DNA from: Planctomycetota bacterium
Lineage (GTDB): Bacteria > Planctomycetota > UBA8742 > JACQVU01 > JANLHZ01
DNA: 36,372 nt
Reading direction: 5' to 3'
Assembly (NCBI GenBank): GCA_024653775.1
Contig: JANLHZ010000061.1
Coordinates: forward strand, 1-36,372
Under the pieces are notes generated by a model, which ran no database searches, had not been told where the DNA came from, and saw only the letters and a list, made by a program, of their open reading frames with translations. Shown here piece after piece: positions 1 through 36,372 of the stretch (position 1 is the first letter of the stretch; each line of letters begins with the position of its first letter). The position numbers were made by a program, and so were the translations under genes.

Positions 1-1
1 T

Positions 2-38
2 TCTCTGCGAATCTCCGCGCTCTCCGCGTCTCGGCGCT
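2..38. repeat. degenerate 9-bp tandem repeat (TCTCCGCG type)
   Basis: About four units of roughly nine bases (TCTCTGCGA, ATCTCCGCG, CTCTCCGCG, TCTCGGCG) lie at the left edge, just past the broken end of the PIN toxin gene. The array may continue outside the window. It belongs to the same class of short degenerate arrays seen in other gaps here. No function is claimed. Confidence 0.55.
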
Positions 39-82
39 GAAGAACTGCGAGGACGCCGGTTTTGTAATTCAGGGAATGTGGT

Positions 83-271
83 TCACCGAACATTTACGCG
101 CGTATTCTTTCTTTCATCGGAATTCGCTCTTAAAACGCCATGAACAAGCTCTCCTGCCGTTATGACACTGATGCCAACGTCTTCATTGTGATCACGACTT
201 AGAACTTGCTTAGCTGCAAGTCCTTTACGCTCGAATGCGACGATGACCGAGGTGTCTATGATCACTCCCAT
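83..271 (-). pseudogene. truncated PIN-domain (VapC-like) toxin
   Basis: The 62-residue product begins like a PIN-domain ribonuclease: MGVIIDTSVIVAFERKG carries the first acidic residue (D6), and the stretch around ITAGELVHGVLRA holds the second conserved acid (E41). Family members run about 120-140 residues and need further C-terminal acids. Here the frame stops after SDERKNTR, and the remaining edge DNA is a nonamer repeat rather than the expected continuation. The start overlaps the antitoxin stop by 10 bases (ATGGGAGTGA), the usual antitoxin-first arrangement. I read it as a C-terminally deleted, probably inactive toxin. Family assignment is good; inactivity is inferred from the missing half. 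Confidence 0.7.
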
Positions 272-543
272 GAGCTTATTGTCCGAGGCAGAGTTTGGGA
301 TTTCCGAGCGTATTCGACATCTCTCGCAAAGTCCTCAGCGTCGTCACCGAGGGAAGGCAGGCTTTCGATTAGTTTCTTTAAATCTGAAATCTTTGTTACC
401 TTTGGTTCTGATTCTAACGGCTCAATTGTTGCCGCAGGTTTACCATCTTTAGTAATCGTGAACTTGGCTCTATTTTCGAGAACTTCTTCAAGAAGTTTAT
501 GAATGTTATTTTCTGCGTCTTCGGATGTGATTGTTTGCGTCAT
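262..543 (-). CDS. Phd/YefM-type antitoxin
   Basis: A 93-residue protein whose N-terminal half fits the Phd/YefM fold: a T-S-E-DA-EN-NIHKLLEEVLE helix followed by FTITKDGKPAATIEPLE, the classic 'k-G-kpvAvi' beta hairpin of these DNA-binding antitoxins. The C-terminal half (residues 50-93) is charged and presumably binds the toxin. It ends 10 bases inside the PIN toxin reading frame and begins 41 bases after the HD-GYP gene on the same strand, so it could be read from that transcript or from its own promoter. In this family the antitoxin-toxin complex normally represses its own operon. With the toxin truncated, it may be an orphan. Confidence 0.8.
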   Translation of the reverse strand: MTQTITSEDAENNIHKLLEEVLENRAKFTITKDGKPAATIEPLESEPKVTKISDLKKLIESLPSLGDDAEDFARDVEYARKSQTLPRTISSWE

Positions 544-584
544 CTTGTGCTCGGTTCCGCGGACGAGACTCCCGGCTCACCGAC

Positions 585-2123
585 TCAGAACAGTTTCAGA
601 AGTTCCTCGTCGCTCTGATTGAAGTCGATCGCCTTTTCTATTGTAACTCCGCTTTTATCGCAGAGATCAATGATTTCGGGTTCGTCGAGTCGTTTTTCTC
701 CGCGGAAGAATATCTTCACGACCGGCTTGTCGAAGTTATCGAAGTTCGACTGGATCACACGGGCGATGCTGGCGTCCGTCATCTGCACCCAGCTTCCGAT
801 CGGGAACAGACCGACGCATTTCAGCAGCGCCGTCACGATTTTCTTATCGAACTGTCCGAGCTTGGTCGCGCGGAGGATCGTCTCGACCGCCTTGTACGGA
901 ATCTGCGCCCCCCTGTGCGGCCTCGAATTGCAGAGCGCGTCGAACACGTCCGCCACGGAAATCACTTTCGCGAAGTCGTGGATGTCCGCCATCTTGAGGC
1001 CGCGGGGATAACCGGAGCCGTCGCCGCGTTCGTGCTCCTGGAACAGAACGACGCACGCGAGCTGATCCACCCCCTCGATGTTCTGCAGCAGCTTCAGCCC
1101 GATCGCGGGATGCTTCTTCACTCCCGCCATCTCCTGTGAAGTGAGCTTTCCCTTCTTCCCGACGATCTCCGGCTTGACGAGCAGCATCCCGACGTCGTGG
1201 AGCAGCCCGCAGACGCCGATCTCGCGGACCTGCTTCTCGGAATACCCGAGCGCGATCGCGATGTTCATCCCGACGATGGAAACGTTCAGCGAGTGGTTGA
1301 AAAGGAAATCGCCGCGTTGCTTCATCCGCGTAAGGCTTAAGAGGAAGTTCTGGTTGGTGAGCACTTCCTTCATAATCTTCTGGGAGAGTTCGCCGACCTT
1401 CGCGCCCTGCACGCCCTGATTGTTCCGAAGGTGCGAAAACAGGACTTCCGTCTCGTTCGTAAGGGTCTGGTAGAACTTCGAAAGTCGCTGCTTCTCGGAT
1501 TCGCTGAAAACGACCTTCATCTGCTTGCGCATCAGATTTACCAGCGTCATCGACGACGGGCGAACGTGGGCCTGCATCGACTTCTCCGCCTTCTCGACGA
1601 AGGAATCGCTGATCGGCTCGCCCGGCTTCACGGTCTTGGCGATGTCCGATTCGTCCGCTTTGCCTTCGAAGGTCTCGCCGTTCGCCTGCTTCTTCTGGAG
1701 GAGCCTCAGGTTTCGATTGAACGCGCTGACCTGCTTGAGCTTCAGTTCGCGGGAGTTCTTCTTGACCGCGACGTTCTGGATGTTGTTGCGGATGAGCGTG
1801 GTTTTGTAGTCGTCGTTTATGTACTGCCCGGACGGAACGAGAAGCTGTCCGGAGTTCGAAAACACAGGCTGGCTCAGCATGTCGCGGGCGGAGAGTCCGA
1901 TGACGCTGACCTGCTTATGGCGGACCTGCTCGCGGAACCTTTCCGGCTTGATCTTGTAGTTGTCGAGTGCGAAGACCTGCCTGATAGAGCTTTCGCGCAG
2001 AACCTGTATCAGGTCTTCGTCGATTATCTCTCCTCTCGCAAAAAGAAGATGTCCGGACTCGTGGTAAATCGGCCACCTGAGTGGCTCTCCGCGGGGGATG
2101 TCGGACAGTTTGATAAGCCGCAT
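585..2123 (-). CDS. HD-GYP domain protein (putative cyclic-di-nucleotide phosphodiesterase)
   Basis: A soluble 512-residue protein. The C-terminal HD-GYP domain (about 255-440) retains the signature residues: H277 in NHSLN, H309-D310 in LLHDVG, K316, H338, H364-E365 followed by RGDGSGYP, and D392 in ADVFDAL. By family knowledge this predicts hydrolysis of c-di-GMP or a related cyclic dinucleotide at a metal centre. The N-terminus has two copies of a roughly 40-residue motif (about 15-52 and 81-120), each of the form P-x-[YF]-x-x-SG-x-LL, then G-x-x-I, then a short helix ending I-x-x-V. I suspect a small regulatory or dimerisation module. A linker of about 130 residues joins the parts. The ATG at 2123 has no clear Shine-Dalgarno. 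It follows htrA on the same strand with an 84-base gap. Confidence 0.9.
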   Translation of the reverse strand: MRLIKLSDIPRGEPLRWPIYHESGHLLFARGEIIDEDLIQVLRESSIRQVFALDNYKIKPERFREQVRHKQVSVIGLSARDMLSQPVFSNSGQLLVPSGQYINDDYKTTLIRNNIQNVAVKKNSRELKLKQVSAFNRNLRLLQKKQANGETFEGKADESDIAKTVKPGEPISDSFVEKAEKSMQAHVRPSSMTLVNLMRKQMKVVFSESEKQRLSKFYQTLTNETEVLFSHLRNNQGVQGAKVGELSQKIMKEVLTNQNFLLSLTRMKQRGDFLFNHSLNVSIVGMNIAIALGYSEKQVREIGVCGLLHDVGMLLVKPEIVGKKGKLTSQEMAGVKKHPAIGLKLLQNIEGVDQLACVVLFQEHERGDGSGYPRGLKMADIHDFAKVISVADVFDALCNSRPHRGAQIPYKAVETILRATKLGQFDKKIVTALLKCVGLFPIGSWVQMTDASIARVIQSNFDNFDKPVVKIFFRGEKRLDEPEIIDLCDKSGVTIEKAIDFNQSDEELLKLF

Positions 2124-2207
2124 TTTACGTTGCTGTGCAAAAATGTGATATGAAGAGCCAATCTTCTAAAAGATATTCATTCCTTGTTCAACCGCCAACG
2201 AAATCAT

Positions 2208-3314
2208 TCATTCGCCTTTTGGTCTTTCGCCGGCCATAAGGTTTGTCGTGTACTCGCGGCCACGTCTCTCATACCTTATTTCGATTTCCGTCCCAGGCGT
2301 CAAAAAATTGACATAGGTGTAGAAATCCGACGTATTCCTCATCGGTTCGCCGTCGATGGAAACGATGATGTCGTCCGGACGAATGCCCGCCACGTCTCCC
2401 GGCTGTCCGGGAAGAACTGACCCGACGAGCACTCCGTCGCGTTTCTGGTTTTTGCGATAGTACTCGATGGAAAGTTCCTTCGGGATGAGGCCGATGTAGC
2501 CGTGATGAATCTCCGTACCGCTGAGGACAGAGTCGAAAACGTACTTCAGCGTGGACGAAGGTATCGCGAAGGCGACACCGGTATTGTAGCCGGTAGGGGA
2601 GGAAATCACGCCGACAAGGCCTACTACGGAGCCGGTAGCGTCTATCAGCGGACCTCCCGAGTTTCCGGGGTTGATACTCGCATCGATCTGGATCGCGTCG
2701 ATGTACCTGCGACGTCCGTTCTCCGGAAATGTGATCCGGTGAAGCGCGCTGACCATTCCGAAGGATATGGAAGGAAACGCGTCTCGCTTCGAGTGGTTGA
2801 ACGGATTCCCGAACGCAAGGATGAACTCGCCAGGGTTCAGGGTGCTCGAATCTCCGAACGAGATGAAAGGAAGTTCGATCTTGGTGTCGATCTTCAGTAT
2901 GGCGATGTCGCTTTCGTCGTCGCCGCCAATGTATTCCGCGTACATCGGCCTGTGGTCCGGAAGGGACACGATTATCGCGTTCGCGCGCTCGACGACGTGG
3001 TCGCAGGTGATGACGTATCCGTCGCTGCTGACGACCACCCCGGCGCCAGTGGTGATTTCGTCCGTGCCAGGGAAAGCCCTATTGTGTTCGACCGAAATAG
3101 TCGCAACCGCGGGAGCGCATTTCGAAATCAGCGCCTGCACGCCGAACATATCTCCAGAAATAGGGACCGCGACCATTTTCGATCTGTTCAGACTGAGCGC
3201 TTCTACCTCCGAGCTTTCCTGGGTCTCGGCTTCGGCGCAAGAAGAAAGAATCAGCGTCGCAAATGCAAGTATCGGAAAATGAGATCGGAACGCACGAATA
3301 GCAAAAATGTCCAT
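2208..3314 (-). CDS. HtrA/DegP-like serine protease, lipoprotein, one PDZ domain
   Basis: A trypsin-fold (S1C) protease of about 368 residues. I chose the ATG at 3314 over an upstream in-frame TTG at 3332 because it gives a cleaner signal sequence. Residues 1-26 form a signal ending in LILSSC, a good lipobox with C26 as the lipidated residue, so the enzyme is probably membrane-anchored in the periplasm. The catalytic triad is visible as H106 (ITCDHVV), D136 (DDESDIAIL) and S219 (NPGNSGGPL). One PDZ domain follows (about 270-362; GVLVGSVLPGQPGDVAGIRPDDIIVSIDG, quoted in part). DegP has two PDZ domains and DegS one, so the architecture is DegS/HhoB-like. Expected role: envelope protein quality control or regulated proteolysis. 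Confidence 0.93.
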   Translation of the reverse strand: MDIFAIRAFRSHFPILAFATLILSSCAEAETQESSEVEALSLNRSKMVAVPISGDMFGVQALISKCAPAVATISVEHNRAFPGTDEITTGAGVVVSSDGYVITCDHVVERANAIIVSLPDHRPMYAEYIGGDDESDIAILKIDTKIELPFISFGDSSTLNPGEFILAFGNPFNHSKRDAFPSISFGMVSALHRITFPENGRRRYIDAIQIDASINPGNSGGPLIDATGSVVGLVGVISSPTGYNTGVAFAIPSSTLKYVFDSVLSGTEIHHGYIGLIPKELSIEYYRKNQKRDGVLVGSVLPGQPGDVAGIRPDDIIVSIDGEPMRNTSDFYTYVNFLTPGTEIEIRYERRGREYTTNLMAGERPKGE

Positions 3315-3637
3315 TTGGTTTCCCGCAATCAAAAAGGGGACTGAAAATAGTACAAACTTACCTCAAATTCTGGCATGAAAACGCCCTGTAGTCAAAGCCA
3401 ACACGAACGCACTCAAAAGTACGCGAATCGAATGATAACAAACTAATGTCTGGGGCAAATAAACCGAACTCCCCCGTGAAAACGCAATTTCGATTCAATC
3501 ATAATTCAATTGGACATTTATATCAGCGCAGCTCGGCAAAGTCAATTGCCTCGCACATCTTGCACATGCCAGCTTGCAGACCGGATATGATCAATAGAAA
3601 GCAAACTCGTTTTCCGCCGCGGAAAGGATTCGAATAA
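3315..3637. other. divergent intergenic region, htrA to M61 peptidase
   Basis: About 320 bases, clearly more AT-rich than the flanking genes, separating two divergent genes. It must contain the promoters for both. The Shine-Dalgarno for the M61 gene is visible (AAGGA at 3625-3629, 8 bases before the ATG). I see no tRNA, convincing small gene or obvious hairpin here. A 63-codon plus-strand frame at 3446-3637 has an unstructured composition and I do not call it. Confidence 0.6.
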
Positions 3638-5458
3638 ATGAAAATTGACAACCTGCATTTTCACGTCGGTTTCGACCGTCCGTCTACCCACAAGCTCAAG
3701 GTCGCTCTCACTTTCACGCCTGCTGAAGTGGGGGAGACGATCATCCAGTTCCCGGTGTGGACTCCGGGGCATTACAAGATCAAGGACTACGCGCGGAACG
3801 TGATGGACCTCCGCAGCAGCCAGGGCACGACGCTCGAAAAGCTCGACAAGCATCGCTGGAAACTTTCCGTGAATGAAAAGCGCGAAGTGAAGATCGAGTA
3901 CGAAGTCTACGGCTTCGACCTCACGGTCCGTACCACGTACTACGACGACGAGTTCTGCCATACTCTCGGCTCGAACCTCTTTTTCGAGCTTCCAGATTTC
4001 AGCGGAAAAAGCATCGGACTGTCGATCGACGTTCCAGAGGGATTCAGGCTCGCATGCCCTCTTGATCCAGCTTCGAAGTCGGGAGGGCCTAGGACGGAGA
4101 ATTTCACGGCTCCGGATTTCGACGTACTATTCGACACGCCTTTCATCGCGGGAAAGATCGACGTCCGCGAGTTCGAGGCGGGCGGCGTTTCGCACAGTTT
4201 CGCGATGGTCGGCGGGACCGACGTCAATATCGAAACCCTCGTCCTCGACACGAAAGCGATCGTCGATTATCAGATCGCAAGCTTCGGCGGCGCGCCTTAC
4301 AAACGCTATCTGTTCATAATGATCTTCACGGATGGCTACGGCGGACTCGAGCACCTGAATTCGACGTCCCTTCTTGGCAAGGGATTCCTCCTCGGAGATC
4401 GCGAGCAGTACCACAAACTCATCGGGCTGATCTCCCACGAGTTCTTCCACGTCTGGAACGTCAAGCGAATCCGCGCGCAGGAGCTTGGGCCGTTCGACTA
4501 CGCGAGGGAGAACTATACTTCGCTACTCTGGCTGATGGAGGGCGTTACAAACTACTACGACGAGCGGATGCTCCTCGGAGCGAAGCGGATCACGGGGGAC
4601 GAGTATCTCGCTTACCTCGCGGACGCGTACAAGCGGTATTTGCAGCATCCGGGACGAAGGCACAAGACCCTCGCGGAGACTTCGATCGACACCTGGCAGG
4701 ACCAGTACATCCAGGACGAGTACTCGAAGAACCGCAGCATCAGCTACTATCTCCGCGGCGAGCTCGCGGCGCTCGTCTTCGACCTCCACATTCATCGTGA
4801 CACGAATGGCGAGCGCTCGTTCTTCGACGTGATGCTGAAGCTGTGGCAGATTTATCGCAGCGATCCGTCGCAGGGTTTTCCGGAGGAGATCGTGCGCCGC
4901 GGGATTGGCGAGGTCGCGGGCAGGGACTACCGCGCGCTCTACGATTCGCTCGTTCATTCGAAAGAGGATTATCCGATCGTCGACTCGCTAAAATTCGTCG
5001 GCGCGAATCTGCATCCGAAGCTTCCGGAAAAACCCGCGGGCGGGAGTGGCACGGCCGTCACGGCCGTGGAAACTCACGGGCAAGATGCCCGTGCCACGGA
5101 GAAAACCGAGGGCGATCTCGGCATCGAGTTCGAGGACGCGGGCGGGTTCGTGAAGATCAAGAACGTTCCGGACGGAAGCGCCGCGGACCTTGGCGGTCTC
5201 AGCGCGAAGGACGTCATCGTAGCCATCGACGAGGTGAAGGCGAACTCGCAGACCTTCGAAAAGCGGATCAGATCTACGCCCGCGGGGACGACGCTCAGAT
5301 TCTCGCTGCTTAGAAACGATCGACTGATAAGCGTCTCCGTCACGCTCGGCGCGGGTCCGGGATTCACGGATTACGTCATCGACACTCCGGATGATGCGGA
5401 CGATGACGCAAAGCGCCTCCGGAACATCTGGCTCTACGGCATAGACGCAAAGTCCTGA
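3638..5458 (+). CDS. M61-family (glycyl aminopeptidase-like) metallopeptidase with C-terminal PDZ
   Basis: A 606-residue peptidase. The N-terminal beta domain (about 1-170) includes FPVWTPGHYKIKDYAR, typical of M61. The catalytic domain has H267-E268-x-x-H271 in SHEFFHVWNVKRIR and E301 in EGVTNYY, giving zinc ligands H267, H271 and E301 with E268 as general base. A PDZ domain occupies about 495-585. The linker at about 468-488 is encoded by a 54-base palindromic repeat (separate entry) and reads TAVTAVETHGQDARAT. No signal peptide is visible, so it is probably cytoplasmic, although some M61 relatives are exported. The start is supported by AAGGA 8 bases upstream. It converges on the glycosyltransferase gene with only 35 bases between them. 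Confidence 0.93.
   Translation: MKIDNLHFHVGFDRPSTHKLKVALTFTPAEVGETIIQFPVWTPGHYKIKDYARNVMDLRSSQGTTLEKLDKHRWKLSVNEKREVKIEYEVYGFDLTVRTTYYDDEFCHTLGSNLFFELPDFSGKSIGLSIDVPEGFRLACPLDPASKSGGPRTENFTAPDFDVLFDTPFIAGKIDVREFEAGGVSHSFAMVGGTDVNIETLVLDTKAIVDYQIASFGGAPYKRYLFIMIFTDGYGGLEHLNSTSLLGKGFLLGDREQYHKLIGLISHEFFHVWNVKRIRAQELGPFDYARENYTSLLWLMEGVTNYYDERMLLGAKRITGDEYLAYLADAYKRYLQHPGRRHKTLAETSIDTWQDQYIQDEYSKNRSISYYLRGELAALVFDLHIHRDTNGERSFFDVMLKLWQIYRSDPSQGFPEEIVRRGIGEVAGRDYRALYDSLVHSKEDYPIVDSLKFVGANLHPKLPEKPAGGSGTAVTAVETHGQDARATEKTEGDLGIEFEDAGGFVKIKNVPDGSAADLGGLSAKDVIVAIDEVKANSQTFEKRIRSTPAGTTLRFSLLRNDRLISVSVTLGAGPGFTDYVIDTPDDADDDAKRLRNIWLYGIDAKS
5046..5097. repeat. palindromic repeat translated within the M61 peptidase ('GQDARAT' type)
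   Basis: Outer arms GTGGCACGG (5046-5054) and CCGTGCCAC (5089-5097) are perfect inverted repeats. Inside them, CACGGGC (5075-5081) pairs with GCCCGTG (5087-5093) around AAGAT, and ACGGCCGT occurs twice at 5051-5068. Palindromes of the form CACGGGCAAGATGCCCGTG are familiar to me as dispersed intergenic repeats in planctomycete-like and other genomes. Here the element is read in frame as part of an interdomain linker. A decayed relative lies at 20268-20289. Confidence 0.75.
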
Positions 5459-5462
5459 GCGG

Positions 5463-5480
5463 CGCGTCTTAGAGGACGCG
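5463..5480. terminator. hairpin between convergent genes
   Basis: CGCGTC (5463-5468), loop TTAGAG, GACGCG (5475-5480) lies in the 35-base gap between the M61 gene (+) and the glycosyltransferase gene (-). The stem is perfect but no U-run follows on either strand. It could be a Rho-assisted bidirectional terminator or simply one more dispersed palindrome. Confidence 0.4.
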
Positions 5481-5493
5481 GTCTATGACGACG

Positions 5494-6624
5494 CTATGAT
5501 TTGAGAATACTCTCGTAAACCTCCATCACGTTTTTCGCGACGACTCCTGTGTCGAAGTTCTCGCGCGCGTGCTCCGCGGCTTTTTGCGAGAATCGCTTGC
5601 GCTTTTCGGGATCGGCAATGAGATTATCGACCGCGTGGATGAACGCCTTTGCGGTTTCCGGAAGAACGTAGCCGTAAACGTTATGCGCGACCATCTCCGG
5701 AAGCATTCCCACGTTCGTTACGAGAGGCGGAACGCCGCACGCCATCGCCTCGCGAACCGCGCGGCAGCTTCCGTCGCTTCCGGGGACGAGGAACATCAGC
5801 GCGTCCATCGCGCGATACGCATCTACTAGATCGTCCCCCTTCTGATACCCCGGCGCAACGATCCGTCCTGCGAGAGAATCCCTGCGCATCGGTTCGAGCA
5901 GAACTTCCTCCGCGTTAGTCCCGCGGCCTATGACGAGGACAGTGACGTTCTCTCCGGACTCCTTGTAGTGCCGCGCGACGTCGAGCACGAGGTCCCAGTT
6001 GCGCTTTCGCTGGATCCGCGCGACGATGCCTAGGACGAACGCTCCGTCCGGAATTCCAAGTCGCGCGCGCGTTTCCGGCTTCGCGTCTCCCGGAGCAAAC
6101 CGCGAGCAGTCGATCGGGGTTTCGCCGCGGAAGAGTTTTTCCCGCGGGAACTCGAACCGTTCGCAGATTCCGTCGCCTACCTTCGGGGAGATAGAAATCA
6201 GCGCGTCCGTGAACTTTCGGAGGGCTTTTCCGTAGCGCCAGGATTTCTCAGGCATTTCGCCGTCATAGATGGTGCGGACGATCTTCGCTCCCGCCTGCCT
6301 CGCGGCGCTTCCGCCTATGAGGTGATCGTTCAGTTGGTGGGCGTGAACGACGTCGAAGCCGCGTTCCCTGATGAACTTCGCGAGCTTTGCAGAGACGCTG
6401 ACGTTTCCGAAAATCCTGTGGTGCTTGGTCAGATTGAACCCCAGCAGTGGCGTTATTCCGCGCGCGACCGCGTTATCGAACAGATCCCGCGGCGCACCCC
6501 GTGGCGACGGCTGGCAGGCGAATTCGACCTCCGCGCCGAGACCAGCGACCGCTTTCGCCACGAGCACCGCCGGTTCCGCGGGTCCGGTCCATTTATAGTT
6601 GCTGAACAGATGTAGAACTTTCAC
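5494..6624 (-). CDS. GT4-family glycosyltransferase (GT-B fold)
   Basis: A 376-residue glycosyltransferase. The N-terminal Rossmann domain begins MKVLHLFSNYKWTGPAEPAVLVA, with a glycine-containing acceptor-side loop, and has DVVHAHQLNDHL near residue 92. The C-terminal domain starts near LGIVARIQRKRNWDLVLDVA and carries GSDGSCRAVREAMACGVPPLVTN, equivalent to the E-x7-E donor-binding motif of GT4 enzymes but with S/D variation before REAMACG. Substrates cannot be deduced; a role in surface polysaccharide or glycolipid synthesis is likely. It has no membrane segment and no sugar-biosynthesis neighbours. The start is GTG at 6624 with no Shine-Dalgarno. Instead a five-unit heptad repeat ends one base upstream of it. 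Confidence 0.88.
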   Translation of the reverse strand: MKVLHLFSNYKWTGPAEPAVLVAKAVAGLGAEVEFACQPSPRGAPRDLFDNAVARGITPLLGFNLTKHHRIFGNVSVSAKLAKFIRERGFDVVHAHQLNDHLIGGSAARQAGAKIVRTIYDGEMPEKSWRYGKALRKFTDALISISPKVGDGICERFEFPREKLFRGETPIDCSRFAPGDAKPETRARLGIPDGAFVLGIVARIQRKRNWDLVLDVARHYKESGENVTVLVIGRGTNAEEVLLEPMRRDSLAGRIVAPGYQKGDDLVDAYRAMDALMFLVPGSDGSCRAVREAMACGVPPLVTNVGMLPEMVAHNVYGYVLPETAKAFIHAVDNLIADPEKRKRFSQKAAEHARENFDTGVVAKNVMEVYESILKS

Positions 6625-6625
6625 G

Positions 6626-6660
6626 AGTAGTCAGTAGTCAGTAGTCAGTAGTCGGTAGCC
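6626..6660. repeat. heptad tandem repeat (AGTAGTC), five units, abutting a start codon
   Basis: Four exact AGTAGTC units (6626-6632, 6633-6639, 6640-6646, 6647-6653) and a degenerate fifth (GGTAGCC, 6654-6660). On the minus strand the array ends one base before the GTG start of the glycosyltransferase gene and occupies the position of a ribosome binding site. The same unit recurs upstream of the DUF4330 gene at 32636-32649. Confidence 0.85.
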
Positions 6661-6669
6661 AGAATTTTT

Positions 6670-6698
6670 AACCATGGAACACACTGATTACACGGAAA
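6670..6698. repeat. degenerate 9-bp repeat, left copy of an inverted pair
   Basis: The segment reads approximately AACCATGGAACACACTGA then TTACACGGAAAT. It is an imperfect inverted copy of the segment at 6757-6784 (units TTCCGTGAC, TTCCGTGCA, TTCCGTGGT). The two copies bracket the terminator of the VIT/vWA gene. Confidence 0.65.
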
Positions 6699-6723
6699 TT
6701 TAAACTCTAAAACCGACAGCACA

Positions 6724-6758
6724 AATAAAAAAGGGTCGCCGTAGCAGGGCGACCCTTT
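6724..6758 (-). terminator. Rho-independent terminator of the VIT/vWA gene
   Basis: On the minus strand GGCGACCC's partner arm GGGTCGCC (complement of 6748-6755), a 7-base loop (6741-6747) and GGCGACCC (complement of 6733-6740) form a perfect 8-bp GC-rich stem, extended by A-T pairs. A run of at least six U follows (complement of 6727-6732). It lies about 30 bases after the stop of the minus-strand VIT/vWA gene. This is the best terminator in the window. Confidence 0.88.
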
Positions 6759-6784
6759 CCGTGACTTCCGTGCATTCCGTGGTT
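6757..6784. repeat. degenerate 9-bp repeat, right copy of an inverted pair
   Basis: Three nonamer units, TTCCGTGAC, TTCCGTGCA and TTCCGTGGT, sit between the VIT/vWA stop codon and its terminator. They are the inverted counterpart of 6670-6698. Confidence 0.65.
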
Positions 6785-6788
6785 CAGA

Positions 6789-9149
6789 TCATTCCGGAAC
6801 GATCTCGTACGCAACGCCATCGACGACCACGAGCATTCTCGTGCCGAGGCTCAGATACTGCGAGATTCCTTCCTTGTCCAGAAGCTCGAAGTACTCGTCC
6901 GAGTACGCGACGATCTTCTTGACTTCGCCGCGGAAGTTCGCTGTGTACAGGCTGTCGGTCCAGCGTCCTTCGAGCAGGAAGAACGTCTTGTCGCCTATGG
7001 TGCGGACGACCTCGCGCTCCTCCTCGCTCTGCTCGTCGAGATTCGTGCGCTCGCGGTTGCGGCGATTCTCCTCCGACGCGACGATACCCCGCTCGCCCTC
7101 GGTCCGGCCGCGAAGTTCGTTCGACAACCTCCGTCCGAAGTCGTCCGCGGAGCCGTTTTCCGCGGGTTCCGCCGGACGCGCTGAAGCTCCGCCCGAGCCG
7201 GCCTGGGCTTCGGCCTGGTCCTGCTGGCCTCCGAGAGACTGCCGCAGAAGCTCGCCGAGTCGTCCTCCCGGAGCGGTCGTGGTCGCGGGAGGCGTGGGCG
7301 CATCCGGAGCGTTGGCGCCGGTCTGCTCGCGCCCTCCGCCCCAGCGTCCGTCCCTTCTCGGCTGCTGCATCGGCGGGCGGGTCGTCGTCGTCATATCGTC
7401 CTCGACCACGAGGTAACTCGTATAAGGCGACATCAGCCCGAAGTCGCGGGATAGCGCGATGATCTCGTCGACGAGTTCGCGGTTTTCTCCGTGGAGGCGG
7501 ATTTCGTCGATCAGATACGCTATCTTGCGCTGTGCCCACAGCCGCGCGACGTAATCGTGGTCGTTGCGTTCGCCCGTGAACTTCTGCTCGAAAACGAACT
7601 CGACGCTTTCGCCGTTGACGGTTCCGGTGAGCTTGATCGCCTTGTCTCCGGAATCTTCGTAGCGTCCGAACATCGCGATCTGCTCGCCGTGGAAAATATC
7701 GCCAAGTTCAGTCGGGTACGTGTCGTATGTCTTTATTCCAACGAACTCGACCTTAACGTCCGTAAGCACGGGCGAAGACACCTTCTGGAAGAAGTTGCTC
7801 ACGACGACCTCGATGTCCTCGCTTCCCGTGACGAAGCTCGTGGTGCCGCGATTGTCCGCTGCCATCCTTTCGAGAAGGTTGACGCTTAGGTCTTCGTCGA
7901 TTCCGAAGGTGTAGATGCGCGCGTTATGGGTATTCGCGCGGTTCACGTTCGCAATGATGCGCGCGGGGTCGGTCTCGTCGCCGAGCGTCGGCTTTCCGTC
8001 GGTGATGAAAACGACGTAGAACGGTCTGTCGCTTCCGTCGTTCATCGCGAGCGCGCTCAGAATAGCTCCGTTGATGTCGGTCCCTCCCGCGGCGCGGACG
8101 CGCTCCTCTATGTACGCGACCGCGTCGTCCACGTTCGCGCTGCTCGCGTCCTTCAGCCTGTCGGAATACAGGTTCGTCCGCGTCGAAAACGTTATCAGTC
8201 CGAAGCGATCCTTTTCGGCGAGGCTCTGGACGCAGTAGAGCAGGGCCTTCTTCGCCTGCTGAATCTTGTCGCCGGCCATGCTGCCCGAAGTATCGAGCAC
8301 GAACACGACGTCCTTCGCGATAATGTCCTCCTGCTTCACCTCGACCTGCGGCGCGATCATGCAGAGGAAGTAGCCGTCGCGATCGCCGGGTCTGCGGTAG
8401 GTGTCGAGGGTGAGTCCGATCTCGTCCTGACGAAGCCCTATGTTGACGATGAAATCCTTGTCGGGTCTGACGTTCGTCCGCTCGAAAGTCACGCGGGCGT
8501 GGTGATCGTCCTTGCGTTCGCTTTCGCACTCGTGGCTTGGGGAATCGATGAACCCGATTCCGATCTGCGAATTGACGTTCACGTCGATGAGGCAGTTATC
8601 GAGCGGACGGGCGCTGAACTTCTCGGTGTTCAGTGGGTAGCGGTACTGCATGAAACCGTTCTCTGGATTAAGGACCTGCGTGTAGCTCAGCTTGATCCTG
8701 CGGTCGCCGCGGGCGGGAATCGGGAACACCCGCGCCTTGAACGCGCCCTGCCCTATGTATTCGAGCAGCGCCGGGTCCTGCATTCTGCGGACGATTCCCT
8801 CGTAGATGGAGCGCGCCTCGTTACGTTCGAGCACCTCGCCCTGGACCTCCTCGTCCCCGATCCACAGGCTGAACTGCCCGACCGCGGCGTCTTTCGGAAG
8901 CGGGAAGATGTAAGTCCCTTCGAGAACCTGCGGCGACGGATTGTGGAAAACCTGATCCACGCTCGTTGTCGCGACGGAGTCGTTTATTTCTACCGTGACG
9001 TTATGATACTTGACTTCGAGCGAGAAATAGTCCCGGAACTCCGGCTCAGGCCGGGGCGGACGCTCGATGATGATAAAGCCGTCGGCAAATGCGTTCGCGG
9101 CCATAAGCAGCAGCAAAAGCGTGGCGAGAATCGATTTCAGGTTCGTCAT
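6789..9149 (-). CDS. secreted VIT and von Willebrand factor A domain protein
   Basis: I place the start at the ATG at 9149 (786 residues), because GGGAG lies 8 bases upstream and the protein then begins with a signal peptide, MTNLKSILATLLLLLMAANA. A longer in-frame extension to 9461 lacks these features and overlaps the divergent gene. A VIT domain spans about 40-165 (FHNPSPQVLEGTYIFPLP; ARVFPIPARGDRRIKLSYTQ). A vWA domain at about 280-450 has an intact MIDAS: DTSGS at 286-290, T357 in GGTDING, and D384 in ITDGK. A proline/glycine/glutamine-rich linker (about 570-690) precedes a conserved-looking beta-rich C-terminus (about 700-786; KTFFLLEGRWTDS). This is the inter-alpha-inhibitor-like architecture; the ligand is unknown. 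It probably acts in the periplasm or at the surface. Confidence 0.92.
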   Translation of the reverse strand: MTNLKSILATLLLLLMAANAFADGFIIIERPPRPEPEFRDYFSLEVKYHNVTVEINDSVATTSVDQVFHNPSPQVLEGTYIFPLPKDAAVGQFSLWIGDEEVQGEVLERNEARSIYEGIVRRMQDPALLEYIGQGAFKARVFPIPARGDRRIKLSYTQVLNPENGFMQYRYPLNTEKFSARPLDNCLIDVNVNSQIGIGFIDSPSHECESERKDDHHARVTFERTNVRPDKDFIVNIGLRQDEIGLTLDTYRRPGDRDGYFLCMIAPQVEVKQEDIIAKDVVFVLDTSGSMAGDKIQQAKKALLYCVQSLAEKDRFGLITFSTRTNLYSDRLKDASSANVDDAVAYIEERVRAAGGTDINGAILSALAMNDGSDRPFYVVFITDGKPTLGDETDPARIIANVNRANTHNARIYTFGIDEDLSVNLLERMAADNRGTTSFVTGSEDIEVVVSNFFQKVSSPVLTDVKVEFVGIKTYDTYPTELGDIFHGEQIAMFGRYEDSGDKAIKLTGTVNGESVEFVFEQKFTGERNDHDYVARLWAQRKIAYLIDEIRLHGENRELVDEIIALSRDFGLMSPYTSYLVVEDDMTTTTRPPMQQPRRDGRWGGGREQTGANAPDAPTPPATTTAPGGRLGELLRQSLGGQQDQAEAQAGSGGASARPAEPAENGSADDFGRRLSNELRGRTEGERGIVASEENRRNRERTNLDEQSEEEREVVRTIGDKTFFLLEGRWTDSLYTANFRGEVKKIVAYSDEYFELLDKEGISQYLSLGTRMLVVVDGVAYEIVPE

Positions 9150-9286
9150 TACAGTATCTCCCTTGAAAATTGGCGTTCTGGAGGAAATGCCTCTCAGAAA
9201 GATTGACGCCTGCGGCGGCGAAAAAGTTTCAGGAAATAGTCCCGCGCAATCGAATTTTGAAATTACAACGATCGGAAAGAACAAAG

Positions 9287-9376
9287 ATGTTTGAGGAGTT
9301 AACGAACACGTGTCGGACGATCGAGCGTGACGAAAATTCCTTGCGGGAGCTATTGTATCGCTCCCTGAAGATCTAA
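9287..9376 (+). CDS. 29-codon open frame upstream of the restriction gene (possible leader peptide)
   Basis: The ATG at 9287 is preceded by GGAAAG about 8 bases upstream, a better ribosome site than that of the endonuclease gene 13 bases downstream of its stop. The product, MFEELTNTCRTIERDENSLR and nine more residues, matches nothing I recognise, although it opens like the endonuclease itself (MFDEL). Its TAA stop (9374-9376) overlaps an AGATCT doublet. Candidate translational leader for the restriction gene, or chance. Confidence 0.3.
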   Translation: MFEELTNTCRTIERDENSLRELLYRSLKI

Positions 9377-9381
9377 GATCT
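9369..9381. promoter_or_regulatory. paired AGATCT sites upstream of BglII-like gene
   Basis: AGATCT occurs at 9369-9374 and again at 9376-9381, one base apart and 8 bases before the endonuclease ATG. AGATCT is the recognition sequence of BglII, the family to which the adjacent endonuclease appears to belong. Whether this enzyme shares that specificity is unknown. Confidence 0.5.
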
Positions 9382-9389
9382 GTCAAGCC

Positions 9390-10115
9390 ATGTTTGACGA
9401 ACTGAAAAAGCGGGGATTTCAAATCGAAACGCTTCATCACGCTGAAGCGATTCTTCTGCACGACATGGGATCCGCAGTTGAAGAAATCGAAAAAGCTCTA
9501 CTCACGATCAAAATTCCAGTTGAAGAACTTATTCTCGGTGGCGGCGGGGAAGGCGAAATGACCCAGCGACTCAGGCTAGAGTTGTCCGATTTGGGCTGGA
9601 GAAAGCACAAGTTCGAAATCAAGAAGATCGTCGACGGGAAAGAAAAGGAGTCGCAGTCGCATGAAATCGATCATGTAAAGGAATTCGACTCCGGCACATT
9701 CGCGCTCGAAATAGAGTGGAACAATAAGGACCCGTTCTATGACCGCGATCTGGAAAATTTCAAGCGCCTCCACGCGGATGGTGTTATTTCTGTAGGATCG
9801 ATAATCACGAGGGGATCTAGTCTTCAGGACTCTCTTCGTGAGTTTATCGAGAAGTTCGCGCTATCGAGGAAAGTACTGAAAGCCGACGATTTAAAAAAGT
9901 TTTACGTGCCGACGCCTCGTCAATTAAAATTAATTGAGAAGAAGGCGAAGTCGATGGGGTCTTTCGTGGCTGGTTGGGCGCATGTTTTCGTATCCGACAA
10001 GTTCGGAGAATCGACAACCCATTGGCGGAAACTTGAGGAACGTGTGCGTAGAGGAGTCGGAAATCCGTGTCCTCTTCTCTTAATCGGGATTCCAAGCGAA
10101 GTTGTGAAATTTTGA
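9390..10115 (+). CDS. BglII-like type II restriction endonuclease
   Basis: A 241-residue protein with the core of the BglII/BamHI branch of PD-(D/E)XK nucleases. The segment at 91-141 reads HEIDHVKEF, then ALEIEWNNKDPFYDRDLENF, then a hydrophobic strand ending IITRG. Likely catalytic residues are D94 and E107, with E109 where many PD-(D/E)XK enzymes have Lys and BglII (from memory) has Gln. The EIEWNNKDPFYDRDL block is the strongest family signature. The C-terminus is plausible for DNA contacts. It is followed 13 bases later by an MT-A70 methyltransferase gene, completing a restriction-modification pair. Base composition is visibly more AT-rich than the flanking genes, suggesting transfer. 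The start has no good Shine-Dalgarno. Confidence 0.82.
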   Translation: MFDELKKRGFQIETLHHAEAILLHDMGSAVEEIEKALLTIKIPVEELILGGGGEGEMTQRLRLELSDLGWRKHKFEIKKIVDGKEKESQSHEIDHVKEFDSGTFALEIEWNNKDPFYDRDLENFKRLHADGVISVGSIITRGSSLQDSLREFIEKFALSRKVLKADDLKKFYVPTPRQLKLIEKKAKSMGSFVAGWAHVFVSDKFGESTTHWRKLEERVRRGVGNPCPLLLIGIPSEVVKF

Positions 10116-10128
10116 ACGTGGGGCATCC

Positions 10129-10812
10129 ATGAGTTCAAGAGTATTCAATATTCCGCAACCAACACCATCGGACGACTTGCTGTCTAAGGTTGAAACTCAG
10201 TTTACAACGATTTTAGCCGACCCGCCGTGGCAGTTTCAGAATAGAACGGGAAAGGTAGCGCCGGAGCACCGCCGGTTACTTCGATATCCAACGATGGAAT
10301 TACGGGAAATTAAGGAGCTTCCGATCTCTAAAGTGGCCGCGTCGAAGTCGCATCTTTATCTTTGGGTTCCAAATGCCCTTTTGGCGGAGGGCTTGCAAGT
10401 AATGGAGGCGTGGGGTTTCACGTATAAGTGCAACCTTGTTTGGTACAAGGTTCGCAAAGATGGGGGACCGGACGGGCGAGGAGTCGGTTTCTATTTTAGA
10501 AATGTGACGGAACTTGTACTTTTTGGCGTTCGAGGGAGTATGCGAACGCTTCAGCCTGGACGAACACAAGTAAATGTCCTTGAGTCGCGAAAGAGGGAAC
10601 ATTCCAGAAAGCCGGACGAAATATACGACGTTATAGAATCTTGTTCTCCCGGACCGTACCTTGAGGTGTTTGCAAGATTTGAACGCGAAGGCTGGACTCA
10701 GTGGGGAAATGAAGATGTCGAGGAAAACTCCATCGCAGGAGTCGCCAAGCGAAAAGGTCATGAGTTGCCGCTATTTCGATCTTTAGAACCGCCTAAAGGA
10801 TATGGCGGTTGA
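10129..10812 (+). CDS. MT-A70-family DNA adenine N6-methyltransferase
   Basis: A 227-residue methyltransferase with the class signature DPPW at 31-34 (TILADPPWQFQNRTG), the SAM/adenine catalytic motif of MT-A70 proteins. LYLWVPNALLAEGLQVMEAWGF and NLVWYKVRKDG follow in the family order, and SRKPDEIYDVIE plus PYLEVFARFEREGW complete the fold. Bacterial members commonly protect DNA in type II restriction-modification systems by methylating adenine. Here the partner is the BglII-like gene immediately upstream, so adenine in that enzyme's site is the inferred target. M.BglII itself is, from memory, a cytosine-N4 enzyme, so the pairing is a mix-and-match one. The TGA stop overlaps a possible TTG start of the next gene. 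Confidence 0.87.
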   Translation: MSSRVFNIPQPTPSDDLLSKVETQFTTILADPPWQFQNRTGKVAPEHRRLLRYPTMELREIKELPISKVAASKSHLYLWVPNALLAEGLQVMEAWGFTYKCNLVWYKVRKDGGPDGRGVGFYFRNVTELVLFGVRGSMRTLQPGRTQVNVLESRKREHSRKPDEIYDVIESCSPGPYLEVFARFEREGWTQWGNEDVEENSIAGVAKRKGHELPLFRSLEPPKGYGG

Positions 10813-10823
10813 ATGGCGGTTCG

Positions 10824-11072
10824 ATGAATCTAATCACGGTAGAAAATAGAATTATGAAGGAATCGAAGCATTTGTGGGCCGTCGTTTCCGTGTGGCGCGG
10901 TCTTCCTTCCGACGTCGAACTCTTTCGGGATGAGGAGACGGCTCGCAGGCGTGAGAAGCTTCTGCGAAAACGGATGCCTTTGGAAGATGAGATCGGTGTT
11001 TTTCAGGTTGGGCTTCCGCAGAAGGCGTTACCGAAAGACAATCCACAAAGGTTGCAAACGAAAAAGCGATAG
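10824..11072 (+). CDS. small protein of unknown function, RM-module accessory
   Basis: An 82-residue protein if started at ATG 10824. An in-frame TTG at 10809 would overlap the methyltransferase stop, and an ATG at 10854 would give 72 residues; I cannot decide between them. The conserved-looking core reads KHLWAVVSVWRGLPSDVELF followed by RDEETARRREKLLRKRM and IGVFQVGLP: an alternating beta-helix-beta pattern without cysteines or membrane segments. I do not recognise the family. It is tightly linked to the restriction-modification pair and could be a specificity or control factor, or a passenger. Confidence 0.55.
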   Translation: MNLITVENRIMKESKHLWAVVSVWRGLPSDVELFRDEETARRREKLLRKRMPLEDEIGVFQVGLPQKALPKDNPQRLQTKKR

Positions 11073-11139
11073 ACGGTGCTGTATAAAAAGCAACCAGACA
11101 GATTTCGTCAAGGATCGCGTGGCGGTTGAAATTCTGCCG

Positions 11140-11265
11140 ATGAAAGCCATGCAGAGTCAGATGAGTTCAGGGGTAGGATATTACGAAGGTGAATTGTATA
11201 ATGTTGTTCGGCAAGGACGCGGCGTTCCCGCAGTTCCTCTGGTGCTCATGGGAGTTGAGCCGTAA
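11140..11265 (+). CDS. possible 41-residue ORF or gene remnant before the permease
   Basis: A short frame, MKAMQSQMSSGVGYYEGELY followed by a valine/proline-rich end, stops 3 bases before the permease ATG. Such tight spacing would suit the 3' end of a cotranscribed gene, so this may be the tail of an upstream transporter gene cut off when the restriction module arrived. There is no recognisable domain. Low confidence. Confidence 0.25.
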   Translation: MKAMQSQMSSGVGYYEGELYNVVRQGRGVPAVPLVLMGVEP

Positions 11266-11268
11266 AAC

Positions 11269-12849
11269 ATGAACATCTTCGTCAACATCAAAATCGCCCT
11301 GAGTCAGATGATGCTCAGGCCGTTCAAGAGCTTTCTTGTGCTGCTTGCGACCATCCTCGGCAGCGCGGTCGCCATATTTGCGCCGAGCGTGGTCAACGGC
11401 GCGTCCCAGAACGCGGAGGATCGTCGGCGCGAATTCGGGTCGGACAGAATTTCGATTTTCGCGACCGAAAATACGGGCGAACTCTCGAAGCTCGACGACG
11501 CTGGCCTCCTTGAAATCAGGGAAAACCTTGTTTCGACCAATCCGGACGCCAGCGACGATGAAATCGAAAAGAAGCCGATTTCGATAATCGAAGCCGTCCG
11601 GCTCGACCCGCAGTCGCTTGTCGCTAGCGTGACCGAGGACAAACGCGGGCAGGAAGTTCCGCCGGCGGCGGAAGGCGACGCAGGCGCTCCGGACGGTGGC
11701 GAGGACGCCGCGACGGAGGGCGATAACGCTCCGCGGCGCGGACCCCGGACGCGGACGAACGAGCCGCCCAGAATTCCGGGTCTTTCGACTTCAGACCTGC
11801 AGAATTGCACCGTCCTCGGCTGCGAGCCTGATCTCCCGGAGGCCCGCGGGTTCTACGTCGACAAGGAACTGGGCAGGTACTTCACGGACGAGGAGGTCGC
11901 GAGGAAAGCCGCGGTGTGCGTTATCGAGCCGGAACTCGCGGAGTCGCTGTTCGGGAAGAAGGAGGACGCGCTCGGGAAAACCATTCTCGTGCATTTCAGG
12001 CCGGAGCCGAGGGTCGCGCAGCGGGAAATCCGTTTCGGGAGGGATACTGTCACGAGCGAAGTCTTTACCATCGTTGGCGTGATGGAAATGCGCAGCGACG
12101 ACGCGCTAGGAACCGACGACCGAGGGTTCGTTACCGCGTCTGGAGATAGAGAAGTGCGCAGCGAAACCGCGAACTATCTGAAACAGATGGTGATGCTTGT
12201 GGGCGGAGCGGGGATCAAGCCCGACGACTGGAAACGCGATAACCACACGATCCACGTTCCTATCACCTGGTTTGCCGACCACGAAAACTATTACGACTGG
12301 TTCTTCACGAAGGTCCATCGGCTGAATCACCTCGGGCTTGCGGTGAAGCACATCAAACTCCTTCTGAACGCCCGCGGCGTGGCGTCGTCGATCCAGTACA
12401 ACGCGTCGGTAGCGTTCATCGTGCAGCAGCAGGGAGGTCGCGACCTCCTCGCGGAATACAAATCGCTTACGACCGCGCTTTACATCATCTGCCTCACGCT
12501 CGGCGCGATAGTGATCGTTTGCGTGCTGCTCGCGTCGATTATGGAGCGCTACCAGGAAATCGGAATCCGGAGGGTCGAGGGCGCGCGCAGGATCGACATT
12601 CTCGTGCAGTTCTTCACCGAGGCGGTCGTGTACTCGACCGTCGGCGCGCTGCTCGGCATTCCCGCGGCGATTCCTCTCTGCGAGATTGCGTTCTACATCG
12701 AGCCTAGCAATATGGTTCGTTACAGCATTTCGTGGCCACACGTTGTGCAGACGGTGATCATCGTCATCGGCTTCGGGATCGTCGCCGGAATCTACCCGGC
12801 GTTCCGCGCGAGCCGGATAGATCCGATACAGGCGCTCAGGTATGAGTAG
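11269..12849 (+). CDS. MacB/FtsX-type ABC transporter permease
   Basis: A 526-residue permease of the type VII ABC class. One transmembrane helix lies near the N-terminus (about 20-42, FLVLLATILGSAVAIFAPSV). A large periplasmic domain (about 43-400) follows, then three helices (about 404-427, 447-470, 497-517) and the family's closing motif FRASRIDPIQALRYE. RRVEGARRIDILVQFFTEA (about 434-452) is the cytoplasmic coupling segment typical of MacB-like permeases. The periplasmic domain carries an unusual low-complexity insertion (about 127-162) rich in Gly, Ala, Asp, Glu and Arg. No ATPase or membrane-fusion partner is encoded in the window, so those subunits must lie elsewhere. By family, the role would be mechanotransmission or export rather than classic transport. 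Confidence 0.85.
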   Translation: MNIFVNIKIALSQMMLRPFKSFLVLLATILGSAVAIFAPSVVNGASQNAEDRRREFGSDRISIFATENTGELSKLDDAGLLEIRENLVSTNPDASDDEIEKKPISIIEAVRLDPQSLVASVTEDKRGQEVPPAAEGDAGAPDGGEDAATEGDNAPRRGPRTRTNEPPRIPGLSTSDLQNCTVLGCEPDLPEARGFYVDKELGRYFTDEEVARKAAVCVIEPELAESLFGKKEDALGKTILVHFRPEPRVAQREIRFGRDTVTSEVFTIVGVMEMRSDDALGTDDRGFVTASGDREVRSETANYLKQMVMLVGGAGIKPDDWKRDNHTIHVPITWFADHENYYDWFFTKVHRLNHLGLAVKHIKLLLNARGVASSIQYNASVAFIVQQQGGRDLLAEYKSLTTALYIICLTLGAIVIVCVLLASIMERYQEIGIRRVEGARRIDILVQFFTEAVVYSTVGALLGIPAAIPLCEIAFYIEPSNMVRYSISWPHVVQTVIIVIGFGIVAGIYPAFRASRIDPIQALRYE

Positions 12850-12929
12850 GTCGAAGCAATCCAAACACGACTCGGGCTGCATGCATCTATTTCGAGGGAA
12901 CAAAGAGTTTTTCATGTTAAGATTCGCAA

Positions 12930-13190
12930 ATGAGCAAGACTGCAAAGCTTCTCATCCAAATTATGAGTGGGTCGTCGGATTCCAATATTCCTTTCGACGG
13001 ACTGCGAAACGTGCTTTCAAGTCTTGGATTCGAGGAACGTATCAAAGGGGATCATTACATTTTCAGTCGGGAAGGTATCGAGGAGATAATCAACATTCAG
13101 CCTAAGTCTGGAAAAGCGAAGGCGTACCAGATTAAACAGGTGCGGAAGATAATTTCTGAACATAAGCTATTGGAAAGTGAAGATGACTGA
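12930..13190 (+). CDS. hicA: HicA-type mRNA interferase toxin
   Basis: An 86-residue dsRBD-fold toxin. DGLRNVLSSLGFEERIKGDHYIFSRE (positions quoted in part) contains the catalytic His of HicA (H42 in GDHYIF), followed by the IINIQP and KAYQIKQVRKII segments usual for the family. By family knowledge it cleaves mRNA and is neutralised by HicB, encoded next with an overlapping start. It sits 80 bases after the permease gene in a more AT-rich stretch. The catalytic residue is intact, so the toxin is probably functional. Confidence 0.85.
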   Translation: MSKTAKLLIQIMSGSSDSNIPFDGLRNVLSSLGFEERIKGDHYIFSREGIEEIINIQPKSGKAKAYQIKQVRKIISEHKLLESEDD

Positions 13191-13398
13191 ACACAAATAC
13201 GAAGTAATCATTTACTGGAGCAAGGAAGACGAGGCGTTCATAGCAGAGGTTCCAGAACTACCGGGATGCGCGGCAGATGGCTCCACCTACCTTGACGCCA
13301 TCAAGGCGATCGAAGTTGTTATCGACGAGTGGATAGAAACCGCTAAGAGACTTGGACGTCCAATCCCTGAGCCAAAGGGCAGGCTTTTGTTCGCGTGA
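13183..13398 (+). CDS. hicB: HicB-type antitoxin
   Basis: A 71-residue short-form HicB: YEVIIYWSKEDEAFIAEVPELPGC (quoted in part) is the characteristic partial RNase H-like fold with the E-x-PELPGC strand-turn, then DAIKAIEVVIDEWIETAKRLGRPIPEP. I prefer the ATG at 13183 to the GTG at 13177 because GGAAAG lies about 6 bases upstream. The start overlaps the hicA stop by 8 bases. It lacks a C-terminal DNA-binding domain, so autoregulation, if any, must work through another part. The toxin-first order is typical of hicAB. Confidence 0.87.
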   Translation: MTEHKYEVIIYWSKEDEAFIAEVPELPGCAADGSTYLDAIKAIEVVIDEWIETAKRLGRPIPEPKGRLLFA

Positions 13399-13401
13399 TC
13401 G

Positions 13402-13430
13402 CTTTTCAATATTTCGTTTTCGCGTTTGCG
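13402..13430. repeat. heptad-like degenerate repeat (TTTCG/TTTTCGC type) at the gltS 3' end
   Basis: Between the hicB and gltS stops lies a run with 7-base periodicity, including TATTTCG, TTTTCGC and GTTTGCG, ending one base before the gltS stop codon. Together with the array at 14904-14938 it flanks gltS on both sides. Confidence 0.5.
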
Positions 13431-13431
13431 G

Positions 13432-14904
13432 TTACACCGCGGTGGGTGCTTCCTTCCCGCGGAAAAGCAGCGCCCACACGACCAGCCACGCGAAGATCGC
13501 GCCGCACGCGATGCCGAACACGGTCCACGGACCGTAAATGAACGCGATCGGGATCGCGGTGCTGGTCCAGAGTCCTCCTCCCATGAAAGGCTCGTGCATA
13601 AGCTGTTTGTAGCCGAACGCGCTTGGAGCGTCGGTTTCGCTTTTCGGATCGACGACGCGAAGGAGTAGCAGGCCCGTGGCGGTCACGCCCATTGATTGCC
13701 CCATTTCCGCAATGGAACGCTCGAACCAGTGCGTCGGTAGTAGCCTCCGCGCGAGGTACACGACGCAGAAAACGTTCCAGACGATTCCCCCCGCGCAGAC
13801 GATAAGCAGCGGTACGAGCTTTTCGCCTATCGCGTCGAGGCGGATCGTCGACAGCGCCGCGATCACGAGGAAATCGAGCGACGTCCCGCTGAGCCTTTGC
13901 ATAAGTTCGTGATCGATTACGTTCACCTTCGCGAATTTGGAAACGAGTATCTGAACGAACAGTCCGCCGATCATTGCGAGCGGGAACAGCGGAAATCCGC
14001 TCATGAAAGGCTTGCGCTCCGCCCATTGTTTCGCGAATTCCGCCGGGGCTGGATACCACCCGTGGTAGAGTTCGAGCGTGATCCAGTCCTCGAGTCCCTG
14101 CAGACCAGTGAGGATCGCGTAGCCGATGAAAATCGCGATGCCGATGATCGCGAGGTGCAGCGCGAGGGTGTCGACGCTGTCCGCGCTGACTGTCTGCTTG
14201 CCCGCGCTCGGGCGCTCGTGCGGCTGGAACACACCAACGATACTGCTTTCGGGCATGTCCTCGATTTTCGAGAGCTTGTGCGTATGACCACGTCTCGCGG
14301 CCCAGTTGACGAGGATCATCCCGGTTACAACCGCGGAAACGAGTCCTATCGTCGCCGCGGCAAGCCCGAAGTCCTTGCCTTCCTGCCAGCCGTGCGAGAG
14401 GAACTGCTTTTCGAGTCCCGCCGCGGTCCCGTGCCCGCCTTCGAAGCCGACCGCGACGATCCCCCCGAATCCGGCGCTCAGTTCCCAGAAACTCGCGAGC
14501 ACTCCCACGGCGAGTCCAATTCCGACGACGTACTGCCCCCACGCGACGATTTGCCCGTACGCGAGCTGCGGCCCCGAAATTCGCCAGATCGCGCGGATAC
14601 CGGGGATCGTCACTCCGAGGAACAGCGACGCGAACACGATATTGATCAGAAATCCGGGCAGCGTCGACCACCCCGCGGTGTAGGTGCCGGCGAACTCCGC
14701 GTAAGGCGTTGTGACGGTTTCGACGCCGTCCACGACTTCAGTGGTTTCGACGTGATTCAGCGTGTAGACCACCGCAAGTCCGATCAACCCTGCGATCACG
14801 GATGAAGGCAGGTACATCCGCTGGAGCAATCTGATCTTGACGCGAATGAATTTCCCGAGCGCCAGAAGTAAACACAGGGCGCAAAAGCTTGCAACAATAG
14901 CCAT
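13432..14904 (-). CDS. gltS: GltS-type sodium/glutamate symporter
   Basis: A membrane protein of 490 residues when started at ATG 14904. The longer in-frame start at 15030 would add 42 residues translated from a repeat (QSKIQDQNSKIKM), which I reject. Multiple hydrophobic helices, the hairpin motif GFEGGHGTAAGLEKQF (GGHGT being the GltS signature) and the second inverted-repeat half with MGVTATGLLLLRVVDP support the glutamate:Na+ symporter family in the inner membrane. The central loop (about 200-240) is hydrophilic. There is no Shine-Dalgarno; five heptads, the last sharing a base with the ATG, lie immediately upstream. Substrate is inferred from family; other dicarboxylates are possible. 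Confidence 0.88.
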   Translation of the reverse strand: MAIVASFCALCLLLALGKFIRVKIRLLQRMYLPSSVIAGLIGLAVVYTLNHVETTEVVDGVETVTTPYAEFAGTYTAGWSTLPGFLINIVFASLFLGVTIPGIRAIWRISGPQLAYGQIVAWGQYVVGIGLAVGVLASFWELSAGFGGIVAVGFEGGHGTAAGLEKQFLSHGWQEGKDFGLAAATIGLVSAVVTGMILVNWAARRGHTHKLSKIEDMPESSIVGVFQPHERPSAGKQTVSADSVDTLALHLAIIGIAIFIGYAILTGLQGLEDWITLELYHGWYPAPAEFAKQWAERKPFMSGFPLFPLAMIGGLFVQILVSKFAKVNVIDHELMQRLSGTSLDFLVIAALSTIRLDAIGEKLVPLLIVCAGGIVWNVFCVVYLARRLLPTHWFERSIAEMGQSMGVTATGLLLLRVVDPKSETDAPSAFGYKQLMHEPFMGGGLWTSTAIPIAFIYGPWTVFGIACGAIFAWLVVWALLFRGKEAPTAV

Positions 14905-14938
14905 TTTGATTTTTGAATTTTGATCTTGGATTTTTGAT
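14904..14938. repeat. heptad tandem repeat (TTTTGAT), five units, overlapping the gltS start
   Basis: Units TTTTGAT (14904-14910), TTTTGAA, TTTTGAT, CTTGGAT and TTTTGAT (14932-14938). The first base of the array is the complement of the A of the gltS ATG, so the repeat runs straight into the start codon on the minus strand. Confidence 0.85.
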
Positions 14939-15052
14939 TGAACAAATTCGCCGCGAACCTGGCGAAACGAAGCACCAAGTCTAACAGCCAATCCCGGCGA
15001 GGTCGAGGGATTTACCGCAACAACTGCCAATGCAGAAATAATCTGGTATCAC

Positions 15053-15943
15053 TCAGAATGGGTTTCTATCTGTCAAACAACTCCAAAGCACATCGTGTAC
15101 CTGTGTGCGCTTTCCTTCCGGATCCTCAATATATTTCAGAACTTCAATGAGTTGCACTTCGAGGTTATATTTTTTGCAATATGAGACTATCTGGTCTTTA
15201 GAGGCGGAAGTCAGCGCTTCGGATGCGGAAATAAAAAGGCTGCACCACTTTTCAAATAGCGTTTTGAACTCGTTAGTCATCAGCTCAAAGTCAATAGTTT
15301 CAAATTTTATTTCTCCTTTACTACCTTTCAGAGGCTCATCGTTAAGTATTCTTGAAGCTCCAGGCAATTGTATGCCCGTGGGGATAAATCCGTAAGATAC
15401 CCCGGCAAACCAATCAATGGACGATAGTCGCAAAGATAGGTTGTCACCCCTTGGGCGGCAAAAAGATGGGTGAGCAAATATTTTATTACGATAAAGTTTA
15501 TATTTCTCTACCGCTTGATTTTGCGTTTCAATGCAACCTTTAAACGAGTCTTTACCGAATAGAGAGGAAAGGTTATTCAGATTTATCAGTAGCCACTCAA
15601 ACGTCTTTGCAATTACCTCGTGGGCATTAATTGCGAAGATAATGTATGACCCGATCCTCCAAATCTCTCTTCTATCAAATCCGCTTAAATCTGCCCGTGA
15701 AAAATCGAGATTAGTAAAATCGCACCTCGCTTGAAGCAGATTTCTATGTGCTAATAAATCACTCTGATAATTACTTTCTATTTCTTTGAGAATATCGAGC
15801 GTATTATCAATCGACATAATTAATTGTTGGTCGGGAATTGCAAACACCTGCCTTGACCCATGTGACTTTACCCAAAGCTGAATATATGGGATGTCGCGGA
15901 AGTAATGTATTGACGTGTGCAGCATATCTATATGAACCGGCAT
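15053..15943 (-). CDS. HEPN-like orphan protein, AT-rich, unknown function
   Basis: A 296-residue soluble, mostly helical protein I cannot assign to a family. The gene is strikingly AT-rich beside its neighbours, suggesting recent acquisition. Residues about 95-165 form two helices around EVIAKTFEWLLINL and EKYKLYRNKIFAHPSF. The segment R152-NKIFA-H158 fits the RX4-6H motif of HEPN ribonucleases, many of which serve defence or toxin roles. The C-terminal part (about 215-290) is charged and helical. No partner gene is adjacent. It lies between gltS and cysS. The HEPN assignment is tentative; a structural comparison would decide. Confidence 0.6.
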   Translation of the reverse strand: MPVHIDMLHTSIHYFRDIPYIQLWVKSHGSRQVFAIPDQQLIMSIDNTLDILKEIESNYQSDLLAHRNLLQARCDFTNLDFSRADLSGFDRREIWRIGSYIIFAINAHEVIAKTFEWLLINLNNLSSLFGKDSFKGCIETQNQAVEKYKLYRNKIFAHPSFCRPRGDNLSLRLSSIDWFAGVSYGFIPTGIQLPGASRILNDEPLKGSKGEIKFETIDFELMTNEFKTLFEKWCSLFISASEALTSASKDQIVSYCKKYNLEVQLIEVLKYIEDPEGKRTQVHDVLWSCLTDRNPF

Positions 15944-16031
15944 AGAATTAAGTTGAAATGCTTAACATCCTACAGGGATCATCGTTAAAGGTTCAGGGAA
16001 CGAGCCTTGGGGCATCTATTTTTAATAGTTT

Positions 16032-17606
16032 TTAATTCAGCCTGCGGATGTCGGCGCCCTTCGGGGTGTCCTTGACCTCGAAGCCGAGATTTGCGAGTTC
16101 GTCGCGGATTGCGTCCGCCGCCGCGAAGTCCTTCGCGGCGCGGGCTTCGGCGCGTTTCTGGACGAGCGCGTGGACCTCAGGCGGGATTTCCTGCGCCTTT
16201 TCCTCGATGTCCATAATCGCGAGCACGGAATCGAAAATTCGCATCTGATCGAGTGCGACCGCGCTGTCGTCCGCGTTCAGCTTGAGCCTGTTGACTTCGT
16301 TCACGAACATATTCACCGCCGCGAGAGCTTCGGAGACGTTGAGGTCGTCGCCGAGCGCGTCGCGGAACTCATTGCCATACTTTTGCGCGATCTTTTCGAA
16401 ACCGAAAACCGGCTCCGCCTCTGGAGCAGGAGCGCGGAGTTTCGCGACGGTCTCGTTCAGCCGCGCGAGGTTCGTCTTCGCGGCTTCGAGGTTTTCGAGG
16501 TGCAGCCCCGCGAGATTTCCTTCCTTCAGCCTCGCGAGCGCGTCCGAACCGATATTGAAGTTCTGCGGCTGGCGGTAATGCACGCGGATCAGCTCGTAGC
16601 GAAGCACCTCCGGACGGTAGCCGAGTTCGTCCGTGATCTGTTTGATCGTGAAGAAGGTGCCGTCCCGTTTCGACATCTTCTTCCCGCTGACGAGAAGATG
16701 CCTTACGTGCATCCAGTAGCGGACGAACTGCCGATCCGTCGCGGCTTCCGACTGCGCGATCTCGCATTCGTGGTGCGGGAATACGTTGTCCTCGCCTCCG
16801 GTGTGGATGTCGATGGTTTCCGTCAGGTAGCGCATACTCATCGCGGAGCACTCGAGGTGCCAGCCGGGGAAGCCGCGCCGGAGCCGATCGTCCATATGCA
16901 CCGGGACTTTCTTGTACCAGCCTTCCCAGGTTTCTCTCGCGTGCGGATCCCACTGCATCAGGTGGGCGTCATCGACCTTCCACAGCGCGAAGTCGAACGG
17001 ACTTTTCTTGTCGGGGTGAATCTCTACGCGCTCGCCCGCGTTCAGCTTTTCGAGCGTGTTCCCGCTGAGCCTACCGTAGCGCGTGAAGCTCGATATGTCG
17101 AAGTACGCCTCGCCCTTGTCGGTGACGTACGCGTAACCGCGATCGAGCAGCGTTTGAAGCAGCGCGAGCTGCTCCGCGATGTGCTTCGTTGCGCGGGGGA
17201 AGAACTCCCTGCGCTCCGTCTCCGGCTTGTCCGCGTGCTCGAGCGCGAGCTTGAACCTGAGCTGCTTCGCGTCTTTGAAGAACGCGCTTTCGTACTCCTC
17301 CGCGATCTCGAAAGGCGTCAGTCCGCGCTCTCGTGCCGCTTTGATGACCTTGTCCTCTCCGGCTTCGATGTCGTCCTCGGTGAGGTGGCCTACGTCTGTT
17401 ATGTTCATCACCTGCCGGACCTCGAATCCTTCGAGTTCGAGGAACCTGCGCAGCACATCCGACAGCAGGAAGCTGCGGAAGTTTCCGATGTGCGCGTAGC
17501 CGTAGACCGTCGGGCCGCAGTTGTACATCCTGACCCGTCCCGGTTCCGCGGGGGTGAAGACTTCGCGCTCTTTCGTATAGCTGTTCGTGAATTCGATTCT
17601 GGTCAT
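16032..17606 (-). CDS. cysS: cysteinyl-tRNA synthetase
   Basis: A 524-residue class I synthetase, somewhat longer than the E. coli enzyme (461). The HIGH motif is H39-IGN in [17 protein letters not shown]. Probable zinc ligands are C30, C253 (HLECSAMS), H278 and E282 ([13 protein letters not shown]). The KMSKS loop is KMSKR at 310-314, followed by DGTFFT. The C-terminal helical DALR-like and anticodon regions occupy about 350-524. It ligates cysteine to tRNA-Cys. The ATG overlaps the HEPN gene's TGA (ATGA) upstream, making it the third gene in an apparent MNT-HEPN-cysS unit. The long plus-strand open frame opposite it is a codon-bias shadow. Confidence 0.96.
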
Positions 17607-18034
17607 TTATCCGTCTTTCGCTTCGTCTTGACCGATTTCGGCAGCAGCTTTCTGATTTGACTGCGGGCTTTTTTGACCAAAGACATAGCCTCGCGAACTT
17701 CTTTGATCGTTACCGATTCTCTGTCGCCCGGATATCTGGTTTCGACGGCATACTCCGAAATTTTCTCCTGCTCGGAAATCGACATTTCAAGGTCGATTCC
17801 CTTCGGCAGCAATTCTGCAAGCCTGACTATATTGTGTGTGCGAGGGAAATCGATGTTGCAGTAAATTAGTAATGCCTTGATGTATTTCTCAAGACATTGC
17901 TGGATATGAAATCCCACGTTATCTGCGAGGGACTTGTCGCGCATTTTCAAAACCCTCGAAGCAATGGTAACATCGCTCTCAGCCTTCTCGATCCATTCAC
18001 GAACAACATCAAGCACCTCATTTGGATCGGGCAT
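17603..18034 (-). CDS. HEPN-domain protein (HepT-like, partner of MNT)
   Basis: 143 residues from the ATG at 18034, preceded by GGGAGA about 6 bases upstream; I reject the longer frame to 18100. Typical PF05168-type HEPN features are WIEKAESDVTIASRVL near the N-terminus, HIQQCLEKYIKALLIY, FPRTHNIVRLAELLP and SEYAVETRYPGD. The RX4HXY ribonuclease/AMPylation motif described for HepT toxins is not evident, so toxicity is uncertain. It overlaps the MNT gene by 17 bases and cysS by 4. In the known two-component systems the MNT partner modifies or neutralises the HEPN protein. It could be a toxin-antitoxin pair or a standalone nucleotidyltransferase complex. Confidence 0.85.
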   Translation of the reverse strand: MPDPNEVLDVVREWIEKAESDVTIASRVLKMRDKSLADNVGFHIQQCLEKYIKALLIYCNIDFPRTHNIVRLAELLPKGIDLEMSISEQEKISEYAVETRYPGDRESVTIKEVREAMSLVKKARSQIRKLLPKSVKTKRKTDK

Positions 18035-18356
18035 AGAGAGTTCTCCCTTCCTTATACGCGATCCTCTGTATCGTGCCGGGAATGTCCCTTCTTTTTTCAT
18101 ACTTCGAAGGCGTGGTGACTATGACGTCTTTCGCTCTGGAGACAGGATGTATTGCAACTTTAATATCTACAGTCAAATCCCGTTTCGATCCCTCGAAATC
18201 CATCACCACCAGCAGATCTATGTCGCTGTCTTCCCGCGCTTTCCCCGTCGCTTGCGAGCCGAAAAGGATGATCATCTCCGGGTCGAACTTCTTGACGATG
18301 ATCTTCGTCATTCGTTCGATGTCTTTTTCGACACTATTCTTCGTTTTGGTCGCCAT
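18018..18356 (-). CDS. MNT-domain minimal nucleotidyltransferase (MntA-like)
   Basis: A 112-residue protein with the pol-beta superfamily signature GSQATG at 33-38 followed by S44-D45-I46-D47 (ARE-DSDIDLLVVMD), the metal-binding aspartate pair of minimal nucleotidyltransferases. By family, such proteins transfer AMP to a partner HEPN toxin and act as the antitoxin. It is the first gene of the MNT-HEPN-cysS unit and overlaps the HEPN gene by 17 bases. The upstream gap of about 100 bases is shared with the divergent phosphoesterase gene, so its promoter must lie at 18357-18460. Confidence 0.87.
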   Translation of the reverse strand: MATKTKNSVEKDIERMTKIIVKKFDPEMIILFGSQATGKAREDSDIDLLVVMDFEGSKRDLTVDIKVAIHPVSRAKDVIVTTPSKYEKRRDIPGTIQRIAYKEGRTLYARSK

Positions 18357-18460
18357 GTTAATTTCTTGTTAATGCAAGGGCGCATTCTGGCTTCGAGCCT
18401 CAATAATATTCTATCTTCGGTATTCCTTTCAACCACGCAAATCACAGCCGGAAACGAATT

Positions 18461-20125
18461 ATGCGAAAATCTAAATTTACACTCCTCCTGACGCTAGTTC
18501 TGTCGATCGCGGCAATCTCTTTTATCGGCTTCGGCGCCGAGCGTTCGGAAAATGTCTCGAACCGCGAGGATCGTAAGTCCGATGTGGTCAAGATAACGAT
18601 CCTTTCGACGAACGACGTGCATGGGCACATCTTCGGCAGGGGAAGCCACCGCGATCTGACTCCCGAGAACCTTGGCGGATTCCCGCTACTCGCCAGCTAC
18701 CGCGATGCGATCGAACGCGCCCGCGACCGCGTGTTCCTTTTCGACGCAGGCGACATAATGCAGGGAACCTGGGCAAGCGCGGGGAACGAGGGCGCGGAGG
18801 TCATCCGCTGGTTCAACCTTCTCGATTACGACGCCGCGGCGCTCGGGAACCACGAATTCGACTTCGGACCCATCGGCCCGGACGAACTTGCAGACGCCGC
18901 GGCGGATCGTCTCGGCGCGATTCGGATGCGCGTAGACGAAGCGGAGTTCCCATTCCTCGCCGCGAACGTCACTGATAATCGCACCGGGAAAAGTCTTGCG
19001 ATGGATAATCTCGAGCGCGTCCACGTTTTCGAGGCGAACGGAGTGCAGGTCGCGGTTATCGGGCTTTCGACCACGGATACACCTGTAACGACGAATCCCG
19101 TGAACGTAATGAGCATCGATTTCACCGGGTACGACGAGGTTATAGCGGACCTTTGCCCGAAGCTGCGCGAAGGAGGCGCCGACGTTATTGTCGTGCTCGG
19201 CCATCTCGGCTGCTACGAAACCGCCGGCGAAACCGGGGGCGAGCTGTGGGAACTCGCGAGCCGCACGCCGCGGGAATACGTCGACGTCTTCATCGGCGGG
19301 CACACGCATCGCGTCATAACGCGGATGATCGACGGCAAGGCGCTGATGGAGGCGGGATCGTACGGCGCGGGTTTCTGCCGGGTGGACATTGACGTCGATT
19401 CCGGCACAGGCGAGATCGTAAGCCTGGAGATGCCCGAGTTCAGGTCGCTTTCGAGGCCGGCGAGCGCGGAAGACTCGCTTTACGAGAATATCGAGATCGT
19501 TCCCGACGCGCTGCTTGCGAGCGCGCTGCTCGACCTCGGCCGGCAGTTCCGCGAGCGCGACACCGTCATCTGCGAACTTCCGGAGGCGATCGAAGCGAAT
19601 CGAAGCTCCCTCGAAGTTCCGCTCGGGAATCTCGTGACGGACGCGCTCATAAGCCGGACGGGGGCGGATTTCGCGTTTGTCAATCCGGGAGGGCTACGCG
19701 CGTCGTTCGACGCGGGACCGCTCAACGAAAGCGAGATTTATGAGGCTCTTCCTTTCGATAACAAACCCGTGGTGCTCTCGATGACCGGCGCGCAGATTCG
19801 CGCGGTTGTCCGGCAGGGATTCGAACGAAACTCGTATCCGATAGCGCTCCAGCTCGCTGGGGGAAAGATCGTCGCGCGTCGCGCCGGCGAACGGCTCGAA
19901 TTCGCAAACCTGCTTCTTCCGGACGGCACGCCGGTCGAAGATGAAAAAACCTACAAGGTCTGCACGCTCGACTTCCTTCACAACGGCGGCGACGGCTTCA
20001 CCCTCTTCGGCGAGTGCGAGATCGAGCAAACTCACGAAATCTATCTCCGCGATCTTCTCGCCGCGTATCTCCGCAGCGCTGACGCGACTCTCCCTCCTGC
20101 CGGCGGGAGGATCGTCGTCGAATAA
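18461..20125 (+). CDS. secreted 5'-nucleotidase/UshA-like metallophosphoesterase
   Basis: A 554-residue two-domain enzyme. An N-terminal hydrophobic signal (about 1-26) predicts export. The metallophosphoesterase domain has N51-D52-V-H54-G-H56, DAGD at 95-98, GNHEFD at 129-134, VLGHLG near 247 and GGHTHR near 280, which is the full dinuclear-metal set. The C-terminal substrate domain (about 345-545) contains PLGNLVTDALISRTGADFAF, the nucleoside-stacking YEALPFDN and GGDGFTLF. It should hydrolyse nucleotides or 2',3'-cyclic nucleotides in the periplasm for nucleoside and phosphate salvage. Length agrees with the UshA family. It is monocistronic, and a run of palindromic repeats follows its stop. 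Confidence 0.93.
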   Translation: MRKSKFTLLLTLVLSIAAISFIGFGAERSENVSNREDRKSDVVKITILSTNDVHGHIFGRGSHRDLTPENLGGFPLLASYRDAIERARDRVFLFDAGDIMQGTWASAGNEGAEVIRWFNLLDYDAAALGNHEFDFGPIGPDELADAAADRLGAIRMRVDEAEFPFLAANVTDNRTGKSLAMDNLERVHVFEANGVQVAVIGLSTTDTPVTTNPVNVMSIDFTGYDEVIADLCPKLREGGADVIVVLGHLGCYETAGETGGELWELASRTPREYVDVFIGGHTHRVITRMIDGKALMEAGSYGAGFCRVDIDVDSGTGEIVSLEMPEFRSLSRPASAEDSLYENIEIVPDALLASALLDLGRQFRERDTVICELPEAIEANRSSLEVPLGNLVTDALISRTGADFAFVNPGGLRASFDAGPLNESEIYEALPFDNKPVVLSMTGAQIRAVVRQGFERNSYPIALQLAGGKIVARRAGERLEFANLLLPDGTPVEDEKTYKVCTLDFLHNGGDGFTLFGECEIEQTHEIYLRDLLAAYLRSADATLPPAGGRIVVE

Positions 20126-20140
20126 ATGGTAATTGGTTTT

Positions 20141-20184
20141 GCAGACGGCGCGATCGCTTGAAGTAGCGCAGATGTCCCGTCTGC
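20141..20184. repeat. palindromic repeat (GCAGACGG...CCGTCTGC)
   Basis: GCAGACGG (20141-20148) pairs with CCGTCTGC (20177-20184). A nested palindrome GCGCAGA (20166-20172), 7-base loop, TCTGCGC (20180-20186) is also perfect. It lies just after the phosphoesterase stop between convergent genes and could terminate transcription, though no U-run follows. Confidence 0.6.
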
Positions 20185-20200
20185 GCAGTATTTTCAGGCT

Positions 20201-20217
20201 GTAGGCGAGACGCCTGC
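20201..20217. repeat. short palindrome (GTAGGCG-AGA-CGCCTGC)
   Basis: An imperfect 7-bp stem around AGA, of the dispersed 'GCAGGCGTCTCGCCTGC' type. It lies immediately between the preceding palindrome and the fragment of the 99-bp element. Confidence 0.5.
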
Positions 20218-20218
20218 A

Positions 20219-20259
20219 AGGAAAATGATATTACAAATAATTCGTAGACGGCACGAATA
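20219..20259. repeat. half-copy of the 99-bp inverted-repeat element
   Basis: Bases 20239-20259 are identical over 21 positions to one arm of the element at 32013-32111 (AATTCGTAGACGGCACGAAT plus A). The preceding GAAAATGATATTACAAAT resembles the element's interior read on the opposite strand. The second arm is missing, so this is a truncated or solo copy. Confidence 0.7.
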
Positions 20260-20267
20260 AAATATCT

Positions 20268-20289
20268 CATGGTCAAGATGACCGTGCCA
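20268..20289. repeat. decayed relative of the 5046-5097 palindrome
   Basis: CATGGTCAAGATGACCGTGC followed by CA matches the CACGGGCAAGATGCCCGTGCCA core at most positions. The stem GGTCA-AGA-TGACC has compensating changes. It lies in the gap before the stop of the minus-strand Ser-rich gene. Confidence 0.55.
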
Positions 20290-20294
20290 CGATT

Positions 20295-21449
20295 TCAGAA
20301 CGTGCATGTCACGCCGATAAGGTAGCCCCAGTAGCGCGCGTCCATTCGCTGCACCAGGTTGTGGACTTTCAGTCTGCGGGTGGAGACTCCGAAGGTTATT
20401 TTGAGGCGTTTTATCTGAACGTAAACGTCGCCGCGGACTTCCGCGATCATATCGTCGAGGCCGCGGATGAGGACGGGTTTATCGGGTTCCGCGGATTCGA
20501 TCTTGTCGTTTCCGTCTTCCGCCATTCCCTCCGCGATACCGAGTAAAACGTCTTCGATGATGCCGTTTCCGTACCAGGCCTGCGTTTCGAAGCCGACCTC
20601 GAACCTTCCGTCACGGTACACAGGGATGCGAAAATCGAATCCGAAGTCGAGCGTTATGAGCGCGTCCGCCTCGCGGTTCGCGGAGAAGTCGATCCGCGGA
20701 TTGACGTAACCCGCCTCCGCAAGAGGCCGGCCGCGCTGGGTATCGAAGTCGAGGAGGTGAAGCGAAAGTCCGAAGTTCCAGCCGCCGGTGATTCCCTCGC
20801 TGGTTCTCGCGTCGTCCAGCAGGATGCTCTCCCTTCGTTTTCCGAAGCCGAGCAGCCATCTGAAGGTGTAGAACGAAACGTCCACGGGGATCGTTTCCTC
20901 CTTCGGACGATCGCGGCGCTGGTCCTCTGACTGGTAGACGAGCATCGATTCGTCCGATCCGAGCATATTGATCTCGAACCCGGTTTTCGTGTACGACCCG
21001 GTCCGCGGGGTGGTGAAGTACCACTGCATCGAAAGGTCGAGCTGGCTCGCCTCCGGATTCGCGAGCTTGGCGTTTTGTCCGTCCGAGGGTTCGTCACGGA
21101 GGCCGGACATGGTCACGCCGGACGACTGAACGAGAGTCGTGTTCACGTCCGCTTCCGCGATAGCATCGTCGGATGAATCGCTGCCAGATAACTCGCGGCG
21201 CGAAACGTAGGTCGAGCCGTAGATGGAGCGCCTCGAAGACGATGACGACGAAGAGTACGAGGACGACGAATACGAGGACGAAGACGAGGAATGAAATCTG
21301 CCCGGACTCTCGAGCGCGGCTTTGACGATCACCCGCAGCAATTCGCCGATGATTTTCCCGACGACTTCTCCCGCGTTGGTTCCGGCGGAGGCATCAGGCG
21401 AAATAATGACAATTGCGAATATCGCAAGAACAAGGGGGCGGCGGGTCAT
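20295..21449 (-). CDS. Ser-rich envelope protein, possible outer-membrane beta-barrel
   Basis: A 384-residue protein of unknown family. An N-terminal signal (about 1-22, ending SPDASA) predicts export. A helix (about 25-45) is followed by an almost pure serine tract at about 53-73, encoded by repeated TCN codons. From about 140 to the end the sequence alternates aromatic and polar strands (for example QLDLSMQWYFTT, VSFYTFRWLLGFG, ALITLDFGFDFRIPV, GFETQAWYG). It ends in YLIGVTCTF, a C-terminal Phe of the kind recognised by outer-membrane insertion machinery. I infer a barrel but recognise no family. It follows fliD on the same strand after a gap of about 160 bases, with no evidence that they act together. 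Confidence 0.65.
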   Translation of the reverse strand: MTRRPLVLAIFAIVIISPDASAGTNAGEVVGKIIGELLRVIVKAALESPGRFHSSSSSSYSSSSYSSSSSSSRRSIYGSTYVSRRELSGSDSSDDAIAEADVNTTLVQSSGVTMSGLRDEPSDGQNAKLANPEASQLDLSMQWYFTTPRTGSYTKTGFEINMLGSDESMLVYQSEDQRRDRPKEETIPVDVSFYTFRWLLGFGKRRESILLDDARTSEGITGGWNFGLSLHLLDFDTQRGRPLAEAGYVNPRIDFSANREADALITLDFGFDFRIPVYRDGRFEVGFETQAWYGNGIIEDVLLGIAEGMAEDGNDKIESAEPDKPVLIRGLDDMIAEVRGDVYVQIKRLKITFGVSTRRLKVHNLVQRMDARYWGYLIGVTCTF

Positions 21450-21610
21450 CGGTCTCTCCTTTTCCTGCGGGCTGGCGTGGCTCGATTCAAATCTACCTCA
21501 CGATCTTCGCGAATGTGTGAAGTGTGGCGAGGAACACATGTACCCAGACTTTTGTGAATCCGAATACGCGGACCACGGCTCTACTTTGTAGTCACTTGCA
21601 GGATCGAAGA
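21450..21610. other. gap between fliD and the Ser-rich gene
   Basis: A 161-base gap between two minus-strand genes. No terminator, repeat or small gene is convincing. A plus-strand frame ending with ECVKCGEEHMYPDFCESE looks zinc-finger-like but has no start or context. Confidence 0.45.
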
Positions 21611-24600
21611 TTAACGTCTCAGCCCCGAAAGCGAGCCGAGCTGCGCGGAAAGGCGCTGCATCTGGTTCTGGCTTTCGCCGAGGTAGACTTCGAGCTGGGT
21701 GAATTCGCGCTGAAGTCTTTCCTCCACCGCAGCGATTCGCTCCTCCAGACGTTCGATCTGCCTCTCGTAGTCTTCGATCTCGTTGTCGATTCCGTCCGTC
21801 CGAGACGCTATCGTTCCGTCGATCGGGTCGGTGATGAAGTTCAGTCGGTCGGAAAGTCTTCCACCGATGCCGTGGCTGCGGTTGAAGATGTCGATCGATG
21901 AACTTTCGAGCGTGTCGTCGGCTGCGGTGGCTTCGGTTTTGGTTTTCGTGAAGCCGAGGGAGCTTAGAACCGTGCTCGATCCGATGGACGCGAGTTTCAG
22001 TTCTCCCGCGCCGCCAGTTCCGTCGATCAGTTCGAGTTTTTTGCCAGAGGTCGAAATCTGCACGGTGAAATTACCGGCGCCGAGCGCTGTATCCGCCGCC
22101 GATTGAATCTTCTGCAGAATCTGGCTCATGTAGGTCGTATTCGAAATGTCGATATCGAAGATGGTGCCGTCTTTCGCTGTGATCCGCATGTCGTTTCCGG
22201 CGATGTCTCCGAGTCCCTGGCCTCCGAGCAGGTCGGCGACGCGCGTCGAATTCGAAAGCGAAGGCGCCTGGATGAAAATATCGCGCACGGACTCGAAGTT
22301 CGCCGCGAGTTTCTGCAGGAACGTCGACTTGCTGAGTTCGAGGCCGCCTTCGCGATTGAGGCGGAACCCGATGTTCGTAAGGCTGTTCGACCCGACGGGG
22401 AGGTCGTCGACCGCGTTGATAACGAGGAGTTGCAAGTCCGACATTATCCTCCGCGCGGTGGCGTCTCCAAGCAGGACGCCGCGTTCCTTCGTTTCGGTGT
22501 TGTAGTCCGTCAGTTCCTGGATTCTCTCGACGATGGAATTGAAGTCCTCGACGAACGTTTCGACCTCGTCGACGATTCCCGTGGTGTCTCTCGAAACCGA
22601 AACCGTGACCTGCTTGTCCGGATCGGCGCTCTGGACCGTGAGGTTGACGTCCGGAATCAGGTCGAGGAAGGAGTTCGTATTGCTGCGGACGAGCACCGGA
22701 CTCGATCCCCCGCCGGTGGAGCCGTAGAGCATCGCGGCGTCGCGGGCGCGGGTGGTTTCGCTCATCGAAAGAGACGTGCTTCCCGTGGTGTAGACGCTGA
22801 AGAAACCTTCCGTGCCGGAGTTGTCGGAGAGCAGGTTAAGCCTGTAAGGCGTTCCCGCGGAGCCGTCGTTAATCACGGTTGCGGTGATCGGAAAGTCCAG
22901 GTCCGCGATGGAATTCTGCACGTCAACGATGTCGTCGGTTGACGTGATCGTGACGGTCTTTTCGAAGGAGCCGTCGATGGTAGTCGCGGCGTCCCCGGTT
23001 TCGCGCAGAATTCCGAGCTGGGTCGCGGACTTGCCGCCGCTAAGCTCGGAGATGGACAGCTCGCCTCCGCCTCCCGCGGTATCGACAAGAAGAATGCCGT
23101 CGCCGGTGTCGTTGATTCGACCCGAAACCTTGCTCGCGGTCGCGGCGGCGATTTTCGCGAACACATCCTCGATGGTCTCCACGGGGTTCGAACTGTCGAC
23201 GAGATCGACATCGTAAGTGACTCCCGCGGTGCTTGTAATCTGGAATTTGCCGAGAGTGATTCCATTTCCGCCGTTGAGCGTTTCGAGCCTCGACTCGCGG
23301 AAGATATATTGCCGCTGGACGTTCTGATTCGTGATGGTGTAGTCGTTGACCGCGTTTCCAGCGACGTTCAGCCCGAGCCTTGTCGCCGCGCCGTCGCCGT
23401 TTACCGTTACGCCGTCGGTGACGGAGAGCGTGCCTCCGGAATCGACTGTGTCTTCGATCTTCAGTCCGAGATTGCTTTCCGAAACCGACGCCTGGACGCT
23501 ACTTCCGCTAAACAACGCGGCCCTTTCGATCGCGAGCATCAGTCTTCCGGAATCTGCGATTGCGGAGGTGTCGATCTCGAAGGACGTGCCAGCGGTGTCG
23601 GTGATTCTCATCGAGCCGTCGACTCCCGTGGTCGTCTGTGCGTTTTCGGTTCCGCCGTTAAGCTGGCTGAGTTTCGCGCTGTCGAGGGTGGAAACGAGGG
23701 TCTTGCCCTGCATATCCGTTGTGAAGTCGCTGACGCCGGCGATTTCAGCCGCGGTGAGTTCCCTTCCGTAAATTCGAAGGTCCGCGAGGGTGAGGTCGTT
23801 CACATCCTGCCTTCCCGCGATGGCGGTGCCGTCGTCCGATCCGATGTGGATTTCAGTGGCAGCGTTGGCGTTGAAAACGCCGTCGAAACCGGTTCCAGTG
23901 TCCGCGCCCGCGTTATAGGCATCGGTTGCGTTATTGATCGTGAACCTCACCTGCGGGTTCGCGGGCGCCGTAAGGTCGAATTCCACCGCGAAGGTGTTTC
24001 CAGTGCCCGCGCCGTAGGTCAGGTTCGCGCTGGATGTGATGGTTGTATAGTTGGTCCCTGTGCCGTCCTCGTCGAGTGTGGCGACGAGCTGGTTGGCGTC
24101 GTTGTACGCGATCTGAATCTGTTCGCCTCCGGTTCCCGTGACGCTGAAGAGAACGTGATTTTCGCCCGCGCCCGGAGCGGTGGCGTTGAACGTGCCCGAA
24201 ATCGTGAATTTGTCCGTTGTGGAGACGGTCGGATCGAAGACGTTTCCGAAACTTCCCGCCGCGACGGCTCCCGCGGAATTGACCACCCGGTTCTCGATAT
24301 TGACGTAGGAGGTGGAGCCGTCGGTGATGTTGATGCCGTTACGGTTCAGGCTCCCGATCTGGACGCTCCCCGCCTGGAACGTCGCGGCGGTGAGCGCGTC
24401 GACGTTCGCGGAATGGGCGTAGGTGGAGCGATCTTCTAGATAGAGGTTCGTGGTGTTGCCGCCGCGGTCGGTGAAATCGAGCGCGACGTATTCGTCGCCT
24501 ATGAGTTCGCGGGTGAGCATATCGGCACCGAACGATCCGGCGGTGCGGATTCCGAGGTCGTTCGCGGTAGTGCCGCCGTTTTCGATGACGGTGATTCCGT

Positions 24601-25603
24601 TGTTCGCGTTCGCCGCGGCGTAGCGGATCGAAATCGCGGAGCCGTCGTCGGAAATGCTCGCGACGAAATCTTTCGTGCCGCCTTCGCTGTTCGTCGTGTT
24701 GATCGCGTCGATGACGTCGCCAATGGTGCGTGGGTCGGAGCCGAAGCTGATGGTCGTTTTCGTCACGCCCGCGTCCCAGTTGTTTATGATGAAGCCGCGA
24801 ATGGTGGACGTGGTGCCCGAGTCTACTCCCTGGCCGTTACCGAGCCTCGAAAGCGCGGTGTCCTCGGTGATCTTGACGATCTTGTTTCCAGTCAGAGTGC
24901 CGGGCGCTCCGATGGTGGCGGTCGCTCCGGTGAATCCGAGATCCGCCGCGGTGCTGCCACCGTCGACCTCGCTGACGGAAAGGCTGGTCGTGGTCGCGAG
25001 AGTCAGCGATCTTCCGTCGGTGCTGTAGCCCGCGGTGACGTCGAGTCCGGTGTTGTTGATCGCGTCGACGATGTCCTCCGCCGTCAGGGCGAAGCGCAGA
25101 TCGACGACCGCGCTAGCGTTGTTTCCGTCCGTGATTCGTATGCGTCCGTGGTCGATTCCCTGGAAACCGTTGAAGTCGTCTACGGACGTGCTCTTGTTGA
25201 TGCGGGAGTCGCCTAGTTCGATTATCATCGAGCCTGCGCCTACGGTGTCGGACTTTGACGCGAATCCGCTACTCGTGTGTTGTTCGATCGACGCGAGCGA
25301 TCCTACGCGGAAGTTGAATGAGCCGAGGGTGGACGCGGACGTCCCCGTCGCGGTGAGGATGGATTCGTTGCTGGAGGTCGTTTTCGTCTTGTCGAAAATG
25401 GAGCCGTTGCCGAGCCTCGTGGACGTGCCCTGGAGGGCGAGAAGCCTCGAAGACAGGTCGAGATACGCGCTGCGCTGCTCCTCGGCCTTCGAAATCTTCG
25501 TCTGCACCTGATCCACAGGCCTGCGCTCGATAGCGAGGAGCTGCTGGATGATGCTCTGCGTGTCGAGGTTGCTTACAAGTCCGTCGATGGCAAATCCGCC
25601 CAT
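21611..25603 (-). CDS. fliD: giant FliD flagellar cap (hook-associated protein 2) with LamG-like insertion
   Basis: 1330 residues, versus roughly 400-700 in most bacteria. The N-terminal FliD domain (about 5-115; GLVSNLDTQSIIQQLLAIE) and the C-terminal domain (about 955-1330), ending in a coiled coil with YERQIERLEERIAAVEERL, are standard. Between them are repeated flagellin-hook-IN-like modules (DVIDAINTTN, GGSTAADLGF, ATQLGI) and, at about 440-625, a jelly-roll segment with DKFTISGTFNATAPG, DANQLVATLDEDG and DLTLADLRIYGRELTAAEIAGV. That is the pattern of a LamG/concanavalin A-like lectin domain. FliD caps the growing filament and is surface-exposed, so the insertion may bind a glycan or surface. 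The Shine-Dalgarno GGAAAA lies about 6 bases upstream of the ATG. No other flagellar genes are in the window. Confidence 0.92.
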   Translation of the reverse strand: MGGFAIDGLVSNLDTQSIIQQLLAIERRPVDQVQTKISKAEEQRSAYLDLSSRLLALQGTSTRLGNGSIFDKTKTTSSNESILTATGTSASTLGSFNFRVGSLASIEQHTSSGFASKSDTVGAGSMIIELGDSRINKSTSVDDFNGFQGIDHGRIRITDGNNASAVVDLRFALTAEDIVDAINNTGLDVTAGYSTDGRSLTLATTTSLSVSEVDGGSTAADLGFTGATATIGAPGTLTGNKIVKITEDTALSRLGNGQGVDSGTTSTIRGFIINNWDAGVTKTTISFGSDPRTIGDVIDAINTTNSEGGTKDFVASISDDGSAISIRYAAANANNGITVIENGGTTANDLGIRTAGSFGADMLTRELIGDEYVALDFTDRGGNTTNLYLEDRSTYAHSANVDALTAATFQAGSVQIGSLNRNGINITDGSTSYVNIENRVVNSAGAVAAGSFGNVFDPTVSTTDKFTISGTFNATAPGAGENHVLFSVTGTGGEQIQIAYNDANQLVATLDEDGTGTNYTTITSSANLTYGAGTGNTFAVEFDLTAPANPQVRFTINNATDAYNAGADTGTGFDGVFNANAATEIHIGSDDGTAIAGRQDVNDLTLADLRIYGRELTAAEIAGVSDFTTDMQGKTLVSTLDSAKLSQLNGGTENAQTTTGVDGSMRITDTAGTSFEIDTSAIADSGRLMLAIERAALFSGSSVQASVSESNLGLKIEDTVDSGGTLSVTDGVTVNGDGAATRLGLNVAGNAVNDYTITNQNVQRQYIFRESRLETLNGGNGITLGKFQITSTAGVTYDVDLVDSSNPVETIEDVFAKIAAATASKVSGRINDTGDGILLVDTAGGGGELSISELSGGKSATQLGILRETGDAATTIDGSFEKTVTITSTDDIVDVQNSIADLDFPITATVINDGSAGTPYRLNLLSDNSGTEGFFSVYTTGSTSLSMSETTRARDAAMLYGSTGGGSSPVLVRSNTNSFLDLIPDVNLTVQSADPDKQVTVSVSRDTTGIVDEVETFVEDFNSIVERIQELTDYNTETKERGVLLGDATARRIMSDLQLLVINAVDDLPVGSNSLTNIGFRLNREGGLELSKSTFLQKLAANFESVRDIFIQAPSLSNSTRVADLLGGQGLGDIAGNDMRITAKDGTIFDIDISNTTYMSQILQKIQSAADTALGAGNFTVQISTSGKKLELIDGTGGAGELKLASIGSSTVLSSLGFTKTKTEATAADDTLESSSIDIFNRSHGIGGRLSDRLNFITDPIDGTIASRTDGIDNEIEDYERQIERLEERIAAVEERLQREFTQLEVYLGESQNQMQRLSAQLGSLSGLRR

Positions 25604-25640
25604 GATTTTTCCTTCGGTTTCTGGATAAAATGATTTTTAT

Positions 25641-25669
25641 ATATCGGCGGTTTACAGCCGCTTACTTGA
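25641..25669 (-). promoter_or_regulatory. possible sigma-28-like promoter for fliD
   Basis: On the minus strand, GCCGATAT (complement of 25641-25648) resembles the flagellar sigma-28 -10 element GCCGATAA. TCAAGTAA (complement of 25662-25669) weakly resembles the -35 TAAAGTTT, but the spacer is 13 rather than 11 bases. It lies about 40 bases upstream of the fliD ATG. Suggestive only. Confidence 0.28.
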
Positions 25670-25871
25670 GCCGGTTCCGTTAACTTGGAGCTTTAAACAA
25701 GTTAAAGTTGCACGTGGAATCCCCGGCGAGCAGACAATAGCAGTTCATTGCAAGTAATTTATGAACGTTTTGCTTGTTTCAACTGCGACGATTCGCGTTT
25801 CTATAGGAATTCTGATCTCAGAATTGTCGCGGCTAGGCCGGGTGAAATTTGCCACCTGGTGTTAGAATAAA

Positions 25872-26483
25872 ATGTCTATGGAAGGAACGAAGACAGTGGA
25901 ACTGACAGAATTACAGAAAACTAAACTCCTCGATCTAGCGCGGGGCGAAATTCTTTATCACCTCGGACTTGCCCGCTCAAAGCCGAAATTCGAGCCGGAC
26001 GAGACCCTTGAAATATCCTGCGGCGCGTTCGTCACCGTCAAAACGCTAGACGACGAACTTCGCGGCTGCCTCGGAATCGTGACCGCACGGGAGCCGATAT
26101 ATAAAGTCGTCGCGGAGATGTCCGTCGCTTCGTGCATCCGGGACTCGAGATTTCCGCCCGTTCGTCCCGAGGAGGCGACGATTCTCGACGTGGAGATAAG
26201 CGTGATGACTCCGCCCGAGTCGGTGAAATCGATCGACGAAATCGTCGTCGGTCGCGATGGACTCGTTGTGCGGGACGGATTCCGCTCCGGGCTTCTGCTT
26301 CCGCAGGTGGCGTCGTCGCGGGACATGGACGCGGAAACCTTCCTCGGCCATACCTGCCTGAAAGCGGGGCTTCCGTGGGATGCGTGGCGGCGGGCGTTCG
26401 ATTTCCCCGGCTCTGGCACGGAAGTGCTGAAATTCAGCGCCATCGTCTTCGGCGGCCCGCTCGCGGACGATCAGCATCAATGA
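25872..26483 (+). CDS. AMMECR1-domain protein (AmmeMemoRadiSam protein A-like)
   Basis: A 203-residue protein matching the AMMECR1 family. SCGAFVTVKTLDDELRGCLGI contains the hallmark LRGCLGI near residue 64. DVEISVMTPPESV, then GLVVRDGFRSGLLLPQVASS and TFLGHTCLKAGLP follow in the usual order. The biochemical function is not firmly established. In many prokaryotes it is clustered with MEMO and radical SAM genes, which are absent from this window. Its 3' end overlaps the convergent ATPase gene by 7 bases. No Shine-Dalgarno is evident; an alternative ATG lies two codons downstream. Confidence 0.9.
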   Translation: MSMEGTKTVELTELQKTKLLDLARGEILYHLGLARSKPKFEPDETLEISCGAFVTVKTLDDELRGCLGIVTAREPIYKVVAEMSVASCIRDSRFPPVRPEEATILDVEISVMTPPESVKSIDEIVVGRDGLVVRDGFRSGLLLPQVASSRDMDAETFLGHTCLKAGLPWDAWRRAFDFPGSGTEVLKFSAIVFGGPLADDQHQ

Positions 26484-27640
26484 ACGGGATCGACAACCAG
26501 TCTTCCCGGAACTTCGCCCGGCGAGCAAACTTCGATTTTGTCCGAAATCCGCCAGCCAGCGCCGACGGGCGCTACTACAAGCAGTCTTTCGAGGTGGAGC
26601 GTTTCCAGCGCGATCGACATGGATTTGGTTTTGTCCGGCACTTCGCTGAATTTGAATTCCAGACCGTAGCGGCGGCCGTTCGAGAAGATAAGCAGATCGA
26701 GTTCCGCGCCGCCGTAAGTCGACCAGAAATACGCCTCCGGCGAATCAAGGAGCAGAAGGGTCTGTTCGAGCGCGAATCCCTCCCACGAAGCTCCGACCTG
26801 CGGATGGCCTGTAATCGCGTGTTCGTCCTGAAGGCCGAGAAGACTATGGAGTAGACCGGAGTCTCGAATATAAAACTTCGGAGACCTCACCTGTCGTTTG
26901 CCGATGTTCTCATGCCAGGGCTGAAGCTGTCGCACCATAAAAGTCTGCGTCAGGATGTCGAGGTATGAACGCGCAGTCTTGTCGCTGATTCCGAGCGATC
27001 CGGCGAACTTCGCAGCATTCCACGTCTGGCCGTGGTAGTGAGCGAGCATGGTCCAGAATCGCCTCATAGCAGGCGCGGCGATGTTGATTCCGAGCTGCGG
27101 AATGTCGTGTTCGAGGAATGTCCTGATGAATCCCTCGCGCCAGGCGAAACTATCCTGCTCGCTTCCGGAAAGGAACGACCGCGGGAATCCGCCGCGGGTC
27201 CAAAGCGTTCTCCAGCTTCGGCTTTCGATTTCTTCGACGTCGAATCCGGAAAGGTCGACGAATTCGACTCGTCCCGCGAGGGATTCCGAAACGTTCCGAA
27301 TAAGTTCCGGCGACGCGCTGCATAGAATCAGGAATCTGCAATTGTGATCGGGTCGATCGACAAGGACTCTCAGGGCCGCGAAAAGTTCAGGAATCATTTG
27401 AATTTCGTCGATCACGACAAGACCGCTTTCCGAACCGAGCGAAAATTCCGGATTCGCCAGCCGGCGCTGGTCCTCGACTCTTTCGGCGTCGAAAAAGCGG
27501 CATCTGCGGGTTTTTCCAATCTCGCGAGCGAGTGTTGTTTTCCCGCACTGTCTCGGTCCGAGCAGCGCCACAATCGGCGATCTGTCGAGCGCGCGTTCAG
27601 TCCGGGCAAGGTAACGTGTGCGATGGATGAGTTCAGTCAT
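26477..27640 (-). CDS. AAA ATPase with DUF4143 domain
   Basis: A 387-residue protein of the widespread AAA_14/DUF4143 family. Walker A is GPRQCGKT at 28-35 and Walker B is LVVIDEIQ at 74-81. The sensor region has LILCSASPELIRNVSESLAGR. A winged-helix-like segment (about 210-235; NAAKFAGSLGISDKTARSYL) and the C-terminal DUF4143 with a restriction-nuclease-like core (GAELDLLIFSNGRRYGLEFKFSE, quoted in part) follow. The E-x-K of GLEFKFS suggests a PD-(D/E)XK-type fold, perhaps degenerate. Function is unproven for the family. A perfect 15-bp hairpin ends 4 bases before the start codon and covers part of the Shine-Dalgarno AAGGAAG. Confidence 0.9.
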   Translation of the reverse strand: MTELIHRTRYLARTERALDRSPIVALLGPRQCGKTTLAREIGKTRRCRFFDAERVEDQRRLANPEFSLGSESGLVVIDEIQMIPELFAALRVLVDRPDHNCRFLILCSASPELIRNVSESLAGRVEFVDLSGFDVEEIESRSWRTLWTRGGFPRSFLSGSEQDSFAWREGFIRTFLEHDIPQLGINIAAPAMRRFWTMLAHYHGQTWNAAKFAGSLGISDKTARSYLDILTQTFMVRQLQPWHENIGKRQVRSPKFYIRDSGLLHSLLGLQDEHAITGHPQVGASWEGFALEQTLLLLDSPEAYFWSTYGGAELDLLIFSNGRRYGLEFKFSEVPDKTKSMSIALETLHLERLLVVAPVGAGWRISDKIEVCSPGEVPGRLVVDPVH

Positions 27641-27644
27641 ACTT

Positions 27645-27681
27645 CCTTGAATATTCGGAATTTAACTCCGAATATTCAAGG
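27645..27681 (-). promoter_or_regulatory. perfect 15-bp inverted repeat over the ATPase ribosome-binding site
   Basis: CCTTGAATATTCGGA (27645-27659), a 7-base loop and TCCGAATATTCAAGG (27667-27681) form a flawless inverted repeat. In the ATPase mRNA the 3' arm ends ...CAAGG directly before AAGT-ATG, so the GG of the Shine-Dalgarno AAGGAAG is paired. It could be an RBS-sequestering hairpin or, as DNA, a palindromic operator for a dimeric repressor. Confidence 0.75.
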
Positions 27682-27729
27682 ACAATCTTTAATTGAGCCT
27701 TCAATTGAGCGGACGCTTGGCGACTAATT

Positions 27730-30402
27730 TTAATTTTTTGACGGTAATTTACTCACACTGTAAACTTTCAGGCCGTCGGACTTACCTTTGAACTTGAGTC
27801 CTTCGATAAGCTCCGCGTCGATGTGATCTTTTACGAATTCGTAGCTCGCCTCGCTCATAAGAATCTGCCCTGGCTTCGCGGCTCCGCAAAGTCTCGCGCC
27901 GAAGTTTACGCTGTCTCCGATGACGGTGAAGTCCATCCTGCCCTCTGCGCCCATGTTTCCGCTGACGACGTCGCCGTAATTGATTCCGATGCCGACGTGG
28001 ATGTCCGAGCCTTTTTCGCGGTTGATTTCCTCGGTTCTTTCGACGATCTCGATTGCGCAGTCCACGGCGCGTTCGACCTCGTTTTCGCCGTTGAAGAGCG
28101 CCATCACTTCGTCGCCGACGAATTTGTCGATGTCGCCTCCGTACTTGGCGATGATCTGCGCCTGGACGTTCAGAAAGAGGTTCAGCATCGAAATCACTTC
28201 CTCCGGAGAACGCTTTTCCGAGAACGCCGTAAAGCCTCGGATGTCGCTGAACCAGACGGTTCGCTTGACGCGCTGGCCGCCAAGGTCGTGTTTCTCGCTC
28301 GATCGTCCCCTGGAAATCGCTTCGAGGGTCGCGCCAGAAACGTACCTTTGAAGATGGGCGCGCTCCTGAAGTCCCGATAGCATTTTCTCGAATGCGGTTT
28401 TCAGGTCCATCAGTTCCTCGTAATTCGCGTTCATTTCCATCCTGACGTGGAAGTACTCGCCGTCCTTGACCACCTCGAATGCCTGCACGAGCGCGTCGAG
28501 CGGTTTCGAGATCGACTTTCCGAGGTTGAACGCGACGAAGATCGCGATTCCGAGTCCTAGCATCGCGATCATAAACGTGATGATCGCGCTGCGCTGAATG
28601 TCGCCGAGAACCTTTTCCTTCAGAACGCTCACGATGACGTACCATTTGAGGTTCCCGACGTTCGCGGCCTTCGACGCGCTGAAGTAATCCGAGCCATCGT
28701 GGGAGTATTCGAACCCCTCTGTGTCGTCGCCCTCGCGAAGCGCGGTAACGATCTTTTCGGTGTCAACTGCTCCGATCGAAGCGTTTTCGAGGTCGCCGAT
28801 CGTGATCCGGGACAGTTCGCCAGAGTCCGAGATCGATACGAGTTTCGAAAGATCGTCCATCGGATAGCCGACGATTTTGAGCGAGTCGTCAAGAATGAAC
28901 GCAGTCGGGCCTTTGTCCGCGATCTCCGTCTTAAGGAACGAGCTGAGCGCCTTGACGCCGACGTCCGCGCCGACGACCATCTCGCGGCTCTTGTCCTGCC
29001 AGACCTGCGGAACCCGAAGCGAAACCGTGATCCCAGGCAATCTGCTCGTCTTGAACACGTACACGTTCTGCCAGACTTTCGTTCCGTAGTCGCTCTTCAC
29101 CGCGTCTCTGTACCAGCCCCGCGTCCGGCAGTCGTACGCTCCGATCGGACCCGCCGCGGGGCTCCAGGTAAGATCGTTCTCGTTGAACGTCTCGTAGTAG
29201 ACGATCTGCACGGCTTCCTCTTCGTAGGCGCGTTCGTCCGCCTCGAGAACGTCGAATTCCAGATCGACGCTGACGACGAAATAGTTCTGCGATCCTTCTT
29301 CGTAGTCGCGCCTCAGGCTTCCTGTGACGCCGAGCGAGCCGGACTGCGCGAAGGGATAGACGTCGGTCCAGATGTAGCTGTTTCCGGTCTCGAGGATTTT
29401 TCTCCACCAGGTGCGCTCCCGCGGATCGAACTGCGGAATCTGCGCTGCCTTCTCTTTCAGATTCTCCGGAAGCTGCACCTGCGCGCCTCCAGGATGCTCG
29501 TTCAGCACCGGAAGCAGAAGGTCGCCGCTTTCGCCTCTTGCGTCCCGGAATCTCACTGTCCCGAGAAACTCTGAGTAAGTCGCGAAGTCGGTCCCCGCGC
29601 CTAGCCTCTGCGCGGTGGGCGCGCTCTGCCACTTCGACTTCATTTCGCTCTCAGCCGTCTTCCAGATCATAAGGAACTGACCGTCCGGAAACGCGACGTG
29701 GAACTGCCGGATACTCGGCTGGAATTCCGCGCTCGAACGGATTCTGCTCTCTATCTCTTCCCACGCGTCGATCTTGTTTTCCTTGCCTGCGAGCGCGTTC
29801 GCCACGATTGCCGCCATCGTCTCGAGGGTCTTACGGTACGTTTCCCGGTCCATTTCGTTTACGAGAAGCACGTCGCTTATGGACATTCCCTCCAGCTTTT
29901 CGCGGGTTGACGTGATCACGCGTTTGCTGCGGAAGCCGTTTTCGAAACGCTCGACCATCAGGAAGTTGCCGTCGCTCTGGCCTATGTACAGGTTCTGAAG
30001 CTGCGAGGACTCCCGGAGGTACGAAACGAAAACCTGCCGAAGTTCGCTCTGGTCCTCGAGCGGCACGACGTTCAGGGTGACGAGATCGCTTATCGTACTC
30101 GCGGCGTTAACCGCAGGCGCGAGGAAATTGTTGACCTGGGACTGGGTGTGGTCGATGATCCCGTTCATTCTGTCCTTGACGACGGATTCGATCGACGACG
30201 AAGAGAACTGCCAGAAAGTGAAACCGACCACAAGAACCGGAATCAGGATCAGCACGCCGAAATACCACGTCAGCGCGGTTCGCAGCGACTTCGGGCTGAG
30301 GTTCCTCGCGACTTCGCCACGGAACTTCTGCGCCATCTCCTTCGCTTCTCCGATGGACGATCCGATGAGCGACGGCTCGTTCTTGTTCTGTTCGTTTGAC
30401 AT
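27730..30402 (-). CDS. membrane-bound class III adenylate cyclase with Cache sensor and HAMP
   Basis: 890 residues. Transmembrane helix 1 is about 45-68. An extracytoplasmic double-Cache-like sensor spans about 70-600 (KIWQNVYVF-type strands, WRKILETGNSYIWTDVYPF). Helix 2 is about 610-635, followed by a HAMP-like linker (KSISKPLDALVQAFEVV). The C-terminal class III cyclase domain is about 710-880. Metal ligands D720 (WFSDIRGF) and D764 (KFVGDEVM) are present. Substrate residues K760 and D824 (MDFTVIGD) indicate ATP rather than GTP, and the transition-state Asn/Arg pair is in VNFGARL. It should make cAMP in response to a periplasmic ligand. It is divergent from the zinc-ribbon kinase gene across 160 bases, suggesting shared control. 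Confidence 0.93.
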   Translation of the reverse strand: MSNEQNKNEPSLIGSSIGEAKEMAQKFRGEVARNLSPKSLRTALTWYFGVLILIPVLVVGFTFWQFSSSSIESVVKDRMNGIIDHTQSQVNNFLAPAVNAASTISDLVTLNVVPLEDQSELRQVFVSYLRESSQLQNLYIGQSDGNFLMVERFENGFRSKRVITSTREKLEGMSISDVLLVNEMDRETYRKTLETMAAIVANALAGKENKIDAWEEIESRIRSSAEFQPSIRQFHVAFPDGQFLMIWKTAESEMKSKWQSAPTAQRLGAGTDFATYSEFLGTVRFRDARGESGDLLLPVLNEHPGGAQVQLPENLKEKAAQIPQFDPRERTWWRKILETGNSYIWTDVYPFAQSGSLGVTGSLRRDYEEGSQNYFVVSVDLEFDVLEADERAYEEEAVQIVYYETFNENDLTWSPAAGPIGAYDCRTRGWYRDAVKSDYGTKVWQNVYVFKTSRLPGITVSLRVPQVWQDKSREMVVGADVGVKALSSFLKTEIADKGPTAFILDDSLKIVGYPMDDLSKLVSISDSGELSRITIGDLENASIGAVDTEKIVTALREGDDTEGFEYSHDGSDYFSASKAANVGNLKWYVIVSVLKEKVLGDIQRSAIITFMIAMLGLGIAIFVAFNLGKSISKPLDALVQAFEVVKDGEYFHVRMEMNANYEELMDLKTAFEKMLSGLQERAHLQRYVSGATLEAISRGRSSEKHDLGGQRVKRTVWFSDIRGFTAFSEKRSPEEVISMLNLFLNVQAQIIAKYGGDIDKFVGDEVMALFNGENEVERAVDCAIEIVERTEEINREKGSDIHVGIGINYGDVVSGNMGAEGRMDFTVIGDSVNFGARLCGAAKPGQILMSEASYEFVKDHIDAELIEGLKFKGKSDGLKVYSVSKLPSKN

Positions 30403-30562
30403 TTGAATCCTCGGTCTATAAATCGAAGCGCGGAACTGATCGCCTGAATTCTGCCAGAGGTGGAAATCGAATTGAGGCGAAGATTAATTATGGGTTAAGA
30501 TGGCAAATACAGTTATAGTATATTGATCTGCGAAATCAATTGTTGCATCGAGGAGTTCAGCG

Positions 30563-32011
30563 TTGGCGATTACCGTCGAATGCCCGGATTGTGGAAATCG
30601 AAAAAACCTTGGCGACCACGTCATCGGCCTAAGGCTTCGGTGCAGGGTGTGCAGCGCGATCTTTTTCCACCAGTGGGGCAAGAATGTTCTTCTTGAACCG
30701 GGCGACGGAACCTCAGGTACGGGGATGGATCTCGCCCTCGATCCGGAATTTATGACGACGTCGGACGGGGTTATCGACGCCGTTTCCGACTCCGGTCTGT
30801 ACAGGATGGTCGCCGACGTCATCGACGTGCCCGCTGAAATGCCCGAGAACCCCACGGTTCCGGGATTCGTCGTCGGCGATCGCATAGGCGAAGGCGGAAT
30901 GGGAGTGGTTTTCAGGGCCGAGCGGGAGTCCGACGGCGCACCTTTCGCGGTGAAGTTTTTAAGTCTGGCGCTCGCGCGGAACAGAACCTACGTCCAGCGC
31001 TTTCTGCTCGAAGGCGAGTACGCGAAGAAACTGAACCATCCGAACATCGTAAGTTATCACGAGTTCGGGAGCCACGAAGGATTGTACTACATTGTAATGG
31101 AACTCGTCGAAGGCGATTCCGTGGCGAACGTTCTCGAACGGGAGGGACCATTCGACCTTAAGCGCACAATCGATCTGATGATCGGAGTGGGGGAGGGTCT
31201 GCTCCACGCGCACCAGCACGGCCTGATCCACCGCGATCTGAAACCGGACAACGTGCTGATCTCGCTCGATGGCGCGCCCAGGATCACCGACTTCGGGCTT
31301 GTCAAAGACTTGGGTGAGGTTTACGACCTCACCCGGAATTACATCCCTAGCGCGGGGCAGGTCGTGCGGCTCGAGCGGGTGTTCACCAAGAGGCTGAAGA
31401 AGCTTTTGCGGCAGAATCTCGATTCCAGCGGCGCTCCGGTGACTAAGGAAGAACTCGCGGAAATTCGCGCTGAAGTCGAGGAAATCGACGCGGAACCGTT
31501 TCTGGGCGAAGACGAAGACGACTACGAAGAGCGCGAAGCGAAACTTTCAAGCGCGTCGGACTCGTCGATCGTTCTCGGCACCGTGCCTTATATTTCTCCG
31601 GAACAGCTCGAAGGCAAGAGCCTCGATCCTCTTACGGACATCTACAGCTTCGGAGTGATGTTCTACCACTGCCTCACAGGCGAGTTTCCATTCGACGCCG
31701 AGGACTCAGAGGGCGTGCTTTTCAAAAAGCTCGTCGAAGAGCCGGCGGAGATCGAATCGTTCAATCCGGAACTGAAGCCCGCGAGTCTATTCGTCAAGCG
31801 ACTGATAGCCAGAAACCGGAGCCATCGGTATCCGTCGATGAAACTCGTGCTGGAAGACCTGCTGCGCCTTCGCGACGGCGCTCCGCTTCTATACTCGCTG
31901 CTTGCGTGCTACGACGCTGTGGTGGACGTTACGCTCGCTGGAATCGAAGACGTGCGCTACCAGCACGTGTACGACATCTTCGAGACGATCCTTCATCTCG
32001 TGCGGGCATAA
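30563..32011 (+). CDS. Hanks-type Ser/Thr kinase with N-terminal zinc ribbon and long activation-loop insertion
   Basis: 482 residues from TTG 30563, with AGGAG 7 bases upstream. The N-terminal zinc ribbon uses C7, C10, C27 and C30. The kinase domain (about 100-430) has G-loop GEGGMGVVF (109-117), K131 (FAVKF), E150, HRDLKPDN (223-230), DFG (243-245) and SPE (345-347), all intact, so it should be active. Between DFG and SPE there are about 100 residues instead of the usual 20-30. The extra part (about 252-335) is a basic helix (RLERVFTKRLKKLLRQ) followed by an acidic stretch (EPFLGEDEDDYEER). No transmembrane segment follows, so it is cytosolic. Its 3' end abuts a 99-bp palindrome. Targets are unknown. 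Confidence 0.92.
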   Translation: MAITVECPDCGNRKNLGDHVIGLRLRCRVCSAIFFHQWGKNVLLEPGDGTSGTGMDLALDPEFMTTSDGVIDAVSDSGLYRMVADVIDVPAEMPENPTVPGFVVGDRIGEGGMGVVFRAERESDGAPFAVKFLSLALARNRTYVQRFLLEGEYAKKLNHPNIVSYHEFGSHEGLYYIVMELVEGDSVANVLEREGPFDLKRTIDLMIGVGEGLLHAHQHGLIHRDLKPDNVLISLDGAPRITDFGLVKDLGEVYDLTRNYIPSAGQVVRLERVFTKRLKKLLRQNLDSSGAPVTKEELAEIRAEVEEIDAEPFLGEDEDDYEEREAKLSSASDSSIVLGTVPYISPEQLEGKSLDPLTDIYSFGVMFYHCLTGEFPFDAEDSEGVLFKKLVEEPAEIESFNPELKPASLFVKRLIARNRSHRYPSMKLVLEDLLRLRDGAPLLYSLLACYDAVVDVTLAGIEDVRYQHVYDIFETILHLVRA

Positions 32012-32012
32012 T

Positions 32013-32111
32013 AGTACATTATATTCGTGCCGTCTACGAATTTATAGTAATATTTTCTGCGGCATTCGTAATCGTACGAAAAATTCGTAGACGGCACGAA
32101 TATAATGTACT
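32013..32111. repeat. 99-bp element with 31-bp perfect inverted arms
   Basis: The arm at 32013-32043 (AGTACATTATATTCGTGCCG followed by TCTACGAATTT) is repeated perfectly in inverse at 32081-32111. The 37-base interior has its own 6-bp palindrome (TTCGTA 32065-32070, TACGAA 32075-32080). The element begins 2 bases after the kinase stop and ends 4 bases before the DUF4330 stop, filling the convergent gap. It is a candidate MITE-like or REP-type mobile repeat that may also act as a bidirectional terminator. A half-copy lies at 20219-20259. Confidence 0.88.
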
Positions 32112-32115
32112 GTTT

Positions 32116-32631
32116 TTATTCCGCATTCCGCCAGGCGTAAAGTGTCCCCTGGAACGAGCATTCCTTCCCCTCGAACACGAAAGCCGCGCCTTTCGCGGCG
32201 GGGGTCGCAGGCCTGCCGGTGAACGGTCCGATCAACGGATACTCCTTTCCCTCCGGAAACACTGCTTCCGCGCGCAGAGTTACGACGTACACTTTCGCCG
32301 GCAGATTATCGAAGTCCGGAAGCTCTCGGTCGAACAGTTCCGCCAGAGCCGTCTCGACCGGCGCCTTGACTATCCGTAGTCCGTGGGAGTCAGCCGCGTT
32401 CACCGGAGCGTCGCCAGGTTTCACCATCGCGGCGACCAGCGGGTCCTCGACGATCACGTCGAATTCGATCATCCTCCGCGGCCATTCGTGTGACAGCGGG
32501 CTTGGGACTATCTCGCCGCGAGTCCACCACGCGATGAACAGCGCGCCGAACGCAAGCAGGAAAAGCAGCGCCGACGCGTCGATGACGTTGATCGCTCCGA
32601 AAATTCTGCCTTTGTCGTCGAGTAGGGGCAT
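32116..32631 (-). CDS. DUF4330 family membrane-anchored protein
   Basis: A 171-residue protein opening with MPLLDDKGRIFGAINVIDAS, the typical DUF4330 start, followed by one transmembrane helix (about 19-37, LLFLLAFGALFIAWW). The remainder (about 50-171), presumably periplasmic, has alternating strands including IEFDVIVEDPLVAAMVKPGD and PAKVYVVTLRAEAVF. The function of the family is unknown to me. The ATG lies 4 bases after heptad repeats and has no Shine-Dalgarno. It lies downstream of the ECF transporter genes on the same strand across a repeat-rich gap of about 200 bases. Confidence 0.82.
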   Translation of the reverse strand: MPLLDDKGRIFGAINVIDASALLFLLAFGALFIAWWTRGEIVPSPLSHEWPRRMIEFDVIVEDPLVAAMVKPGDAPVNAADSHGLRIVKAPVETALAELFDRELPDFDNLPAKVYVVTLRAEAVFPEGKEYPLIGPFTGRPATPAAKGAAFVFEGKECSFQGTLYAWRNAE

Positions 32632-32635
32632 TAAC

Positions 32636-32656
32636 AGTAGTCAGTAGTCGTTAGTT
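32636..32656. repeat. heptad tandem repeat (AGTAGTC) upstream of DUF4330 start
   Basis: Two exact AGTAGTC units (32636-32642, 32643-32649) and a degenerate third (GTTAGTT), ending 4 bases upstream of the ATG on the minus strand. Same unit and orientation relative to the gene as at the GT4 start (6626-6660). Confidence 0.8.
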
Positions 32657-32739
32657 GCTATAAACTATCTCAAGTCTTCTGGCTCCGGCTGTGAATAACT
32701 GCTGGTGATACGTATAAGCAAGCGACATCGATAATTCGG

Positions 32740-32769
32740 AGCCGTCAAACGAGACGCTTGACGGCTTTT
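32740..32769. terminator. 9-bp hairpin in the ecfA-DUF4330 gap
   Basis: AGCCGTCAA (32740-32748), a 9-base loop and TTGACGGCT (32758-32766), with TTT following on the plus strand. The genes here run on the minus strand, where no U-run follows. It may be a weak or Rho-assisted terminator for the ECF operon, or a dispersed palindrome. Confidence 0.4.
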
Positions 32770-32811
32770 GCGGACATAGACGACCGCGGTCCCAGGTGCC
32801 TACGATAGTTT

Positions 32812-32846
32812 CTTAGTTGTTAGTTCATTCTTAATTCTTAACTCTC
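32812..32846. repeat. heptad repeats (TTAGTTG/AATTCTT types) overlapping the ecfA stop
   Basis: Units CTTAGTT, GTTAGTT, CATTCTT, AATTCTT and AACTCTC run with 7-base spacing and extend through the TAA stop (complement of 32838-32840) into the last codons of ecfA. Five units again, this time at a 3' boundary. Confidence 0.65.
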
Positions 32847-33602
32847 TTTGTCCTTTCCTGCGCATTTCGGGCAGCTCTGCATTCTCATCGGGAGTTCAAG
32901 CCCGCTTCTATGAAGAAGTTCGATGTCCGCTAAAATCTGCTCTGTAGCGCCGTCGGCCATCACGGCGCCTTTGTACATTACGATCGTGCGTTTGCAGACA
33001 TCGAGGATCATATCCAGGTCGTGGGACGCGATTATCTTCGTGTGCGTAAACCCGTGCAGCAGATCGATCAACAGCCCGCGAGTTCGCGGGTCGAGCGCCG
33101 CGGTTGGTTCGTCGAGCACTAGTATATCCGGAGACATCGAAAGGGCGGTTGCGATTGCCGCCGCGCGCTTCTCGCCTCCAGAAAGTCTGTAAGGCGGACG
33201 TTTCCGGATATGCAGCGCGTTCACCTTCGAGAGCGCCATTGCGACGCGCCTTTCGACCTCCTCAGCCGGGAGATTCATATTCAGCGGGCCGAACGCGACG
33301 TCCTCCTCCACCGTCGGCATGAAGAGCTGATCGTTCGGGTCTTGAAAAATCGTCCCGACTGCGCGTCGAATGTCGGGCAGAGTCTTTTTCGTCACCGGAA
33401 TCTCGCCTATGGCGACGAGTCCGGACTGCGCGATGATGCAGCCGGAAAGATGGCTGAGAAGCGTGCTCTTGCCCGCGCCGTTCGCGCCGACTATTCCGAC
33501 GGATTCCCCGTGCTCGATCCGAAACGTCACGCCAGCGAGCGCGGGAGTCCCGTCCGGATAGCGGTAAATGAGGTCCTTCACTTCGACGATATGATGGCTC
33601 AT
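32838..33602 (-). CDS. ecfA: ECF/CbiO-type ABC transporter ATPase
   Basis: 254 residues from ATG 33602, which overlaps the ecfT stop (ATGA). The longer frame to 33680 is rejected because translational coupling fits this start. Walker A GANGAGKS is at 39-46, Q-loop Q87 (TIFQDPNDQLF), signature LSGGE at 140-144, Walker B ILVLDEP at 160-166, D-loop AALDP and H194. TIFQDPNDQLF is typical of ECF and Co/Ni CbiO ATPases. The C-terminal tail has C244-PK-C247, a potential metal-binding pair. Only one ATPase gene is present, which suits the CbiMNQO-like metal (Ni/Co) type with a homodimer rather than the vitamin type with two. No substrate-binding component is encoded nearby. Confidence 0.92.
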   Translation of the reverse strand: MSHHIVEVKDLIYRYPDGTPALAGVTFRIEHGESVGIVGANGAGKSTLLSHLSGCIIAQSGLVAIGEIPVTKKTLPDIRRAVGTIFQDPNDQLFMPTVEEDVAFGPLNMNLPAEEVERRVAMALSKVNALHIRKRPPYRLSGGEKRAAAIATALSMSPDILVLDEPTAALDPRTRGLLIDLLHGFTHTKIIASHDLDMILDVCKRTIVMYKGAVMADGATEQILADIELLHRSGLELPMRMQSCPKCAGKDKES

Positions 33603-34411
33603 CGCTGCGTCTCCATCACGAGTTCGCCGAGCGTTCGGGAGACGTTTCCGAACCGTAGCGCCGCGAAGAAGCTGGCGCAAACGACAACGAACAAGGTATC
33701 GACCGGTTTCCAGCGCAGTTCCCGGTTCGTCCGCAACGTTCCGTCGAAACCCCGCGCGAGCATCGCCTGATGCAGTCGAAGTCCGCGGTCGTACGCGCGA
33801 ATCAGCAGATGCCCGGCGAGGGACGCGAAAACGGAGACTCCGGGATTTCGCGCGCCTCTTGATCTTAGGGAGTGCGCGCGGGCCATCCGGTACGCCTCAT
33901 CCGCGAGGATGAAAACGAATCTGTAAAGGAGAAGGAACTGAGTTACCAGCAGCCTCGGCGCGCCGAGTCCCGCGAGTCCGGCGCAGGTGCGAACGTAACC
34001 CGTGCATGCGAGCAGAACCAGCGCGCCGCTGACGCTGAGCGAGAATCTGAGAAGAATCGAAATGAAGCTGATCCAGCCCGAGGAAATCGAGATGGAACCG
34101 ACGACGATCATTTCCCGCGTGTCGAGCAGCGGATTGAAAATCCCGACCATCACCGCGAAAGGCGACGCGATCAGCAGGTACCGCGCCACCACTCCGAACG
34201 GCACAGCTCCGAGCGAGATCATAATGATCGGGTAAACGAAAAACGGAAGCAGATTCTCGATCTCGTACTTCGGATACGACACGACGGCGAGCACGAACAG
34301 CGCCGTCGCGATCAACATCGCGCGGGGATCGATGCGGTTTGCGATTCCGCCACGGGACGAAAGTCTGTCGAGCGCGTCGATGTCGCCTAAAACTGTGTTC
34401 AGCATCGCCAT
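33599..34411 (-). CDS. ecfT: ECF/CbiQ-type transmembrane coupling protein (T component)
   Basis: 270 residues with about five or six hydrophobic helices and the two coupling-helix motifs of T components: AHSLRSRG (about 178-185) and AMLARGFDG (about 215-223), the Ala-x-x-x-Arg-Gly pattern that docks into the ATPases. It begins 1 base inside the stop of the upstream metallopeptidase gene (TGATG) and overlaps ecfA by 4 bases, so the three are surely cotranslated. The N-terminus (LNTVLGDIDALDRLSSRGG) matches CbiQ-like proteins. The imported substrate is unknown; a transition metal is the best guess. Confidence 0.9.
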   Translation of the reverse strand: MAMLNTVLGDIDALDRLSSRGGIANRIDPRAMLIATALFVLAVVSYPKYEIENLLPFFVYPIIMISLGAVPFGVVARYLLIASPFAVMVGIFNPLLDTREMIVVGSISISSGWISFISILLRFSLSVSGALVLLACTGYVRTCAGLAGLGAPRLLVTQFLLLYRFVFILADEAYRMARAHSLRSRGARNPGVSVFASLAGHLLIRAYDRGLRLHQAMLARGFDGTLRTNRELRWKPVDTLFVVVCASFFAALRFGNVSRTLGELVMETQR

Positions 34412-35967
34412 CAGTCGTCCTCCCGACTGATGGCGAGCGTGGCTGTGACCTCCGCTTCGGAAAGGTGGCGCCGGAGCGTCCGCGCGGGAGTCTCCTGCCT
34501 CTCGGCCCTGAACAGTTCGCCCGGAAACCTTAGTCTCGCGCTTTCGATCGCGCTGGCGTTAAGATCGGTCGCGGCGACGAATCGAATCTCGCGCCTACCC
34601 TCGAACCGGATCAGAACCATCGTCACACCAGCCGCAGGACGGTAGAACGGATGCGATGGACTGTAGAAGTCGCTCCCGAACGGCTTTTTACCGAGGACGT
34701 AAACTCCGCGTTCGTCCGCGTAGCCTTCCTCGTCCGGAGTTTCGTGAAAGCGCCTGCCATAGTAGCCGAGGGAGGGATCGCGCTCCGAATGATGGACGCT
34801 CACGTTAGCGGAAGACGCGGGCGCGCCTCCGGACATTATTTCGAGCTTGACTGTCCCTGGAACGATCGTCAGGACCGATCCGTAGCGCGATCTGTCCGCG
34901 GGATGGAGCCGCGCGCCGGAGTTGAGCGCTAGCGCGTGCGCGGAATGGTTCGAGAGTCCCGCGCGATAGTCGTTCCCCATCAGACCGTTCACCCGTGGCG
35001 AGAAGATTTCGTCGTCGATCCCGATTTCGAATTCCTCGCGAATGGCGCGCGGAACTTCGCGCCCGAAGACGCGGAACGCGTAAAGATCGACGAGGCCGAG
35101 TCCGTGCCCAAGTTCGTGGAGCAGCGAGTAATCGATGCTCTGGACGCGCTCCGGGTCCGCGTAGCGACCGATCCACGATCTCGCGTGAATGTCCGATAGC
35201 CTGACGTCCGCGGGAAGCTCCATCCGAGGCAGGAAGTCCTTCGAAGCGAAAAGACGATGGAAGTCCCAGCGCACCTCCGCTTTCCGGTCCGCCTCGTAGC
35301 TCTCGAACTGTTCGTCGTCGCTTACGAAATTCACGTAATCGACGCGCAGAATCGAACGCTCGTTCGCTCGCGAATCGCTTGCTTCCCCGGACTCGCGGTA
35401 GAGTCGGTTCAGCTCTCGGACGTGAGCGTTCAGCCAGTCGTGAAACGACTTCGTCCCGATGGAGTTCTCCGCGCCCTCGATCGTCCGCGCGAAACTCCGG
35501 TGGACGTAGAACCCGGAGGAGCGAGCCTGTACGCTCGTCGCGATCTCGTTGTTTTCCTTGGTGAACTCCGCGATGAGGTTCTCCGAATCCACCGCCACCG
35601 AAATTTCCGTGTCGATCGCGCGCTCGTTCTCCGCACTCTTGCGATGCACGCGGAACGCGAATCTGATCACTGCTCCCGAAGCGAGGCCGTCCACGGGAAT
35701 GTGCTCGCGGATGCCGCCGTCCTCCTTGAATGTCACGCGGAACCTCTGATCGCAGTTCGCGCCCTGGTTCACGATCTCCGCGATGAACGTCGCGTCCGAC
35801 CTTTGTCCGTAGTCCGAATCCGGCCCCGCGTAATCCGTCAGCGGCGCGCGCCTCAGCATCCGCACCGCAAAGTCCGGCAGCGCTTCGCTCGCGGACGCGC
35901 CCTCTGCGAACGCGAACGAAACGAGCAGCGCGATCAGTATCGGCGTGGTTTTATCTTTTGCCGGCAT
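34411..35967 (-). CDS. secreted metzincin-like metallopeptidase with CARDB-like domain
   Basis: 518 residues from ATG 35967, which starts a signal peptide (MPAKDKTTPILIALLVSFAF, likely cleaved near ASA-SEA). The longer frame to 36087 is rejected. Residues about 28-150 look like a CARDB beta-sandwich (FIAEIVNQGANCDQRFRVTF; SGAVIRFAFRVHR). The catalytic site is H284-E285-x-x-H288-x-x-G291-x-x-D294 (HELGHGLGLVD) with a possible Met-turn at M330 (NGLMGND). That is a metzincin-type zinc site with Asp as third ligand, as in snapalysin. A beta-rich C-terminal region (about 360-518) includes a carboxypeptidase-regulatory-like strand set. It is the first gene of the unit with ecfT and ecfA, overlapping ecfT by one base. 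The functional link with the transporter is unknown. Confidence 0.85.
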   Translation of the reverse strand: MPAKDKTTPILIALLVSFAFAEGASASEALPDFAVRMLRRAPLTDYAGPDSDYGQRSDATFIAEIVNQGANCDQRFRVTFKEDGGIREHIPVDGLASGAVIRFAFRVHRKSAENERAIDTEISVAVDSENLIAEFTKENNEIATSVQARSSGFYVHRSFARTIEGAENSIGTKSFHDWLNAHVRELNRLYRESGEASDSRANERSILRVDYVNFVSDDEQFESYEADRKAEVRWDFHRLFASKDFLPRMELPADVRLSDIHARSWIGRYADPERVQSIDYSLLHELGHGLGLVDLYAFRVFGREVPRAIREEFEIGIDDEIFSPRVNGLMGNDYRAGLSNHSAHALALNSGARLHPADRSRYGSVLTIVPGTVKLEIMSGGAPASSANVSVHHSERDPSLGYYGRRFHETPDEEGYADERGVYVLGKKPFGSDFYSPSHPFYRPAAGVTMVLIRFEGRREIRFVAATDLNASAIESARLRFPGELFRAERQETPARTLRRHLSEAEVTATLAISREDD

Positions 35968-36234
35968 TCTGGAACCCGTTCCTCGAAAAACTCCGTAATC
36001 GCCCGATTCACAGAGCTTATGATAGCGCCGCGGAGGGAGAATTCGTAATTCGTTGTTCGTAAATCGCGGAGAACCTTCCTGCAGCATTTGAGGAGTTAAT
36101 AGTTGGTATTGCGGAATTGGGACAGAATTTTTCTGAAAACGTGCTTGAACTCATTGGATTGAATAGACCATAATCTATACACTTGCCATACAAAGCAAAT
36201 CTACAGAGATTCTCACCGTTCCTCGGAGTAATAT
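35968..36234. other. divergent gap between metallopeptidase and the edge lipoprotein gene
   Basis: 267 bases with no convincing gene, riboswitch or RNA. It contains heptads at 36041-36068 (ATTCGTA, ATTCGTT, GTTCGTA, AATCGCG) and an AT-rich half toward the lipoprotein gene. The minus-strand frame at 36017-36343 has no family features and runs opposite the better-supported lipoprotein start. Confidence 0.55.
36041..36068. repeat. heptad repeat (ATTCGTA type)
   Basis: Four degenerate 7-base units: ATTCGTA, ATTCGTT, GTTCGTA and AATCGCG. They lie 74 bases upstream of the metallopeptidase start, inside the rejected N-terminal extension of that frame. Confidence 0.6.
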
Positions 36235-36372
36235 ATGCGTAACTGGCTTTCCGTTTGCGGGGGGGGGGCCTATGCCTCGTTTTTCTCATATCTTGCGATT
36301 CGTCGGATGTAGTTAGATTCGCGAACGGGGCAAAGTCGGACACATCGGCTGATGAAGCGGCGATTGTTGCGG
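36235..36372 (+). CDS. partial lipoprotein gene with G10 tract shifting the frame in the signal peptide
   Basis: The ATG at 36235 is preceded by GGAG 7 bases upstream. The frame reads MRNWLSVC then hits ten consecutive G (36259-36268) and, as written, stops 17 codons after the run at a TAG (36310-36312). If the run were 8 or 11 G, the product would continue CLVFLISCDSSDVV..., with LISC as a perfect lipobox and an open frame to the window edge. So either the tract is phase-variable, the gene is off in this sequence, or the base count is wrong. The mature part begins DSSDVVRFANGAKSDTSADE; too little is present to name a family. Confidence 0.65.

Follow-up and report, generated by a model that had tools for sequence, protein, structure and literature searches.

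A poly-G tract in a lipoprotein signal peptide as a putative contingency locus, one of about 20 slippery repeats behind start codons in a planctomycete genome

Introduction

Neisseria opa and Helicobacter oipA/hopZ reportedly carry their repeats, (CTCTT)n and (CT)n respectively, inside signal peptides, and none of these systems is known to use more than one repeat type. The locus described here resembles them in that a repeat in the leader peptide would switch the reading frame in a multi-copy family, of surface proteins there and of presumably surface-exposed proteins here, whereas it differs in that repeats with units of one, two and four nucleotides occupy one and the same position within a single family.

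The poly-G/C contingency loci of Campylobacter and Neisseria, such as hmbR, constitute a close mechanistic parallel (PMC8355987, PMC3786947, PMC5084427). In both cases a G/C homopolymer lies within an open reading frame, a change by one unit shifts the frame and many such loci occur in one genome; the products are surface proteins there and probably here as well. However, the present case is found in Planctomycetota, its tract is tied to the n-region of the signal peptide, and the products are unrelated. Judged by these sequence features, the locus would belong to the same class and work in the same way. The tetranucleotide contingency loci of Haemophilus influenzae (PMC2651432) likewise have an array early in the reading frame, but the arrays here are shorter (3-8 units) and lie in a secreted-protein family confined to the source genome. 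The Vlp and Vpma systems of mycoplasmas also comprise lipoprotein families with changing expression combinations, which here would be expected, but they are shuffled by site-specific recombination (PMC11868660) instead of being controlled through the frame in the signal peptide. Work on slipped-strand contingency loci has dealt chiefly with host-adapted pathogens (PMC3711429, PMC11868660), and repeat-based phase variation is possible outside pathogens (PMC3711429). Avoidance of mono- and dinucleotide repeats extends to all prokaryotic phyla, the Planctomycetes among them (PMC4060949), and our searches of the open-access literature turned up no account of contingency loci in that group.

The stretch of DNA analysed here (the window; 36,372 nt) is contig C6 in its entirety, from a Planctomycetota metagenome-assembled genome (MAG), whose assembly comprises 5.42 Mb in 331 contigs. 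Based on the anatomy of the locus, its reading frames, its paralogs, the enrichment of long runs and their recurrence in several families, we propose that the G10 tract near the end of the window is very probably a contingency locus, at which slipped-strand mispairing would bring about translational phase variation.

Anatomy of the poly-G locus

The features of the locus are collected in Table 1. The initial annotation had described a Shine-Dalgarno sequence and an ATG leading into eight codons and ten G, a frame that soon stops, and, with one G more or two fewer, a frame that continues through a lipobox and stays open; all of these elements were recovered. With 8 or 11 G the frame reads LCLVFLISCDSSDVVRFANGAKSDTSADEAAIVA and contains no stop up to the contig end, which lies 104 nt 3′ of the tract.

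Table 1. Coordinates of the features at the poly-G locus in the window
Feature	Coordinates	Strand	Remarks
Intergenic region with presumed promoter	35968..36234	.	common to divergent gene 34411-35967(-); from sequence
Shine-Dalgarno GGAG	36225..36228	+	6 nt ahead of ATG; position kept in paralogs C175, C312, C19, C271
Start codon (ATG at 36235) and signal-peptide n-region MRNWLSVC	36235..36258	+	24 nt
G10 tract, putative slipped-strand ON/OFF switch	36259..36268	+	OFF at 10; ON at 8 or 11
ON-frame hydrophobic core and lipobox LCLVFLISC	36270..36296	+	same frame unbroken in C175
Predicted lipidated Cys codon, ON frame	36294-36296	+	LCLVFLISC
Mature lipoprotein, first 25 codons, ON frame	36297..36372	+	up to contig end
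TAG closing the OFF frame after 25 codons	36310..36312	+	from sequence

The ON frame has the makings of a signal peptidase II substrate, as LISC matches the strict lipobox ([LVI][ASTVI][GAS]C) and is preceded by an n-region and a hydrophobic core, so that a lipoprotein is predicted. The tract occupies codons 9-12, near the 5′ end of the frame, and its repeat unit is not a multiple of three; G8 and G11 lead into the frame that C175 also uses, and G10 leads to a stop, such that one length would give the full protein and the others a truncated one, with the 3′ end of the window gene itself lying beyond the contig. The divergent neighbour at 34411-35967(-), whose start was placed by its signal peptide (MPAKDKTTPILIALLVSFAFAEGASA), codes for a putative metallopeptidase, which is secreted and carries a HELGH motif.

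Paralogs of the window gene

A search with the downstream frame retrieved a paralogous family on further contigs, and the lack of a conserved protein downstream, which the initial annotation had named as a refutation of its reading, therefore does not apply. The family consists of members on C175, C271, C312, C19, C195, C117 and C97 together with fragments, some bearing a tract and others fixed in frame. The 24 nt from the start codon to the tract are common to C175 and C312 and nearly so to C19 and C271, and the same architecture occurs in C271 (G9), C312 (GGT followed by G8) and C19 (G10). In C175, TGGGGG replaces the G10, giving TGC TGG GGG CTA where the window has TGC G10 C CTA. This copy carries the same signal peptide and lipobox and reads MRNWLSVCWGLCLVFVISCDSSDVVRF onward without a break for 829 aa, up to its contig end, which bears out the earlier view that the gene is real in its ON frame. 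The ON frame of C271 is open for 880 aa, to the end of the stretch fetched. No tract is present in C195, C117 and C97, and the last of these (stretch L053, 2440-2620) has its frame broken roughly 1 kb from the gene start, at a place without a repeat.

The query search for the family in 40 relatives and against the contigs of other genomes returned matches in its own genome only, G001, the sole same-order genome compared, being likewise without a match. In Pfam no family scored above its cut-off; a ZU5-domain assignment was considered and rejected, as C175 scored 15.1 bits vs the gathering cut-off of 21. The predicted structure of C175 was uninformative (pLDDT 32).

Long G/C runs are concentrated behind start codons

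Within the window, the G10 tract is the only G/C run longer than 6. A sample of 744 kb of the genome contained 67, 7, 1 and 0 runs of 6, 7, 8 and at least 9, from which about 1.6 runs of at least 9 would be expected genome-wide, vs 13 observed; therefore, the tract is not a chance run. At least 9 of the 13 directly follow the start codon of a gene for a secreted protein (G runs in C6, C19, C271, C216, C227, C153 and C309; C runs in C41 and C63), so that such tracts are longer and commoner at the signal-peptide place than by chance. A hydrophobic core follows the tract in all nine except C153, where the contig ends at the tract and the coding sequence 5′ of it is identical to the one in C227. 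Among the remaining runs, C94 is uncertain, and C182, C303 and C323 are apparently not of the start-codon kind. With overlapping matches counted separately, the pattern of Shine-Dalgarno, ATG and tract was matched 7 times for poly-G and 3 times for poly-C, vs 0 for either in the reversed control. Heptanucleotide tandem arrays of 3-12 units are also numerous in the genome sample (L195 12468, L226 12563, L242 1-85 and others).

A second family in which four repeat types occupy one position

A shared N-terminal domain occurs in 18 copies in the genome, and its alignment against 149 genomes of the phylum found it in its own genome only. All copies but C147 carry a simple repeat at the signal-peptide place, this being poly-G (C216, C309, C227 and C154, the last with 7 G), poly-C (C41, C63, C231 and C275), (AC)8-12 (C170, C316, C33 and C253) or (GTCA)n (8 units in C293, 5 in C257, 4 in C189 and about 3 in C291 and C149). 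Tract lengths vary among paralogs with similar flanks, namely 6/8/9/10 for poly-C, 8/9/9/12 for AC and 4/5/8 for GTCA. The three GTCA sites of at least 3.5 units in the 5.4 Mb all fall within this family, as do 4 of the 7 (AC) sites, the other three having no long reading frame behind them. The geometry that had been recognized at the window locus is thus supported by homologous and non-homologous loci genome-wide, all with the repeat in that position and with four types of repeat among them.

The 245-aa shared domain was predicted to fold into beta strands followed by helices (pLDDT 80), and its matches in the PDB were weak, the best credible ones being avidin-like. HELGH/HEFGH motifs occur near the end of the part read in C309 and C216. 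At G000:C258, the same (AC)12 array occurs twice, 1.4 kb apart and with unchanged flanks (25938 and 27355), and no long frame lies behind either copy.

Frame states and alternative explanations

Among the 16 scorable tracts, 15 are OFF, C189 being the one ON; the state was computed for 14 loci (13 OFF), and the same calculation also puts C312 and C231 in the OFF state. The excess over the two thirds expected has P ~0.01 (0.0096 computed for 17 loci), with loci that are not independent and start codons that were themselves predicted. An additional cause is therefore needed for the excess, and OFF may have been favoured at the place of sampling.

That nearly all tracts look out of frame might also suggest that homopolymers, which are prone to error, were miscounted in sequencing or assembly and that the gene is always in frame, the more so as the window locus comes from a single MAG contig ending shortly past the tract. 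However, the (AC)n and (GTCA)n repeats, which are not prone to such error, are equally out of frame in the same gene family, and start codons are strongly favoured as the place for long runs to follow, which makes this explanation very improbable; the G10 alone may have been miscounted, but the locus would still be hypermutable.

Slightly less probable still is a decaying pseudogene family with permanently broken frames. Some members are dead, with a stop in the ON frame of C63 and one behind the signal peptide in C147, and C253 (L073 2811-2905) and C231 (L075 reverse strand, 2094-2188) are cut by an identical sequence of about 90 nt that reaches both contig ends and is probably a terminus of a mobile element that has inserted into each. 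Nevertheless, the frames stay open for 496-920 aa beyond the tract in C41, C271, C216 and C309, the strict lipobox is retained in 7 of 8 members of the lipoprotein family, the breaks fall at repeats and not at random, and the differences between C6 and C175 over 102 nt 3′ of the tract number 2/4/9 at codon positions 1/2/3, i.e., 9 of 15 at the third.

The least probable is that slippage during transcription, or programmed frameshifting by the ribosome, yields a constant in-frame share at the tract without any change of DNA. This would account for the OFF lengths in most copies, and the slipperiness of runs of 9-11 G for polymerases and ribosomes lends it some credit. However, neither process would be expected at the (AC)n and (GTCA)n arrays that occupy the equivalent position in further copies of one family, and the differing sign of the shift needed for ON (+1 in C6 and C216, −1 in C19 and C309) speaks against it as well.

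A proposed mechanism of phase variation

Phase variation by slipped-strand mispairing accordingly stays our preferred reading, and the approximately 20 slippery repeats that closely follow the start codon in genes for large secreted proteins are best read, from their sequences, as a phasome of contingency loci. Mispairing at replication would change the repeat length between the start codon and the signal-peptide core. With 8 or 11 G the ribosome would stay in the lipoprotein frame, while with 9 or 10 G, as in the assembled OFF state, it would terminate within a few dozen codons, and the frame shift would thus decide whether the secreted lipoprotein is made. ON and OFF would be random for each gene, a bet-hedging strategy familiar in human pathogens, and the window gene would be one of at least 16 scorable repeat-controlled secreted-protein genes in the genome; if so many loci switch at random, neighbouring cells would show different combinations of surface proteins. 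Since MutL is present in the genome, there is no need to invoke a general mutator state. Slippage would take place in living cells, the products would be displayed at the surface, and the benefit might be escape from phage, grazers or host.

A further-reaching proposal, possible though somewhat doubtful, is that of an order-wide phasome of about 20 surface proteins, in which G, C, AC and GTCA repeats were recruited at the signal-peptide position of one family, nearly all genes are OFF at any time and each cell shows one or a few, amounting to frame-based antigenic variation. The multi-family set in an uncultured planctomycete, together with the same geometry in its sole order-level relative, suggests a wider strategy and raises the question of what selects for contingency loci in planctomycetes. 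One practical consequence is that automated annotation gets a set of surface proteins wrong in such MAGs.

Occurrence in related genomes

The genome was placed near Planctomycetota by the cysteinyl-tRNA synthetase (CysRS) of the window, whose nearest matches are Planctomycetota MAGs at 43-47% identity. In G001, C10 tracts lie behind the ATG of three paralogous secreted proteins, all counted OFF (C176, C361 and C362), G11 and G12 tracts lie in two lipoprotein signal peptides (C280 and C328), and a C11 tract lies in a lipoprotein with a 1020-aa frame counted ON (C373). These proteins are unrelated to those of the source genome and have the same geometry. The tracts inspected in the same-class genomes sampled (G002, G009 and G012) were not of the start-codon kind. 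A ranking of lineages across the phylum by raw counts of Shine-Dalgarno, ATG and tract was abandoned, because many matches resemble GC-rich background. Elsewhere in the phylum, two cases were found in G055 and one in G035; these are poly-C tracts that follow the start codon in genes for secreted proteins and belong to distant phylum members (C97 and C449 of G055, and C150 of G035; L372, L373 and L376).
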